Below are positions 1 to 64,000 of a stretch of 64,000 bases of DNA, piece by piece. Below the pieces are notes generated by a model. The model had not been told where the DNA came from. It ran no database searches and saw only the letters and a list, made by a program, of their open reading frames with translations. Made by a program: the position numbers and the translations under genes. Source of the stretch: Pseudomonadota bacterium (GTDB taxonomy: Bacteria; Pseudomonadota; Gammaproteobacteria; Steroidobacterales; JBCBZW01); the NCBI GenBank assembly GCA_039815145.1, contig JBCBZW010000013.1, positions 1 to 64,000 on the forward strand. The letters run 5' to 3'. The first letter of the stretch is position 1, and each line of letters starts with the position of its first letter.

Positions 1-91
1 AGAGGGTGGAGGCGGAGGACTGAGGCCTCGATCGCATATGTTCATGTCCGCGGCGTACGGCACCTGATAGGACTGCACTCGGCCTGGGTCG

Positions 92-529
92 GTGATCACG
101 AGCGCGGCACGAAACGTGGAACGGGGGATTTGTGTCAGAGCGCACGAAGTGCAGGAGGCGTTCCGTCGCTTCGAAACCAACCTCAACCGGGGCGACTACG
201 CCGCCGCGCTCGCCTTCTACGCTGACGACCCTCGCTTCGTCGCCTACGAGGACGGCCAGACGCGCTACAGCTCCTACGCTGACCTTGCCGCCGCCTTCAA
301 GCAGCTCCCCACCTACGGCAAGGGGGTGTTTCGCTACGGGAAACTGGAGGTCTTGGTCTTGGGCGACGACCACGCGCAGGTTGCCGCCCCCTTCTCCACC
401 GCCTTCGGAGAGGTTGGCGATCCGGGGTACTTTTACTTCGAGGGGTTGCTGACCACCGTGCTCGAGCGCTTCGACAGCGGCTGGAAGATGCTGAGCATCC
501 ACTCCTCCACGCTGCAGGCTCGGGAGTAG
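92..529 (+). CDS. NTF2-like / SnoaL-like (DUF4440-type) small protein
   Basis: This 145-residue soluble protein shows the cone-shaped NTF2-like pattern: an N-terminal helix (EAFRRFETNLNRGDY), a strand with the FYADDPRF turn typical of DUF4440/SnoaL-like proteins, and a C-terminal sheet ending in GWKMLSIHSS. Family members are small binding domains or isomerase/dehydratase-like enzymes, and the ligand cannot be read from sequence. It has no signal peptide. The start is uncertain: GTG at 92 gives the longest form, and an in-frame GTG at 149 would begin just before the first conserved helix. The 91 bases before it hold no gene I can support; a stop at 21-23 could close an upstream gene outside the window. 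Confidence 0.7.
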   Translation: MITSAARNVERGICVRAHEVQEAFRRFETNLNRGDYAAALAFYADDPRFVAYEDGQTRYSSYADLAAAFKQLPTYGKGVFRYGKLEVLVLGDDHAQVAAPFSTAFGEVGDPGYFYFEGLLTTVLERFDSGWKMLSIHSSTLQARE

Positions 530-557
530 GACACGATCCTACCGCCAGCGCCGCGCC

Positions 558-1058
558 TCACCAGAAGCGTACGCGGCCCGTATCGACGTGGATGAAATCC
601 GAGTCCTTGTAGTAGCCGACGCCGCCCACGCCAAGCTGTCTTGCGAGATCGCGTAGCTTCGCTGTGGACACGCCGGGCAGGCGAACATCGATCGCCTGGC
701 CACGCATGTGCAGGCTCTTCTTCGCGACCCCGCGGCCACGCTTCCTGAGCATTTCATTAGTCTCCGGCGACCGATAACCAGAGACGAGATGATACGGCCC
801 CTCGACTCCGGCCCGCTCGCGTAACTCCCACAGCAGATCGAACAGCGCCGGGTCCATCGCGATGACCTGGCCGTTGCGGTGGTCGCCCAGGAACTCGTTC
901 AAAGACTCGACTACGTCGGGCACCAGCACGCCATCCACCTGATACGCCGCCTCGATCGTCTTCCCCGTGTGGGTGTGCACGAACTCGATTGAGCGGGTGT
1001 CGGCAATTGCTGGACGGACGAGCAACGCCAGCGCCCCCAGGGCTAGAAATCTCTTCAT
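558..1058 (-). CDS. mepK: Murein DD/DL-endopeptidase, peptidase M15 family (MepK/YcbK, DUF882)
   Basis: The 166-residue precursor has a short signal peptide (about residues 1-19) and a DUF882/M15 domain. The zinc motif HxxGxAxD is complete (H117 to D124), and a later histidine at 157 in FIHVD supplies the other ligand. YcbK-type enzymes cut peptide crosslinks in peptidoglycan in the periplasm, with preference for the 3-3 links made by L,D-transpeptidases. The neighbour is such a transpeptidase, read divergently 65 bases away; in E. coli ycbK also lies next to ycbB. Length and motifs are normal for the family. Confidence 0.9.
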   Translation of the reverse strand: MKRFLALGALALLVRPAIADTRSIEFVHTHTGKTIEAAYQVDGVLVPDVVESLNEFLGDHRNGQVIAMDPALFDLLWELRERAGVEGPYHLVSGYRSPETNEMLRKRGRGVAKKSLHMRGQAIDVRLPGVSTAKLRDLARQLGVGGVGYYKDSDFIHVDTGRVRFW

Positions 1059-1123
1059 GCAAGCTCTCGTGCTGCGTGGGGCGGCCAGTATACTGGACCG
1101 CCGATCTGCGTATTGAGACGACC

Positions 1124-2815
1124 GTGTTCAGCCACTGCTTCCCCGCTACCGCTCGCCGGTTGCTCCTCGCGCTCGCGACGAGCAGCCTGCTCATCGTCGC
1201 CCCCATCCCGGCGCACGCGCAATCGTCGCCTTTCGCGCAGGCAGTCATCGGCAAGCTCGGCGCAACGGACACGGGCACGCCACCGGTGGTGACGGACATC
1301 CCCGTGTTCAGCGCCAACGTACTGCGCGAGATGTACTTGGGCAGCGCCTACGAGCCGTTGTGGAGCGACGCTGCCACCGCTGATCTCGCCCAAGCGATCG
1401 AAGCCCTTCGCGAGGATGGCCTCGACCCACTGGAGTATCGGTTCTCACGCATCGCCGCTCAGTTGGACGCACCGGATCTCGAGGCCCTTGATGCAATCGA
1501 GCGCGCCGAGGCGGACATTCTTCTCACCGAAGCGTTCCTCCGCGCCGCCTATCAACTCTACTTTGGCAAGGTAGATCCGCAACACGTCGACCCGAACATC
1601 AACTTCATTCGCGCCGACGCCGACGGCGATGCCGTCGCCCGGCTCTTCGGCGCGATTCGCCAGGGCACGCTCGTCGACGCCCTCGACTGGGCACGCGCCG
1701 ATGCGCCCGCCTACGCACGCATGCGCGGTGCGCTGGCGCGCTATCAGGGCTACGCCGACGCTGGAGGGTGGATGGCAGTACCGAGCGGCCCGACCCTGGA
1801 GCTCGCTACCGAAGGCGAACGCGTGCAGGCGCTTCGCCTTCGCCTGGTGGCCTCGGAAGACCTCGACCCCGCCGCCCTGGCCTCCCCGCCCGTCTTCGAC
1901 CAACTCCTCGAAGAGGCCGTCAGACACTTCCAGCGGCGCCATGGCCTGGCCGTCGACGGCCGCGTGGGACCCAATACACTGCGGACACTTAACGTATCTG
2001 TTGAGTCCCGCATAGATCAGCTTCGGATAAACCTGGAGCGCTTGCGCTGGATCCTGCACGAGCGCTACGACGAGTTCATCATCGTCAACATCGCGGACTT
2101 TCAAGCCGCCTGGTTCGACAGTGGCGTGCCCGTATGGGTCGAAGACGTGCAGGTGGGTAAGGAGTACACGCAAACGCCCGTGTTCGGTGGTCGGATCAGC
2201 TACCTCGAGTTCAACCCCACCTGGACCATCCCGCCCGGCATCCTCCGGCGCACGATCATCCCCGGCATTCGCCGCGACCCGCAATACCTGCAGAAGAAGG
2301 GCTATCTGCTCCTCACGCAAGCGGGAGACGAGGTGGATCCAGACACCGTGGATTGGGCATCACTCGAGGGCTTCCCGTACCTGGTGCGCCAACCCGCCGG
2401 GCCCGACAACGCCCTCGGCCAGGTGAAGTTCATCTTCCCCAACCCCCACTTCGTGTTCCTCCACGACACCAACCACCAGGAGCTGTTCGACCGCACCCAG
2501 CGCACCTTCAGCTCCGGCTGCATTCGCGTGCGCAACCCCTTCGTGTTGGCGCAGCGCCTGCTCGCGCCGCAGGGGTGGACGCGGGAGCGAATCGATCAAC
2601 TGTTGGCGTCCGGGGAGACCAAGCGCATCTACCTGGACAATCCGATGCGGGTGTTCATCACGTACTTCACCGCACGGGTGCCCATGGGAACCGAGGAGGT
2701 GCTCTTCCGCCCCGACGTGTACGGGCGTGATGCGGCGGTGCTCGCCAACCTGAACGGCGAGTTCATACCTGCGCCCGGGCGAGCGAACCAAGGCGCTTCT
2801 TCGGGTGCTGACTAG
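1124..2815 (+). CDS. ldtD: L,D-transpeptidase, YcbB/LdtD type
   Basis: This 563-residue periplasmic enzyme forms 3-3 (mDAP-mDAP) crosslinks in peptidoglycan. It has a signal peptide (about residues 1-32, ending PAHAQS), a YcbB scaffold domain, a peptidoglycan-binding repeat near residues 260-295 (VDGRVGPNTL) and a C-terminal YkuD domain. The catalytic motif SSGCIRVRNP is present with nucleophile C466 and upstream H447. I chose GTG 1124 because it precedes the signal peptide directly. The longer frame from 989 would run into the divergent mepK coding region. Pairing with mepK suggests linked control of 3-3 crosslink synthesis and cleavage. Confidence 0.9.
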   Translation: MFSHCFPATARRLLLALATSSLLIVAPIPAHAQSSPFAQAVIGKLGATDTGTPPVVTDIPVFSANVLREMYLGSAYEPLWSDAATADLAQAIEALREDGLDPLEYRFSRIAAQLDAPDLEALDAIERAEADILLTEAFLRAAYQLYFGKVDPQHVDPNINFIRADADGDAVARLFGAIRQGTLVDALDWARADAPAYARMRGALARYQGYADAGGWMAVPSGPTLELATEGERVQALRLRLVASEDLDPAALASPPVFDQLLEEAVRHFQRRHGLAVDGRVGPNTLRTLNVSVESRIDQLRINLERLRWILHERYDEFIIVNIADFQAAWFDSGVPVWVEDVQVGKEYTQTPVFGGRISYLEFNPTWTIPPGILRRTIIPGIRRDPQYLQKKGYLLLTQAGDEVDPDTVDWASLEGFPYLVRQPAGPDNALGQVKFIFPNPHFVFLHDTNHQELFDRTQRTFSSGCIRVRNPFVLAQRLLAPQGWTRERIDQLLASGETKRIYLDNPMRVFITYFTARVPMGTEEVLFRPDVYGRDAAVLANLNGEFIPAPGRANQGASSGAD

Positions 2816-2999
2816 CCTCGGGAACCCGTAGGCATGCAGTCGTAGGAGCGCGGTAGCGCGTCTTTTCCATATAACCAGAAGCGTCAAATTTATTGACCGA
2901 GCGGCGCACATCCCGGAACAATGCGTTGCTGTCCGATAACACCAACAACACCTTCGGGCGGGCCATTTTGTTAGGTTATAACAGGGAGTTGCCCATTCC

Positions 3000-5651
3000 A
3001 TGGATACCAAGCCACGCGCCGGAAGCGCGTCTTTACGCAGGCAAAGCCTATCCGTCGCCACGAGCGTCGCGATCTGCGCTGCGTTGGGCGTCGCGGCCAC
3101 CACGGCCACGCCAACCTTCGCTCAATCGCCCAGCTTCCTCACGACGCAAGCGTCGGCAGCTGATCCCCTCGACATCGCGCGCGACTACCTGCGCAGTGGC
3201 GCCCAAGGCCTGACGGCAAGTGACGTCGACGCCCTGACGGTCACCGATCGCTACCGCTCCACCCACAACGGCGTGACCCATCTGCAGCTGCGCCAGCAGT
3301 GGCGCGGCATCCCGGTGGTCAACGCTACGCTCGCCGTCAACGTCACCGCGGACGGTCGCCTGGTGAACACGGCGGGCCGACTCGTCAGTGACCTGGCCAC
3401 CAACGCCGCGCTCGACACGCCGTCCCTCGACGCCGAGCGCGCCGTGCGCGCTGCCGCCAGCCACCTCGGCCTGCAGGCGAACGCGCCGCTCGAAGCCCAG
3501 GGCCCGCAGGCCGCCAGCGCCACGCGCGACGTGCGCTTCAACGGCGCCGGCATCTCCCTACAGGACATCCCCGCCACCCTCGCCTACTACGCGGTCGAGG
3601 ACGCCGGTGCACGCAAGGCCCGTCTCGCCTGGCAGCTCGACATCCGCACGCCCGATCAACGCGATTGGTGGGTGCTGTGGGTGGACGCCGCCAACGGCGA
3701 GGTGCTCGGCAAGGTCAACATGATCGCTAACGACACCTACGAGGTGTACCCGATTCCGCTGGTGTCGCCGGACGAAGGGCCGCGAACGATCGAGGTGGAT
3801 GCCGCCGAGTCGACGGCCTCGCCCTTCGGCTGGCATGACACGGACGGCATCGCCGGCGCGGAGTTCACGGACACGCGCGGCAACAACGTCTTCGCCCAGG
3901 AAGACCGCGACGCCAACAACTCCGGCGGCGATCGCCCGGACTGTGGCGCCGGCCTCGACTTCCAGTTCCCCCTGGACCTGAACCAGGAGCCGGACACCTA
4001 CATCCCGGCGGCCACCGCCAACCTCTTCTACTGGAACAACATCATCCACGACATCCTCTATGCCTACGGCTTCGATGAGGCGTCCGGTAACTTCCAGCAG
4101 AACAACTACGGCCGCGGCGGCATCGCCGGCGACCCCGTGCAGGCAGACGCCCAGGACGGCTCCGGCACCAACAACGCCAACTTCTCCACCCCGTCCGACG
4201 GCTCCGATCCGCGCATGCAGATGTTCGTGTGGACCGGCGGCGCCGCCAACGAGCTTGACGTGCAGGCAGGGCCCGCCGCAGGCGTCTACACCGCCACTGG
4301 CGCAGGCTTTGGTCCGGCACTCGACCAGTCGGGTATCGCCGGCAGCCTGGTGATCGCCACCGACGGCACCGGTGATGATGTCAACGACATCTGCGAGCCG
4401 GTCACCAACGGCGCCGAGATCGCCGGCAACATCGCCGTGATCAACCGCGGTACCTGCTCCTTCGTGAGCAAGGTGCGCCAGGCCCAGCAGGTGGGCGCCA
4501 CCGGCGTGGTGATCGTCAACAACGTGTCCGGCTCGCCGATCACCCTCGGCGATGACGGTACGGGCGGCGACATCGCCATCCCGTCGGGCATGATCAGCCT
4601 CGCCGACGGCGATGTGATCAAGCCCACGCTGCCCGAGGCAGGCGTCTTCCGCGGCGGCCCACCGGTGGTGGACCGTGACTCTGACCTCGACGCGGGTGTC
4701 ATCGTGCACGAGTACGGCCACGGCCTCTCCAACCGCCTCACGGGCGGCCCCTCCAACGTCTTCTGCCTCGGCAACACGGAGCAGATGGGCGAGGGTTGGT
4801 CCGACTGGTACGCGGTGGCCATGACCGGCAAGGTGGGTGACACGGCGGATATGCCGCGCGGTGTCGGCACCTATCTGATCTATCAGCCCACCGACGGCAC
4901 GGGCATCCGCTCCTTCCCGTACTCGCGCAGCCTCGAGGTGAACCCCTTCAGCTACGGCGACATCGCCACCCAGTCCATCCCCCACGGCGTCGGCTCGGTC
5001 TGGGCCACCATGCTCTGGGACATGTACTGGAACCTCGTGGACGAGTACGGCTTCGACCCGGACCTCTACGACGGCACGGGCGGCAACAACCTCGCCATTC
5101 AACTGGTCACCGACGGGCTCAAGTTCCAATCCTGCTCGCCGGGCTTCGTGGACGGCCGCGACGCCATCCTCCTCGCCGACCAGGTGAACAACGGCGGCGC
5201 TAACCAGTGCCTGATCTGGGACGCCTTCGCCCGCCGCGGACTCGGCGTGGGCGCCAGCCAGGGCAGCGTCAACAGCGTGACCGACGGCGTCGAGTCCTTC
5301 GACCTGCCGGAGGAATGCCTGGGCGGTAACGACGGCATGACCATCAGCGCGCCCACCCCGGGCATCGCTGGCGTCGAGAACTGCTACGACGTGAGCGGGG
5401 CGACGCCCGGCAACGCCGTGCGCCTGCTGATCGGCGTGCAGCCCGGGGAACTGCAGATCCCCGCGTGCGACGCGCCGCTCGAGATCGGTCGTCCCTTCCC
5501 CCGCGGCAGCGCGGTGGCGGACGCCGAGGGCAACGCGACGCTGTGCACCGTGGTGCCTGCGGCGGTGGGCGGTCGCTCACTCCTGGCCCAGGGTCTGGAC
5601 CTGCAAGCCCCCGGTTGCGACATCAGCAACCTGGATAGCACGCAGTTCTGA
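3000..5651 (+). CDS. Secreted M36 (fungalysin) metallopeptidase with PA domain
   Basis: This 883-residue exported protease carries a signal peptide (to about residue 42, TFAQS), a fungalysin/thermolysin-type propeptide (about 60-125; GIPVVNATLAV), the M36 catalytic domain and an inserted PA domain (about 445-540; NRGTCSFVSKVRQAQQ). The zinc motif HEYGH is at 570-574 and the third ligand is probably E598 in GEGWSDW, so all metal ligands are present. Fungalysins degrade extracellular proteins such as collagen and elastin. The tail after about residue 780 is cysteine-containing and unassigned. It stands alone, with no co-directed close neighbour. Confidence 0.93.
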   Translation: MDTKPRAGSASLRRQSLSVATSVAICAALGVAATTATPTFAQSPSFLTTQASAADPLDIARDYLRSGAQGLTASDVDALTVTDRYRSTHNGVTHLQLRQQWRGIPVVNATLAVNVTADGRLVNTAGRLVSDLATNAALDTPSLDAERAVRAAASHLGLQANAPLEAQGPQAASATRDVRFNGAGISLQDIPATLAYYAVEDAGARKARLAWQLDIRTPDQRDWWVLWVDAANGEVLGKVNMIANDTYEVYPIPLVSPDEGPRTIEVDAAESTASPFGWHDTDGIAGAEFTDTRGNNVFAQEDRDANNSGGDRPDCGAGLDFQFPLDLNQEPDTYIPAATANLFYWNNIIHDILYAYGFDEASGNFQQNNYGRGGIAGDPVQADAQDGSGTNNANFSTPSDGSDPRMQMFVWTGGAANELDVQAGPAAGVYTATGAGFGPALDQSGIAGSLVIATDGTGDDVNDICEPVTNGAEIAGNIAVINRGTCSFVSKVRQAQQVGATGVVIVNNVSGSPITLGDDGTGGDIAIPSGMISLADGDVIKPTLPEAGVFRGGPPVVDRDSDLDAGVIVHEYGHGLSNRLTGGPSNVFCLGNTEQMGEGWSDWYAVAMTGKVGDTADMPRGVGTYLIYQPTDGTGIRSFPYSRSLEVNPFSYGDIATQSIPHGVGSVWATMLWDMYWNLVDEYGFDPDLYDGTGGNNLAIQLVTDGLKFQSCSPGFVDGRDAILLADQVNNGGANQCLIWDAFARRGLGVGASQGSVNSVTDGVESFDLPEECLGGNDGMTISAPTPGIAGVENCYDVSGATPGNAVRLLIGVQPGELQIPACDAPLEIGRPFPRGSAVADAEGNATLCTVVPAAVGGRSLLAQGLDLQAPGCDISNLDSTQF

Positions 5652-5718
5652 TCCTCACCGCCAGGTGAGCGACGAGGGCCGTCGTGGGCGTGAGCCTGCG
5701 GCGGCCTTCTCTTTGGCG

Positions 5719-5943
5719 CTACGCGTCCGCGCTCGGCGATCCACCGCGCAAGGTGTCGATCACAAACACGCGAAGGCGCTCCGTCTCGAACGCATCCAGC
5801 GCACGATCGGACGAGATCACCACGTCTATTTCTGCGAACTCACGCAAGAGATCTTCGAAGTTCGCCAGACAGGCGGGGTGGAAGCAGCCGGGCGGGGCAC
5901 GCCTCGGTCGCAGCACCCCATCGAAGTCGAGGAAGAGCAGCAT
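5719..5943 (-). CDS. Short HAD-like protein, probably truncated
   Basis: The 74-residue product begins MLLFLDFDGVLRP, an intact HAD motif I (DxDGVL), and continues to a motif II-like segment IDVVISSDRA before stopping. HAD domains of this type (as in HAD_SAK_2 proteins) are about twice as long and usually have SSSWR in motif II, so the C-terminal half with motifs III and IV appears to be missing. No ribosome binding site is evident. The start lies 30 bases from an inverted-repeat element at 5970-6052, so disruption is possible. It may be a decaying gene or a minimal domain. Confidence 0.5.
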   Translation of the reverse strand: MLLFLDFDGVLRPRRAPPGCFHPACLANFEDLLREFAEIDVVISSDRALDAFETERLRVFVIDTLRGGSPSADA

Positions 5944-5969
5944 GGTCGCAAGCGAAGGTGCGCCCCCCC

Positions 5970-6052
5970 CTAGGGAAGCTCTGCATAAGTCTGGTCGCCA
6001 GCCCCGTCCGTCCAGCGGGGATGGTGGGCGGACTTGTGCAGAGATTCCCTAG
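5970..6052. repeat. 75-bp inverted-repeat element flanked by CTAG (MITE-like)
   Basis: GGAAGCTCTGCATAAGTC (5974-5991) is matched by the reverse complement of the right end, GGAATCTCTGCACAAGTC (6031-6048), with two mismatches in 18. Both ends are bordered by CTAG (5970-5973 and 6049-6052). Inside is a smaller hairpin with CCCCG/CGGGG arms. Perfect-length ends with a four-base repeat resemble a non-autonomous derivative of an IS5-type element, some of which target YTAR sites. The right CTAG contains the stop codon of the LysE-type gene. It could instead be a large terminator hairpin, but no T tract follows. Confidence 0.55.
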
Positions 6053-6669
6053 GTGGCGGCGATCACACCGCCCACGCCGATCAAGCCACTGCCCGCGGCC
6101 ACGTTCGTGCGCCGCACCGCCTTGGGACTGCTGAGGAGGCGGCGCAGTCGGCCGACGCAGAGGGCCAACACCATGTTGCCCACCAGCGGCACCACGAAGC
6201 TGGCCACACAGATCGCCGCCACGTCCAACGCGGTGATCGACGTGAAGTCGAAGAAGGTGGGGAGGAGCGCCATATAGAAGAGGCTGGCCTTTGGATTCGC
6301 CGTCACCGCTAGGAAGCCGGCCATGAAGCTCGCCCATGCGCCCCGGGCAGACAGCCCCGACGCCTCGGCGAGGTTCTTGTCCGCGTGACGAATCAGCGCG
6401 AGACCCATCACGATCAGCACGAGGGCGCCGGCATAGCGCAGGACGATGAGGAAGTCAGCCCAAACGGCGACGATAGCCGTCACGCCGAACACCGCCACCA
6501 ACGGCCAGAGGAGGTCCCCCAGGGCCACGCCGAGGGCCAGGGGCAGCGTGGACTTGGCGCCGCTGGAGACAGCGCGGGCCGCGACCGCCACCCACACCGG
6601 GCCAGGCGTTGCGAACAAGATGAACAGCGCGCCCATGTAGAGCGCTAGCTGGGGGAGTGTGATGGTCAT
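6049..6669 (-). CDS. LysE/RhtB family amino-acid exporter
   Basis: This inner-membrane protein of 206 residues has the family signature GALFILFATPGPVWVAVAARA near the start, six hydrophobic segments and the central NPKASLFYMALLPTF segment. Family members export lysine, homoserine, threonine and related metabolites by proton exchange; the substrate cannot be assigned. I start it at ATG 6669 (MTITLPQLALYMG) because homologues begin there, rather than at 6711. The stop codon lies in the CTAG bordering the inverted-repeat element, so the last residues may have been set by that insertion. The overall length is close to family average. Confidence 0.88.
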   Translation of the reverse strand: MTITLPQLALYMGALFILFATPGPVWVAVAARAVSSGAKSTLPLALGVALGDLLWPLVAVFGVTAIVAVWADFLIVLRYAGALVLIVMGLALIRHADKNLAEASGLSARGAWASFMAGFLAVTANPKASLFYMALLPTFFDFTSITALDVAAICVASFVVPLVGNMVLALCVGRLRRLLSSPKAVRRTNVAAGSGLIGVGGVIAAT

Positions 6670-6847
6670 CGCCTGAGCTCCAATCGCGCTGAGAAGATCG
6701 CCACCCCGCAATGGAGCGCTATCTGGGCATCAACCGTCAAGGCATACCCCTGCCAACCGTCACAGGATCTTCATATTTCTCGGCTAGCGCGGTTAACAAA
6801 CATCGGGTAAGACTCGCGCGCTTCACAACAACAAGGAGCGTTTACCC

Positions 6848-8566
6848 ATGTCTACGAATCGATTGCTGGTCGCTGCTGTGGTTGCCGCAGCGTCTAGTGC
6901 CTCCGCGCTTGCCGACGTCAGCCTGGTTCGCATCGGCACCGTCGAAACGGGTGTATTCGACGATGGCGCCGCGGAAATCGTGACCTACAGCCCGACCATC
7001 GAGTCGCTGTTCGTCATCAACGCCGCCGCGAGCACCGTCGACATCATCGACATCTCCAGCCCGCAAGACCCCGTCCTGACCTCGTTCATCGACGTCGCCC
7101 CGGACATCGCCGAAGCCTTCCCCGGCGAAGCCGCCGGCGGCGTCAACAGCGTGGCCACGCACGGCAACCTCGTGGCCATCGCCGTGGAAAACGATGACAC
7201 GCAGGCCAACGGCTGGGCCGCCTTCTACGACACCGCGGGCACGTTCCTCGGCGCCATCGAGGCCGGTCCCCTGCCCGACTCCGTCGCCATCACCCGCGAC
7301 GGCCGCTACGCCCTCACCGCCAACGAAGGCGAGCCGAGCGACGACTACCGCAACGACCCCGAAGGCTCGATCACCATCATCGACCTCGCTGGCGGCGTCG
7401 CCAACGCCACCGCCATGACGGCCGATTTCAGCGGCTTCGATCTGGACGACATCCCCGCCGGCGCCCGCGTGCCGCGCGCCGTGGAAGGCTTCTCCACTGT
7501 CGCCCAGGACCTGGAACCGGAGTTCATCACCACCTCCATCACCTCACGCATCGCTTGGGTGACGCTGCAGGAAAACAACGCGATCGCGGTGGTCGACATC
7601 CCATCAGCCACCGTGCTGCGGATCGCTGGCCTGGGCGCGAAGGATCACATGGATCCGGACAACGCCCTGGACCCGAGCGACCGCGACGACGCCATCGCCA
7701 TCGCCAACTGGCCGGTGCAGGGGCTCTACATGCCCGACTCCATCGCCTCCTTCGTACTGCGCGGACGCACCTTCCTGGTCACCGCCAACGAAGGCGACGG
7801 CCGCGAGTACTTCTTCGACGTCGACCCGGCCGACATCCCGCCCGGCAAGACCGCGGAAGAGGCCTGCCTGGAAGACCTCGGCGGCCTGGACTTCGACGAG
7901 GACGACGGCTGTCTCTCCTACATCGATGAGGCGCGCATCAAGGATCTCACGCTCGATCCCACCGCCTTCCCGAACGCCGCTGAGCTGCAGGCGGACGAGG
8001 CACTCGGCCGCCTGCTGGCCGTGACCACCGAGGGCGATACCGACGGCGACGGCGACTACGACGAGCTGTACTCCTTCGGCGCCCGCTCAATCAGCGTTTG
8101 GACCGCTGGCGGCACCCTGCTCTCGGACACGGGCAGTGTCATGGAGGACGTCACCGCCGAACAGACGCTGTTCTGCGACGGCGAGCTAGAGCTCTGCAGC
8201 GGCTTCAACAGCACCAACGATGAGAACGACTCCTTCGACTCGCGCAGCGACGCCAAGGGCCCCGAGCCGGAAGGCGTGGCCGTCGGCACCAACGCCTTCG
8301 CCACCACCGTCTTCGTCACCCTCGAGCGCGTCGGCGGCATCATGATCTTCGACGTATCTCGCCCCCGCGAGCCGGAGTTCCTGAGCTACTTCAACGACCG
8401 CAACTTCGATCCGGCTGCCGACGCGGAAGCCGGCGAGGTGGGGGATCTCGGCCCTGAGGGCATCGTGTTCATCAGCGGCCCGAACTCCCCGAACGGCCTA
8501 CCGCTGCTGGTGGTGGGCAACGAGGTGAGCGGTACCACCTCGATCTACCAGGTGGTGCGCGACTAG
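6848..8566 (+). CDS. Secreted choice-of-anchor I family beta-propeller protein
   Basis: The 572-residue product has a clear signal peptide (to about residue 22, SALAD) and the repeated pattern of choice-of-anchor I / esterase-like-phytase propellers: FVINAAASTVDIIDIS, PLPDSVAITRDGRYALTANE, and LVTANEGDGREYF. These proteins are annotated from similarity to alkaline-phosphatase-like secreted proteins, but their function is largely unknown. No C-terminal sorting anchor is seen, as the protein ends with the last strand. AAGGAG at 6833-6838 sits nine bases before the ATG. A hairpin at 8579-8609 follows the stop. Confidence 0.85.
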   Translation: MSTNRLLVAAVVAAASSASALADVSLVRIGTVETGVFDDGAAEIVTYSPTIESLFVINAAASTVDIIDISSPQDPVLTSFIDVAPDIAEAFPGEAAGGVNSVATHGNLVAIAVENDDTQANGWAAFYDTAGTFLGAIEAGPLPDSVAITRDGRYALTANEGEPSDDYRNDPEGSITIIDLAGGVANATAMTADFSGFDLDDIPAGARVPRAVEGFSTVAQDLEPEFITTSITSRIAWVTLQENNAIAVVDIPSATVLRIAGLGAKDHMDPDNALDPSDRDDAIAIANWPVQGLYMPDSIASFVLRGRTFLVTANEGDGREYFFDVDPADIPPGKTAEEACLEDLGGLDFDEDDGCLSYIDEARIKDLTLDPTAFPNAAELQADEALGRLLAVTTEGDTDGDGDYDELYSFGARSISVWTAGGTLLSDTGSVMEDVTAEQTLFCDGELELCSGFNSTNDENDSFDSRSDAKGPEPEGVAVGTNAFATTVFVTLERVGGIMIFDVSRPREPEFLSYFNDRNFDPAADAEAGEVGDLGPEGIVFISGPNSPNGLPLLVVGNEVSGTTSIYQVVRD

Positions 8567-8578
8567 CACCCGCCTGGT

Positions 8579-8609
8579 CGGGCGGGATCGTCTTGCGCGG
8601 TCCCGCCCG
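8579..8609. terminator. Hairpin between convergent genes
   Basis: CGGGCGGGATCG (8579-8590) pairs with CGGTCCCGCCCG (8598-8609) across a seven-base loop, with one T-G position in a 12-bp stem. It lies between the stop at 8566 and the convergent stop at 8637. There is no long T tract, so efficiency is uncertain, but the place suggests a shared terminator. Confidence 0.6.
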
Positions 8610-8636
8610 ATTGCGCTGAGCCCGCCCGGGTCCGGG

Positions 8637-10574
8637 CTAGCGCGCCGCAGTCCCCAGGTGCTCGCCTAAGAAGCTCTCGAGCGACTGAAGTAACGCCAAG
8701 CGGTCCGGCGTGCTCTCGACGGTGTGCCCGCCTCGCGCCAGCTCCAAGACCGTCACGTCACCACGCTTGCGCAGCGCCTTACGCATGTGACGCGCATGTT
8801 CCACATCGATGATGCGATCATCCTCTGCGTGCACGAGCAACAGGGGCGGCACAAGCTCCTCGGCGCGATTGCGCGGCGACATGACCGAGAGCTCCGCGGC
8901 CTTGAAGCCCATGCGCGACTCGATGTAACGCTGGGTCGCCAGGTCGTAGCTCTCCTCCTGGCGTTCGATGGCGAGGTCTGCGATGCCGTTGATGGTGGCC
9001 AAGCACGCGTACCGGTCAGGCTGCTCGATCGCATCCATCAAAGCGACGTAGGCCGCGGCGCCGACCCCTACGGCACAGGTGCGGGCCCGATCGACCAGGC
9101 CTTGGTCGATGGCGTAACGCAGCGCGTCGGTGAGGTCGTCGTGCATCGTGCGACGCCACGAGCCGGCCACGGTATCGATGAAGCGGCGTCCGGCGAAGCT
9201 CGGGCCGCGCAGGTTCACCTCCAACACGGCGTAGCCGCGGCTGGCGATGGCCTGTACGAGATAGTCGAAGCCGTCGCTGGCCAAGGCGCCAGGGCCTCCT
9301 CTCGGGATGATGACGGCTGGCGGAGGCGGATCGCTGGGACGGCCGGGAGGCGCGGTGTAGATCACCTCGAGCCCCTCCGTCGCTTCCAACACGCGCGAGG
9401 GTAAGACCCGCTGAGCTGCCACGCTGGGATGCTCACGCCCGAGCATCACGGCCTGCCCAGTGGGTCGGTCCCACAGCAGATGGACCGAACTCTCCGTGCG
9501 CGCATCCAGGCGCATGTGCACGAAGCGGTGGTTCGCACTGACGGGATCGATCGCCACCGCCTTACCGGGGAACGCGTCGAGCGCCTTCCGTTGCAGCGTG
9601 GCCCATTGCGGATCGATGAATGCCTGGCGTACTCCCCACTCGCCGGCAGCGCCGTAGCCGACCAAGCGGTTGTCGACCAGAATGCCGGCCAGATCCTGAC
9701 GTGGAGAGGAAGCCACCGTCTCCACAGACTGTCCGTCCTGCAGATCGAAGCGCAGGATGCTCCACGTGTCCTCTGGCCGGGGCCATACCGCTCCGAAAGC
9801 GGTTTGGGGTGGGTCGTCCAAGGCGATCGGCCACCATCGCTCGCGCACCCACCGGGCCTGGCTGCGGTCGACCCAGGCATCGGCATCGTCGAGATGGCGA
9901 GCCTTGGTGTTCATCTCGCCATCGGAATCGAGCGTGGTGCCGTAGCCCAGCCGCACCTGGTGCTCCTGGTCCACCCGCCAGGTGGTGATGCCGCGGAGCT
10001 TGTCCTGCACCATGGTCGATTCGCCCGTGTAGACGTTAGTCTTCCACACGTGCGCCTCGGCCGTGTTCATGAACCCCGAGATGAGCACGTGCGCGGGATC
10101 GTCGGGCAGTAGATCCAGCAACTCTCCCGCCCCCTCGTTTCGATGACAGGCCAAGGTCTCCAACGGTCTCTTGTGCTCGCAGAAGGGGGCGATGCGAATG
10201 CGATCCTGACCGTCGCGGGCGAAGCTGTATTGATGGTAGTAGATGACCTTCTGCAGACGTACGCGGTAGGTGATCAGAAGGCGATCATCGTTGGCCCAGG
10301 TGAAGTCGATCAGCTGTTCGGCCGCCCTCGGCCGCGGCATCACCACGGCTGCGGATGGATCGTCGAGGGGCTGCACGACCACGGTGCGCACCCCTTCCAC
10401 CCAGCGCTTGGTGGCGAGGTGGGTGCCGCTCGGGGAGACGACCAACGTACGCAGCGGGCTCCAATGGGCATAGGCCTCGAGAGGCAGGGGCTCTCGATCG
10501 AGGTCGTCTGCCTTCGGCGCCGCGCAGAGCGCGATCGGCGCAACGACGATCAGGATGCTTAGCAGGCTTCGCAT
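8637..10574 (-). CDS. S9 prolyl-oligopeptidase homologue lacking the catalytic serine
   Basis: This 645-residue exported protein has a signal peptide, a WD/propeller-like N-terminal half (YAHWSPLRTLVVSPSG) and an S9 alpha/beta-hydrolase half (VIIPRGGPGALASDGFDYL). The nucleophile elbow reads CAVGVGAAAYVAL where active enzymes have GxSxGG. The serine position is glycine 505 (codon at 9060-9062, GGC on the coding strand), and the two following glycines are alanine. Asp (HAEDDRIID) and His (GGHTVES) are kept. It is therefore probably a pseudopeptidase with a binding role. The start at ATG 10574 precedes the signal peptide directly; seven more codons extend upstream. Confidence 0.85.
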   Translation of the reverse strand: MRSLLSILIVVAPIALCAAPKADDLDREPLPLEAYAHWSPLRTLVVSPSGTHLATKRWVEGVRTVVVQPLDDPSAAVVMPRPRAAEQLIDFTWANDDRLLITYRVRLQKVIYYHQYSFARDGQDRIRIAPFCEHKRPLETLACHRNEGAGELLDLLPDDPAHVLISGFMNTAEAHVWKTNVYTGESTMVQDKLRGITTWRVDQEHQVRLGYGTTLDSDGEMNTKARHLDDADAWVDRSQARWVRERWWPIALDDPPQTAFGAVWPRPEDTWSILRFDLQDGQSVETVASSPRQDLAGILVDNRLVGYGAAGEWGVRQAFIDPQWATLQRKALDAFPGKAVAIDPVSANHRFVHMRLDARTESSVHLLWDRPTGQAVMLGREHPSVAAQRVLPSRVLEATEGLEVIYTAPPGRPSDPPPPAVIIPRGGPGALASDGFDYLVQAIASRGYAVLEVNLRGPSFAGRRFIDTVAGSWRRTMHDDLTDALRYAIDQGLVDRARTCAVGVGAAAYVALMDAIEQPDRYACLATINGIADLAIERQEESYDLATQRYIESRMGFKAAELSVMSPRNRAEELVPPLLLVHAEDDRIIDVEHARHMRKALRKRGDVTVLELARGGHTVESTPDRLALLQSLESFLGEHLGTAAR

Positions 10575-10971
10575 GTGACTTTTTCGAATGAACATCGATA
10601 GCGGTCGGCCACTACGGCGTGGCGCCGCCCAAGAAGATTATGTTTTCTTTCAGACTGATCCAATCGGAGCCCGAACGCCGAACAACTCCTGTCGCTCGTC
10701 GCCATAGCGCGGCGCACTGGCAAGCTTAACAGCCATCCTGCGCGATCACCGATGTTCTAGCTTGGCCTACCGGCCTCACCCGCAGGAGCTTCCTACTCAA
10801 CGGCGAGGCGAATGTCGGTGGAGCGGACGAGGCCACGGCGTCCACCGCTGGAGAGTAGCGAAGGTAGCAGTCGCCCCCCTACTATGGGCGCATCGGGTCA
10901 GTCACCAAGGCATCAGCACCAGCTTGAAGCGATTCGTTCAACGGCGCTTTGCATCAGAGCGCGACAACCTC

Positions 10972-12198
10972 ATGCTGGTCGCCCAGCGCAGCAGATTCGA
11001 TGCCCTGCTGCGCATGGGCATCTTTGCGCTGGCGGTCGTCAGTCTGAGCGTGACCTTCGGCGAACGGACCTTCATCTACTGGTTCTTCGCACGGGTCACC
11101 ACCACCATCATCGCGGGCGTCTGCATTGCCCGCTTCCAGAAGTCCCCGACACCGCGCCGCTTCGTGGTGGTGTTCTTCGCCTACGTGCTCGATGCACTCC
11201 CCTTCTTCTGGCTGGTCTTCTACTTCTGGTTATCGTCCCAGCACGAGTATCAGCTGATCGCCGTGCTCATGCTCGCCGCCGCGTTTATCTACAGCCTCAC
11301 CCACCGCCTGCGGGTGCCCTCCCTCGGACTGATCTACGTGGTGGGGATACAGCTCTCCTTCAGCCTGTTCTGGATCACCCTGTTGGCTGGAGAGCGAGCG
11401 GCTACGGATGTCGGACTTGCGCTCACCGTCATGGGCTTGCAGTTCTACCATGCGGTGACGATGCACGAGACCTTCTCCACCCTGGCCACGATCGACCGCG
11501 ACGCGAGGCGAGGAGAAGCCGCGCAACGGCTCGAAGCGATGGGGCGCGTGGCAGGCGGCGTTGCGCACGAGTTCAACAACCACTTGGCCACCATCGTGGG
11601 CGGTATCGATCTGGTCCGCTCGCGTACCTCGGGCACAGAGACCGAGAGGGCGCTGACCCTGGCGATGGAGGCCGCGAAGAATGCGAGCGAAGACGTGTCG
11701 CGGCTGCTGGCGTACACGCGGCAACTCCCTCTACGCCCCGTGCCGTGCCAACTCGCAGACGTCATCGCAGATCTCCAAGCGCACCACCGCAACACGTATC
11801 AGCAGGAGGTAAAGCTGAGCGTCGAGCTGTCGCCTGAGCTTCCCTTGGTGACCGTCGACCGGGGCCAACTGCTCACCGCCTTGACGGAGCTGCTGCACAA
11901 CGCTGTCGACGCGCAAGCACGGGTGGTGACGGTGCGAGTCCGCCAGAGCGATTCGCCGGAGCCCTCGATCGTGATCGAGGTAAATGACGACGGCACGGGC
12001 GTCGCGCCGGAGATTGCGGAACGTATCTTCGAGCCCTTTTTCAGCACTCCCCAGTCGGCGGTCAAACCTGGACTGGGCCTATCGATGGTGAGGGGCTTTG
12101 TGGAGCAGTCCGGTGGTGAGATCTCGCTCCAGGCGGAGCTGAGGCAGAACACCACGTTTACCCTACGGCTGCCAATCCAGCCAGCGCGCACCCCATAG
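10972..12198 (+). CDS. Membrane sensor histidine kinase
   Basis: This inner-membrane kinase has about six hydrophobic segments and then a cytoplasmic kinase core. The H box is VAGGVAHEFNNHLATI, the N box TELLHNAVDA, the G1 box DDGTGV, the F box FEPFF and the G2 box GLGLS, all intact. The H-box and the C-terminal core resemble NtrB-like hybrid-type kinases, but no receiver domain or adjacent response regulator is present, so it is an orphan. The start is unclear: ATG 10972 is the only ATG, while TTG 10924 would add 16 basic residues that look like part of the same helix. The signal sensed is unknown. Confidence 0.82.
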   Translation: MLVAQRSRFDALLRMGIFALAVVSLSVTFGERTFIYWFFARVTTTIIAGVCIARFQKSPTPRRFVVVFFAYVLDALPFFWLVFYFWLSSQHEYQLIAVLMLAAAFIYSLTHRLRVPSLGLIYVVGIQLSFSLFWITLLAGERAATDVGLALTVMGLQFYHAVTMHETFSTLATIDRDARRGEAAQRLEAMGRVAGGVAHEFNNHLATIVGGIDLVRSRTSGTETERALTLAMEAAKNASEDVSRLLAYTRQLPLRPVPCQLADVIADLQAHHRNTYQQEVKLSVELSPELPLVTVDRGQLLTALTELLHNAVDAQARVVTVRVRQSDSPEPSIVIEVNDDGTGVAPEIAERIFEPFFSTPQSAVKPGLGLSMVRGFVEQSGGEISLQAELRQNTTFTLRLPIQPARTP

Positions 12199-12200
12199 CC

Positions 12201-13964
12201 TTACCCCGTGGCGCTCCGGGCAATCCTCGGAAGCAATAGGTGCGAGTCACAGTCCCCACCAACGTGCAGCACGTGTAGGCCGCGATTCGCGCTCGTGTCC
12301 TTGCTGAATATCGGCGCGTGGACGACATCGATCGCGGAGATGATCAACCGCAGGCGCTCACCCCGGCGGAAGAAGGTGCTGCTCGGACAAAATGCGATCT
12401 CCACCGGCACCACATCGCCCGATTGCAGCGGTTGCTCTCTCGCGCCTAGGGGCACGGGATGAAATGGTCGCGAGGCGGCGTCGTTCAGTTCGCGTCGTAC
12501 CGCCCGCCCGTAGCCCCGGGTGATCATGTCCTGCTCCTGCCCGACCGCCCCGTAGAAGCGTACGGATCGTCCCGCGCGGTCCCGCTTATCGAGAAAGCAG
12601 CACAGCGCCACATCTTCTGGCGTCATCGGGTCTCGCGCTGACGCTCGCGCCTCCACCCACACCTTGAGCTTGGCGTAACCCGTGATCTCCGTGTCCTCCT
12701 CGAAGGTGTACTCGAAGTAGGTGTGCCCTGCCCTTCCCTCGTAGGTAACTTCAGTTCCTTCGACGGGCGCTTGCGTCGATAGTGTGTCGCGCGCATCGAG
12801 GTACAGCGTGTCATAGGCCGTGTTCGGTAGGGGCCAGGCGTGTTCCCAGCGCACCTCATGGATCTCCTCACGACTGGAGCGAACTTCCAGCCGCACCTGA
12901 GGACGCGCATCGAACCCGTTCGCCTCACCCTTCAGGAAGTGATCCATGAACTCTCGCTGCAAGCGCAGCGACTCGGGCCGGTAGAACTCGGTCCATTTCC
13001 CGCCCCGGTGGGTGTACAGCCACTTCTGGGGTGAGCTTGCCTGCTCGAAGGCCCGAAACGACCCCATCGTGTGTAGCTCATGGTCGGAGAAGGACGCGCA
13101 CAACAGCATCGGCACGCGGATGTTCTCAAGCGGCGGCGCCTTGGCTTTCCAGTAGTCGTCGTACAGGGGATGGCGCGCCAGCGCGTCGAGCGGTATCGCT
13201 TCCTCTACCGACAGGTACTGATCGAGGGATACGTTGAGCGACTCCTTCACCTCCGTGTTCCACCAGAAATCGAGAAAGCCAACATCTGCCACGCCCCCGC
13301 GACACACCAAATCCTGATACAGGTCAGACACGCCCTCCCAAGGGATCATGCACTTGAGCGCCTCAGGCGCGGCTTCTCCGTCAGGGGTCGCCGCCGCGAG
13401 GTATTGGCTGATGCAGAGAAAGCTCACACCGCACAGCCCCACGTTGCCATTGCACCACGGCTGCGCCCCGACGTAGTCGATCGCCTGCCGGTAGCATTCA
13501 CCCTGATGGGCGGAGATGACCGAGGCAGGGCCTTGGCTGTTGGCGAAACCCGGCAGGTTGAGGTTCACGAGGGTGTAGCCCGCCGGGACCCAGAAGTTGG
13601 GGTCTGGCGATTCCCAGCTCGCGAGCGTCGAGAAGCGTGGCTTGCCCCCCGCCTGGGGCAGCAGGCGATACTGCTGAGGTGGTCCACCTAGGGGCGTATT
13701 GCCCAAGGCTGGGATCAGGTGGTTGTCGTAAGGATGCGCGCACATGACCACCGGGTCCGCAGCCGCAGCCGCGCGCCGGCTTCGCGAGTGAAACACGTTG
13801 GCCGTGAGCACGAACCCCTCCGGCATCGGGATCTCGACATCGTAGGAGACGGCGATGTCGTCATCTGGCTGCACGAGTTCGCACTGGGGCCGCAATAGCT
13901 GCCCGCTGCGGATTGCGCGGCGGAGCACGGGCCATGCCGCACGCAGCGTCGAGAGTATCTCCAT
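12201..13964 (-). CDS. CocE/NonD family hydrolase (X-Pro dipeptidyl-peptidase S15 fold)
   Basis: This 587-residue protein carries an alpha/beta-hydrolase domain and, from about residue 350, the jelly-roll X-Pro dipeptidyl-peptidase C-terminal domain (VEIAFCPSSTFFRRGERLRL). The nucleophile motif GVSFLCISQYLAA places the serine at residue 181. Family members hydrolyse esters (cocaine esterase) or glutaryl-amides, or act as peptidases; the substrate is not predictable. No signal peptide is seen, suggesting a cytoplasmic enzyme. ATG 13964 was preferred over GTG 13985 because GAGGA lies about ten bases upstream. It is transcribed divergently from the Crp-like gene and may be its target. Confidence 0.85.
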   Translation of the reverse strand: MEILSTLRAAWPVLRRAIRSGQLLRPQCELVQPDDDIAVSYDVEIPMPEGFVLTANVFHSRSRRAAAAADPVVMCAHPYDNHLIPALGNTPLGGPPQQYRLLPQAGGKPRFSTLASWESPDPNFWVPAGYTLVNLNLPGFANSQGPASVISAHQGECYRQAIDYVGAQPWCNGNVGLCGVSFLCISQYLAAATPDGEAAPEALKCMIPWEGVSDLYQDLVCRGGVADVGFLDFWWNTEVKESLNVSLDQYLSVEEAIPLDALARHPLYDDYWKAKAPPLENIRVPMLLCASFSDHELHTMGSFRAFEQASSPQKWLYTHRGGKWTEFYRPESLRLQREFMDHFLKGEANGFDARPQVRLEVRSSREEIHEVRWEHAWPLPNTAYDTLYLDARDTLSTQAPVEGTEVTYEGRAGHTYFEYTFEEDTEITGYAKLKVWVEARASARDPMTPEDVALCCFLDKRDRAGRSVRFYGAVGQEQDMITRGYGRAVRRELNDAASRPFHPVPLGAREQPLQSGDVVPVEIAFCPSSTFFRRGERLRLIISAIDVVHAPIFSKDTSANRGLHVLHVGGDCDSHLLLPRIARSATG

Positions 13965-14126
13965 GGCAATGTCATCCTCGTACACACACTCTCGGCGCAG
14001 TGTGCAGGGTGGCGGTGAACGGCCGCTTGATCTGAGTTAAGTGCCCCTCTGGACGCCGTGGGATACGCTTGGCTTGGTCGTCTCACGCCAGCGGCAACGT
14101 CGCGTCCCGGTCGCAAGGAGTCGAGA

Positions 14127-14714
14127 GTGAAGCCCGTGGATGCTCTGGCGCAGGATATCGCCCGCAACGGCATCTCCATGCCGCGCCATGACTGGACCGC
14201 ATTGCAGGCAGCCCTGCGCGAGGTAACGTTCGCCCGCGGCGAGTGCATCTATCGAATGGAGGAGATCGCCGGCAGTTGGCTATTCGTGGTCGACGGCGTC
14301 ACCGCGTCGATGCAGTCCCACGCCGATGGGAGCATCACGATCGCCAGGTTCTTCGAAGACGGCCAGTTGTGCGGAAACCTCACCAGCACGTGGTCGAAGC
14401 AGTACGCGAGCGATGATCTCGTCGCCATCTCACCGGTGATCGGCGTGGAGATTGCGGGTGATGCGTTCCGACGCCAGATGTTGGACGGGGGTGCCTTCGG
14501 TCGCTACCTGCGCATCAAAGCGATGGAAACGCTCTGCTTCGACAAGGAGGTCATCGTGGCCAAGACCCAGTTAGACCTCGAGAAGCGCTATCGATTTCTC
14601 GAGGACCACTACCGACGGGTGGTCGGGACGGCCATGCAAAAGCAAGTGGCGGCCTTTGCGGGCGTGACTCCGGAAGCGCTGAGCCGATTTCTCAAGCGAC
14701 GTGCTGCGAGCTAG
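14127..14714 (+). CDS. Crp/Fnr-family transcriptional regulator
   Basis: The 195-residue protein has a cyclic-nucleotide-binding-like beta barrel (FARGECIYRMEEIAGSWLFVVDGVTA) and a C-terminal helix-turn-helix ending AAFAGVTPEALSRFLKRR. There are no N-terminal cysteines for an Fe-S cluster and the cAMP-contact pattern is poorly conserved, so the effector is unknown. GTG 14127 is preceded by AAGGAG at the right distance, which fixes the start against longer frames. It lies between a divergent CocE-type hydrolase and the convergent end of the depolymerase operon. Confidence 0.85.
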   Translation: MKPVDALAQDIARNGISMPRHDWTALQAALREVTFARGECIYRMEEIAGSWLFVVDGVTASMQSHADGSITIARFFEDGQLCGNLTSTWSKQYASDDLVAISPVIGVEIAGDAFRRQMLDGGAFGRYLRIKAMETLCFDKEVIVAKTQLDLEKRYRFLEDHYRRVVGTAMQKQVAAFAGVTPEALSRFLKRRAAS

Positions 14715-14727
14715 CGACGACCTGCGG

Positions 14728-15777
14728 CTACTCCAGGGATGTCAGGAGCTGCCCCTTTGCGTAGGCCTCGATGAGACGCGCGACAGCGAGGACCTGCTTA
14801 CCCTCGCGCACGTCGTAGTCCCCACCGGTATAGCCCCACCAATCCCAGCATCCTAGGGGATTCGTAAGGCTCGGGCTCACCTGCGGGTAGAGCACGACGA
14901 TACGATTCGGTCCAGCCCATTCGTTCAGCCCGGCGCCCGCGGCGAATTGCTCGCCGATCGCATCGGCGCCCTGCTGGCAGCCGTGAAAGCTGATGTGCAG
15001 GCGACAGCCCGCCGCGGCGTCGGCGCAGTCGTCGGGCACGTAGGCGAACGCAGCAGGGGCAAGCGAGGAACCGGGCGGCAGCCAGTCGGCGATCTCCACC
15101 TCGCTCAAGGCGCCGGCCGCGTCGGCGTCCTCGGCGCGGGCGACGAGCGGCCCGTACAAGTGCGCGAGGGCCGCGCCGGCGCCATCGTAGCCACAGGCGT
15201 TGAGGTAGGCCCCGCCGATTTGGTCGCAGGCGTTCCCCGTGCTCAAGGTAGGCCAGCCGTGGGCGCTCGGCACATCGTCCACCATCGCCACACCGGACTC
15301 CCCGACGTAGCGTGCGTAGAAGCCTTCGAGCGCGCGGCCGACGGCGGGCTGCACGACGCCATCGGCCGGGCTTTGGAACAGCCAGACACGGTCCTCAGCA
15401 AGGCTACTCAGTGGGGCGATCTCGCCACTGCCCGCTGCCTCCTCGGCGAAGGCGTGCAAGGCGGGCAGATCGATGCCCTCGCCCGTCAGGCAAGCCCCGA
15501 GGGCGCGGCCGATGCTGCCCTGGGCGCAGTGGTACGGGCCGCCAGCGATGACCGCCACTCCCCCTACCTGCTCGCCCAACGCGAGGTGCGTTTGCACGGC
15601 CATGTAGCCGCCCGAGGACAGGCCCGACAAGGTGACCTCGACGGTGTCAGCGACTACTGTCGTATCCGTCTCCGACACGGGTTCCTTCGGCCCGTCGCCG
15701 CCACAGGCAGACACCAGTGATATCACCATGGCCGCGAGTGCCCTAGCCGTGAGTGCGCAGGAATTGCCTGATGGCAT
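14728..15777 (-). CDS. Lipoprotein poly(3-hydroxybutyrate) depolymerase, extracellular catalytic domain type 2
   Basis: The 349-residue product matches short-chain-length PHB depolymerases with type 2 catalytic domain: GLSSGGYMA lipase box (S54), VIAGGPYHCAQGS, YLNACGYDGAGAALAHLYG, CRLHISFHGCQQ and GCWDWWGYTG. The N terminus has a lipobox (VSAC, C25), so it is probably an outer-membrane or periplasmic lipoprotein. No substrate-binding or linker domain is present, pointing to soluble oligomers or short esters rather than granules. GGAGG six bases before ATG 15777 supports this start, which overlaps the upstream hydrolase by 35 bases. Last gene of the operon from 19538 down. Confidence 0.88.
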   Translation of the reverse strand: MPSGNSCALTARALAAMVISLVSACGGDGPKEPVSETDTTVVADTVEVTLSGLSSGGYMAVQTHLALGEQVGGVAVIAGGPYHCAQGSIGRALGACLTGEGIDLPALHAFAEEAAGSGEIAPLSSLAEDRVWLFQSPADGVVQPAVGRALEGFYARYVGESGVAMVDDVPSAHGWPTLSTGNACDQIGGAYLNACGYDGAGAALAHLYGPLVARAEDADAAGALSEVEIADWLPPGSSLAPAAFAYVPDDCADAAAGCRLHISFHGCQQGADAIGEQFAAGAGLNEWAGPNRIVVLYPQVSPSLTNPLGCWDWWGYTGGDYDVREGKQVLAVARLIEAYAKGQLLTSLE

Positions 15778-16615
15778 CGATAGCCTCCGGTTCGTCGAGA
15801 TTAGGAGCGTGGCCGCGATCGGCCACGGTGGCGATTGCCAGATCAGCCTTGGCCTTGCGCATGGCAGCGGCGCCCTGTTCGCTCAGGATGCTGGACGTCG
15901 CACCGCGCACCAGCAGCGTTGGGATCTCCTGGAGAGCGGCGAAAACGATCCACGGGTCCTGTCGCAGGCCGGAGAGTCCACGCATGGCGGCGCGACCCAC
16001 GTTCGGGTCGAGGCGGGGCGTGAGCGATCCACCCGCCCCCGGGGCGTACATCTTCTCGGCAAAGCGTTGCCACTGCGCGTCGCTCCACGTGGGGTAGGCC
16101 GCGCCGTTGGCGCGACGCAGGGCAGCGACGGCGCCAGGCCAGTCGCGCACGGCGGGTAAGCTGCCGGCGGCGGAGATCAAACGCATGAGGGCGGGGAGTT
16201 CGAGCTTCGGTCCCACATCGTTGAGCACCACACCCTGCACCGCCTCCGGTCGCTCCTGAGCCATGAGCATCGCCATCAATCCACCTAACGACGTACCGAT
16301 GACGGTGACCCGGGGCACGTCCAACTCCGCGAGTAGGCGCCAGGTGTCCTGCACGTACTGTGCGGGGTGATAGTTGCTCAGGCTGGCATCGTAGGCGGAG
16401 TTCCCTCGGCCGCGCAGATCCGTTGCGATCACGCGGTAGTCGGGGCACAGCAGCCCCGTGAGCTCCTCGAAGTCACGACTGTTTCGAGTGAGCCCCGGCA
16501 GGCACAGGATCGGCGTCCGCGCCCCACTCTCCGAGGGGCGATTATCACGATAGTAGAGAGCCAGACCGTCCTCGCTGGTGTAGGTGCCGCAGTAGGGTTG
16601 GGTCGTGGCGCTCAC
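15743..16615 (-). CDS. Alpha/beta hydrolase
   Basis: This 290-residue cytoplasmic hydrolase has the complete triad context: LPGLTRNSRDF oxyanion region, nucleophile elbow GTSLGGLMA, and a late histidine in VADRGHAPNLDEPEA. GTG 16615 overlaps the stop of the preceding MaoC-like gene as GTGA, which fixes the start over the longer frame from 16681. In the operon with PHB depolymerase, MaoC hydratases and acyl-CoA ligase it may cleave hydroxyalkanoate esters or oligomers; that role is inferred from context only. Confidence 0.87.
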   Translation of the reverse strand: MSATTQPYCGTYTSEDGLALYYRDNRPSESGARTPILCLPGLTRNSRDFEELTGLLCPDYRVIATDLRGRGNSAYDASLSNYHPAQYVQDTWRLLAELDVPRVTVIGTSLGGLMAMLMAQERPEAVQGVVLNDVGPKLELPALMRLISAAGSLPAVRDWPGAVAALRRANGAAYPTWSDAQWQRFAEKMYAPGAGGSLTPRLDPNVGRAAMRGLSGLRQDPWIVFAALQEIPTLLVRGATSSILSEQGAAAMRKAKADLAIATVADRGHAPNLDEPEAIDAIRQFLRTHG

Positions 16616-16977
16616 AGGGCGTCGTAACGCACCAGAGCGCGTCCCCTGCAGATACGTTCGCCAGACTGTGCGTCGTGGCACTCGGTGTCGAGGTCGACCA
16701 GATGCTTGTCCGGTCTCAGGGCGGTGATCGTAACCTTGGCGGTCACTGCGCGCCCCACAGCGGCGGAGCGTTCGTAGTGGGTGTCCTGCTTCAGGTACAT
16801 GGTCCCCTGGCCGGGCAGTTCCACCCCCAGGAGGTACGAAAAGAGGGCGCCGATCAGGGGCTCCGGTACCGTCTCTCGTTGGGCGTCGCCTCCGCCAAGG
16901 CGGCGGTAGCTCGCAAGGTCATCGGCCTCGAAGGTGCGGGTGACCGTGGCCTGCTGGCCCAGCGCCAGCGCCGTCAT
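16612..16977 (-). CDS. MaoC-like / FAS1-like hot-dog protein, non-catalytic half
   Basis: The 121-residue protein has a hot-dog fold pattern (LGQQATVTRTFEADDLASYRRLGGG, TMYLKQDTHYERSA) seen in the N-terminal, substrate-holding half of two-part MaoC dehydratases. The hydratase signature with Asp and His is absent. It overlaps the downstream and upstream genes by four bases each, so it is translationally coupled to the catalytic MaoC protein encoded just before it. Together the two probably form one R-specific enoyl-CoA hydratase. Confidence 0.78.
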   Translation of the reverse strand: MTALALGQQATVTRTFEADDLASYRRLGGGDAQRETVPEPLIGALFSYLLGVELPGQGTMYLKQDTHYERSAAVGRAVTAKVTITALRPDKHLVDLDTECHDAQSGERICRGRALVRYDAL

Positions 16978-17369
16978 CGGTGCCCCTCCACCAGGCGCGC
17001 GTCGCCCTCGCAGGTGATGATGCCGTCGGCGCGACGCATCGCCTGAAAGCGAGCGCGGCGTGCCTGATTGCCCTCAGCGACGCTCAGCGCGAGGCTGAAT
17101 TCGATCGCCTCATCCGCGTAGGTGGGTGCCGGGAACATCAACGTGCTGACGGCGAGGCGCGCGTTTGGCGCGAGGTGCGTCAGCATTCCCTCGAACACCG
17201 TGTAGAGCAACATGCCGTGCGCGACGGGGCCACGAAAGGGGGTATGAGCTGCGGCGAATTCCCCATTGAGGTGGATCGCGTTGTGGTCACCGCTCAGGCG
17301 TGCGAAGGCGTCGAAGTCGTCCTGCGAGAACGTGTGCACCCGCCGGCTCTGCTGAATATCGATGAGCAT
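16974..17369 (-). CDS. MaoC-like R-specific enoyl-CoA hydratase, catalytic half
   Basis: This 131-residue hot-dog protein shows the hydratase 2 motif LSGDHNAIHLN, containing the catalytic Asp and His, followed by PVAHGMLL. PhaJ/MaoC enzymes interconvert (R)-3-hydroxyacyl-CoA and trans-2-enoyl-CoA, linking beta-oxidation with polyhydroxyalkanoate precursors. The ATG shares one base with the stop of the acyl-CoA ligase gene, and the stop overlaps the next MaoC-like gene, so all are in one transcript. Confidence 0.88.
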   Translation of the reverse strand: MLIDIQQSRRVHTFSQDDFDAFARLSGDHNAIHLNGEFAAAHTPFRGPVAHGMLLYTVFEGMLTHLAPNARLAVSTLMFPAPTYADEAIEFSLALSVAEGNQARRARFQAMRRADGIITCEGDARLVEGHR

Positions 17370-18886
17370 CAGTCCGACACGCTCAGGAGGTGCTTGCGAA
17401 TTTTGCCCGCCGCCGTGCGCGGGAACTCCGTCACATGAATGAAGCGCTTAGGTACCTTGTAAGCGGCGAGGTGTTCGCGGCAGTAGTCCCGCAGCTGGTG
17501 ATCGTCCGGTAGCTCGCGGCCATGCACGGCACACAGGAACGCGACGCCCACCTCGCCCCAGGTGTCGTCCTCCACGCCAATCACGGCGGCGTCGAGGACG
17601 GCCGGATGGCCGACGAGTACGTTCTCGATCTCCACCGGGTAGACGTTCTCGCCGCCGGAGATGAACATCTCCTTGCGCCGGCCCACCACGTAGTAGTAGC
17701 CGTCGCCGTCGCGGTAGCCCACGTCGCCGGAGCGCAGCCAGCCATCGTTCGTGAAGGCTGCGGCGGTGGCGTCGGGTTGTCGCCAGTAGCCGGGGGTGAC
17801 GCCGGGACCGGCGAAGCAGATCTCGCCGTGGGCACCGTCCTCACACGTCATGCCTTGCGCGTCCATGATGCGCGCCTGCACCAGCAACTGAGGCTTGCCG
17901 ACGGCGCCGATCTTCTCGTGCACGTGGTCGGGGTCCATGAGAAACGCGGTGGGTCCCGTCTCGGTCATGCCCATGCCGTTACACACCTTGGCGCCGCGCG
18001 CGAGGTATCGCTCGAGAAGGCTTGTGGGCAAGGGCGCGCCGCCACAACCCCAGGCGCGCACGCGGGTGAGGTCGAGGTCGTCGAAGCGCGGATGCTGGCT
18101 GAGCTGGGAGAACACGGCCGGTACGCCGAACACGGTGTCGAGAGAGCCGGCCTCGATCAGGGCAACGACACGGTCGACATCGAAGCCGGGCATCAGCACG
18201 ACCGAGCCGCCTTCGAACAGCGTCGGCAAGGTCACCAGGTTGATGCCGGCCGTGTGGAACAGCGGCAGGAAGTTGAGGGTGACGTCGTCGGCGCTGATCT
18301 GCATGCCTTGGCGGATGTTGACGTAGTTCGCGAGCGCCATGCCGAAGGTGTAGATGACGCCCTTGGGGCGGCCGGTGGTCCCCGAGGTGTAGATCAGGTA
18401 CCAGCACGCATCTTCCTGCCAGGGCCGGTGCACCTCGAGGGGTGATGCGGCGACGCGCGCGCCAACGTAGGGCACGGCCGTCGGCGACTCGCCGATGGGC
18501 GGATCCAACGCGATCAGGGTGGAGACGGTACCGCTGAGAGCGGTCGCCGTCGTCGCGTCTTCCCGCCCGAAGGCGAGAGCGCTCGGGGTAGCGTCGGCTA
18601 GGAGATGCGCTAGCTCCGCAGCGGGCATGCGCCAGTTGAGGGGCACCATCACCACGCCGGCACGAGCGCACGCGAACAGCAGCTCGAAGAACTCCACCCG
18701 GTTGCGGCAGAGCAGCGCGAGGCGTTCGCCGGGCGTGAGGCCGAGGTCGCAGAGCACCCTGGCCGCCTGGCCCACCCGACGATCGAACGCCCCGTAGGTG
18801 AGGCCCTCCTCGCGCGGCGGATCGCGGAAGGCGACGGCATCCGGCGTCAGGGCAGCCCGCCGGGCCAACAGGTCAGGCAGGATCAC
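17369..18886 (-). CDS. Acyl-CoA synthetase (AMP-forming)
   Basis: The 505-residue enzyme belongs to the ANL superfamily. It has the P-loop YTSGTTGRPKGV (about residues 168-179), the adenine motif GMTETGPTAF, the hinge GWLRSGDVGYRDGDGYYYVVGRRKEM and the C-terminal lysine in PRTAAGKIRKH. It activates a carboxylic acid with ATP and CoA. In this setting the substrate may be a 3-hydroxy acid released by depolymerisation or a medium-chain fatty acid. Context, not the sequence, suggests this. It follows the TetR gene after 37 bases and is coupled to the MaoC gene. Confidence 0.92.
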   Translation of the reverse strand: MILPDLLARRAALTPDAVAFRDPPREEGLTYGAFDRRVGQAARVLCDLGLTPGERLALLCRNRVEFFELLFACARAGVVMVPLNWRMPAAELAHLLADATPSALAFGREDATTATALSGTVSTLIALDPPIGESPTAVPYVGARVAASPLEVHRPWQEDACWYLIYTSGTTGRPKGVIYTFGMALANYVNIRQGMQISADDVTLNFLPLFHTAGINLVTLPTLFEGGSVVLMPGFDVDRVVALIEAGSLDTVFGVPAVFSQLSQHPRFDDLDLTRVRAWGCGGAPLPTSLLERYLARGAKVCNGMGMTETGPTAFLMDPDHVHEKIGAVGKPQLLVQARIMDAQGMTCEDGAHGEICFAGPGVTPGYWRQPDATAAAFTNDGWLRSGDVGYRDGDGYYYVVGRRKEMFISGGENVYPVEIENVLVGHPAVLDAAVIGVEDDTWGEVGVAFLCAVHGRELPDDHQLRDYCREHLAAYKVPKRFIHVTEFPRTAAGKIRKHLLSVSD

Positions 18887-18923
18887 CGGGCGCCCCTCGC
18901 AGGGGAGGCGGGCCCGGCGTCGA

Positions 18924-19538
18924 TCACTCCTCGGGCACGGGACGCAAGCCGCCGCCGATCAGGTCGGCCACGGTCGCTGCCAGCTCGGCAGGGTCGCGAT
19001 CGCCATCCCATTCGGCGAAGCGCATGCCTAAGAACACGCTGAGGCCGATCAGCGCCCACGACCACACCTCGTAGTCGCCCTGGCGAATCTCGCCCTTGTC
19101 CGCCGCCTCTTCCAAGTTCTTGCGGTAAGCGCGGGCGAAGCCGTTGTAGTGCTCGCGGAAGGCGTCCTCGGCCACGAACTGCGCCTCGGCCACGATCTTG
19201 TAGAGCGCGGCGTGCTGGCGCACGAAGGCGATGAAGGCCTCGATGCCTCGCCGTTCGGCGTCGAGGCGATCGGGGGCATCCGCCACCTGGGTGGCGATCC
19301 ACTGGCGCGTGAGGGCGGACATGTGGGCCACGAGCGCACGGAAGATCTCCTCCTTGCTGTCGTAGTACACGTAGAAGGTGCCCATCGCCACGCCTGCGCG
19401 CTGGGTGATGTGGCTGATCGCCGTCTCATGAAAGCCCCGTTCTCCGAACTCGATCTCAGCCGCCGCGAGCAGCTTGTCGCGCGTCTCCCGGCCCCGTTTG
19501 GTTTTTGGTGTTTTTTCTAAACTTGAATCCTGATTCAT
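18924..19538 (-). CDS. TetR/AcrR-family transcriptional regulator
   Basis: The 204-residue protein has an N-terminal TetR helix-turn-helix (FGERGFHETAISHITQRAGVAMGTFYVYYDSKEEIF) and a helical ligand domain. It is the first gene of the ligase-MaoC-hydrolase-depolymerase operon and is divergent from the hydrolase-TonB-MFS-dehydrogenase operon, so it probably represses both. Ligand is unknown; an acyl-CoA or hydroxy acid would fit. A perfect 14-base palindrome lies over its first codons. The run of A residues early in the gene makes the N terminus lysine-rich and lower in GC than neighbours. Confidence 0.9.
   Translation of the reverse strand: MNQDSSLEKTPKTKRGRETRDKLLAAAEIEFGERGFHETAISHITQRAGVAMGTFYVYYDSKEEIFRALVAHMSALTRQWIATQVADAPDRLDAERRGIEAFIAFVRQHAALYKIVAEAQFVAEDAFREHYNGFARAYRKNLEEAADKGEIRQGDYEVWSWALIGLSVFLGMRFAEWDGDRDPAELAATVADLIGGGLRPVPEE
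19524..19537. promoter_or_regulatory. Candidate TetR operator palindrome
   Basis: TGAATCCTGATTCA is an inverted repeat of TGAATC with a two-base centre. It overlaps the first five codons of the TetR gene and is 16 to 30 bases from the earliest possible start of the divergent hydrolase gene. Position between two divergent operons and length fit autoregulation. No promoter boxes could be called with confidence. Confidence 0.5.
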
Positions 19539-19628
19539 CTTTCACTAGCCTACGTGCCCATCGTGCTGCGGACAAGGGTTGCGGGTCGGGGGGACACGCA
19601 GGGTCGCAGCGCTGACGGGTTAGTTACC

Positions 19629-20465
19629 GTGCCAAGCCTCACCCTGGATGATGGAGCACAACTGCGTTACCGCGAAGCCGGGCAGGGCCGATCCGTGCTC
19701 CTGCTGCACGGTTGGGGCGTCGCGGGCGCCTGCTTCGACCCCCTCGCGCAGGCCCTCGGCGAGGGATGGCACGTGGTGGTGCCCGATCTGCGCGGCCACG
19801 GCGCCTCCTCGCCCCTGAGCCCCGACCAGGGCTTCGACACGCTCGTCGACGATCTGCGCCAGCTCCTCATCGCCCTCGATCTGCGCGAGAGCGTGGTGGT
19901 CGGCTGGTCCATGGGCGCCCTGCTCGCGTGGGCCCTGGCGAACGGCGAGGCCGAGGGTCGCGTGGCTGGCTTGTGCTCCATCGACATGGTGCCGCGCCTG
20001 CTCAATCACGCCGACTGGCACTTCGGCCTTCGCGACGGCCGCGACAGCAGCATCTACGCCGAGGTCGCCAGGCGCATGCGCGAGAACTGGCCGGCCTTCA
20101 TGCGCATCTTCGTGCCGCGCGTCTTCGCCCGCGGCACCCACAGCAAACACCAGGCCGCCTGCGAGGCGCTCATCGAGATGGGCAAGGTGAACGACCCCGC
20201 GTCGATGGCCCAGCTGTGGCTGTCCATGGTCGAGCAGGACCTACGCGATGCCTTAGCGCGCATCGACTGCCCAACGCTCGTGACCTACGGCGAACAGAGC
20301 CTGCTCTACGAGCCCGCGGCGAGCCAGTGGGTCGCCGCACAGCTGCCCGATGCCCGTCTGCAGGCCTTCGCCCAGTCCGGACACGCCCCCCATTTGGAAG
20401 AGCCCGAGCAATTTACCCGCGAGTTGCTCGCCTTCATGGCCACGGTCGATGACCGCAGCCGCTAA
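19629..20465 (+). CDS. Alpha/beta hydrolase
   Basis: This 278-residue hydrolase has HGWGVAG oxyanion loop, the elbow VVGWSMGALLAW with nucleophile serine, and the late histidine in QSGHAPHLEEPEQF, so the triad is complete. It resembles BioH/arylesterase-type carboxylesterases. GTG 19629 is placed just before the first strand (VPSLTLDDGAQLRY); a GTG at 19554 would add 25 residues without homologous features and would leave only 15 bases for the divergent promoters. It opens the operon with the TonB receptor, MFS transporter and 3-hydroxybutyrate dehydrogenase. Confidence 0.85.
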   Translation: MPSLTLDDGAQLRYREAGQGRSVLLLHGWGVAGACFDPLAQALGEGWHVVVPDLRGHGASSPLSPDQGFDTLVDDLRQLLIALDLRESVVVGWSMGALLAWALANGEAEGRVAGLCSIDMVPRLLNHADWHFGLRDGRDSSIYAEVARRMRENWPAFMRIFVPRVFARGTHSKHQAACEALIEMGKVNDPASMAQLWLSMVEQDLRDALARIDCPTLVTYGEQSLLYEPAASQWVAAQLPDARLQAFAQSGHAPHLEEPEQFTRELLAFMATVDDRSR

Positions 20466-20541
20466 CCCCAGTTGCCGGCGCGGACGCCGGCCCGTGCACC
20501 CCGCGGGGATGACGCACGAAGACGACACGCAAGGAGTTGTC

Positions 20542-22869
20542 ATGAACGCTTGGAAGTATTGGATCTCGCGGAGTCGCCGCAATCCGCTCGGCGCGGCGCC
20601 GACAGCCCTGTGCGCCTTGGGCGCCGCCAGCTGCGTGGCCTTGTGGCCCGCTGAGGTGGTCATGGCCCAGGACAGCAGCAGCGCCGGGGCCGTGGAAGAG
20701 GTGACCGTCACCGCGCGGCGTCGCGAGGAGACGGTGCAGGACGTGCCCATCGCCCTCTCGGTGGTGAGCGGCGAGGCCCTCGCGCGCCTCGGCGAAGCGG
20801 ACATCATTTCCATCGCCAAGCAGAGCCCCAACGTCACCCTGGAGGTCTCGCGCGGCACCAACACCACGCTGACCGCGTTCATTCGCGGGGTCGGCCAACA
20901 GGATCCCGTGGCGGGCTTCGAAGCGGGCGTGGGGCTCTACGTCGACGACGTCTACTTCAATCGCCCCCACGCCGCGGTGCTGGACCTCTACGACGTGGAG
21001 CGCGTGGAAGTGCTGCGCGGCCCGCAAGGCACGCTGTACGGACGCAACACCATCGGCGGCGCGATCAAGTACGTCACCCGTCGCCTCGACGACACGCCGC
21101 AGATGAACATGCGCCTCACCGGCGGCTCCTTCAAACAGATCGATGCGGTGATGACCGGCTCCACCCCGATCGCCGAGGGCTTTCGCATCGGCGGCTCCAT
21201 CGCGCGCTTCTCCCGCGACGGCTTCGGCACCAACCTCAACCTCGGCATCGACCAGTACGACAAGAACATCCTCGGCGGCCGCGTGAGCCTCGAGTGGGAC
21301 GTCACCGACAACTTCTTCCTGCGCCTCGCCGGCGACTACACGGAGGATCGCTCCAATCCCAAGTCGGGCCACCGCCTGGTGGTGGGCGCCGCCTCCGGGG
21401 CGGAGATCCTCGACAACGTGTTCGACACCCGCGCCGGGCTGAACGTGCCCGAGCAGGAGGTGGAGGCCTACGGCATCGCCCTCACCGCCGAGTACGTGAT
21501 CAACAACGCTCTCACCCTCAAGAACATCCTCGCCTACCGCGACGATGAGACCTTCTCGCCCATCGACTTCGACGCCCTGCCCCAGGACGACCTGGACGTG
21601 CCGGTCACCTATCAGAACGATCAACTCTCCGAAGAACTGCAGCTGCTGATCTCGACCGAGCGCTTCAACGGCGTGATCGGCTTCTACTACCTCGACGCCA
21701 ACGCCTTCAACGAGTTCGATGTGGTGCTGGGGCCAACGGGCGACCTCATCGGCCTGCCGGGCCTGAACGCCAACACCCTCGGCGACGTGGACACCAGCAC
21801 CTGGTCCCTCTTCGCCGACTTCACCTACGACGTGAGCGACACCGTGGCCCTCTCCGTGGGCGGCCGCTACACGTCTGATGAGCGGAGCTCGCGCGTGCTG
21901 CGCCGGACCTTCATCGGCGGCATCTCGCCCACCTTCGGCGGCACGGCGACGGAGATCGCCGTCACCTCCGACTTCGACGGCAGCGAGACCTTCACCGACT
22001 TCTCCCCGCGCGCATCGCTCAGCTGGCGACCGATCGAGACCCAGCACCTCTACGTCTCCTACAGCGAGGGCTTCAAGGGCGGCAGCTTCGACCCCCGCGG
22101 CCAGACCACGGCGGCGCCAGACCTCGACGGCGATGGCGTGGTGAGCGACGCGGAGGTGTTCGAATTCCTGCGCTTCCTACCGGAGACGGTCACCTCTTAT
22201 GAAGCGGGCCTGAAATCGAATCTATTCGGTGACCGCCTGGTCACGAGCCTGGCCGTGTTCCACGCCGACTACTCGGACGTGCAGATCCCCGGCTCCATCG
22301 GCCTCGACACCGACAACGACGGCATCCAGGACACCTTCACCGGCGTCACCACCAACGCCGCCTCGGCGGACCTCTTCGGGGTCGAGTTCGAGGGCCTGCT
22401 GCGCGCCAGCGACAACGTCTCCTTCAACTGGGCGGTCGGTTGGCTGGACGCGCAGTACAACGAGTTCATCGACGCCACCGGCGTGGACGTCTCAGACGAG
22501 GCGGTGTTCCAGAACACCCCCGAGTGGACGGCTAACGTGGGTGCTACGCTCGAGTGGCCCTTGAGTGTGTTCGGCACCCGCGGCACCTTCTACACGATCG
22601 CCCAGGCGGCCTTTCGCAGCGAAGCCAGCCAGTTCGAGTTCCGCAACGAGCTGCTCGACCAGGAAGGCTTCACCCTGCTGGACCTAAGCCTCGTGTGGGA
22701 AGACGATGAGGGTCGCTGGCGCCTGGGGGTGCACGGCAAGAACCTGAGCGATGAGGAGTACATCGTGGCCGGCTACAACTTCCCGGACCTGGGGCTCGAG
22801 AACAACGTCACCGCGTTCTACGGCAACCCGCGCCAGATCCTCGGCACGGTGCAGTACAACTTCCGATGA
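20542..22869 (+). CDS. TonB-dependent outer-membrane receptor
   Basis: The 775-residue precursor has a signal peptide (to about residue 40, VVMAQ), a TonB-box-like segment EEVTVTARRREE, a plug domain with VERVEVLRGPQGTLYGRNTIGGAI, and a beta barrel ending in an aromatic residue (VQYNF plus R). This is the family of SusC-unlike, FecA-type receptors common in marine gammaproteobacteria. Substrate is not predictable from sequence; operon context suggests uptake of hydroxyalkanoate oligomers or related esters. AAGGAG five bases before ATG 20542 fixes the start. The MFS gene start overlaps its stop. Confidence 0.92.
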   Translation: MNAWKYWISRSRRNPLGAAPTALCALGAASCVALWPAEVVMAQDSSSAGAVEEVTVTARRREETVQDVPIALSVVSGEALARLGEADIISIAKQSPNVTLEVSRGTNTTLTAFIRGVGQQDPVAGFEAGVGLYVDDVYFNRPHAAVLDLYDVERVEVLRGPQGTLYGRNTIGGAIKYVTRRLDDTPQMNMRLTGGSFKQIDAVMTGSTPIAEGFRIGGSIARFSRDGFGTNLNLGIDQYDKNILGGRVSLEWDVTDNFFLRLAGDYTEDRSNPKSGHRLVVGAASGAEILDNVFDTRAGLNVPEQEVEAYGIALTAEYVINNALTLKNILAYRDDETFSPIDFDALPQDDLDVPVTYQNDQLSEELQLLISTERFNGVIGFYYLDANAFNEFDVVLGPTGDLIGLPGLNANTLGDVDTSTWSLFADFTYDVSDTVALSVGGRYTSDERSSRVLRRTFIGGISPTFGGTATEIAVTSDFDGSETFTDFSPRASLSWRPIETQHLYVSYSEGFKGGSFDPRGQTTAAPDLDGDGVVSDAEVFEFLRFLPETVTSYEAGLKSNLFGDRLVTSLAVFHADYSDVQIPGSIGLDTDNDGIQDTFTGVTTNAASADLFGVEFEGLLRASDNVSFNWAVGWLDAQYNEFIDATGVDVSDEAVFQNTPEWTANVGATLEWPLSVFGTRGTFYTIAQAAFRSEASQFEFRNELLDQEGFTLLDLSLVWEDDEGRWRLGVHGKNLSDEEYIVAGYNFPDLGLENNVTAFYGNPRQILGTVQYNFR

Positions 22870-24146
22870 GCGCTGCTGGCGACACGATGAAGCAGGAGCA
22901 GCGCGTGGGCTATCGGGCCTACGTGATGTTCATCCTGGTGGTGGTCTACACCCTCAACTTCATCGATCGCCAGATCATCGGCATCCTCGCCGTGCCCATC
23001 AAGGCCGACCTGTGCCTCTCCGACACCCAGCTCGGCCTGATGGGCGGCCTCGCCTTCGCCCTGTTCTACACGGGCCTCGGCATCCCCGTGGCCATGCTGG
23101 CCGATCGCAAGAGCCGCACGTGGATCATGACCGTGGCGCTCACCGTGTGGAGCGCGATGACCGCGGTCTGCGGCCTGGCGCAGAACTTCTGGCAGTTGTT
23201 TCTGGGCCGCTTGGGCGTGGGCGTTGGGGAGGCCGGCGGCGTGGCCCCGGCGTACTCACTGATAAGCGACTACTTCCCGCCCCACCAGCGCGCCCGCGCC
23301 CTGTCCGTGTACTCCTTCGGGATTCCGATAGGCAGCGCCCTCGGCATCGTCATCGGCGGGTTCATCGCCACGCGCGTGCACTGGCGCTTCGCGTTCTTCG
23401 TAGTGGGCGCTGCCGGCATCGTGCTCGCCCCCCTGTTTCGCCTCACGGTGCGCGAACCTGAGCGCGGCGCCTACGACGCGCGTAAGCCCGATCGCCCCGC
23501 GCCCCTCGGTGAGATCCTTCGCACGCTGGCGCGCAAGCCGAGTTTCTGGTGGATGTCTCTGGGCGCCTCCGCCTCATCGATGATGGGCTACGGGATCTTC
23601 TTCTGGCTGCCATCGTTCCTGGTGCGCAGCTTCGGGTTGACGCTGCTCGACGCATCCTTGTTCTTCGGCGCGATTCTCCTGGTGGGCGGCTTGATCGGCA
23701 CCTGGCTGGGCGGCGCCATGGCGGATCGCTTCGGCGCCGGTGGGCGACGCTCGGTGTACGTGCTGATCCCCGCGGCGGCCTTCATCGGCGCCATCCCGTT
23801 CTACGCGGGCGCCGTACTCGCGCCCAACCTCGCGATCGCGTTTCTCGCCCTGCTGCCACCCACCGCCCTCGGCCTCGCCTGGCTGGGGCCGGTGCTCTCG
23901 GCGATCCAACACGTGGTGCCGGCGAACATGCGCGCCACCGCCGCCGCGGTGTTTCTGTTCGTAAACAACCTCATCGGCATCGGCGCGGGCACGGCGGTCC
24001 TCGGATGGCTCTCGGACGCCCTGCAGGTGCGCTTCGGCGATGAGTCCCTGCGCTACGCGATCCTGGCAGGCACCGGCTTCTACCTGATCGCCGCCGTGTT
24101 GTTCACCATCGCATCGCGCTCGCTTGCGCGCGATTGGGAGGATTGA
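22866..24146 (+). CDS. MFS transporter (spinster-like/ACS-type)
   Basis: This 426-residue inner-membrane protein has twelve predicted hydrophobic segments. The MFS signature between TM2 and TM3 reads GIPVAMLADRKSRTW, and TM1 has NFIDRQIIGILAVPIK as in spinster-like MFS proteins encoded next to TonB receptors. ATG 22866 overlaps the receptor stop as ATGA; ATG 22887 is an alternative. It probably imports the product made in the periplasm, for example 3-hydroxybutyrate or a short oligomer. Confidence 0.9.
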   Translation: MSAAGDTMKQEQRVGYRAYVMFILVVVYTLNFIDRQIIGILAVPIKADLCLSDTQLGLMGGLAFALFYTGLGIPVAMLADRKSRTWIMTVALTVWSAMTAVCGLAQNFWQLFLGRLGVGVGEAGGVAPAYSLISDYFPPHQRARALSVYSFGIPIGSALGIVIGGFIATRVHWRFAFFVVGAAGIVLAPLFRLTVREPERGAYDARKPDRPAPLGEILRTLARKPSFWWMSLGASASSMMGYGIFFWLPSFLVRSFGLTLLDASLFFGAILLVGGLIGTWLGGAMADRFGAGGRRSVYVLIPAAAFIGAIPFYAGAVLAPNLAIAFLALLPPTALGLAWLGPVLSAIQHVVPANMRATAAAVFLFVNNLIGIGAGTAVLGWLSDALQVRFGDESLRYAILAGTGFYLIAAVLFTIASRSLARDWED

Positions 24147-24147
24147 G

Positions 24148-24948
24148 ATGAACGACTCGACGGACAGCCTCTCGGGCAAGGTAGCGATCGTGACCGGATC
24201 CACCAGTGGTATCGGCTTGGGGATCGCGACCACCCTGGCCCGCGGCGGAGCCCGCGTCGTATTGAACGGCCTCGGCGATCGCGCGCAGATCGATACCGCG
24301 ATCGACGCCGTGCGCAGCGTCGCCTCGGCGGACGTACGCTACGACGATGCCAACCTGCTCGACCCGCAGCAGATCGAGCAACTCGTCGCGCGCACGGTGC
24401 AGGCCCACGGCCGCCTCGACATCGTGGTGAACAACGCGGGCATGCAGTTCGTCTCCCCCGTGGAGGAGTTCCCGACCGCGAAGTGGGACGCCATCATCGG
24501 CCTCAATCTCTCCGCCGTCTTCCACACGATCCGCTGCGCCACGCCCCATCTGCTGGCGGCGGGGTGGGGCCGCATCGTCAACATCGCCTCCGCCCACGCG
24601 CTCGTCGCCTCGCCCTACAAGTCCGCCTACGTGGCAGCCAAGCACGGTGTGGCAGGACTGACCAAAACCGTCGCCCTGGAGTTGGCCACCAAGGGCGTGA
24701 CAGTCAATGCCGTCGCCCCCGGCTACGTGAAGACACCGCTGGTGGAGAACCAGATCCGCGCGACGGCGCAGGCGCGCAGCATGCGCGAGGACGAGGTGGT
24801 CGAGAAGGTCATGCTGGCCGCGCAGCCCACCAAGCGCTTCGTCACGATCGATCAGGTGGCGGCGATGGTGGCGTTTCTATGCACCGACGAGGCGGCGTCG
24901 ATCAACGGAGCCGTGCTCAACGTCGACGGTGGGTGGACGGCGCAGTAG
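24148..24948 (+). CDS. D-3-hydroxybutyrate dehydrogenase (SDR family)
   Basis: The 266-residue enzyme has the SDR cofactor motif TGSTSGIG, NNAG, a catalytic serine in NIASAHALVASPYK and YxxxK in SAYVAAKHG. The segment SAHALVASPYKSAYVAAKHG and the C-terminal NGAVLNVDGGWTAQ are characteristic of bacterial 3-hydroxybutyrate dehydrogenases, which oxidise (R)-3-hydroxybutyrate to acetoacetate with NAD. GGGAGG precedes ATG 24148, one base after the MFS stop. It is the last gene of the operon and supports the hydroxybutyrate reading of the locus. Confidence 0.88.
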   Translation: MNDSTDSLSGKVAIVTGSTSGIGLGIATTLARGGARVVLNGLGDRAQIDTAIDAVRSVASADVRYDDANLLDPQQIEQLVARTVQAHGRLDIVVNNAGMQFVSPVEEFPTAKWDAIIGLNLSAVFHTIRCATPHLLAAGWGRIVNIASAHALVASPYKSAYVAAKHGVAGLTKTVALELATKGVTVNAVAPGYVKTPLVENQIRATAQARSMREDEVVEKVMLAAQPTKRFVTIDQVAAMVAFLCTDEAASINGAVLNVDGGWTAQ

Positions 24949-25306
24949 GTCTACGGGGCGTCACGCTCAGGTACGTGTCGAACCGCCCACTCCCGAGAAG
25001 ATACCGCCTGACCAATTCGCACTCATCCGCGGCCTGCTGGCTGACGAGCGACGGGACGCGCGCTATTGCTCTCTCAAGCGCCCGAACTCAGCCGATAGCG
25101 CCGAATTCAGCAATGAATGCGGATACAACATTTTTGCAAACCACCTACAACTCAGGCACTTGCTAGCACAGCCTTAAGCAACAGGCACGCCGACTGGTTG
25201 CCGCCCTATTGCGGACATTCCCGTCACCTTCCTATGTTCCAGCGACGTTCGAATCCTCACTCACTCGGGGGCTCGCACCCCGACGATCAACTTTGGAAGG
25301 TGTCTA
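24949..25306. other. Intergenic region, no gene seen
   Basis: These 358 bases are lower in GC than the flanks (AT-rich around 25080-25160). I see no supported reading frame or RNA gene. A short hairpin TCGGGG/CCCCGA at about 25265-25283 precedes GGAAGG, the likely ribosome binding site of the next gene, so this stretch probably holds its promoter. Confidence 0.5.
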
Positions 25307-26473
25307 ATGAAACGGTTACCACTGAACGGGAATGCTCCCGTCTCCCTCCTACCAATCACGCTAGGCGCATTGCTCACGGTCACCGTCGCGGCCGTCACCG
25401 CGCCCACCGCCAATGCCGACGTGCCTGCGCACACGGTGGCGTTCTTCGATACCTCCACGTGCCCCACGGGCTGGGTGGAAGCTGAGTACGCAAAGGGGCG
25501 CCTGCTGGTCGCGCGTGCCGCGGGTGACGAGGTGGGTGTGCAGGTCGGCGATCCCCTGACCGCGAACGAAGTGCGCCACCACGAGCATCACTACGAGATC
25601 GATATCCGCTTGCCGCCGAAGTCGATCTCAGCGGCCGCGGGCTCCACCAGCGGGGGTGCCAAGCGAGGCACCTACACCCTGAAGGGGAACACCGCGACGG
25701 AGTCCGTCGATCTGCCCTTCGTCCAACTCATCGCCTGCGAACGTGCCGATGACGGCAACAACGCCGATGCCCTGCTGCCCTTCCAGGCCAGCTTCTTCAA
25801 CGCCACCTCATGCCCCACGGGCTGGACCGCCTTCGAGGCCGCGTCCGGTCGCTTCATCGTGCCCCTGGCGTCGGCGGGCAATAACCTCGGCGCCGCGGGT
25901 GGACAGGCCTTGGCGTCGGGCGAGGTGCCGCAGCACCAGCATCGCCTCACAGGCACGATTTCGCTCGAAGATCGCAGCTACGCGGCTATCACCGGCTGTT
26001 GCAATAACTCCCTGGCGCGTAAGACCGATGTCGGCATCAACGGCTTGAGCGAAGGCGCGCTCGCCAGCATCCCCTACGTGCAGTTGCTGATGTGCTTGCG
26101 CTCGGGACCGCCAGCGCCTGCGCCCCTGCCGAGCGGCATGATCGGGTTCTTCCCGGTGGGTGAAGTGGGCAGCTGCCCGACGGGTTGGAGTGTGATCGAC
26201 GACTCGCAGGCGGGACGCCTCATGGTGGGCCTGCCGGCCGGCGGATCACCCGGCGCCACCTTCGGCGGTGACGCCCTGGCGAATCAGGAAGTGCGGCTAC
26301 ATACGCACGCCTTCAGTGGCGCCTTCGAGCCGGACGAGTACAAGCCTGCCGTCATCCGAGGGTGCTGTGGGGGCGGCTATGCGAAGCACAAGACCTACGC
26401 CTACGACGACCACTCCTTGCCATCCGATGCGCGCGCGCCGTATCTACAAATGCAGGCGTGCCGGAAGGACTAG
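25307..26473 (+). CDS. Secreted protein with three phage-tail-collar-like repeats
   Basis: After a signal peptide (to about residue 38, ANADV), this 388-residue protein has three units at about residues 39-143, 150-264 and 270-388. Each runs from CPTGW through GRxxV, a GxxxGxxA/L turn and EVxxHxH to P-Y/F-VQL and a cysteine. That is the order found in phage tail collar domains (PxGW, GR, HxH), where the histidines bind metal in trimeric tips. There are no phage genes nearby. Cysteines, including CC pairs in units 2 and 3, suggest disulfides. Function is unknown; adhesion or a metal-bound surface role is possible. Confidence 0.75.
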   Translation: MKRLPLNGNAPVSLLPITLGALLTVTVAAVTAPTANADVPAHTVAFFDTSTCPTGWVEAEYAKGRLLVARAAGDEVGVQVGDPLTANEVRHHEHHYEIDIRLPPKSISAAAGSTSGGAKRGTYTLKGNTATESVDLPFVQLIACERADDGNNADALLPFQASFFNATSCPTGWTAFEAASGRFIVPLASAGNNLGAAGGQALASGEVPQHQHRLTGTISLEDRSYAAITGCCNNSLARKTDVGINGLSEGALASIPYVQLLMCLRSGPPAPAPLPSGMIGFFPVGEVGSCPTGWSVIDDSQAGRLMVGLPAGGSPGATFGGDALANQEVRLHTHAFSGAFEPDEYKPAVIRGCCGGGYAKHKTYAYDDHSLPSDARAPYLQMQACRKD

Positions 26474-26519
26474 GCCTTGCTCGGGACGTGGCACTGATCC
26501 AACACAGTGTTCGCTTTGG

Positions 26520-26548
26520 AGGGGAGTCCGTGAGACCAGGGCTCCCCT
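26520..26548. terminator. Hairpin between convergent genes
   Basis: AGGGGAGTCC (26520-26529) and GGGCTCCCCT (26539-26548) form a ten-base stem with one mismatch around a nine-base loop. It lies between stops at 26473 and 26563 and could end both transcripts. The T tract is weak. Confidence 0.55.
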
Positions 26549-26562
26549 TCCGTCGATAGCGC

Positions 26563-27747
26563 CTAGTCGATACTCGGCAGGAACACCTCGGACGCCAACG
26601 TCTTCAACTGCAACGAGTAGAACCCCGGCAGTCGCCCCGTCGGCGCCACCACCGCGTTGCGGAATACTCCGAAGGAGGCGTGATCCGACTGGTAGAGCGG
26701 CGTCAGAAAGCGGCTGAGTTGCCGCACGTACTGCAACTGCCACTGCCGGCGACGCCACCATCGCTCGAGGGCCGCATCGATGTTACCGGCGCCCTGCTCG
26801 AGACCGCACGCGAGCAGATACGCATCCAACAGCGCCATCGTGCAGCCCTGCCCCAACTGGGGACTGGTCGCGTGACACGCATCGCCGATGGCGACCAGGC
26901 GCCCGGCGTAGGGCTTCGGCGTCCACACGTCGCGGTAGGTCGCCGAGATGAGATCGCCCTGCTCGAGGGGCTCGATCGACGACGCGGCCTCGGGCCAGAA
27001 GTCAATCAGCGCTCGCTTGATCTGCGCGGACTGCGCGACATCTGCTCGGCGAACGTCGGCGACCTTCACACTCCAGTACAGGGCCGCCTTATAGCCACCG
27101 TGCTCCTTCAGCACGGGCAGGATGCCCATCATGCGATCCGCGCGACGGCAGCGTTGGTGCAAAAGGTCCGGGGCAAAGCCCGACGGGAGATCGATGGTCG
27201 TCCAGACACAGCCCCACGCGTAGGCCTTGTTTGTTCGCCGATGGAACAGCTGATCGGTGAGGTCGCTGTTCGCTCCTGCGCTCAACACGCAAAGATCGTA
27301 GGACGCGGAGTCGCCGCCCACCCGCACAGACGCGGCAGCCTCATCGGTGGCGACCGTATCGACGGTATGCCCCCAACGGAACTCGATGTCGTCGCAACGC
27401 AGCGCCTCGTGGTAGAGGGCAGAGTAGATCGTACTCCGCTGGACGCCGAGCCCGTGCCGCGGGGGCCCTCTCAGGTCACGGTAGTCCAGATCGAGGATCG
27501 CGTAACCGGCGGTGGTTTTCGACTGCAGCCCGGTGATGGGCACGGCGTGGGTGAGCACGTCATCTAGCACGCCGAGTTTGCCGAGCACGGCTTGCCCCGG
27601 CGGCTGGAGCAGAAAGCCGGCGCCGACGGGGCCCGGCGACTCGGCTCGCTCGTAGACCGTCACCTTGGCACCGCGGCGCGCCAGCGCGATCGCCGAGGCC
27701 AGCCCGCCGATGCCGCCGCCGATGATCGCTATCTCATAGGGATGCAC
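26563..27747 (-). CDS. FAD-dependent monooxygenase (UbiH/PHBH family)
   Basis: The 394-residue enzyme starts with the Rossmann motif IIGGGIGGLASAIALARRGAKV and has a late FAD motif AIGDACHATSPQLGQGCTMALLDAY. The DG motif, normally near residue 155, reads LSAGANS and so is altered. Members hydroxylate aromatic rings or other small molecules using NAD(P)H. No operon partner identifies the substrate. Length is normal for class A flavoprotein monooxygenases. Confidence 0.87.
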   Translation of the reverse strand: MHPYEIAIIGGGIGGLASAIALARRGAKVTVYERAESPGPVGAGFLLQPPGQAVLGKLGVLDDVLTHAVPITGLQSKTTAGYAILDLDYRDLRGPPRHGLGVQRSTIYSALYHEALRCDDIEFRWGHTVDTVATDEAAASVRVGGDSASYDLCVLSAGANSDLTDQLFHRRTNKAYAWGCVWTTIDLPSGFAPDLLHQRCRRADRMMGILPVLKEHGGYKAALYWSVKVADVRRADVAQSAQIKRALIDFWPEAASSIEPLEQGDLISATYRDVWTPKPYAGRLVAIGDACHATSPQLGQGCTMALLDAYLLACGLEQGAGNIDAALERWWRRRQWQLQYVRQLSRFLTPLYQSDHASFGVFRNAVVAPTGRLPGFYSLQLKTLASEVFLPSID

Positions 27748-27821
27748 TGGCGCTGATCGCCGCTACTAGCAACGCCTTCATTAGCTGCCTGGGATGTCCT
27801 CGTCAGGCAGCATCGTTGCCG

Positions 27822-28163
27822 TCAGACCAGCTCCACCGGCCCGTGGTCGTCGCAGTGATCGCCGTGCGGGTGGTGCAGATGACCGTCCACCAGGTAGTCG
27901 ACGTGATCGCCGTGGGGCACCGCCGGGTGTCCGCAGCCGGGGCCGTGCACATGGTCAGGGTCATGGCCCTTGCAGCTGTGAGCGGCGCAGCCGTCGGGGT
28001 TGGCATCGGACACCTCGATCACGTGCTCGTCGTAGTGGTCTTCGTGGGCGCAGTGAAGGTGGCCGTCGTGGAGGTAGCCCACATGGTCACCGTGCTGGAG
28101 GGCGACGTGGCCACAGTCGGGGCCGTGCTTGTGGGGATGGTTCTCGTGGATGTCGTGGGCCAT
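27822..28163 (-). CDS. Histidine-rich metal-binding protein
   Basis: Of 113 residues, 27 are histidine, with many acidic residues and several cysteines. Two repeats follow the plan HGPxCGHxAxxHGDHVxYLxDGHLH...HxDHxxxH at about residues 13-47 and 72-107. There is no signal peptide or membrane segment, so it is probably a cytoplasmic zinc or nickel store or chaperone. It begins 29 bases after the stop of an ArsR/SmtB regulator whose zinc-site pattern is visible, so expression is probably metal-controlled. Similar proteins are widespread but have no established function that I know of. Confidence 0.75.
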   Translation of the reverse strand: MAHDIHENHPHKHGPDCGHVALQHGDHVGYLHDGHLHCAHEDHYDEHVIEVSDANPDGCAAHSCKGHDPDHVHGPGCGHPAVPHGDHVDYLVDGHLHHPHGDHCDDHGPVELV

Positions 28164-28192
28164 GGTCTGTGGTCTCTCCTGGCGTTGCTCGA

Positions 28193-28528
28193 TCAGGGGT
28201 GTCCGCCGGGGTCCGCGTGGTCCAGAACGTTCCGAACCAGGGTCTCCACATGGGAGTCCGCCAGCCGGTAGAACATGTCCCGGCCTTGGCGGCGGCGGGC
28301 GACGAGTTCCTCCTTCAGGAGGACTCGTAAGCGCTGTGAAGTGGTGGACATCTCGGCCTCGGTCAGCTGCGCGATCTCCGTCACCTGGTGTTCCCCGTTC
28401 AGGAGCAGTTCCAGGATGCGCAGGCGCGCCGGGTCACCGCCCGCGCGGAGCATCCCCGCGGCACGGTCGAGGACCGACTGGGCGCGGAGGGTAGATGAGG
28501 GGGAGGTGGGCAAGCGGATCGCCTTCAT
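28193..28528 (-). CDS. ArsR/SmtB-family regulator with alpha5-type metal site
   Basis: The 111-residue winged helix has the ArsR recognition region (EAEMSTTSQRLRVLLKEELVARRRQGRDMFYRL). The alpha3 cysteine motif ELCV is absent (EHQVTEIA), but the C-terminal helix carries DSH and a second histidine eleven residues later (DSHVETLVRNVLDHAD). Offsets 0, 2 and 13 match the D, H and H ligands of the SmtB alpha5 zinc site; an Asp at 15 replaces Glu at 16. It is probably a zinc-responsive repressor of itself and the histidine-rich gene downstream. Confidence 0.85.
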   Translation of the reverse strand: MKAIRLPTSPSSTLRAQSVLDRAAGMLRAGGDPARLRILELLLNGEHQVTEIAQLTEAEMSTTSQRLRVLLKEELVARRRQGRDMFYRLADSHVETLVRNVLDHADPGGHP

Positions 28529-28541
28529 AACGTTTCAACAC

Positions 28542-28557
28542 TTCATCATTTCATCAT
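28542..28557. promoter_or_regulatory. Tandem 8-base repeat upstream of arsR
   Basis: TTCATCAT occurs twice in tandem (28542-28549 and 28550-28557), followed by the AT-rich ATATATAT. It lies 13 to 30 bases upstream of the regulator start on the opposite strand and may contain the promoter -10 region and part of the operator. It is not the usual ArsR/SmtB inverted repeat, so the role is tentative. Confidence 0.4.
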
Positions 28558-28631
28558 ATATATCTCCTGAGGGTAGAACAACCGACTGTTGCCAGGGCGG
28601 GGCGCGGTGACGCACCCCACCCTGGCTGCCG

Positions 28632-29744
28632 CTACTGCTCCGTGGCCACCGTGTCGAGGAGGAACTCGATGCCGTTGACATCCATCGAGGTGATGAACAA
28701 GTCTTTGACTCGAATCGAGATCTGCTGGATCCGCTGGGCCGCCTGGAGCTCGCTCACGGTGTCCCCCGCCTGCTGCGCCTGGTCGGCGGCCGCCGCCTGA
28801 CCGGCGATGGCGTTCTGCACCCCCGCGGTATCGCCCATGGCCGAGACGGCATCGGCAATCGAGAGGTAGGTGAACCCATCGCGCCAGTCGTCCGAGGCGA
28901 AATCGTCCGCCACCAGGAACCACCCGCTGACGTCCTCACCGGCGGCACCGACGCCGAGCTCGCCACGGGCCGCCTGCAGCATGCGGCTGCCGAGGCCGCC
29001 GAGGAAATCATCGGAGGTGCCGTCGATCCAGCGCTCGCTGAAGAGCTCGTCGCCCCTGATCAGACCGTCGATGTCGAGGTCCAGGTTGCCGAGCAGCTGG
29101 CGGGTTTCCGGAAACTCGTCCGAGCGAATGAAGTCCGCGATGTCGACGCCCGTGCCCTGCACCGCCGCCGCCGCTTCCACGGCGAAGGCGCGTAGCAGTC
29201 TCGCCGTGGCCTCCTCCTGGCGCTCGCGTGCCCCGGGGGTTTGCACCTCCACCAGCGCCTCGCCCACCTGGAACAAGGTGTCGACAGCCGGGCCCGGGAT
29301 GGCCGGCTCCGCCACGATCGCCACGAAGGGCGCAGGATCCGGGAACGGCAAGCCCGCCTCGGCGAAGAGACCTTCGAAGAAGGCGCGGCGCTCGCTCAGG
29401 GGCTCGAGGGTGAAGTAGTAGCCGGCGTCGCTGCCGTCGAGGGCGTCCTCGTCGAGGGGGCAGAGCCCGTCGCCGTCGGTGCGCCACCACTCGGCCAGCT
29501 CCGCCAGGTCCTTAGGGCCACGGCCAAAGGCTTGAGCGAAGTTGTCCGACGGGCAGACGAATGTTCTCAAGGTAGTGGTGGCGTCACTCCTCGCCGCCGC
29601 CTCGCGCGCTGCCTGCACAGCCGGTAGCAGGAGCCCGACGACCACGCCGACCACGGCGATCACGACGAGCAATTCGACGAGGGTGAAGCCGGCGGCCTGA
29701 CGGCGACGGTGGATGGGCGCAGCGGCGCGGGGGTAGAGGGCCAT
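28632..29744 (-). CDS. Pilin-like protein with prepilin N-terminal methylation site
   Basis: This 370-residue protein has the class III prepilin cleavage site AAGFTLVELLVV followed by the conserved hydrophobic helix and PAVQAAREAA, the form typical of DUF1559-type pseudopilins common in Planctomycetes. The remaining globular part is unassigned and ends with a repeated acidic region plus a coiled segment (AAADQAQQAGDTVSELQAAQ). No type II secretion or type IV pilus genes flank it. Its leader is 18 residues long, within the usual range. Role unknown; it may be processed by a prepilin peptidase encoded elsewhere. Confidence 0.78.
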   Translation of the reverse strand: MALYPRAAAPIHRRRQAAGFTLVELLVVIAVVGVVVGLLLPAVQAAREAAARSDATTTLRTFVCPSDNFAQAFGRGPKDLAELAEWWRTDGDGLCPLDEDALDGSDAGYYFTLEPLSERRAFFEGLFAEAGLPFPDPAPFVAIVAEPAIPGPAVDTLFQVGEALVEVQTPGARERQEEATARLLRAFAVEAAAAVQGTGVDIADFIRSDEFPETRQLLGNLDLDIDGLIRGDELFSERWIDGTSDDFLGGLGSRMLQAARGELGVGAAGEDVSGWFLVADDFASDDWRDGFTYLSIADAVSAMGDTAGVQNAIAGQAAAADQAQQAGDTVSELQAAQRIQQISIRVKDLFITSMDVNGIEFLLDTVATEQ

Positions 29745-29925
29745 GATGTTGTTCTCCTGTGCGGTGGTGAGTTAGGGGCGCCGTTACGCCCTCGATCTCC
29801 TACTACGCAAGAAGCGAGGAATTCCTGACATCGCAGCGCGAAGAAAGTGGCGATCCCGTGACAGGCCGGCGGTGCTGGGGGAGACTGAAGCCTGCAGACA
29901 GCGCTACCGCCCAAGGAGCCTAGGG

Positions 29926-30201
29926 ATGTGCCGCAACATCAAGACCCTGTTCAACTTCGAGCCGCCCGCCACGGACGAGGAGATCCGCGCCGCGGCCCTG
30001 CAGTTCGTGCGCAAGCTCAGTGGCAGTACCCGCCCCTCCCAAGCCAACGCGCAGGCCTTCGAGCATGCAGTCGACGGCGTGGCGGAGGTGGCCAAGGAAC
30101 TGCTCGAGGCGCTGGTGACCTCTCAGCCCCCGCGCGATCGTGAGGTGGAGGCAGCGAAGGCGCGGGCAAGATCGGCGAAGCGCTTCGGGGTGCGCGCGTA
30201 A
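29926..30201 (+). CDS. DUF2277 family protein
   Basis: The 91-residue protein begins MCRNIKTLFNFEPPATDEEI, the invariant opening of DUF2277, and has the conserved FVRKLSGSTRPSQ and a final basic helix. Proteins of this family are small, cytoplasmic and of unknown function. I start at ATG 29926 since the family starts with MCRNI; the longer frame from 29872 adds only an unconserved leader. Confidence 0.88.
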   Translation: MCRNIKTLFNFEPPATDEEIRAAALQFVRKLSGSTRPSQANAQAFEHAVDGVAEVAKELLEALVTSQPPRDREVEAAKARARSAKRFGVRA

Positions 30202-30268
30202 AGCCCAGCCCCTAACAGGGCCGAGCACTAGCAGCGGCTTTCGGTGACTGGATGCTAGGCTCCCCCGA

Positions 30269-31441
30269 ATGGCGCTAACCATCTCCAATCGCGATGCCCG
30301 GCGGCTGTGGCTCGACGCCCAGGGCCTCTCGCGCACACCCACCGGTAAGCTCGACCTCGACGCACTGATCACCTCCCTCGGATTCGTGCAGCTCGACTCC
30401 ATCCGCGCCGTCTCGCGGGCCCATCACCACATCCTGTGGAGTCGAAATCAACACTACCGCGAGCCCATGCTGAATCGCGCCCTCGCCCGCGATCGACTGA
30501 TCTTCGAGCACTTCACCCACGATGCGTCGGTGTTACCAATGGCCTTCTATCCCGCGTGGAGTCGGCAGTTTCGGCGCATGGAAGCGAAGGTGCGCGGCTG
30601 GGAGTGGCACCGCGCGATGCTCGATGCCAAGGGACGGCGTGCGCTAAGGGATCGTATCGCGGCGGAAGGACCGCTCTCCACCGAGGCCTTTGACACCAAG
30701 GCGAGCGGTGATAGGGAGATGTGGTCGCGACCACCGCACAAGCTGGCCCTCGACTACATGTGGTACGCCGGCGAGCTCTCGACGTCGCACCGGGTGAACT
30801 TCAAGAAGTTCTACGACCTGACGGAGCGGGTGATCCCGTCTGAGCATCTTCGCGAGGCGTGGTCGGATGAGAAGCAAATCGACTGGCTTTGCCGCGAAGC
30901 GCTGGTGAGGCTTGGATTCGGCACACCCGGGGATGTTCAACGATTCTGGGATGCGGTGTCCTCCGCGGAGGTGAAGGCGTGGGTGGAGGCTCACCGAGCG
31001 GAGCTCGTGGAGGTGAGTGTCGGGTGTGCCGATGGTTCGGCGTACAAGGCGCTTGCCTTACCCGACATCGAACAACGCATAGCTGAGGCACCTGCGCCGA
31101 CCAGCCGACTTCGCATCCTCAACCCGTTCGACCCTGTCATCCGGGATCGCGCTCGCCTACAGCGCTTATTCGGCTTCGACTACCGGATCGAGATCTTCGT
31201 CCCGGCGGCAAAGCGGCAATGGGGCTACTACGTGTTTCCGCTGCTGGAGGGAGATCGCTTCGTAGGGCGGCTCGAAGCCAAGGCGGATCGTAAGGCAGGT
31301 GAGCTGCGCGTGCTGAATTTCTGGCCAGAACCACGGGTCAAGTGGACCTCCGCGCGGTTCGACAAGCTGGAGGCCGAGCTCGGGCGACTCTGCCGCCTGG
31401 TGAACGTCGACGCCACGGCGTGGGAAGTTAGCCCGGCGTAG
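30269..31441 (+). CDS. DNA glycosylase of the YcaQ (AlkX/HTH_42) family
   Basis: The 390-residue protein matches the winged-helix YcaQ family, which removes alkylated bases and can unhook interstrand crosslinks. The N-terminal motif is LGFVQLDSIRAVSRAHHHILWSR; the QLD at residues 41-43 corresponds to the Q-x-D motif of AlkX, as opposed to the Q-x-Q of AlkZ. C-terminal conserved stretches (GYYVFPLLEGDRFVGRLEAKADRK) are present. It is therefore probably an AlkX-type crosslink or alkylation repair enzyme. It stands alone in its transcript. Confidence 0.88.
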   Translation: MALTISNRDARRLWLDAQGLSRTPTGKLDLDALITSLGFVQLDSIRAVSRAHHHILWSRNQHYREPMLNRALARDRLIFEHFTHDASVLPMAFYPAWSRQFRRMEAKVRGWEWHRAMLDAKGRRALRDRIAAEGPLSTEAFDTKASGDREMWSRPPHKLALDYMWYAGELSTSHRVNFKKFYDLTERVIPSEHLREAWSDEKQIDWLCREALVRLGFGTPGDVQRFWDAVSSAEVKAWVEAHRAELVEVSVGCADGSAYKALALPDIEQRIAEAPAPTSRLRILNPFDPVIRDRARLQRLFGFDYRIEIFVPAAKRQWGYYVFPLLEGDRFVGRLEAKADRKAGELRVLNFWPEPRVKWTSARFDKLEAELGRLCRLVNVDATAWEVSPA

Positions 31442-31543
31442 CCACGACAACACATTCAATAGCTACCGTACCGCGGCAGTCGCTATACTCACTCTAGATC
31501 GTCGGCGCCGCGCTGACGATGAAGAGCCGAGAGTGATGATTTT

Positions 31544-33469
31544 ATGAGTATTCAGCGCTGCCTAACGCTCCTGCTATGCGGGATGGTTTACGGCATGCCG
31601 GTGGGCCATGCCGCCATCCCGGCCCGCCCCGTGGATGATGGAGCCACGCTCCTACGCCTCACCGAGCGCAACCTCCCCCCTGGCTACAGTGCGAACGTCA
31701 GCGTGGCCTGCCAGGTCGTGATCAAGTCCTCGGGGCGCACGGGCACCGCCAAGTGCGCGAGCTTCGACCCCGACACGCGCAGCGACGCCGCGCTGCTGAT
31801 CGCCGCGCTGCACCGAGGCCTGGCGCACGCCCGCTTCACACCTGCCAAGTTCCTGGGCGACGATCGCGCCGTGGTCGCCACCCTGCGCCTGGACGCGACG
31901 TGTGAGGCCGGTGAGTGCGACTGGCGTCTGCGGCCGAATTTCGGCCTGCATCCGGACTACGCCGAGGCCCAGCACTACACCGCACCCCAGGAGATCCTGC
32001 CCGACGGCAGCACCTGGGCGGATCGCCTCCTGCGCGCCCCCGCCTGCAAGGGCAAGGACATGCAACGGGCCTGTCGCGGAGATCTCGCTTACGGCATGAC
32101 CCTCGTGGTGGAAGTGGACGAGAGGGGCGAGGTCGATTCGGTCAGCATGGCGGCACGGGCGCAGGAGGCGCGCCCGTCCGACGTGGTGGGTCAAGCGGCA
32201 CGGGGCTTGCTCGGCACGAAGTTTGTCCCCGCCACCCTCGACGGCAAGGCGTTAGGCACGCGCAGCGTACTGCTGGCGTTGCACCACAAGTCGGTGAAAC
32301 GACTCCTCACTAAAGTGTGCGTCGAGGAGCCCCTGGACGGGGGTCGTATGCCCGACGTCGACTGCTACGACCGCACGGGCCCCGTCGCGCTGGAGGACCA
32401 GCAGCAACTGGTGAGCTGGATGCGGCTCCCGCCCAGCGCGATGGACGAGCCGACGCGGGAAGCTTCCGTCGCCGTCACCCTGGGGGCACCTGCGCCACCA
32501 TCGGCCCCGGCAGGACCGAGCCCCTGTCCCAACTTCCCCTTCGGCACCGAAATCGAGGGCCTTTGCTACTACCCCGCCATGCCCGATGCCGGCCGGCGAC
32601 CGCTGACGAAGCTGATCGGCACCCCCGACATCCGCAACGCCCGCGACGGCGAGGCCAGCGTGCTCTGCCAGGTGGAGGTGAACACCAAAGGCCGAATCGA
32701 GACCAGCAAGTGCTTCACAGAGCAGGGCAACACCTTCCCGAACAGCTGGAGCCCGTCCCTTGCCGTGCAGCGCGCGCTGAACGCCGCGCAGTTCCTGCCG
32801 GCGAGCATCGAGGGCGCACCGATGTCTGTGGCGATGCCCCTGCGCGTTCACGTCGTGTGCCGCAAGGGCCGCTGCGAACGCACTGTGACACCCAACTTCG
32901 GCATGCTCCGCGGGCAGTTGGGTGAGCCCTACGTGGCACCCCAGGAGATCATCGACTCGGTGACCTGGTATGAGCGCCTGCTGCGCAGTGAGGCGTGCCA
33001 GATACACAAGGGTATCGACCCGGGCTGCGACGGACTGCGGGGCTACCAGATGCGCCCGATCGTGCGGGTGGCGGGTGATGGCGCGGTGGCGGACTTCCTT
33101 GGGGGCGCAGCTGAGCCGTCCAGCGCTATCGACGAGGCTGCCTACCGGGCGCTGGCTCAGGGGCGCTTCATCCCAGGGCATCTCGATAGCGGGGCCGCGT
33201 TGGAGCTGCCTGTCATGGTGCCCTCGTTACACGCGCGCAAGAACCGGTTGGTCTCGCGTGCGCATTGCCTGCCGAGTGCCACGGGCAAGCGGTGCTACAG
33301 CGAGCAGGAGTTGGCGGAGCATCTCGCCACGCTGAATACGACGACGGGCGTTGGGGTGCTCGGACTGATCAACCCGGACGTCCTGTTCGATCCAACCGGG
33401 CGGCAGTGGTCTATTGGGTCGAGTTCGCCCGCGTATCGGGTGCGTAGCGCTAGGGATAGGCCGGAGTAG
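31544..33469 (+). CDS. Secreted protein with internal duplication of TonB-C-like units
   Basis: This 641-residue protein has a signal peptide (to about residue 23, GHAAI). It contains two related halves, about residues 30-265 and 340-600. Each holds two TonB C-terminal-like units with the pattern VxCQVxxxxxGRxxxxKC...AxxxAxFxPA, then a segment YxAPQEI...WYERLLRxxxC. The cysteines recur at the same spots, suggesting conserved disulfides. No other family is recognised. It could be a periplasmic binding or scaffold protein; there is no membrane anchor. It lies beside the sigma-factor island but converges with it. Confidence 0.65.
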   Translation: MSIQRCLTLLLCGMVYGMPVGHAAIPARPVDDGATLLRLTERNLPPGYSANVSVACQVVIKSSGRTGTAKCASFDPDTRSDAALLIAALHRGLAHARFTPAKFLGDDRAVVATLRLDATCEAGECDWRLRPNFGLHPDYAEAQHYTAPQEILPDGSTWADRLLRAPACKGKDMQRACRGDLAYGMTLVVEVDERGEVDSVSMAARAQEARPSDVVGQAARGLLGTKFVPATLDGKALGTRSVLLALHHKSVKRLLTKVCVEEPLDGGRMPDVDCYDRTGPVALEDQQQLVSWMRLPPSAMDEPTREASVAVTLGAPAPPSAPAGPSPCPNFPFGTEIEGLCYYPAMPDAGRRPLTKLIGTPDIRNARDGEASVLCQVEVNTKGRIETSKCFTEQGNTFPNSWSPSLAVQRALNAAQFLPASIEGAPMSVAMPLRVHVVCRKGRCERTVTPNFGMLRGQLGEPYVAPQEIIDSVTWYERLLRSEACQIHKGIDPGCDGLRGYQMRPIVRVAGDGAVADFLGGAAEPSSAIDEAAYRALAQGRFIPGHLDSGAALELPVMVPSLHARKNRLVSRAHCLPSATGKRCYSEQELAEHLATLNTTTGVGVLGLINPDVLFDPTGRQWSIGSSSPAYRVRSARDRPE

Positions 33470-33510
33470 GGACGTCGTCGGCGCGAATGGGCGCCACTGC
33501 ATCGCTGAAC

Positions 33511-33544
33511 GGCTCTCCGGTCAACCACCGTTGACCGGAGAGCC
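33511..33544. terminator. Perfect 15-base-pair hairpin between convergent genes
   Basis: GGCTCTCCGGTCAAC (33511-33525) and its exact complement (33530-33544) flank a CACC loop. It sits between convergent stops at 33469 and 33558. It lacks a T tract but is the most stable hairpin nearby, and is probably a bidirectional terminator or mRNA 3' protection structure. Confidence 0.6.
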
Positions 33545-33557
33545 CCCCTTGAGCCCT

Positions 33558-34199
33558 TCAACCCAATTGATGATCGCCCATGGCAAGCCTAAGCCTCCGA
33601 ATAGCGCGATACTTAGTCTTGTCGAATTGATCTGGGGATAGTGCCAATTCCTCACAGACGTCGTTCTTCTCGGCATCCAACAACTGAGAAATGAGGAGGC
33701 GTCGGTCTCGTTCCATTCTTAGAGTACTGATACGCGACTTTAGGTGGCAATGCACTTGCTCATGGAAGACTGTATCCTCCGCACTCCTCGCATTCGACTC
33801 CAGCTGGTCTAGCTGCGAAGTCGAAAGATGACTCTCCCTTCCCCGCCTCCTCCAGATCTTGAAGACCATGTTCCTCGCGACAGCGATCGCATAGGCAACG
33901 CACGGACCCGAGATCTCACCTGCACGACGCTTGGTGATAGTGACGACTAGCGTCTCCTGCATCACGTCGTCCTCGGCCATTGGATCCAAATCAAATCGTT
34001 TGAGATACCCTCTGAGTCGAGGAATTAGCTCTCTCAACAGCCCACCCTCGTCCTCGAATGGACCGCCAGTCGCCGACGGATCATGCGGTGATACTCCTCG
34101 TTCCCCCGCACGACTCGAACCTGCGGAGTCGCACCCAGCGACGAGGACCTTTCCGTCCGCGTAATCAGCTCTAGAACTCTCTTCCATCGCGTCCTCCAT
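33558..34199 (-). CDS. RNA polymerase sigma factor, ECF-like
   Basis: The 213-residue protein shows sigma region 2 (LLRELIPRLRGYLKRFDLDPMAEDDVMQETLVVT, with the AYAIAVARNMVFKIWRRR segment) and region 4 (ISQLLDAEKNDVCEELALSPDQFDKTKYRAIRRLR). The N terminus of about 55 residues is low complexity and not conserved. GC content is lower than in surrounding genes. It follows the winged-helix gene after 204 bases, and no anti-sigma factor is seen. Confidence 0.8.
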   Translation of the reverse strand: MEDAMEESSRADYADGKVLVAGCDSAGSSRAGERGVSPHDPSATGGPFEDEGGLLRELIPRLRGYLKRFDLDPMAEDDVMQETLVVTITKRRAGEISGPCVAYAIAVARNMVFKIWRRRGRESHLSTSQLDQLESNARSAEDTVFHEQVHCHLKSRISTLRMERDRRLLISQLLDAEKNDVCEELALSPDQFDKTKYRAIRRLRLAMGDHQLG

Positions 34200-34403
34200 C
34201 AGCGGTGAATCAAGCGAATACGATCTTCGCCAACCGCTGCGGAGATGAGCTGATGATCTTCTATGGGATATCTACATGCAGTCTCCAGGGGACTACGGGC
34301 AACTGAACCGAGTCTCCATTCGAAGTGGAGTTTTCTGACAAGAGTCTGACGAGGAGCTTACAGTTGGATGCTGACCCGCACTGCTACCGCAGCCCGAGGT
34401 GCA

Positions 34404-35141
34404 CTAGTGGGGTTTACTGAGAAACCGAGCCAGCGCGGTAGCGGCCTTCTGCGCTAGCTCTTGCTGACGCAAGACTGACTTCCATGTGTCCAGAGGCAAC
34501 TCGAAGTCGCAACAGCCAATCAGGTGACCATCGACGCGCGTCCGAAGCTTGAATAGAACCCTAAGACCTTCTTCAGAGAGCAGTGCAGTTCCCGTTATCA
34601 TAAGGTCAGACTGTGGGTCTATTGCTGAGTCGCTATCAATCACCCTAAATGGAGAATTGCCCTGACCCCAGAGCGCGTGAAGCAGTAGCGCGCGAAGACT
34701 GCCGAGTGAGTCTACGACTTGGTCACTTTGGGATAGTGACTCGATGGGACCTACCGATACCGAGGGCAGCGCTGCCCGCGCCCCAACCCCTGTTCTCTCC
34801 TCGAACGGCGACCGCTCTACTCTTGAAACAGGCTGACAGAGTCGATAACCAACGCCTCGAGCGTTGTGAATGTACCTAGCCTGGCGGGAACATTGGAACA
34901 AGCTGCGTAGCTGACGGACCAGCGAGTGGACCGAGTTGTTTAGCATGGCTGATTGATTCCAAACGGCAGTGTCGATCGCCGTATATGGTACGACCTCTCC
35001 CGGTGACTCGATCAAGAGTTGAAGCAACTTAAGGGGCTTCAGCGGAATTTGCCGCTCAGGCTCACCCGGTCGCCGCAAGGTCATGGCTGCGGTGTCCACG
35101 AGCACGTCACCTATGAGCCAGAGCGGAGACTGCGCACTCAT
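34404..35141 (-). CDS. Winged-helix regulator (OmpR/CadC-type DNA-binding) without membrane anchor
   Basis: Residues 5-105 form an OmpR/PhoB-type winged helix (PLKPLKLLQLLIESPGEVV, YIHNARGVGYRLC). CadC-like regulators follow this with a membrane helix; here the linker leads straight to a C-terminal domain (DLMITGTALLSEEGLRVLFKLR, QQELAQKAATALARFL) that resembles the TolB/FlgO-like sensory part of CadC-type proteins. The protein is therefore predicted soluble. Its ATG overlaps the stop of the preceding ECF sigma gene, showing translational coupling. The gene is lower in GC than the neighbourhood. Confidence 0.78.
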   Translation of the reverse strand: MSAQSPLWLIGDVLVDTAAMTLRRPGEPERQIPLKPLKLLQLLIESPGEVVPYTAIDTAVWNQSAMLNNSVHSLVRQLRSLFQCSRQARYIHNARGVGYRLCQPVSRVERSPFEERTGVGARAALPSVSVGPIESLSQSDQVVDSLGSLRALLLHALWGQGNSPFRVIDSDSAIDPQSDLMITGTALLSEEGLRVLFKLRTRVDGHLIGCCDFELPLDTWKSVLRQQELAQKAATALARFLSKPH

Positions 35142-35746
35142 CGTGTAGGCTCGCCGACAGCACGATCAAAAATGGCCCGAAACCTACTCCTGGCCCGGTA
35201 CAGCAATCGATCGAATTGGCGACTGGTCACACCTAAGGATGCGCAGATTGACTGCTTTCCCTCCTCGTGCAGGTAAAGGCGCCTGAGAATCTCTCGATCT
35301 CGGGACGTCGCTTCTTGAAGTGCTGATAGGCACCGCTCCACTTCCTCAATCAGCTCTGTGGTTGTTTGAGGACCGGGACCAGGATCTAGCTGTTCGTCGA
35401 CATCGCTGTATGTCTGAGCTGAAGCATGTCGTCTGTGCTGGTTGATCGCGACGTTTCTTACAACCGCGGCAACATAGGCAGTCAGATTGGAGCCCTTGTG
35501 GAGCGACCCGGTACGCAGGCGCTGTAGAACCCGCATTAGCGCTTCTTGGGCGAGATCGTCCGCCGAGAGATCTTTGTCCCCAGCATAGCGACGAGCTAGT
35601 TGCAGAGTAGGCCGATAGACAATCGCAATGAATTGATTCTCGGCTCCACCATCGCCACTGGCTATCCGGTCGGCGAGGTCGCACAGCACCTCGGCACTAG
35701 ACCGGGTCGACTCGGGTTCGGCCTCAGGCTCGCGTTTATCACTCAT
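35138..35746 (-). CDS. ECF-family sigma factor
   Basis: The 202-residue protein has region 2 (YRPTLQLARRYAGDKDLSADDLAQEALMRVLQRLR, AAVVRNVAINQHRR) and region 4 (LQEATSRDREILRRLYLHEEGKQSICASLGVTSRQFDRLLYRARSRFRAI). It heads the operon ahead of the winged-helix gene, which it overlaps by four bases, and a second sigma factor lies downstream. No zinc-type anti-sigma gene is present, so activity may be set by expression or by the winged-helix partner. Confidence 0.85.
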   Translation of the reverse strand: MSDKREPEAEPESTRSSAEVLCDLADRIASGDGGAENQFIAIVYRPTLQLARRYAGDKDLSADDLAQEALMRVLQRLRTGSLHKGSNLTAYVAAVVRNVAINQHRRHASAQTYSDVDEQLDPGPGPQTTTELIEEVERCLSALQEATSRDREILRRLYLHEEGKQSICASLGVTSRQFDRLLYRARSRFRAIFDRAVGEPTR

Positions 35747-36253
35747 CTGCCCGCCCCTCGACGCTCACCGCAGCTTTCGCTACGGCGTGAGATAGACGCA
35801 ACAGTGCACAGAGAACGAGCAGGATATACCCGAACGTTCGTGGCCGAGACCAGGGAGGCGGGGAGCAGAAAACGACAGCAGACTGCGACACGCCAATCCG
35901 CTCTCGCGATCAGGTTGCCGCCTGCGCGCGAGAGCTTGGGTCGGGTTCTTGGGTTAGCACCATTGCACCGAACCCTTAGAACACTACGTCTGGGATAATT
36001 TCGATGTCAAGTGCGACATTTGGGGGTGTCGCGCGTTATACACACTGACAGCAGATTGCACGCCAATCTGGGTAGGGGCGGTTGCCGCCGCCCCTGCCAG
36101 TCTTTCCCACCCTGCCAGAACCCGTGCTCTAGGCCTCTCGGAATCCCAAGATGGGAGCTGACGTTGCGCCGCATCGGTGAAACTTTTTGATGCCCCAGAA
36201 GCGATATGAAGGGCGCCGACGATTGCCGACGCCCCAGTTCTCGCGCTTAAACC
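35747..36253. other. Intergenic region with two hairpins, no gene seen
   Basis: The 507 bases probably hold the promoter of the leftward sigma operon (35760-36000). Two stem-loops follow: GGGGCGG/CCGCCCC at 36075-36094, and a weaker GGGCG/CGCCC structure at 36211-36234 just past the stop of the large VWA gene. The first or second may terminate that gene. No supported reading frame was found. Confidence 0.5.
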
Positions 36254-39200
36254 CTACAACTCGCCAGCCGGCCCCGGCACACCGCCCAGCATGCCCTGGA
36301 ACAACTGCCAGTCCTTCCGCCCCACGACGCCGTCCCCGTTGAGATCCGCATCAGGATCGGCGCTGCCGTAGCGGTCACGCAGGATCTGCCCGTCGGCGGC
36401 CTCGACCAGCCCATTGTCGTCCAGATCGGCATCGCAGTAGTTGCCGAAGCCGTCCGCGTTGCTGTCGCGCTGATGCGGGTTCGCCACCAGCGTGCAGTTG
36501 TCGTGGACATCGGGCACCCCGTCGCCGTCGGCGTCCGGGATGGCCGCCAGCTCAATCTCGCCCAACCAGGTTTCATCGCCGATCACGACCGTTACCTCCT
36601 CCAGGTGGAGTGACTCGTAGCCGGGATAGCTCACGTCGAGATCGTAGGTGCCGGGGTCGAGCTTGAGCGAGAAGCTGCCTGCGTTGCCCGTGAAGGCGGG
36701 GGCGGCCGAAGAGTGTCCGGCCACTTGCACCATCACGCCCGCCTGGTGCCCTGCGTCCTCGAGCGTCACCAAACCGTTCACGTAGGCGACCTCGTTGACG
36801 GCCACCACGCGGGTGCTGGCCTGGTAGATCGACGACGACCGGTTACCGGCGGCGTCCTGGTACTCCACGTAGACCTGGGCGTAGCCGTCTTCCGGCGCCA
36901 GCACCCAGGGCAGCACCTGGCTGTAGGGCTGCCATGGTTCGGCGGACAGATCGAACTGATTGCCGATGCGCACCTGCGTCACGTCGCTGTTGGCCGTGAG
37001 GCGCAGGGTGACGTTCGCGCTCGTCACCACATCGGCGCCGGCCTCGATCAGCACGCTGCCGATGGGTGGCATCGGGTCCGCGTTGGGCGTACCGGAGACC
37101 ACGCGACTCGGCATCCCCAGCACACCGTTGGCCCCGACGGGCTGCACCCGGTAGTAGTAGGTCTGGCCGTTGGTGAGACCGAGGTCGTGCCACAGGCCAT
37201 TGAGGGCCGGTTCGCGCGCCACTTCGTTGAAGGGACCGTTTTCGTTCAGGCTGCGCAGGAAGATCACCTCCTGGTAGGCCTCGGCCACCTGGTAGCGGAG
37301 CAGGTTGGCGTTGGGCAACAGCATGCCTTCGGGCATGGGCATGTGCTCGTAACGGTAGTTGATCACCTCCACGTCGATGGGCTGGCGGATCGCGTCGTCC
37401 TCGCGGGCGAAGGGGTTGGCTCCGCGGTCGAGCTCCGAGGTATCGACCTCGCCGCCGCGATCGCTGTCGAGGTAGCAGGGGTTGAGGCCCGCCTCCCATT
37501 CGATGCCGTTGCGCAGGCCGTTGCCGTCGGCGTCTTCGCCATCGTCGGCCACCATCGGGTCGAGGCAGGCGTGCAGGTGCTCGTAGCGATCCGGCATGCC
37601 GTCGCCGTCCGTGTCCGCCGGCGGGAAGTCCGGGTTGGCCGGCACCTCGAACACCTGGAAGGATCGGGTGACCGAACGGGTGAACGGCACGCCGAGGTTA
37701 TCGACACCGCTCGCCTCCACGGTGACCTGGTAAGAACCGTCGAGGCCGCTGCCCGGCAGGTCAGCCCCGTCGGCCAGGCTGTAGGCCGTGGTGCGGGGGT
37801 AGGCGTTGGCGTATACGCCGTCGTTGGCATCGCCGTCGCCGTTGCTGCCCTCATCGTAGAGGGGGAGCTCGATCACCGTGCCGTCGGGGTGACGCACGCT
37901 GGCCGTCAGCTCCGCCTGGGTGATGAAGGCGTGTTGGTCGTACAGGCTCACGATCAGGGGCATCGGCAGACCGCGCAGGTAGTCGGCGCCGTAGAATGCC
38001 GCCGCCGGGTCGTCCACCTTCGGGCCGAACTCGAGGTCGAGTTGAGCGCTGCGACGATCGGCGCCGGCGAGCACCGCCAGCAGTTCCACCGGGTTGCCGT
38101 TCGACTGCACCTGCATCTGCCACAGGCCCGGTTCCATGGCGCCGACGTGGACCACCACGTGCGTGTCACGGATCAGGATCTCCGCGTCGGCCTGACCGTC
38201 GCTCACGATGCTGCCGTCGGGGCGCAGCACGGTCACGTCGAGTTCGTCATCCGCACTCGCCCAGTTGAAGACGAAGCGAGTCTCTTCCACGCCCTCGCTC
38301 TCGACGCGGTAGACCGCGCTGTAGAGCCCATCCACCACCGGGTTGGCCTGCCAGAAACGTTCGTGGTCGAGCATCTTCTCGGCCGAGATCAGGAACGTGT
38401 TCGCAAGGCGGTTGGCCAGGCGTGAGGGGTTGAGCTGTTGACCCTGCTGCATCGGACCGAAGCGCGCCGGGGCGCTGCTGCCCGTGCTGTCCTCGTCGTC
38501 CACCTTGTAGTAGACGCCGTCGGTGCTGTTCGCGATCTCCTGCAGCAGTACCTGGTCCGCGTCGTCGCCCAGGGCGATCGTGTTGACCCGGGTGCCGAGG
38601 GCTTCGATCTGGGCTCGCACGTCATCCCAGTAGGACGGTGCCGTCTCCACGCCGTCGCTCAGCAACACGATCCAGTCCTCGCCCTCCACCGAGCCGTTCA
38701 GACCGAATTGCGGCCAGGCGATGTCCAGGCCGTCGCCGACGGAGGTGTAGCCGCCCGTGCCCAGGTTGCTGATGGCTTGTTGCAGGCTGTCGCGCTGCCC
38801 GTCTGTCGCCTGGCCCAGGTCGACGTGCAGGGTGGCATCGTCGGCGAAGCTCGCGAGGCCCATGTAGTCGAGATCTTCGCGGGTGATGTCCGCCATCAGC
38901 GACGCGGCGTTCTGGGCCGCCTCGAGCTTGGAGCTCGGATCGCCGTTGGTCATGCTGCCGGAGGTGTCGATCACCAGCATCTGATCCAGCTTACGCGTCT
39001 GATAGCTCACCGCATCCACCTTCACCACGGAGGCGAGGGCGCCGAAATTCACATGCAAGTCGTAGGTGTTCTCGTCAGGCTTCTCCGGGGGAAGCACCGT
39101 GAGCCAGAACTCATCGCCCATGTAGGCGCCGCCGAGAATGGTCGCTTCGTCCTCCCACCACAGGTTGGTGCCCACGTACACCGTGAATTCCTCCGCGCGC

Positions 39201-40675
39201 AGACCGCGGACCAGGGCGCCGCCCAGCTCCTCGGGTCCGGAAACGGTGAGGCGCACCTGCATGGCGCGGGGCGCATCGTTCGGGCCTACGAGTTCCTGCT
39301 GTACGTTGTTCGGGTGATGTACGGCCAGGCCTGCGGAGCCGCAGACCACGTCCCAGTCCACCCAGTCGGTCTCGTTGCCGCCGATGAAGGCGATACCGAT
39401 CTCCTCGATGCGCGCTGCGCCGGATTGCTGCAGGAACGACACGGTCGCGTCCTCGTCCCCGCGTACGATCACGTCCATCACCTCGGCGTCGGCGAGCACC
39501 GGCACCACGGCGATGTCCACCAGCTCGTTCTCACGCACAGCCACGCCAACCACATCGTTGGGCAGGCACTGGGACGGCACGGTGATCTTGGCGAAGCGCG
39601 ACGACCAGGCGTCGACGCCGTTGTTGGTGCTGTGCACGGGAATGACGTTGCCTGCAGATTCGATGGTGCCGACTGCGGCGAACACCGTGCCGTTGCTGTC
39701 CTCCTCGTCGAGGTAGCGATAGGCCTTGCCGTAGTTGGTGTAGTCGTAATCCTTCACCAGGTTGGTGATGACGTAGTCTCGGAACCAGTCTTCGAGGGAG
39801 TCATCGGAGCCGAAGGTGGCGATGGTGGTTTGCACCACACCCGGCACGTCGGGCTTTTCTCGCCGCGAGACTTCCTTCCAGAGTTCGAGGATAAAGTCCG
39901 AGCCAGCGTTCGTGGTGTTCATCGGCGTCGGCGCGTAGGACTCCGCCATGTGTTTCCAGCCGAGGGCGGCCCAGTAGGACAGGTTCCAGAAGTTGCGGTT
40001 CGGATCCTCGAGCGCCGAGCGGGCATGCCCCATGAAGTCAGAGTTCTGCCAAGCGTCGAGATCGGGGTAGACCTGGTCTTCCATCATGCGCGCCGTGCCT
40101 TCCCACAGGGTTCGGCCCCACGGCAGATAGTCGGCCATGCGATTCTCGGCGTACTCGTACTGGATGTGGTGGAACAGCTCGTGACCCACCACCCGCCGCA
40201 CGTCGTTCTCGGGCTTGGCACACCAGGTGATGGCGGGCAGGTTGATGCGGATGTTCTCGGCATTGCCATTGTCACAATCAGCATCGTCATGGGGGCCGCC
40301 GGGGCTGCAGTTCCAGATGTAGAACTCGTCGTCGCGACCGTCGAACGTGGGCGCTCGGAAGCCGAGGTCCGTGTAGCCCGGGTGGTAACCCAGGGGAGCG
40401 CCGAACATGCCCACGCCATCGATGTCGTCGAGGGCGTTGGCGACGTTGAGCACCTGATTGATCGGGAAGAAATCACCCCGCGGATCATCCCCGGTGGGGA
40501 TGTCGGTGGTGCCGCCGCAGTTCCAGGCCGGGTCGCTGCTGAAGCGGATGTCGTAGTCGAAGGTGTTGGTGCTCAGGACGTCGAGCAGTTCATCGTTGTG
40601 GTGCGCTTGGGCGGCAAGGGCCACCAGGGACAGCACCGCGATCGCAGCCACCTTGGCGATGGTCGGGCGGTTCAT
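36254..40675 (-). CDS. Large secreted metallopeptidase-like / VWA / calcium-repeat protein
   Basis: This 1473-residue exported protein has a signal peptide (to about residue 25, LAAQAHH) and then a gluzincin-like zinc site: HELFH at 165-169 with E192 in WEGTA. A VWA domain follows, with MIDAS DTSGSM at 570-575, then a Ca-binding type-3 repeat stretch (DTDGDGMPDRYEH), FN3-like and carboxypeptidase-regulatory-like segments, more calcium repeats (DADGDGVPDVHDNC) and a dockerin-like end (DLNGDGVVGRKDW). GGAG precedes ATG 40675, which is chosen over 40708. A surface protease or adhesin is likely; the substrate is unknown. Confidence 0.82.
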   Translation of the reverse strand: MNRPTIAKVAAIAVLSLVALAAQAHHNDELLDVLSTNTFDYDIRFSSDPAWNCGGTTDIPTGDDPRGDFFPINQVLNVANALDDIDGVGMFGAPLGYHPGYTDLGFRAPTFDGRDDEFYIWNCSPGGPHDDADCDNGNAENIRINLPAITWCAKPENDVRRVVGHELFHHIQYEYAENRMADYLPWGRTLWEGTARMMEDQVYPDLDAWQNSDFMGHARSALEDPNRNFWNLSYWAALGWKHMAESYAPTPMNTTNAGSDFILELWKEVSRREKPDVPGVVQTTIATFGSDDSLEDWFRDYVITNLVKDYDYTNYGKAYRYLDEEDSNGTVFAAVGTIESAGNVIPVHSTNNGVDAWSSRFAKITVPSQCLPNDVVGVAVRENELVDIAVVPVLADAEVMDVIVRGDEDATVSFLQQSGAARIEEIGIAFIGGNETDWVDWDVVCGSAGLAVHHPNNVQQELVGPNDAPRAMQVRLTVSGPEELGGALVRGLRAEEFTVYVGTNLWWEDEATILGGAYMGDEFWLTVLPPEKPDENTYDLHVNFGALASVVKVDAVSYQTRKLDQMLVIDTSGSMTNGDPSSKLEAAQNAASLMADITREDLDYMGLASFADDATLHVDLGQATDGQRDSLQQAISNLGTGGYTSVGDGLDIAWPQFGLNGSVEGEDWIVLLSDGVETAPSYWDDVRAQIEALGTRVNTIALGDDADQVLLQEIANSTDGVYYKVDDEDSTGSSAPARFGPMQQGQQLNPSRLANRLANTFLISAEKMLDHERFWQANPVVDGLYSAVYRVESEGVEETRFVFNWASADDELDVTVLRPDGSIVSDGQADAEILIRDTHVVVHVGAMEPGLWQMQVQSNGNPVELLAVLAGADRRSAQLDLEFGPKVDDPAAAFYGADYLRGLPMPLIVSLYDQHAFITQAELTASVRHPDGTVIELPLYDEGSNGDGDANDGVYANAYPRTTAYSLADGADLPGSGLDGSYQVTVEASGVDNLGVPFTRSVTRSFQVFEVPANPDFPPADTDGDGMPDRYEHLHACLDPMVADDGEDADGNGLRNGIEWEAGLNPCYLDSDRGGEVDTSELDRGANPFAREDDAIRQPIDVEVINYRYEHMPMPEGMLLPNANLLRYQVAEAYQEVIFLRSLNENGPFNEVAREPALNGLWHDLGLTNGQTYYYRVQPVGANGVLGMPSRVVSGTPNADPMPPIGSVLIEAGADVVTSANVTLRLTANSDVTQVRIGNQFDLSAEPWQPYSQVLPWVLAPEDGYAQVYVEYQDAAGNRSSSIYQASTRVVAVNEVAYVNGLVTLEDAGHQAGVMVQVAGHSSAAPAFTGNAGSFSLKLDPGTYDLDVSYPGYESLHLEEVTVVIGDETWLGEIELAAIPDADGDGVPDVHDNCTLVANPHQRDSNADGFGNYCDADLDDNGLVEAADGQILRDRYGSADPDADLNGDGVVGRKDWQLFQGMLGGVPGPAGEL

Positions 40676-40819
40676 GGTCGTTCTCCAGGAAGAGCGTGTC
40701 GATCGCACCAGCGAGTGATCGGGTCACGGCGGGTGCAGGGTCGTCGCGTGCTTGCGCAGTGCGACTTGGCTATTCCTGCGCGATTGGAGGCCGGGAGGGG
40801 TCAGGGGGTCGTTCGAAGG

Positions 40820-40845
40820 GCCCGCCCGCTAACTCCCGGGCGGGC
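40820..40845 (-). terminator. Hairpin downstream of the 40861-41670 gene
   Basis: GCCCGCCCG (40820-40828) and CGGGCGGGC (40837-40845) form a perfect nine-base stem with an eight-base loop, starting 15 bases after the stop of the upstream gene. On the minus strand it is followed by CCCTTCG rather than a T tract. It separates this gene from the VWA gene, which therefore may have its own promoter. Confidence 0.6.
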
Positions 40846-40860
40846 GAGCCCCTCCAACCC

Positions 40861-41670
40861 TCAGCGCGCGTAGGTGGCGGAGAGTTGCAGGCGCGCGTTC
40901 GCATCTCCAGCGCCGTTGTCGAACCACAGCACGATCAAGCGACCCTCGCCACGCGCGATGGGCGTCATGCGGTCGATGGTGAAGCCATTGCCGGTGACGG
41001 TGATCACCGCCGGCAACTTCTCGCCGCGCTGCGTCTGCAATTCCACCATGAGCAGAGAGCGGTTGGCCCCCTCAGGGAAGCTGACCTGGCCTTCCAGACC
41101 GTTGATAGCTTGTTCCCCGTCGTCGTTGTGGACGAAGGCCAGGCCGCCGCCGTGGTCCATGGCCGTAATGCTGGTGCGCATCAGATCGACGTTGGCCTCG
41201 AAGCCAAAGCGCGGGAATGGGTTCACCTCGATGACCACACCGTCAACGGAGGACTCGATCGACGGGGTGGCCTTGATCTCCACGTCCTTGCCCGAGTCAT
41301 CGGGCTGGATGTTCGTGATCTTGAGGTCTACACAATCATCGCTATCGACGTTGTTGTCGAACTGTACGTGCCAGCCGCCGGAGTCAGTTCCTGTAGCTGC
41401 CTTACCGCCAACCTCTACGTTGCCTGCCGTGCCGTTGTCGATGGTGATCGTGACATCGTCCATGCCCGCCCCACCGGGCAGGTCGTTGCACAGCTTGCCC
41501 GCGGCGTCGGGCCCCGACGTGGGGATGGCGGCCGGATCCAGCTTCGCCACCGAAGTGGTCCCTCCGGATAGCTTCTTGGTCGGCAGGGGGATCGTGGCCG
41601 CGATGACCACGGTGGCCAGGACGAAGGCGCAGGCGCACACGGTGGTGGCTAGTAGTTGTTGCTTGTGCAT
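40861..41670 (-). CDS. Secreted hypothetical protein
   Basis: The 269-residue product has a signal peptide (MHKQQLLATTVCACAFVLATV...) and a mature part rich in Asp, Gly and Thr with several beta-strand patterns (VTITIDNGTAGNVEVGGKAA). Two cysteines (LCNDLPG and DDCVDL) may pair. No family was recognised. ATG 41670 has GGAGA nearby upstream and starts the signal peptide, so the longer frame from 41808 is rejected. It lies upstream of and co-directed with the large VWA protein, separated by a hairpin. Confidence 0.72.
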   Translation of the reverse strand: MHKQQLLATTVCACAFVLATVVIAATIPLPTKKLSGGTTSVAKLDPAAIPTSGPDAAGKLCNDLPGGAGMDDVTITIDNGTAGNVEVGGKAATGTDSGGWHVQFDNNVDSDDCVDLKITNIQPDDSGKDVEIKATPSIESSVDGVVIEVNPFPRFGFEANVDLMRTSITAMDHGGGLAFVHNDDGEQAINGLEGQVSFPEGANRSLLMVELQTQRGEKLPAVITVTGNGFTIDRMTPIARGEGRLIVLWFDNGAGDANARLQLSATYAR

Positions 41671-42115
41671 GGAGACATCCTCTGTTCGGTCGGGCGGCAT
41701 CCGGGCCGCCTGGGTTGAGTTGGAGAGCGAAGACCGTCGCGGTGATCTCGGCTCAACACATCCGGAGTACCGCGGGCGAGTGATTGCCCCCGACGGATCC
41801 GAATCCATCGAAGAGGTGAATATTTTTATTAGTTATTGATTACATTCATGGCGCGAAACCAGCTTCAGGCCACCGAAGTAACGTACGGGCGGAGCCCCGC
41901 ACCGTGCATTGACGGGTTACTGCGAATGGCGTGTTCGGCGAAGAACTCAAGCGAGCGAGGTCGCTAGAGCGATTGCCTGCGCAGGCGATGCACGCCCCAA
42001 GGTACTCAAGCGATTCGTCGCAGTACTCGAGCAGCTGGCCGCACTCGACGACGAGTGCCACCGGTAGCGTACGGTGCTACGCTCGCGAGATCGGGTCCTA
42101 CGGAGCGCCTACGCA
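41671..42115. other. Intergenic region between divergent genes, no gene seen
   Basis: These 445 bases separate the leftward secreted-protein gene from the rightward isomerase-like gene. The region is AT-rich near 41818-41850. Overlapping short frames occur on both strands (41846-42061 minus; 41931-42119 plus) but neither has a recognisable domain or ribosome binding site. It probably holds the two promoters. Confidence 0.45.
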
Positions 42116-42784
42116 ATGACTGCTCGCGTCGTATTCGTCTTCGACTTCATCTCCCCCTACGCATACCTGGGCTGGCACCGAGCGCAGCAGGAGCTCATGC
42201 CGCTGGGCGTGACGCTTGAGCCGCGCCCGGTGCTATTCGCGGCCATGCTCGATGCCAATGCCACCAAGGGGCCCGCCGAGATTCCCGCCAAGCGCATCTA
42301 CACGTGGAAGCACGTAGTGCGCCTTGCCCACGAGCAGAAAAGGCGGATTCAACCGCCGCCGGCGCACCCGTTCAACCCATTGCTAGCGCTGCGGGCAGTC
42401 ACGGCTATCGAAAACGTTGATCAGCGTGTACGAGCCATTGACGCGATCTTCAATGCGGCGTGGGAGCGGGGCGAGGCGATCACGGATGCTGCCAACGTAC
42501 GAGATCTGCTGGCGGCGGCGGGCCTCGACGGCGCAGCGCTCGTCACTGCGACCACCAACGAGGACACCAAGCAGCGCCTGAAGGGCGCTACAGCCTGGGC
42601 TATCGGCCACAGAGTGTTCGGGGTGCCGTCCTACCTCGTGGGTGACGAGGTGTTCTGGGGCCAGGACAGCGTGCCGCACGTCATCGCCCATCTGCGTGGT
42701 GAGGACCCCGCCGCGGGAGCGTTCGACCAATGGCGGGACTTGCCAGTTGGCACGAGCAGGCAGGGTGCTCAGGAGCGGCGATAG
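42116..42784 (+). CDS. DsbA-family/2-hydroxychromene-2-carboxylate isomerase-like protein
   Basis: The 222-residue protein starts with the thioredoxin-fold strand VVFVFDFISPYAYLGWH, the HCCA isomerase (GST kappa) pattern in which Ser replaces the CxxC of oxidoreductases. The C-terminal part holds AIGHRVFGVPSYLVGDEVFWGQD, matching the family's GVFGxPTF...FWGQDR signature. Members isomerise 2-hydroxychromene-2-carboxylate in naphthalene breakdown, or are glutathione-dependent enzymes of unknown substrate. No aromatic-degradation genes lie beside it, so the exact reaction is uncertain. Confidence 0.85.
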   Translation: MTARVVFVFDFISPYAYLGWHRAQQELMPLGVTLEPRPVLFAAMLDANATKGPAEIPAKRIYTWKHVVRLAHEQKRRIQPPPAHPFNPLLALRAVTAIENVDQRVRAIDAIFNAAWERGEAITDAANVRDLLAAAGLDGAALVTATTNEDTKQRLKGATAWAIGHRVFGVPSYLVGDEVFWGQDSVPHVIAHLRGEDPAAGAFDQWRDLPVGTSRQGAQERR

Positions 42785-42807
42785 GGCGCGCGCGACATTG
42801 CTGCGAG

Positions 42808-44508
42808 CTACGGCGGTGGTGCTTGCCGCCCGTAGACGATGTAGGCCTCACCCGCGTTCTGCCCCACCTGCGTATTCGCCGCTGCTGCACCGACGAGCAG
42901 ATCAGGCACACCGTCGCCGTTGAAATCGCCGGTGCCAGCCAGCGTAGCACCCGTGTCACTGACGCCCCGAAAGCCCTGCAGCACAACCCCCTGCGACCCA
43001 TCACCCCCGCCGGAGACCAGCAGGGTGCCCAGGTCGAACTCGGCGGGAAGGCCGCCGTCGCGACCGAACACCACATAGACCCCACCGGCGCGACCGAAGG
43101 GGCCCAGGTCGCTGGCGCCGATCATGAGATCGTCGATGCCGTCGCCGTCGACATCTCCCGCCGCGCTCACGGCGTCGCCCGTGCGCTCACCGTTGGCGCG
43201 CGCCGCGCCGCGCAGCACGAAGCCGATGGTGCCATCTCCGCCTTGCTCGGGGGTGACGTCCAAGACATCTACACGCGCTGGCCAACCCGTGTCGCGACCG
43301 TACAGCACGAAGGCCTGGCCGACTTCCGTGCGGCCGCCGACCTCTGCAAGTTCGTCGCCGAGCACGAGGTCTTCGATGCCATCGTGATTGACGTCGCCGG
43401 CACGACTGCCGGCACGGATGCGGCCTTCCAACACCACACCGACGCTGCCATCGCCGCCGACTTCCGGGTTCAGCGACACCGCGTCCAGCAGCGGCGGGAA
43501 CGGTGCCAGGGAGCCGAACACGAGGTAGGGGCCGTAGAGCAGATCGCAGATCCCGTCCGCGTTGACATCGCCCGCCGCTCCGCCCCAGAAACCGAGACTG
43601 TCGCCGTCGCCCCCGACGATCACGAATCCGCGGCTTCCGTCGCCACCGTTCTGGGGTAACAGGGTGGCCAAGGGCAGAAAGCGGCCGAGTCCATTCTCGT
43701 CACCAAAGACCACGAACACTGCACCAGAGTTAGCAACTCCGCTCGGTTCAATGTCGAAGTCACCGATGAGTAGATCGTCGATGCCGTCGCCGTTGACGTC
43801 GCAGTCACCGCCAACCGTGCTACCCGCGGCCGCACGCGGTGCCATGCCTGCGCCCACCAACACGGCGCCATCGCTACCGTCGCCCACGAGCAGGCTGCGC
43901 AGGGGGAATACGGCTGGCAAGTCGCTACGCCCGTAGATCACGAAGGTCAGACCAGGGCTTGGGTTAGGTTCGGTCATGCCGAGGGCGAGGTCGTCGATGC
44001 CGTCGCCGTTGACATCGCCGATGCGGCCAGCCGTGCCCAGGCGCCCCTCGCGCAATAGCCCGGGAATGATCATGCCGCGACTGCCATCGCCGCCCGCCGC
44101 CGGATCCAGCAGGGAAACGCTGAACTGCGCTGGCAAGCCGTCGGGGGTGCCGTAGAGCAGGTAGACCTGCCCCGCGTCGGGCAGGCCATCGACCCGCGAC
44201 GACGGCGCGGTGATGAGGGCGTCGTCGAAGCCGTCATCGTTGACGTCCCCCACCCAGGCCACCGACGCCCCAAGGCTCTGGGCGCCACCCTGGACGGCGG
44301 CCGACACGACGGACCCTTCGGAGCCATCGCCGCCCGCGTTGGGGAGCAGGGAGGAGAGCTCGATGACCGCCGGGAACGGTTGGGCTTGGGCGCCTAGGAG
44401 CGGACTCGCCGCGAGCACCGTGCTGAGGAGGCGCGCCAACAATCGGCGACCATGCCCACGCTGCACTGCGAGGCGACCCTGTCGTGACATCCCATCGGTC
44501 GAATGCAT
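42808..44508 (-). CDS. Secreted FG-GAP (integrin-alpha-like) propeller protein
   Basis: The 566-residue protein has a signal peptide and at least seven FG-GAP blades of the form GDVNDDGFDDALITA / GDVNGDGIDDLALGM, each with a calcium-binding DxNxDGxxD loop. The regular spacing predicts one seven-bladed propeller with the repeat phrase LLPxxGGDGSxGxV between blades. Such proteins act as adhesins or as extracellular structural parts. AGGAGG precedes ATG 44508, which settles the start; the frame extends further without support. Confidence 0.85.
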   Translation of the reverse strand: MHSTDGMSRQGRLAVQRGHGRRLLARLLSTVLAASPLLGAQAQPFPAVIELSSLLPNAGGDGSEGSVVSAAVQGGAQSLGASVAWVGDVNDDGFDDALITAPSSRVDGLPDAGQVYLLYGTPDGLPAQFSVSLLDPAAGGDGSRGMIIPGLLREGRLGTAGRIGDVNGDGIDDLALGMTEPNPSPGLTFVIYGRSDLPAVFPLRSLLVGDGSDGAVLVGAGMAPRAAAGSTVGGDCDVNGDGIDDLLIGDFDIEPSGVANSGAVFVVFGDENGLGRFLPLATLLPQNGGDGSRGFVIVGGDGDSLGFWGGAAGDVNADGICDLLYGPYLVFGSLAPFPPLLDAVSLNPEVGGDGSVGVVLEGRIRAGSRAGDVNHDGIEDLVLGDELAEVGGRTEVGQAFVLYGRDTGWPARVDVLDVTPEQGGDGTIGFVLRGAARANGERTGDAVSAAGDVDGDGIDDLMIGASDLGPFGRAGGVYVVFGRDGGLPAEFDLGTLLVSGGGDGSQGVVLQGFRGVSDTGATLAGTGDFNGDGVPDLLVGAAAANTQVGQNAGEAYIVYGRQAPPP

Positions 44509-44704
44509 GGCGGACCTCCTGTCCTGCTGTGGGCCGTAGCCCGTTGCGCAAACTCGCCGTCCAATTTCGGTGACGCCCGTACGCCACAGGCAAAGGGTAC
44601 ACCCAATCAGCAATTGGCCGGCTTAGGTTTTGCAAACCCCGCGCGCACGACGTGCTGTTGCAGCTGCTACTCTCCGAATGATGTGTTCGGCTAGGCGGAA
44701 GGCT

Positions 44705-45418
44705 ATGCAACGACTCGTACTAATCCCTCTGATCATCGCCACACTGTGGCTTAGCGCATGTGGCAGCCGGGCGCCGGAGTATGCCGCCGCCCACATCCTC
44801 GTCAGTCACGCGGATGCTAGCCAGGCCACTCAGCTACGCACCCGCCAAGAGGCGCGCGCCCGGGCGGAAGAGCTCGCGCAGCAAATCGCTGCTGACGGTA
44901 GCAACTTCGCCGAGCTGGCCCGGCAGTACAGCGACGGCCCCAGCGGCCCGCGTGGGGGTTACCTCGGCGGCTTCCGCTCGGGGCAGGTGGTGCCGCAGTT
45001 CCAGGCTGCGGTGGAGTCACTGGAGATAGGCGACTTCACCCGCTCCCCCATCGAGACCCCCTTCGGGTATCACCTCATCATGCGCATGCCGCTGCCCCAG
45101 CCGCTCGGCGCCAACCACATCCTGATCGCCTACGAAGGTGCCAGCCGTAGCAAGGCGACGCGGAGCAAAGGGGATGCAGCGCGCCTGGCTAGCGAAATCC
45201 TTGTGCAGGCGCTAGACGAGGGGGCGAACTTCGGGTCTCTCGCTCGTCAGTACAGCGACGGGCCGAGCGGTCCGCGTGGAGGCGCGCTGGGCGAGTTCGA
45301 AGAGGGCAAGATGGTCGCGGCCTTTGAGGCGGCAGTGAAGGCAACGCAGGTGGGGGAGGTGCACGGGAAGGTGGTTGAGACCGAGTTTGGGTTCCACATC
45401 ATCGAGCGCACGAAGTAG
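44705..45418 (+). CDS. Lipoprotein with two parvulin-type PPIase domains
   Basis: The 237-residue precursor has a lipobox (LSAC, mature Cys at about residue 19) and two parvulin domains, about residues 25-125 and 130-237. Each has the AxHILxx start, an ANFxxLARQYSDGPSGPRGGxLGxF core and a GFHxI-type end. Rotamases of this group (PpiC/SurA-like) assist folding of outer-membrane proteins. Duplication of the whole domain in a small lipoprotein without a chaperone core is unusual. GGAAGG precedes ATG 44705. Confidence 0.82.
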   Translation: MQRLVLIPLIIATLWLSACGSRAPEYAAAHILVSHADASQATQLRTRQEARARAEELAQQIAADGSNFAELARQYSDGPSGPRGGYLGGFRSGQVVPQFQAAVESLEIGDFTRSPIETPFGYHLIMRMPLPQPLGANHILIAYEGASRSKATRSKGDAARLASEILVQALDEGANFGSLARQYSDGPSGPRGGALGEFEEGKMVAAFEAAVKATQVGEVHGKVVETEFGFHIIERTK

Positions 45419-45788
45419 AGATCTGAGACCGTGAGCACCAGCGCCAGCGGATCCCAGCCAAAGGACGACTTCGGCGACTGCTCGAAAGCACTAACGATTT
45501 CCAACGCAACCCGCTCTCCGCCGAGGCTGCTCGGCGCTCGGCGCCTGGATGGACACGCCGAGTGGGAACCCTGAACCGGGCCTCGGCTCACGATGCACGA
45601 CAGATGCGGGAATGCGAGCGTGGGCCGAGCACACAGGCACCCAGCTGACGTTGCGGGGCGCACGGACTATTTAGCATAACGGTGGCGCCCGCCCAAGCCT
45701 GGACATGAGATGACCTGGCTGCTACCACTTACGCCTCGGATCAGCACATTACGCCTTGGATAGGCGTAGGGTTCAGGTAGCTACACGC
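45419..45788. other. Intergenic region with imperfect 13-base direct repeat
   Basis: TTACGCCTCGGAT (45729-45741) recurs as TTACGCCTTGGAT (45749-45761), 20 bases apart, two helical turns, 28 bases before the next ATG. This could be a regulator site for the following peptidase gene. The rest of the 370 bases shows no gene. Confidence 0.4.
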
Positions 45789-47339
45789 ATGCGCATTCTT
45801 TATTCGATTCCCCGTATTCTTACTCTCGTCCTACTTATCACGACCGCCAGCGCCCCAGCGCTCGCCAAGCGAGCCACCTGGATAGAGGTCTCGAACGACA
45901 ACTTCACCGTACGCAGCGACGCCGACTTCGATACCGTTCAGACGCTGATCCGCGACCTGGAACGCTTTCGCGTTGTGATGGCCTTCCTCGCCGGTGTAGA
46001 GCTCATGGAAGACCCCACCCCGCCCTTACTGATCTACCTGTTCACCACCGTCTCTGAGTACCAGAAGGAGATGCAGGCGGGCGGCACGCTCGGCTTTTAC
46101 CAAAACCCCCTGCTGGGTGCGCGCATGTTTCTCGCCGCCGAGGACATCTCCCGCCGTGGCGTCGATGCCCGCGCGGTCCTGTTCCACGAGTACACCCATC
46201 ACCTGCTGCATCACTTCAGCAACTACCGCTACCCCGTATGGTACGACGAGGGCTTCGCCGAATACGTCTCCACTATCCAGTTCCGCGAGAAGGAGGGGCT
46301 CGTGTTGCTCGGGGATCTGCCGACACGAGCCGCCGTCGTGCAGGGCTACCCGTGGATCCCCTGCTCCGAGATCGTCAAGTCCAACGGGCAGTACCTGGCG
46401 GGCAGCCGCATGAGCATCTCGAATACCTCCATGCAGTACGCCCAAGGCTGGCTGATGTCGCACATGTTCAGCTCGAAGCCGGAGCTCGGCGGCAAGCTCA
46501 ACGAGTTCATCGCCGCTGTGAACAAGCCCGGGGTCGATCCCATGGCCGCCTTCGAGGATGCCTTCGGCTGGGGGAGCATCGAGTGTAACGAGCAACTCAA
46601 GGACTACTGGAACGGCGGCAGCCTCAAGTACGTGCAACTCACCATGCCCAAGGTGGAGATCGAACTGACTCGTCGAACGCTCGATCCTGAGGAAAGTGCG
46701 TTTCAAGCCCTCGAGGCGCGTTTTCTGTCCGGGAATATGAAGGGCTCACAGCCTCGCTATGAGAAGGCCTTCAAGAAGGCCTTGAAGGCGGGGATTCGCG
46801 AAGACGATATGCATCGCTACCTGGCAGGTGTCGCCTTGTCACGTCGAAGCCCAGAGCGAGCCATGGAGTACGCCGAGGCATTGGTGCGCCTGGCGCCGCA
46901 GGCGGGGAGCAGCTACTACACGCGAGCCGCTGTGCGCCTGGGTGGGCCGAGCGGTGATGGCGGTGAAGACATGGATGGGGCGCAGGTGCAGTTGGTGCTG
47001 AAGGATTACGAGAAGGCGTTGGAGCTGGCGCCGGGGGATGCGGCGGCGCTTACCGGATACGCCAATGCTCATCTGTTGCCGGGTATCGAGGTGTCGGATA
47101 GAGCGCTGCTGGCGATCGATCAGGCGCGGGGGCTGAATGCGGATACTCAGATTATTCCGCTTATCAAGGCGAAGTTGTTGTCCAAGGCGGGGAAGGATGC
47201 GCAGGCGCGGGTGATTTTGGAGGGATTGCTGAATTGGGCTCGTAGTAAGGGGCAGCGGAAGTTCTTCAGCAAAGCTCTGGATGAGGTGGGGACTGTGGAG
47301 TGGGCGGAGCCTGTCGCTGCTGGCTTTGACTTTTGGTAG
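45789..47339 (+). CDS. Secreted MA-type zinc peptidase with repeat C-terminal region
   Basis: The 516-residue protein has a signal peptide (to about residue 28, PALAK) and a gluzincin-like peptidase domain: HEYTHH at 133-138 and YDEGFAEY, where E154/E158 would complete the zinc site. From about residue 310 it holds TPR-like helices (FKKALKAGIREDDMHRYLAGVALS, KDYEKALELAPGDAAALTGYANA). This resembles DUF1570/peptidase MA family proteins. The substrate is unknown. ATG 45789 immediately precedes the signal peptide; the longer frame from 45756 has no better signal. Confidence 0.82.
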   Translation: MRILYSIPRILTLVLLITTASAPALAKRATWIEVSNDNFTVRSDADFDTVQTLIRDLERFRVVMAFLAGVELMEDPTPPLLIYLFTTVSEYQKEMQAGGTLGFYQNPLLGARMFLAAEDISRRGVDARAVLFHEYTHHLLHHFSNYRYPVWYDEGFAEYVSTIQFREKEGLVLLGDLPTRAAVVQGYPWIPCSEIVKSNGQYLAGSRMSISNTSMQYAQGWLMSHMFSSKPELGGKLNEFIAAVNKPGVDPMAAFEDAFGWGSIECNEQLKDYWNGGSLKYVQLTMPKVEIELTRRTLDPEESAFQALEARFLSGNMKGSQPRYEKAFKKALKAGIREDDMHRYLAGVALSRRSPERAMEYAEALVRLAPQAGSSYYTRAAVRLGGPSGDGGEDMDGAQVQLVLKDYEKALELAPGDAAALTGYANAHLLPGIEVSDRALLAIDQARGLNADTQIIPLIKAKLLSKAGKDAQARVILEGLLNWARSKGQRKFFSKALDEVGTVEWAEPVAAGFDFW

Positions 47340-47378
47340 GGCCAGTGATCGATAACCTCTGCCAGTGGTGATAACACC

Positions 47379-48116
47379 GTGACCCTTGATGCACTCGTGA
47401 ACGTGCTTGTAGTTACCAACGCATTTCTCGCCCTCGTCTTCTCCGGTAAGTGGCGACGACAGCGCGCAGCGACCGAGCAAGCCGAGAAAAAATTGGCGGA
47501 ATCAGTAGCTCAGTGCAAGACGCTGGACGCGCGGGTCGATGCACTCTCCAGGGAGATGGACGACGCCAAGGAGTTTGCCGCTCACCAGCGAGAACTGCGC
47601 AAGGAAGCCATGTCCGCCTCGCTCGATAACGAACCGCTCCCCCTCGGGATGAGTCCACGCTTCTCGTCGAGCCTGCGGCGAGGAGACATACGTCTGCTCG
47701 AGGCGCTGGAGGTCTGGCCCCTCGAGTTCCTGACCCCGAAAGTGATGGAGACAGGGCTGTTCGAAAGTGAGGACTCGCTCGCGGAGTACCTCCTTGCGTA
47801 CCGGAGATTTCTGTTCTTCAAAGGACGCTTTCATCACCCGCGCCGAGACTATGACCCAGACAGGCTCTGGGGCATGTACTCCGAACGCGCGGATGCGATC
47901 TGGCATACGCACATACTCCATACCCGCGCGTACGCCGAGTTCTGTACGGAGGTGGTGGGTCGGTTCATCCATCACACCCCTTGCAGCATGCTCGGCGACC
48001 CTAAGCACTACGCACGGCAATGGCAGCACTGGCGGTACTACTACGAGCAGGCCTTCGAATCGCTTCCGTCAGACTTCGACCATGAGGGCTTTCCCGGAAA
48101 TCTCGCCTGCGGTTAG
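47379..48116 (+). CDS. Membrane-anchored GRDP-like (glycine-rich-domain-like) protein
   Basis: The 245-residue protein has an N-terminal membrane helix (LDALVNVLVVTNAFLALVF), then a coiled coil (EQAEKKLAESVAQ) and a C-terminal domain with DAIWHTHILHTRAYAEFC and GRFIHHTP. This WHxHILxTxxYxxFC...FIHHxP pattern is the signature of glycine-rich-domain-containing (GRDP) proteins, best known in plants and fungi, and some bacterial homologues. Conserved histidines and cysteines suggest metal binding. Function in bacteria is unknown. It lies 39 bases after the peptidase gene and probably shares its transcript. Confidence 0.72.
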   Translation: MTLDALVNVLVVTNAFLALVFSGKWRRQRAATEQAEKKLAESVAQCKTLDARVDALSREMDDAKEFAAHQRELRKEAMSASLDNEPLPLGMSPRFSSSLRRGDIRLLEALEVWPLEFLTPKVMETGLFESEDSLAEYLLAYRRFLFFKGRFHHPRRDYDPDRLWGMYSERADAIWHTHILHTRAYAEFCTEVVGRFIHHTPCSMLGDPKHYARQWQHWRYYYEQAFESLPSDFDHEGFPGNLACG

Positions 48117-48156
48117 CGTGTGCCGCCGCGGCTCCGCGATTTCAGGCTAACGGAGC

Positions 48157-48191
48157 AAAAAAAGCGGGGGCCCCGAACCCGGAGCCCCCGC
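48157..48191 (-). terminator. Intrinsic terminator of groES-groEL
   Basis: On the minus strand GCGGGGGC pairs with GCCCCCGC around a GC-rich loop, followed by seven T residues (A tract at 48157-48163 on the plus strand). It is 50-85 bases past the groEL stop and is a classic rho-independent terminator. Confidence 0.85.
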
Positions 48192-48240
48192 CTTAGCACT
48201 CAACCTCGCCACCTTTCAGCGACGGTAGGCCAAGCAATCC

Positions 48241-49896
<1,656 letters not shown>

Positions 49897-49930
49897 CTAA
49901 CTGATCTAGAAGCGTTTTACGGCGCAGTGA

Positions 49931-50218
49931 TCAACTGAAAACAGCCATGATGTCGTCTTCGCGCATAACGAGGTAATCCTCGCCATCCACCTTGACCTCG
50001 GTGCCGGAGTACTTGCCGAACAGCACCGTGTCGCCGACCTTGACGTCGATCGCGCGCACGTCGCCGCTATCGAGCTGCTTGCCGTTGCCGACCGCGATCA
50101 CCTCGCCCTTGATGGGCTTCTCGGCGGCGGAGTCGGGGATCACGATGCCGCCCGCAGAGGTGGTTTCCTCGGGCTGCCGCTTCACGATGACGCGATCGTG
50201 CAGGGGACGAAGGTTCAT
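49931..50218 (-). CDS. groES: Co-chaperonin GroES (Hsp10)
   Basis: This 95-residue protein caps GroEL. It starts [15 protein letters not shown], contains the mobile-loop region [12 protein letters not shown] and ends with the conserved [20 protein letters not shown] strand. AAGGAG lies nine bases before ATG 50218, favouring it over the six-codon longer form at 50236. It heads the groES-groEL operon. Confidence 0.97.
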
Positions 50219-50279
50219 GGTGAACGTCTCCTTCATTCTGGGAATTTGGGGCTGGCGGAGCGGTGGCTCGAACCAGCTG

Positions 50280-50306
50280 TTAGCACTCTGCCTGAGTGAG
50301 TGCCAG
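50280..50306 (-). promoter_or_regulatory. CIRCE operator (HrcA-binding site) upstream of groES
   Basis: TTAGCACTC (50280-50288), a nine-base spacer and GAGTGCCAG (50298-50306) match the CIRCE consensus TTAGCACTC-N9-GAGTGCTAA with two changes in the right half. It overlaps the expected transcription start of the promoter at 50309-50336, so the HrcA repressor would block initiation. hrcA itself is not in the window. Confidence 0.85.
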
Positions 50307-50308
50307 CG

Positions 50309-50336
50309 ATGATAGGCCCGCGGTTTTCACTGTCAA
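50309..50336 (-). promoter_or_regulatory. Sigma-70 type promoter of groES-groEL
   Basis: On the minus strand the -35 box TTGACA (plus 50331-50336) and -10 box TATCAT (plus 50309-50314) are spaced by 16 bases. They sit just upstream of CIRCE. No sigma-32 boxes were seen here, fitting control by HrcA rather than RpoH. Confidence 0.8.
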
Positions 50337-50487
50337 CCCCTTGAAACCGACAGCCGATGCCCCAGCCCTGCCGGAAAGGTGCCGGAGGGGCCAGGAATGC
50401 GACGACGATCACGCTCGCGCCGCGGCCGAAACATGGCGGGGCGCGCGGGCGGCGCGCAGGCCGAATGGGGGCGCAGGCGCCTGAGGT

Positions 50488-51558
50488 CTAGCGCTTCTCG
50501 AGGAGATCTGCCGCGGCGCTCACGGCCTCGCGCGCGGACCCGGCGAAACCGTCGGCGCCACAGGTCTTCCAGGCCCCGGGGGCGGCGGCGAAGGCGTGGC
50601 CGCCCACCAGCACCTTGGCCCGCACGCCGCCGTGCTGCTGCAGGGCGCCAACGGCCTCGCGCAGGGTGCGCAGCTGGATGCTCATGGACGCGGCGAGCAT
50701 CACTACGTCCACGGAGAAGTAGCTGGCGGCGGAGACGAGGTCGTCCACAGGCACGTCCTTGCCGAGGAAGTAGACCCGCCAGCCGTCGAGCTCCAGAAGA
50801 TGCGCGATCGCGCGCATGCCGAGGTCGTGGTGATCCTCGGGGATGGTGGCGGCGAGCACGGAGCGCTCGTTGGCGGACACCTCGGGGGTGGCGTGGTCGG
50901 CCACCACGCTCATGGCGCGCTGGGTGGTGCTGGTAATCAGGTGCTCTTCGGCCACGGTGAGCTGGTTGAGGTGCCACAGGCGGCCGGCTTCGATCTGGGC
51001 GGCCATCAGCACCTCGCCGATGATCACCCGGGGGTCCACGCCATCGGCGACGGCCTTGGTGAGCACGGCGATGGCGTCGCGCACATCACCCTCGAGCGCG
51101 CGCTGCAGGTACTCGATGGCGAGCGCACCGAGGGGCGAGTGCAGATCGACGTGGCTCTCGGGCTGCTCGGGGCCGCTGCCCTCCATCAGCACCGACGCCT
51201 CTTCGAGCAAGGCCACGGGTTCGGCGCGCGCGTTGTCCGGGAGTCGCGCCTCCAGCACGTGCCGCAAGGCGACCAGGCTGGCGCGAACCGCCTTGGCGTT
51301 CACCCCACGTACATCGAAGGACTGCCAGGACCAGACGACGCGACTCAAGAACAGATCGGCCTGCCCCGTGGCCACGGCCGCCGCCAGCTCGCGCACGCGC
51401 AGCTGCAGGTTGTCGCGCCAACGCATCTCGGCCCGCGGCGCGAAGGTGGCCTTGACGTCGGGATGGGCCGCGAGCAGTTCCTCGGCGGCCTGGGCCGCGT
51501 AGCCCTGGGCCCCTACCTCCAGCAGCTCACCGGCGAAGGGGTTGGCGGAAATGGCCAT
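50488..51558 (-). CDS. B12-binding protein with CarH/LitR-type light-sensor motif, no MerR domain
   Basis: The 356-residue protein has a helical N terminus (about 1-125, including RWRDNLQLRVRELAAAVATG), a B12-binding helical cap (130-235) and a Rossmann B12 domain with DHHDLG, where H244 would be the lower ligand. The cap has W195-H196 and then E205-H206, exactly the W-H...Wx9EH pattern of CarH/LitR photoreceptors. In CarH the residue after Trp binds cobalt after light exposure. There is no MerR DNA-binding domain. The start at ATG 51558 begins the conserved part. Divergent from the DUF819 permease. Confidence 0.82.
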   Translation of the reverse strand: MAISANPFAGELLEVGAQGYAAQAAEELLAAHPDVKATFAPRAEMRWRDNLQLRVRELAAAVATGQADLFLSRVVWSWQSFDVRGVNAKAVRASLVALRHVLEARLPDNARAEPVALLEEASVLMEGSGPEQPESHVDLHSPLGALAIEYLQRALEGDVRDAIAVLTKAVADGVDPRVIIGEVLMAAQIEAGRLWHLNQLTVAEEHLITSTTQRAMSVVADHATPEVSANERSVLAATIPEDHHDLGMRAIAHLLELDGWRVYFLGKDVPVDDLVSAASYFSVDVVMLAASMSIQLRTLREAVGALQQHGGVRAKVLVGGHAFAAAPGAWKTCGADGFAGSAREAVSAAADLLEKR

Positions 51559-51722
51559 GCGTACATCGTCCTGATCAATCCAACGAGCACGGTGCGTTCT
51601 GGCACCGATAACGCCCCATAGTATCCGTGGCACCGCCAGCGCGCACTCGACCCCCGTAGCGCGAGATCGCAGCCCTGCTACCATCCGGGGCGTCAAACGC
51701 TTAAGGCAGAGCCACGGGCACC

Positions 51723-52973
51723 ATGGAAGCAGCACCTCTGATCACCGACGACGCCGTCACCCTCGGCCTCCTGAGCCTCATCCTCGGCGGCATCTTCTAC
51801 ACGGCGGCGAGCGAGAACCCCTTCTGGCAGCGCTTCTACCGCTACGTGCCGGTGATCCTCCTGTGCTACTTCGTGCCCTCGCTGCTGAACACCTTCAACG
51901 TGGTGGACCCGGAGCAGTCCCGCCTCTACTACGTGGCCTCGCGCTACCTGCTGCCCGCGTGCCTGGTCTTGATGACCTTGAGCGTCGACTTCCAGGGCAT
52001 CATGCGCCTCGGCTATCGGGCCATCGTGATGTTCCTCACGGGCACCGTCGGCGTTGTGATCGGGGGCCCCGTGGCGCTGCTGATCGTCGGCACCGTGAGC
52101 CCGGAAACAGTGGGCGGTGACGGGCCGGACGCGGTGTGGCGCGGCATGTCGACGCTCGCCGGCAGCTGGATCGGCGGCGGCGCCAACCAGGCGGCCATGA
52201 AAGAGGTGTTCGACGCCGGCAACGAGGTGTTCGGCACGATGGTGGCCGTCGACGTGCTGTGCGCAAACCTGTGGCTGGCCCTCCTGCTGTTCACGGCCAC
52301 CCGCGCCAACGCCATTGACGCGCGCACGGGCGCGGACACCTCGGCCATCGAAGATCTGAAAGAGCGCGTCACGGCCTTCGAGAAGAAGCACGCGCGCCAC
52401 ACCACCTTCCACGACCTCATCTTCATGCTGGCCCTGGGCTTCGGCATGACGGGCCTTGGCCACTTCCTGGCGGGCGTGATCGTGCCCACGCTGGAGCAGC
52501 ACGCGCCCTGGACGGCGCGCCTCAGCCTCACCAGCACCTTCTTCTGGATCGTCGTCGTCGCCACCACCGGCGGCCTAGTGCTTTCCTTCACCAAGGCGCG
52601 TCAACTGGAAGGGGCGGGTGCGTCGCGGGCCGGGTCGCTGCTGCTGTACGTGCTCATCGCCACGATCGGCCTGCAGATGGACGTGCGCTCGGTGGTGACC
52701 AACCCGGGGCTCTTCGTGGTGGGCCTGATCTGGATCGCCATCCACGGCGGGTTGCTGCTGCTGGTGGCACGGCTGATCCGCGCCCCCGTGTTCTTCGCGG
52801 CGGTCGGCAGCCAGGCCAACGTGGGCGGGGCCGCCTCGGCGCCGATCATCGCGGCCGCCTTCCACCCATCCCTGGCGCCGGTGGGCGTGTTGCTGGCCGT
52901 GCTCGGTTACGCCCTCGGCACTTACGCGGCGTGGATCTGCGGGCTGATGCTGCGGGCGGTGGCCGGCGGGTGA
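51723..52973 (+). CDS. DUF819 family membrane protein
   Basis: The 416-residue inner-membrane protein has about ten hydrophobic segments, with the conserved SWIGGGANQAAMKEVF near residue 155 and a late GSQANVGGAASAPIIAAAF motif typical of DUF819 (YjcL-like) proteins. The family resembles sodium-coupled transporters such as the 2-hydroxycarboxylate or arsenical-pump-like groups, but no substrate is established. It is divergent from the B12-binding gene by 164 bases and is coupled to endonuclease V. Confidence 0.87.
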   Translation: MEAAPLITDDAVTLGLLSLILGGIFYTAASENPFWQRFYRYVPVILLCYFVPSLLNTFNVVDPEQSRLYYVASRYLLPACLVLMTLSVDFQGIMRLGYRAIVMFLTGTVGVVIGGPVALLIVGTVSPETVGGDGPDAVWRGMSTLAGSWIGGGANQAAMKEVFDAGNEVFGTMVAVDVLCANLWLALLLFTATRANAIDARTGADTSAIEDLKERVTAFEKKHARHTTFHDLIFMLALGFGMTGLGHFLAGVIVPTLEQHAPWTARLSLTSTFFWIVVVATTGGLVLSFTKARQLEGAGASRAGSLLLYVLIATIGLQMDVRSVVTNPGLFVVGLIWIAIHGGLLLLVARLIRAPVFFAAVGSQANVGGAASAPIIAAAFHPSLAPVGVLLAVLGYALGTYAAWICGLMLRAVAGG

Positions 52974-53644
52974 GCGAGCCCTCCCCCGCCGTCAGCCATC
53001 GGTGGGACATCACGCCGCGCGAAGCCATCGCCCTGCAAGGCGAGCTGCGCGAACAGATCGTGCTGCGCGCCTCGCGCAAGACGCCGCGCTTTGTCGCCGG
53101 CACCGACGTTGGCTTCCCGGAGAAGGGTCGCGTGACGCGCGGTGCGCTGGTCGTGTTGAGCTTCCCCGCGCTCGAACTCGTGGACGAAGCGGTGGTGGAG
53201 ATCCCTACGCGCTTCCCCTACGTGCCGGGCCTGCTCTCCTTTCGCGAAGCGCCCGTGTTGCTAGCGGCCCTCGGCGCCCTGCGCATCACGCCCGACGTGC
53301 TCCTGTGTGACGGCCAGGGCCTCGCCCACCCGCGCCGCTTCGGCCTCGCCTGCCACCTCGGCTTGCTCACGGGCATCCCGGCGATCGGTGTGGCCAAGTC
53401 GCGCCTGGTGGGCGAACACGGCGAACCGGGGCCCGCCCGGGGCGACCACACGCCCCTGCGCCACAAAGGCGAACGGATCGGTTCGGTGCTGCGCACGCGC
53501 GACGGGGTGAACCCGCTCTACGTCTCGCCCGGCCACCTCATGAGCCACGCCCGCGCGCTCTCCCTCACCCTCGCCTGCTGCACGCGCTACCGCCTGCCGG
53601 AGACGACCCGCCTCGCGGACAAGTTGGCGTCCCGCGGCCGCTAG
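52970..53644 (+). CDS. nfi: Endonuclease V (deoxyinosine 3'-endonuclease)
   Basis: The 224-residue enzyme has the catalytic Asp in AGTDVGF (D46), the FREAPVLLAAL glutamate region, the second Asp in LLCDGQGLAHPRRFGLACHLG and the lysine of GVAKSRLVGEH. It cleaves DNA next to deoxyinosine formed by adenine deamination. GTG 52970 overlaps the permease stop as GTGA, so the two genes are translationally coupled. Length is typical. Confidence 0.92.
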   Translation: MSEPSPAVSHRWDITPREAIALQGELREQIVLRASRKTPRFVAGTDVGFPEKGRVTRGALVVLSFPALELVDEAVVEIPTRFPYVPGLLSFREAPVLLAALGALRITPDVLLCDGQGLAHPRRFGLACHLGLLTGIPAIGVAKSRLVGEHGEPGPARGDHTPLRHKGERIGSVLRTRDGVNPLYVSPGHLMSHARALSLTLACCTRYRLPETTRLADKLASRGR

Positions 53645-53780
53645 TGCCCCTGCGGCCCCTCACTGGCCAGCCGCAGCGGCGGCGACCTCGCATCCGCGCG
53701 ATTCAAGCCCCGGTGTACCCCCCTTGTGACCGTTATCATGGGAACCGTGCCCTCCGGGCTCGCCCTTGCCCCTTGGCGCC

Positions 53781-53795
53781 TTGTCCGCCGGACAA
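53781..53795. promoter_or_regulatory. Perfect inverted repeat upstream of the DUF2914 fusion gene
   Basis: TTGTCC-GCC-GGACAA is a six-base palindrome with a three-base centre, about 92 bases before the GTG at 53887. The size and place fit an operator, but no regulator is known and the DNA nearby is low in features. The 242-base gap from 53645 otherwise shows no gene. Confidence 0.4.
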
Positions 53796-53886
53796 CGCCA
53801 GCGACACTGTGAAAACCGATAACCGGTAGGTGCCGTCTTCGCCTCCGCTGCTCCATAATCGAGCGTTCAACGCGGAGTGAGGCCAC

Positions 53887-54936
53887 GTGAGTAGCGCGTC
53901 TCAAGAAGAAGAACAGCATTCCGTACAGGAATTCGCCGAGCAGTACGTAGAGTCCCTGGTGCCCCGGGACGATCGCTACGACACGCGCCTCGGCGATGAT
54001 TTCTACGTGTGCACCTTCCCGAACGGGCTGAAAACCTGGCTGTTCGTGTACGAGGTGGAGGGCTACCGGCGCCGACGCACGCTCGGCACCTACCCGGAGA
54101 TGAGCCTCACGGACGCGCGGGAGGCCCTATTCTCCGCCCGCAAGCTGCAGCAGGCCGAAGACGACCTCATCGCCCGCGGCCTGACGGAGGCCGTCCTGCG
54201 CGGCGGCAGCGACGACGACGGGGAGCGCCGCGAGCGGGTCGCCGCGGCACCAACGACTCCCACCCAGCAGCCGTCCCTGGCGATTCGCGCAACGCGTACG
54301 CTCGCCACCGGCGCGGCCGGTGCGGCCCTCGCCATCGGCGGCATGTTCGCCTACGCCACGCTCACCACCCAGCACGCCCCGGCGCCGCCCGTGGCCAGTC
54401 GCCCGGCCGCGTCGGCGACCACCCCGGCAGTAGCCAGTGCGCAAACACCCGCGCCCACGGGCGATACGAGCGAGTCCGAGACACCGCCAGCAGAAAATTC
54501 CGCCGCCACGACGGAGACGCCCGCCGCGGCCGCGCCGCCGTCCGCCGAGCAGCTCGCCCTGGAAGCCGCGCTCATGGCCGTCTCACGCGAGATGCTGGCG
54601 AGCAACGTCGTCAACGGCGAGCCCGAAACCGAGCTGCCCGACACGATCGAGCTGCTCGGCAACGAGACCCGCCAGATCTACTACTTCACCGAAGTGCGCA
54701 ACATGATCGGCCGCCGCCTCACTCACCGCTGGCGTCACGAGCGCCGCGAGGTCGCCTCCTTCGCCCTCGCCGAGCCGAACGAATACGAGTACCCGCTGCA
54801 CTCGAGCATGCTCCTCAACACGGCGAGCGCCGGCGACTGGCGCATCGAGCTGCTCGATGACGCCGGCAACGTGCTCGATTACCACCTGTTCGAAGTGGTC
54901 GTGTCGGACGGCGCCGCCAGCAGCAGCGGACGGTGA
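53887..54936 (+). CDS. Fusion: phage-integrase Arm-type DNA-binding domain, membrane helix and DUF2914
   Basis: Residues 30-95 (DDFYVCTFPNGLKTWLFVYEVEGYRRRRTLGTYPEMSLTDAREALF) match the DUF4102/Arm-type N-terminal domain of tyrosine integrases. The protein then has a membrane helix (about 140-160; TGAAGAALAIGGMFAYA), a Pro/Ala/Thr linker, and a C-terminal DUF2914 domain (IYYFTEVRNMIGRRLTHRWRH, DWRIELLDDAGNVL). No recombinase catalytic domain is present. The topology places the Arm-like domain in the cytoplasm and DUF2914 in the periplasm. The next gene starts at its stop, so the pair is coupled. Confidence 0.8.
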   Translation: MSSASQEEEQHSVQEFAEQYVESLVPRDDRYDTRLGDDFYVCTFPNGLKTWLFVYEVEGYRRRRTLGTYPEMSLTDAREALFSARKLQQAEDDLIARGLTEAVLRGGSDDDGERRERVAAAPTTPTQQPSLAIRATRTLATGAAGAALAIGGMFAYATLTTQHAPAPPVASRPAASATTPAVASAQTPAPTGDTSESETPPAENSAATTETPAAAAPPSAEQLALEAALMAVSREMLASNVVNGEPETELPDTIELLGNETRQIYYFTEVRNMIGRRLTHRWRHERREVASFALAEPNEYEYPLHSSMLLNTASAGDWRIELLDDAGNVLDYHLFEVVVSDGAASSSGR

Positions 54937-55472
54937 GCGACTCGCCGCGGCGCGGCCCCCGCACCGCCTTCGAGGGCGGGATCATCTCCGTGGTCCTCGA
55001 AGACGTGCAGATGCCCGACGGGCAGATCATCCCCTTCGAAATCGTCCAGCACCCGGGCGGCGCGGGCGTGGTCGCCGTCGATGCACAACAGCGCGTGTGC
55101 CTCCTGCGCCACTACCGCCCCGTGGCAGACGCGTGGCTCTGGGAGATTCCCGCCGGCAAGCTGGATCACGGCGCCCCGGACCGCACGGCCCACATCGAAC
55201 TCGCCGAGGAGACCGGCCTCAGCGCCCGCCACTGGCAATCCCTGGGCACCATCTATAGCTCGCCGGGCATCTTCACCGAGCAGATCCACCTGTACCTTGC
55301 GCGCGATCTGGACCAGGGCGAGCGCCATCCCGAGCCCGGCGAGGTGATGGAGATCCACTGGCTCGCCCTCGACGATGCGGTGGAGCGCGCCCTGCGCGGC
55401 GAGATCAGCGACGCAAAGACGGTGATCGCCCTGCTGCGCGCCCACGCGAGGCTCCACGCCGAAGACGCCTAG
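54933..55472 (+). CDS. NUDIX hydrolase (ADP-ribose pyrophosphatase-like) with a divergent Nudix box
   Basis: The 179-residue protein matches NudF/ADPRase-type hydrolases: AGVVAVDAQQRVCLLRHYRP, the WEIPAGKL segment and SSPGIFTEQIHLYLA. The Nudix box reads AGKLDHGAPDRTAHIELAEETGL. Compared with the consensus it is one residue short, the first Glu is Ala and the Arg before Glu is Ile, but the metal-binding EE of AEETG is kept. Activity may be altered. GTG 54933 overlaps the stop of the fusion gene. Confidence 0.85.
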   Translation: MSDSPRRGPRTAFEGGIISVVLEDVQMPDGQIIPFEIVQHPGGAGVVAVDAQQRVCLLRHYRPVADAWLWEIPAGKLDHGAPDRTAHIELAEETGLSARHWQSLGTIYSSPGIFTEQIHLYLARDLDQGERHPEPGEVMEIHWLALDDAVERALRGEISDAKTVIALLRAHARLHAEDA

Positions 55473-55540
55473 GGCCCGTCCCGACCGACTGCTACACTCC
55501 CGGCCCCGCTAAAGCGCACTCAAGCAGGAGCCGCACGACG

Positions 55541-56140
55541 ATGGCACACATGAAGCCCCTCCCCGCCGACACCACCCCGGAGCTGGCCGACGAGTTCGAC
55601 CACTTCGTGACCATCCTCGGCTTCGTGCCGAACAGCCTGCTGACGATGCAGCGTCGCCCCGCCATCGTGAAGGGCTTCGGCGACCTGACCCGCGCCGTGA
55701 TGGATCCTTCGGGAACCGTCGATCCGGGCTTCAAGCGCCTCCTCGCCCACATGGCCTCCCACGCCGCTGGCTGCCAGTACTGTGAGGCGCACTCGCTGAT
55801 CGCCGCGGGCCTTAAGGGCATCCCCGACGAGAAGGTGGCCGCCGTGTGGGAGTACCGCACGAGCCCGCTCTTCTCCGAGGCCGAACGCGCGGCCCTCGAC
55901 TACGCCATGGCCGCAGGCGCCGTGCCGAACGGCGTGGACGAATCCGTGATGGAGCCCCTACGCAAACACTGGGACGACGACCAGATCGTCGAGATGCTCG
56001 CCGCCATCTGTCTTTACGGATTCCTTAACCGCTGGAACGACAGCATGGCGACGGATCTCGAAGACGGACCGAAGTCCCTCGGCGATCGCCTGCTCAAGGG
56101 CAAGACCCACTGGACCGGCGGCAAGCACGTCGCCGACTAA
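55541..56140 (+). CDS. Carboxymuconolactone decarboxylase (CMD/AhpD-like) family protein
   Basis: The 199-residue all-helical protein has the CMD motif HAAGCQYCEAHSL, with the two cysteines and downstream His that act as a redox/proton-relay centre in AhpD-type enzymes. It has a full peroxidase-like pattern and no signal peptide. It may protect against peroxides or act as a dehalogenase-like enzyme; the substrate is not known. It follows the Nudix gene by 68 bases and converges with the S9 gene. Confidence 0.85.
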   Translation: MAHMKPLPADTTPELADEFDHFVTILGFVPNSLLTMQRRPAIVKGFGDLTRAVMDPSGTVDPGFKRLLAHMASHAAGCQYCEAHSLIAAGLKGIPDEKVAAVWEYRTSPLFSEAERAALDYAMAAGAVPNGVDESVMEPLRKHWDDDQIVEMLAAICLYGFLNRWNDSMATDLEDGPKSLGDRLLKGKTHWTGGKHVAD

Positions 56141-56148
56141 GTCATCCC

Positions 56149-58134
<1,986 letters not shown>

Positions 58135-58206
58135 CACTGGCTCACCGGATGCACGTGGCGGAGGGAGGCTCATGCTACGAACGCTGCGATAAGGCAGCAA
58201 ACCCAC

Positions 58207-58584
58207 GCACTTAACTCAGCCGGCAGAACTTTACGTCGAGATTATTTACGCCATCGATGACGTATGACCGTTGCACCGCGGTGGCGTGGCCCCTTGCAGT
58301 CGGTTGTGGGCAACCGCCGAGCTGGCCTCACCATCACCCCCCGCCACCTCCAAATCGCTGAATATTTGGGAAAGTTTTACCTTATGAGAGACCGACTGCG
58401 CAGTCCGCATTCTCTCGTCGGCATTCTTTACAAGCCCTGACCGCCGACGGAGATAGGATCGCCCTATCATCTGACAAAGCAATTTATATCAGCGAGTTAT
58501 CGTATGTGGCACGGCTACTGCATTGATAGGCGCGACTCGACTGGTACAGCAGGAAGCTGAAGAGGTCGAGTTGGCTGCGCCGCC
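58207..58584. other. Intergenic region, no gene seen
   Basis: These bases lie between the leftward S9 gene and a small rightward ORF. They include AT-rich stretches (58360-58400, 58470-58510) that could hold a promoter. A frame at 58246-58482 (minus) has no conserved feature or binding site. An 18-codon frame begins at 58504 but shows nothing recognisable. Confidence 0.4.
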
Positions 58585-58704
58585 ATGGAAGAACGGGTGA
58601 GACAGTCAGCGGATCGACGAAGACCAACAAGAAGATGTCGCGCCGCTCGCAATAATAAAAAGAGTTTCAAGAACAACAAGAACGACAATAAGAAGAATGA
58701 CTGA
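58585..58704 (+). CDS. Candidate 39-residue highly basic small protein
   Basis: The frame runs from ATG 58585 to TGA 58702-58704 and encodes 39 residues, 15 of them Lys or Arg. The N-terminal half is Arg-rich (DRRRPTRRCRAAR), the C-terminal half Asn/Lys-rich (KKSFKNNKNDNKKND). The stop is followed at once by a strong terminator, so a short transcript from this strand is well supported. No ribosome binding site is clear, and it could instead be a small RNA. No known family was recognised. Confidence 0.4.
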   Translation: MEERVRQSADRRRPTRRCRAARNNKKSFKNNKNDNKKND

Positions 58705-58705
58705 A

Positions 58706-58732
58706 CCCCGCTCCGGCGGGGTTTTTCTTTTT
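58706..58732 (+). terminator. Strong intrinsic terminator
   Basis: CCCCGC (58706-58711) and GCGGGG (58716-58721) enclose a TCCG loop and are followed by TTTTTCTTTTT. On the plus strand this is a canonical rho-independent terminator, placed one base after the stop of the 39-residue frame and before convergent gshA. Confidence 0.9.
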
Positions 58733-58760
58733 CGGCGTTCGGAAAGTTGCGGCCGCCGGA

Positions 58761-60356
58761 TCAGCGGCGACGGGTCTGGCGGTAGTAGTTGTGCAGGTAC
58801 TGCTCGAAGGAGAGCTGGTCCGTCGCCTCGATCTCCCGCTGGCGCTTGTGCGATCGACGCACCTCATGCTCGAGCACGGCCAGCATGGCCGGCGCCAGCA
58901 CACCGCGCCCGCGCAGGGCCTCGCGATGCCAGGCGGAGAGGCGTAGGGCCGACTCGATGAAGCTCTCCTGGCGCGTGGTCATCTCATCCAGCAGGCGCGC
59001 CGAGGGGGTGAGCGAGGGCTCGATCACCGCGCAACGCTGACGCCCCAAGGCTTGGCGCACGTCCGCCCCCGCGCCGGCGAAGACCTCTTCACACAGGCCC
59101 AACATGCCGTCGACCAGGCGCAAGGCCTCATCCCGTAGCGGAACCTCGCCGCCATCGGCCGTGTGCAGCTTCAGGCCCGGCTCGCGGCCCCGCCGCGCGA
59201 CGAGGCGCGTGTTGCTATCGATTCCCTTCGCTTCCTGCTCGGTGATCGGCGGACTGTCCGCGGTGAGGCAGTAGAGCATGAACGCTTCGAGCACCAGGAG
59301 CTGCTCCTCGCTCACGCCCGACGGCGCGAAGGGATCGACGTCCAGGGCTCGAAGTTCCACATACTCGACCCCGCCCCGACGCAGGGCCTGCATGGGTGAC
59401 TCACCTGACTGCGCCACGCGCTTGGGCCGCACCAGGCTGTAGTACTCGTTTTCGATCTGCAGCAGGTTGGCGTTGAGTTGGCGGTACTCGCCGTCCACCC
59501 GCACGCCGATCTCCTCGTACGCCGGCCAGGGCGTGGTGATGGCGTGGGTGAGGCCGTCGATGTACTCATCGAGGGAGTTCGCCGACACCTGCACGCTCGC
59601 CTGCGCCTTGTTGCTGTAGCCCAGATCGCTCATGCGCAGGGAGGTGGCGTAGGGCAGGAACGCGGTGTACTCGTCGAGGCGTTCGAGCCCCAGACGCTTC
59701 AGCGCATCGGCCCGGGCACCGAAGAAGGTGCGGCACACCGCCGGCGAGGCGCCGTAGAGATAGAGCATCAGCCAGCCGTAGCGACGGAGGTTGCGCACCA
59801 TGCCGAACAAGGACGCCGAGATCTGGCGCTGGCGCTCGCTCAGGTTCCCCTCGCCGAACCAGGCGCTCCACACGGCCGGCGGCGGCGAGTAGTTGAAGTG
59901 CACGCCCGCAATCGCCTGCATCGTGCGGCCGTAGCGGTAACCAAGCCCCACGCGGTAGATGCGCTTCATCATCCCCACGTTGGACGTGCCGTAGTGGGCG
60001 ATGGGCACATCCGCATCGCCATTCACCACACAGGGCATGCTGCTCGACCATAGCTGCTCGCCCGCATCGAGGTGGCCGTCCACGAACTGGTGGATGTCCG
60101 TCAGGAACTCGAAGGTGGGGCCGGCGCCACGGCAGGGCGGCGTGATCAGCTCCAGCAACGCTTCCGAATAGTCGGTGGTGACGAAGGGATTGGTGAGCGC
60201 GGCCCCGAGGGCCTCGGGGTGCACCGACTTGGCGATGCGCCCCTCCGGATCCACCCGCAGACACTCTCGCTCCACGCCCATGGTGGGCGTGCGCAGGGCG
60301 CTATCGCCGGCGTGCGACCTCAGACGGTCGAGGCGATCCTGGTAGTCGAGTTGCAA
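58761..60356 (-). CDS. gshA: Glutamate-cysteine ligase
   Basis: The 531-residue enzyme catalyses the first step of glutathione synthesis, joining glutamate and cysteine with ATP. It matches the gammaproteobacterial class 1 family: GVERECLRVDPEG, TDYSEALLELITP, MQAIAGVHFNYS, YVELRALDVDPF and PSARLLDEM. The length is close to the E. coli protein (518 residues). It is transcribed alone; gshB is not in the window. Confidence 0.96.
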   Translation of the reverse strand: MQLDYQDRLDRLRSHAGDSALRTPTMGVERECLRVDPEGRIAKSVHPEALGAALTNPFVTTDYSEALLELITPPCRGAGPTFEFLTDIHQFVDGHLDAGEQLWSSSMPCVVNGDADVPIAHYGTSNVGMMKRIYRVGLGYRYGRTMQAIAGVHFNYSPPPAVWSAWFGEGNLSERQRQISASLFGMVRNLRRYGWLMLYLYGASPAVCRTFFGARADALKRLGLERLDEYTAFLPYATSLRMSDLGYSNKAQASVQVSANSLDEYIDGLTHAITTPWPAYEEIGVRVDGEYRQLNANLLQIENEYYSLVRPKRVAQSGESPMQALRRGGVEYVELRALDVDPFAPSGVSEEQLLVLEAFMLYCLTADSPPITEQEAKGIDSNTRLVARRGREPGLKLHTADGGEVPLRDEALRLVDGMLGLCEEVFAGAGADVRQALGRQRCAVIEPSLTPSARLLDEMTTRQESFIESALRLSAWHREALRGRGVLAPAMLAVLEHEVRRSHKRQREIEATDQLSFEQYLHNYYRQTRRR

Positions 60357-60482
60357 GGGCGTTCTCGGGCGCTAGGGCCGCAGCTGCAGCCGGTGGGCGG
60401 TCAGGGCGCAATATCGCGTATGCCCTGGCAGGGCGCAAGGGTGGGCCGGCACGGCGCCAGACCACTGCTGCACAAACGCAAA

Positions 60483-60514
60483 GGGCCATCCGTGGCGTTA
60501 TCCACGGACGGCCC
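60483..60514 (-). terminator. Hairpin downstream of the 60564-61418 gene
   Basis: GGGCCATCCGTGG (60483-60495) and CCACGGACGGCCC (60502-60514) form a 13-base stem with one mismatch. On the minus strand TTTGCGTTTG follows, a U-rich tail. This fits a rho-independent terminator for the leftward gene, ahead of gshA. Confidence 0.7.
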
Positions 60515-60531
60515 CATCGGTTGCTTCGGGT

Positions 60532-60558
60532 GCCCTCGAACCGCGTGCGGTCGAGGGC
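60532..60558. terminator. Second hairpin beyond the 60564 stop
   Basis: GCCCTCGA (60532-60539) and TCGAGGGC (60551-60558) extend into CCGC/GCGG, making a long stem with one bulge and a two-base loop. It starts six bases after the stop codon and precedes the 60483-60514 hairpin; together they look like a tandem terminator. Confidence 0.5.
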
Positions 60559-60563
60559 TTGGC

Positions 60564-61418
60564 TCAGCGCCACCAACGATGGCGCTGGTCGTCGTAGCGA
60601 CGGCTCGGCGGGTAGGGGGCGAAGCCACCGGGCGTGGTGTCGTAGCGACGGTCCCAGAGCCGGTTGCGATCGCTCCTGCCGTAGCGGCTGCAGCGCATGA
60701 TGCCCATCTCGCAAAGGGTCTCGCGCCACTCGTAGCGCACCAGCATCACGGCGGACGGCGAGCGCTGCGCGTCGAAGGCCACCTGGCGTGAGGGCGAGTA
60801 GCGCTCATCGCCGAAGCCCGTGCCGGCCTTACCCTGCGGCTGGGCGTTCTGCTTGCCCGCGCCCGGTGCGCGCTTACCGTCGGCGTAGAGGTCAGGCCCG
60901 TCCCGGTAACGCGGCGTGGCGTCACGGTAAACGGCGGCGCTGATCAAGCCCATGGACGAGTAGTCGTCGAAGGCCGCCGCGTAGGAGTGCTGCTCGCGGG
61001 TGAAGTAGAACTCGTTCACCCGATCGCGACCCGTGCGCCAGCCTTCGTAGACGGCGCTCTGGTAGGGCTCCAGCACGTACATCGCTTCACGACGCGACAG
61101 GTTAGAGCGCTTGCCGCTGATGATGTTGCGACCGTCCACCGCGAGCACCACGCCCACGCGTCGGCCCGTACGGTTGCGCACGCGCAAGGCGTAGGGCTCA
61201 CCGGGCTTGGCTTCCAACCAGGCGCGCAGGGCGTCGTCACCACCACCGCGGCGGTTGGTGCTCGCGTAGCGCGGCTCCTCCACGTGGTAGAGCGTATGGA
61301 CGTAGCCCTCGGGGCTGACCACGTCGATGTCGACGTCGCCGCTGAAGGCCGCCGCCTCGAGGGCGGGGATGGACGCGGCCAGCCAGGCGGCTACCGCAGT
61401 ACTTAGGAAGCGTTTCAC
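60564..61418 (-). CDS. Secreted hypothetical protein, Arg/Tyr-rich
   Basis: The 284-residue product has a signal peptide (to about residue 23, EAAAF). The mature part has a beta-rich region (ALRVRNRTGRRVGVVLAVDGRNIISGKR, AMYVLEPYQSAVYEGWRTG) and a C-terminal Arg/Asp/Tyr-rich low-complexity tail ending HRWWR. No family was recognised; the conserved-looking GVVLAVDGRNIISG segment suggests a domain of unknown function. A tandem hairpin terminator follows. Confidence 0.7.
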   Translation of the reverse strand: MKRFLSTAVAAWLAASIPALEAAAFSGDVDIDVVSPEGYVHTLYHVEEPRYASTNRRGGGDDALRAWLEAKPGEPYALRVRNRTGRRVGVVLAVDGRNIISGKRSNLSRREAMYVLEPYQSAVYEGWRTGRDRVNEFYFTREQHSYAAAFDDYSSMGLISAAVYRDATPRYRDGPDLYADGKRAPGAGKQNAQPQGKAGTGFGDERYSPSRQVAFDAQRSPSAVMLVRYEWRETLCEMGIMRCSRYGRSDRNRLWDRRYDTTPGGFAPYPPSRRYDDQRHRWWR

Positions 61419-61602
61419 TGTGCTCTCCCGCTGGTCGAATCGTTCGATACTCGGGAGTCAGTGTGGCAAGAGGCGGCTTAATCGAAGCTGAACTGAAAGC
61501 GGCTGGGCTAAGCCTGTGACTTCGGCCGCCCCGGCGCGCGGCTAGGCCTCTAGGGAAGGCCTGCCGCGGCGATCGGGGGGGATCTTGGTATTGGGGAGGG
61601 AG

Positions 61603-61842
61603 CTAGCTCACGCGGTCGAGATCGTCGATCTCCCGGCGCAGGTCATAACGCTTGTCGGTGACGATGGCCTCCAGCACACGCACGCGCTCTTCGAGCCTCT
61701 CCAGGCGATCGAGCTTCTCCATGAGGTCTCGATCTTCCACGTCGCGCGCGCCGCGCATCTGCTTGGTCTTGAAATACTCGGTGACCATGCCGGTGATGCA
61801 GCCGATCGCCACCACCCAGACCACCATGTGGAATACGCTCAT
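61603..61842 (-). CDS. PspB-like small membrane protein
   Basis: The 79-residue product has an N-terminal membrane helix (MVVWVVAIGCITGMVTEYF) and a coiled coil that ends RLEERVRVLEAIVTDKRYDLRREIDDL. This mirrors PspB, whose tail ends ...RINTLESILDDEVPDWRKR two genes up. It is probably a duplicate PspB-type envelope stress protein, last in the psp operon. ATG overlaps the stop of the 38-residue gene as ATGA, so it is translationally coupled. Confidence 0.72.
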   Translation of the reverse strand: MSVFHMVVWVVAIGCITGMVTEYFKTKQMRGARDVEDRDLMEKLDRLERLEERVRVLEAIVTDKRYDLRREIDDLDRVS

Positions 61843-61955
61843 CTATCAACTTCCTCCCCTGCTGCTCGCCTTAACTGCTCTTCACGCCAGTAACGGTACT
61901 TCATCGTATTGTAGAGTGCGGCACACCCACACAATACGGCCATAACGGCGATCAT
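61839..61955 (-). CDS. 38-residue small membrane protein in the psp operon
   Basis: The frame starts at ATG 61955 after GAGGAGAC and ends at TGA 61839-61841, overlapping the next ATG by four bases. It encodes a short hydrophobic segment with cysteines (MIAVMAVLCGCAALY) and a basic helical tail (MKYRYWREEQLRRAAG). The ribosome binding site and the overlap support it as a real gene. I do not recognise it; it may be a helper of the psp membrane complex. Confidence 0.6.
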   Translation of the reverse strand: MIAVMAVLCGCAALYNTMKYRYWREEQLRRAAGEEVDR

Positions 61956-62010
61956 CTTGTCTCCTCGGGGTCTCCCCCTGCTTACTTAGCACCTCCAATA
62001 GGCGCTACTT

Positions 62011-62511
62011 CTATCGTTCTAATTCTCTGAACTCGCGATCCACACCGTAGCGAGAGGACGTCACGTAGCGTTCTAAGCGCTGGGTGCGTGCCTCCATCTC
62101 GCGGAACTTGTGTCGTACCTGCGAAAGGGTCGCGATCGGCGACTTGCGTACGGAGTGCCAAAAGGCCTCCTCATCTTCATCGCGGTACAAGGGCTCCTCC
62201 GGCGTCGTCGGCAGCATGATCGACATGGCGATGTAGGCCAGGACCACCCAGGGCATCAGCACGAAGGCTGCGATCACCGTGACGATGCGCGTGCCCGTCA
62301 GGGAGAACCCGAAGTGGTCGGCGATGCCGGCGCACACGCCAGCCAACACGCCCCGACGACGGTTGCGATACAAGCGGCGAGGATCTGGCTCATCGCCGTA
62401 GTCACGACGCTCGTCTCGCCCCGGCCCCCCACCCCCGTGCCGACGCTCTTCGCGCGCCGCCCGGAAGCGTGACCGTTCGTGGTGATGACGATGTCTTCGG
62501 CTCGAACCCAT
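62011..62511 (-). CDS. Second PspC-domain protein
   Basis: The 166-residue protein has a His/Arg-rich N terminus (RRHRHHHERSRF), a PspC domain (RRGVLAGVCAGIADHFGFS) with a membrane helix and a C-terminal coiled region (SQVRHKFREMEARTQRLERYVTSSRYGVDREFREL). The YVTS...FRxL tail is that of full PspC proteins. ATG 62511 is chosen, five bases after the pspC stop, over an in-frame start at 62556. It may be the full-length, membrane-signalling PspC, with the gene at 62516 a short version. Confidence 0.78.
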   Translation of the reverse strand: MGSSRRHRHHHERSRFRAAREERRHGGGGPGRDERRDYGDEPDPRRLYRNRRRGVLAGVCAGIADHFGFSLTGTRIVTVIAAFVLMPWVVLAYIAMSIMLPTTPEEPLYRDEDEEAFWHSVRKSPIATLSQVRHKFREMEARTQRLERYVTSSRYGVDREFRELER

Positions 62512-62515
62512 TTCC

Positions 62516-62788
62516 TTACCTCCAGCTCTCTTCTTCGCCGTCGCGCCAGAACTCACGCTCCGAGCGACGCCCCGTGTACTCCAACGGCCTGTCCTGCAGC
62601 AGTATCCCAGCGGTGAGATACACCAGCGCCAGCGGCCAGAAGGGCGCGATCACCACCGCCAGCACCACCAGGATGCGGATGGCGAGGGGGCGCACGGCAA
62701 AGTGATTAGCCAAGCCCGCGCACACCCCGAACAGCACGCCGTTCTCACGATCTCGGTAGATCCGCCCTGACCCGCGTCCGTACCTCAC
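62516..62788 (-). CDS. pspC: PspC domain protein
   Basis: The 90-residue protein is a minimal PspC domain: RIYRDRENGVLFGVCAGLANHFAVRPLAIRIL, followed by two hydrophobic segments. It lacks the C-terminal coil found in full-length PspC. ATG 62788 overlaps pspB by four bases. In the phage shock system PspB and PspC sense envelope damage and free PspF from PspA. Confidence 0.83.
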   Translation of the reverse strand: MRYGRGSGRIYRDRENGVLFGVCAGLANHFAVRPLAIRILVVLAVVIAPFWPLALVYLTAGILLQDRPLEYTGRRSEREFWRDGEEESWR

Positions 62789-63000
62789 GCCCGCTTCCTC
62801 CAGTCCGGCACTTCATCGTCGAGGATCGATTCCAGCGTGTTGATGCGACTCTCCATCCGCTGGGCGTCCTGCCACAGATCCTCGAGCATGCGCTCGTCTT
62901 CCTTCGACAGCCCCTTCAGCTCACGCCAGCGCGTGGTGTAGTGCAGGAACAGAAAGATCGGTAGCACGACCACGCATAGCAGTATTCCGATCACTTCCAT
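62785..63000 (-). CDS. pspB: Phage shock protein B
   Basis: The 71-residue protein has an N-terminal membrane helix (GILLCVVVLPIFLFLHYTT) and the coil with RINTLESILDDEVPDWRKR, which is the PspB signature (the E. coli end is nearly the same). It lies 13 bases after pspA and overlaps pspC. It is part of the sensing complex for envelope stress. Confidence 0.92.
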   Translation of the reverse strand: MEVIGILLCVVVLPIFLFLHYTTRWRELKGLSKEDERMLEDLWQDAQRMESRINTLESILDDEVPDWRKRA

Positions 63001-63013
63001 CTCACTTCCTCAC

Positions 63014-63697
63014 TTATGAATGCGACTGACTGGACTGCTTGCTCGCCATGTCCCGCTTCAGATCGTTGAGCTGCTCATCGATCTTGGTGTCGCCCTCGAG
63101 CTCGGTGAACTCCCGGCGCAAGTCCTTACCACGGCCGAGGTCGTAGGCTTCGACACGTCCTTCCATGGTCTCCATGCGGCGTTCGAACTGCTCGAAGCGC
63201 ACCAGCGCGTCGTCGATCTTGTTGTCGTGGATCTGCTTGCGCACCTCCAGACGGTTGGTCGCCGTCTTGTGGCGAACGATCAACGCCTTCTGGCGAGCCT
63301 TGGCGTCGGCCAGCTTGTCTTCCAGACGACCGATGTCGTCGTTCAGCTGCTCCAGACCCTCGGTGACCGAGTCGAACTGGTTCTGCAGACCGTCGCGCAT
63401 CTCGCTGACCCGGGCCTTCTCCGCCAGGGCGGCCTTGGCCAGATCGTCGCGACCCTTGGACACGGCGAGCTCCGCCTTACGGTGCCACTCGTCCACATCC
63501 TTGGAGATGGCTTCCAGCTTGCGGGTGAGCTCCTTCTTGTCGGCGATGGCGCGAGCCGCGGCGGAACGCACTTCCACCAGCGTGTCTTCCATCTCCTGAA
63601 TCATCAGGCGTACCAGCTTCTCCGGATCCTCGGCCTTCTCCAGCAGGGAGTTGAGGTTCGAGTTCACGATGTCACTGAAGCGCGAGAAAATACCCAT
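63014..63697 (-). CDS. pspA: Phage shock protein A
   Basis: The 227-residue coiled-coil protein begins MGIFSRFSDIVNSNLNSLLEKAEDPEKL, the conserved PspA/IM30 opening with its membrane-binding amphipathic helix, followed by long heptad repeats. PspA binds and inhibits PspF and stabilises damaged membranes. GGAGG seven bases before ATG 63697 fixes the start; the frame extends upstream through the promoter. A sigma-54 promoter lies at 63740-63756. Confidence 0.96.
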   Translation of the reverse strand: MGIFSRFSDIVNSNLNSLLEKAEDPEKLVRLMIQEMEDTLVEVRSAAARAIADKKELTRKLEAISKDVDEWHRKAELAVSKGRDDLAKAALAEKARVSEMRDGLQNQFDSVTEGLEQLNDDIGRLEDKLADAKARQKALIVRHKTATNRLEVRKQIHDNKIDDALVRFEQFERRMETMEGRVEAYDLGRGKDLRREFTELEGDTKIDEQLNDLKRDMASKQSSQSHS

Positions 63698-63739
63698 CGA
63701 ACTTCCTCCAGGTGAGTGTGTTTCTCTCGGGAGATGTAT

Positions 63740-63756
63740 AGCGAGTTCCGTGCCAA
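63740..63756 (-). promoter_or_regulatory. Sigma-54 promoter of the psp operon
   Basis: On the minus strand TTGGCACGGAACTCGCT carries the GG and GC dinucleotides with exactly ten bases between, matching TGGCAC-N5-TTGC except for one base. It is 43 bases before the pspA start, the expected place, and supports PspF-driven transcription by RpoN-containing polymerase. Confidence 0.82.
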
Positions 63757-63830
63757 ACTCAGGCTTCGGGATTTTTATCAATGAAAACAGATAGATAGGG
63801 AGCCACGAAGAACAGAGCCGCTCAATGTTA

Positions 63831-63890
63831 TTTGGCGAAATTTCTCAACCTTTGGTATTTTCTACTAATACTTTCGCGGTTTTCGCCAAA
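63831..63890. promoter_or_regulatory. Paired TTTGGCGAAA sites between psp and pspF (putative PspF enhancer)
   Basis: TTTGGCGAAA (63831-63840) and its exact complement TTTCGCCAAA (63881-63890) face each other 40 bases apart. The right copy ends at the A of the pspF start codon. Their distance upstream of the sigma-54 promoter (about 75 to 135 bases) suits enhancer sites for PspF, and the overlap with pspF suits its known autorepression. A weaker GTATT/AATAC repeat lies between them (63855-63871). Confidence 0.55.
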
Positions 63891-64000
63891 TGAGTTCATC
63901 CGCCCCAAATATCCTGGGCGAGTCGCCCTCCTTCCTCTCGATGCTGGAGCACGTGTCCCACGCGGCGCCGCTCGATAAGCCGTTGTTAATCATCGGAGAA
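63890..64000 (+). CDS. pspF: Phage shock operon activator PspF, 5' end only
   Basis: The 37 codons visible encode MSSSAPNILGESPSFLSMLEHVSHAAPLDKPLLIIGE, the start of a sigma-54 activator AAA+ domain (homologues have LGEAxxFLEVLEQVSxLAPLDKPVLIIGERGTGKE). The Walker A motif lies beyond the window edge. The divergent position to pspA and the sigma-54 promoter there fit PspF. The rest is missing because the window ends. Confidence 0.9.
   Translation, partial: MSSSAPNILGESPSFLSMLEHVSHAAPLDKPLLIIGE

Follow-up and report, generated by a model that had tools for sequence, protein, structure and literature searches.

The gene at positions 50488-51558 of the window, by which we mean the whole 64,000-nucleotide stretch of DNA analysed here, raised the question of whether it encodes a light-sensing B12 protein without a DNA-binding domain and, if so, through what such a protein would signal. 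The ORF lies on the minus strand, with an ATG start at 51558 and a stop codon at 50488-50490, and its 356-residue translation carries W195-H196 and E205-H206 (W-x9-EH), as well as H244 within DHHDLG, exactly where the original prediction placed them. A genome of the same genus encodes an orthologue that is 92% identical and likewise adjoins groES-groEL; dN/dS between the two is 0.07, which marks the gene as genuine and under constraint throughout. Its layout is as follows.

50488..51558, minus strand: globin-B12 photosensor gene (photocobilin-like), 356 aa, from the ORF and its translation
51184..51558, minus strand: residues 1-125, phycobiliprotein-like globin (photoglobin, or BV-binding domain of photocobilins), from profile, fold and alignment
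50884..51135, minus strand: residues 142-225, cap helices of the cobalamin module, bearing G192xxW195-H196 and E205-H206 (PF02607, 4.7e-13; conservation)
50491..50865, minus strand: residues 232-356, Rossmann B12-binding domain, with the lower ligand H244 and G266xxxP270 (PF02310, 2.8e-21; fold)

Within the protein, Pfam recognizes B12-binding_2 at residues 149-218 (4.7e-13) and B12-binding at 233-349 (2.8e-21); it assigns no accepted family to residues 1-140 and finds no MerR domain anywhere in the 356. Together with the globin fold of the N terminus, this upholds the claim that there is no DNA-binding domain.

Light-responsive cobalamin domains are set apart from others by the motifs GxxW, EH, GxxH and GxxxP, a signature defined and tested in PMC11796333, where 128,000 mined sequences were reduced by clustering to 1561. 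GxxW, EH, GxxxP and the ligand histidine are all present in the putative photosensor, the sole departure being E241 in place of the glycine of GxxH. Among 94 full-length homologues, a count in which some rows are the same gene twice, that glycine is found in 82 and the complete signature in 79, while W195, E205 and P270 are conserved in all 94, H244 in 93 and H206 in 91. The histidine that follows the cap tryptophan, as in CarH, occurs in 61/94; the residue at this position is Gln in SasPcob and Tyr in AbDPcob (PMC11796333). When solved structures were searched by sequence, SasPcob was the best match (1.2e-21), followed by the corrinoid protein 1y80, CtMerR, AbDPcob and CarH. The predicted fold of the full protein (pLDDT 92.3, pTM 0.86) gives the same picture, with residues 140-356 of the model matching photocobilins at Z 27.2-27.9, CtMerR at Z 23, and AerR (7te2), MetH, a monomethylamine corrinoid protein and CarH at Z 20-22. 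The proposed kinship with light-responsive B12 photoreceptors is therefore borne out, photocobilins being closest by both sequence and fold.

As for the N terminus, which had been taken for a new helical domain replacing MerR, profile and fold instead identify a phycobiliprotein-like globin. A profile built from the N-terminal domains of 19 orthologues matched the BV-binding globin of SasPcob (1e-6), that of AbDPcob (0.006) and allophycocyanin (0.05), and the Pfam Phycobilisome family (PF00502) matches two of the orthologues, at best with 6.7e-5. Modelled alone (pLDDT 90.7) and searched against known folds, a check that the original prediction had proposed, the domain resembles allophycocyanin (Z 16.2), smURFP (15.6) and residues 228-345 of SasPcob (Z 15.0), and its best 50 fold matches are nearly all phycobiliproteins, fluorescent proteins of the same fold or photocobilins. 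Since plain Foldseek gave weak E-values (0.01-0.1, with a TM of about 0.7), it is the sequence profile and the fold jointly that carry the assignment. The photosensor is a photocobilin/photoglobin relative with the domain order globin-B12.

The photocobilins SasPcob and AbDPcob (PDB 8J2W/8J2X/8J2Y; PMC10979010) share with it a CarH-type cobalamin module, a phycobiliprotein-like globin and the lack of a DNA-binding domain, and they provide the best or near-best sequence and fold match for both of its parts. In contrast to these photocobilins, its globin is N-terminal, the residues Asp270 and His137 that contact BV in SasPcob are replaced, a His rather than Gln or Tyr follows the cap Trp, and no DGC or other output is fused. 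CarH and class II LitR have the same cobalamin module and the W-H...EH...H residues, but they carry a MerR domain where the photosensor has its globin. AerR/PpaA antirepressors are likewise B12-domain regulators that have no DNA-binding domain of their own and act on a partner. Photoglobins are reportedly the subject of Schneider et al. 2022. They are globin-B12 fusions like the photosensor, with a CxQD/SxQD motif in the globin (PMC10151467). CxQD/SxQD members, some of them adjoining histidine kinases, form a branch of our own tree (L092, L095 from Adhaeribacter, L101, L105, L114, L115), whereas the branch of the photosensor lacks CxQD (W47-R-D-N50) and has R54/E57 where photoglobins have His/Tyr. 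The globin-B12 architecture is thus not new, given these photoglobins and the predicted, uncharacterised photocobilins with an AdoCbl domain at either end in the 2024 paper (PMC10979010). Of a rebuilt bilin site combined with a CarH-like His and an association with ECF sigma genes we found no instance in the literature searched.

Full-length homologues occur in 17/59 genomes, a set made up of the host and its relatives within the order, and also in other phyla, several in number; the isolate Thioalkalivibrio sp. XN8 (L075) carries one. With its rebuilt bilin site, the subfamily is a natural case for the role of the phycobiliprotein fold once its pigment site has changed. Single-sequence searches of genome contigs and viral contigs returned no relatives; an alignment query, unlike the single sequence, did recover them. 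The photosensor and its sister sit on a long branch of the tree (1.16 changes per site) and, because of this and of E241 in place of the Gly of GxxH, function could have drifted. One gammaproteobacterial genome (G015) holds three divergent globin-B12 copies on a single contig (L013/L083, L036/L082, L037/L096).

We mapped the bilin site through an ungapped alignment with SasPcob, whose His108 and Trp296 in the paper are residues 102 and 290 of the chain. Asp270 corresponds to N50, the Cys of CxxD to W47, Trp296 to W76 and His137 to D273. Among the biliverdin-contact residues Asp270, His137 and Trp296, only the Trp is therefore kept; W47-R-D-N50 replaces the CxxD/CxQD motif, and R84 is retained along with W76. 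Trp47 without Asp50 is found in 81/94 homologues, the photosensor among them, position 50 being mostly His or Asn and the group usually having R54, E57 and Asp/Glu273. Asp or Glu occupies position 273 in 79 of the 83 homologues without Asp50. W76, the Trp that touches both chromophores, is retained in 93/94 and R84 in 88/94. Asp50 itself persists in 11/94, several times as CxQD/SxQD, and in most of these proteins Gln follows the cap Trp. A link between Asp50 and the residue after Trp195 was considered and set aside: 10/11 Asp50 proteins lack His196, but this reflects only 3-4 changes on the tree, which gives the association no independent support.

From these replacements we infer that biliverdin binding by the globin is weak or none. 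AbDPcob, in which His takes the place of Asp270, is a poor BV binder with about 20% occupancy (PMC10979010), and since this accepted photocobilin also lacks Asp270, the loss of contacts speaks more against bilin binding than against kinship. A true two-chromophore photocobilin, with biliverdin or another bilin in the altered pocket and sensing extended to red, would fit the intact globin fold, the near-universal W76 and R84, the low dN/dS within the globin domain, and AbDPcob, which still takes some BV (PMC10979010). We nevertheless think this rather unlikely, given that the equivalents of Asp270 and His137 and the CxxD motif are all replaced and that the genome encodes no PF01126 heme oxygenase. 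That enzyme is also absent from 16/17 carrier genomes, its frequency being 1/17 in carriers and 1/42 in non-carriers (59 genomes, kinship ignored). Because it is rare overall (4/50 homologue genomes examined), including in genomes that keep Asp50, its absence alone is no proof of bilin loss, and we dropped heme oxygenase as a discriminator between the Asp50 and Trp47 groups.

For the signal output of a B12 photoreceptor without a DNA-binding domain, the gene neighbourhoods of the subfamily offer concrete, testable partners. An ECF sigma gene lies at most two genes away in 16/79 loci, which span Acidobacteriota, Planctomycetota and Gammaproteobacteria, sometimes with an anti-sigma gene; one such locus (L065) reads fasciclin (FAS1), ECF sigma, RskA_C anti-sigma, photosensor, and the photosensor gene of L059 likewise has sigma and anti-sigma genes as neighbours. 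ECF sigma genes fill 16/291 gene positions within two genes versus 1/497 at distances 4-11, with a nominal p of 1e-6 that, like all our neighbour and co-occurrence statistics, ignores kinship. Elsewhere in Gammaproteobacteria the gene has CMAS-type, DUF1365, FAD-oxidoreductase and SDR genes close by, and such neighbourhoods resemble the class II LitR region that is induced by light in Pseudomonas (PMC9758184), where genes of these types are found. FAS1, CMAS, SDR and DUF1365 genes turn up repeatedly around the loci but are not concentrated within two genes relative to distances 4-11, so we claim as tight neighbours only ECF, anti-sigma and RND genes. Across the 59 genomes and with kinship ignored, DUF1365 is present in 16/17 carriers versus 15/42 non-carriers (p 3e-5) and reaction-centre genes in 6/17 versus 3/42 (p 0.013). 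Several Asp50-keeping homologues directly precede a histidine kinase gene. These neighbours suggest light signalling by contact with a partner protein, and the predicted signalling through a partner is plausible in view of the ECF sigma/anti-sigma and photo-oxidative-stress-type genes. A full-text literature search found no account of such a connection between an ECF sigma factor and a B12 photosensor.

Two further features of these loci may be recorded. An RND efflux pump gene lies directly upstream, on the same strand, of alpha- and gammaproteobacterial copies (L048, L049, L050, L055, L057, L063, L042, L043, L082, L054, L068), a membrane-fusion gene usually preceding the pump gene, which may hint at efflux under light control. 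Two histidine kinase genes (L115:1450-2631, L092:2143-3573) overlap the stop codon of bilin-Asp globin-B12 genes, which suggests translational coupling.

The reading that we consider probable is an AdoCbl light switch of the photocobilin/photoglobin family, in which the N-terminal globin is a relay with weak or no biliverdin and the output is protein contact. Judging from the residues present, we expect AdoCbl to make the protein a switch for green light and bilin to bind weakly or not at all, and by homology with CarH and SasPcob we infer an AdoCbl-bound dimer in the dark and photolysis in green light. In the dark, AdoCbl would lie between the cap and the Rossmann domain; H244 would bind cobalt from below, W195, E205 and H206 would hold the adenosyl group, and the dimer would be favoured. 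In green light the Co-C bond would be cleaved and the adenosyl group would leave, after which H196 could fill the vacated site on cobalt, as its counterpart does in CarH, but SasPcob monomerises without bis-His ligation, which makes the significance of H196 uncertain. The cap helix bearing E205/H206 and the dimer interface would move, the globin would serve as relay or as protein-contact surface, probably with little or no biliverdin, and contact with a transcription partner would lead to a light-stress response. Gene context in relatives points to an ECF sigma/anti-sigma pair or a histidine kinase as the likeliest partner there. More tentatively, and as a possibility that we would rate clearly below the general scheme, this may be a bilin-free subfamily with light-dependent ECF sigma/anti-sigma contact, in which B12 photolysis switches a sigma factor without a DNA-binding photoreceptor.

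The host also appears to have the means and the reason to use such a switch. Its genome encodes a PF01923 adenosyltransferase for AdoCbl synthesis, carries two reaction-centre genes and encodes, on other contigs, three short AerR/PpaA-like B12-binding proteins (L003, L004 = L129:6071-6958, L005), one of them immediately before a PpsR-like PAS-HTH gene; the genes that follow read by eye like bacteriochlorophyll genes. On the strength of the reaction-centre, AerR-like, PpsR-like and apparent bacteriochlorophyll genes, the host resembles an anoxygenic phototroph, which would have cause to sense light. The same paralogues, and the one before the PpsR-like gene in particular, lend something to a different reading, a sensor of B12 form or redox state that makes no use of light in vivo, the family reading the state of its cobalamin; this would recall certain AerR/PpaA proteins to which redox roles have been ascribed, and the AerR fold (7te2) matches at Z 21. 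We regard it as improbable, because W195, E205, H206 and P270 are kept family-wide, whereas the EH pair is lacking in all three AerR-like paralogues, which have no globin either, and because the neighbours in relatives resemble light or photo-oxidative-stress genes. Another host contig contains an FAD oxidoreductase-DUF1365-CMAS-CMAS cluster (L126:6404-11692), which may consist of genes for fatty-acid modification that respond to light or singlet oxygen.

That the protein is a corrinoid carrier for a methyltransferase is very hard to credit: the NCBIfam MtbC/MtgC models match with E ~1e-19 but reach 69.2 and 68 bits against cut-offs of 350 and 370, all NCBIfam corrinoid models fall far under cut-off, a globin is fused at the N terminus, and the neighbouring genes encode chaperonins, DUF819 and endonuclease V with no corrinoid methyltransferase. 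The original prediction named a close match to a methyltransferase corrinoid subunit with its methyltransferase partner as counting against it; no corrinoid model reaches its cut-off, no such partner is encoded beside the gene, and the best solved matches are photocobilins, so that kinship with B12 photoreceptors that respond to light is supported over kinship with the corrinoid proteins of methyltransferases.

At its own locus, groES-groEL follows downstream on the same strand and a divergent DUF819 gene lies on the other side; no ppsR, sigma factor, kinase or stress gene is next to the photosensor. The 251-bp gap before groES holds two elements outside the photosensor gene, both also present in the sequence of the same-genus genome.

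50309..50336, minus strand: strong sigma-70-like promoter of groES-groEL, 11/12 consensus matches
50280..50306, plus strand: groES-groEL operator for HrcA, an inverted repeat resembling CIRCE with 2 mismatches (chance expectation 0.01)

Since this gap contains a promoter and a CIRCE element that belong to groES-groEL, the chaperonin operon is separate and a shared operon is rejected. The conserved same-strand adjacency in the two genomes might still suggest a regulator of groES-groEL, an idea with next to nothing left to it, as the operon has this promoter and operator of its own and groESL is not among the recurrent neighbours of other homologues; the adjacency is probably incidental. Two ECF-type sigma genes of the window (33558-34199 and 35138-35746) were rejected as partners, being a separate minus-strand pair 15 kb from the photosensor with no anti-sigma profile match. 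A winged-helix-like regulator gene sits between them (33558-35746), apparently unrelated to the photosensor.
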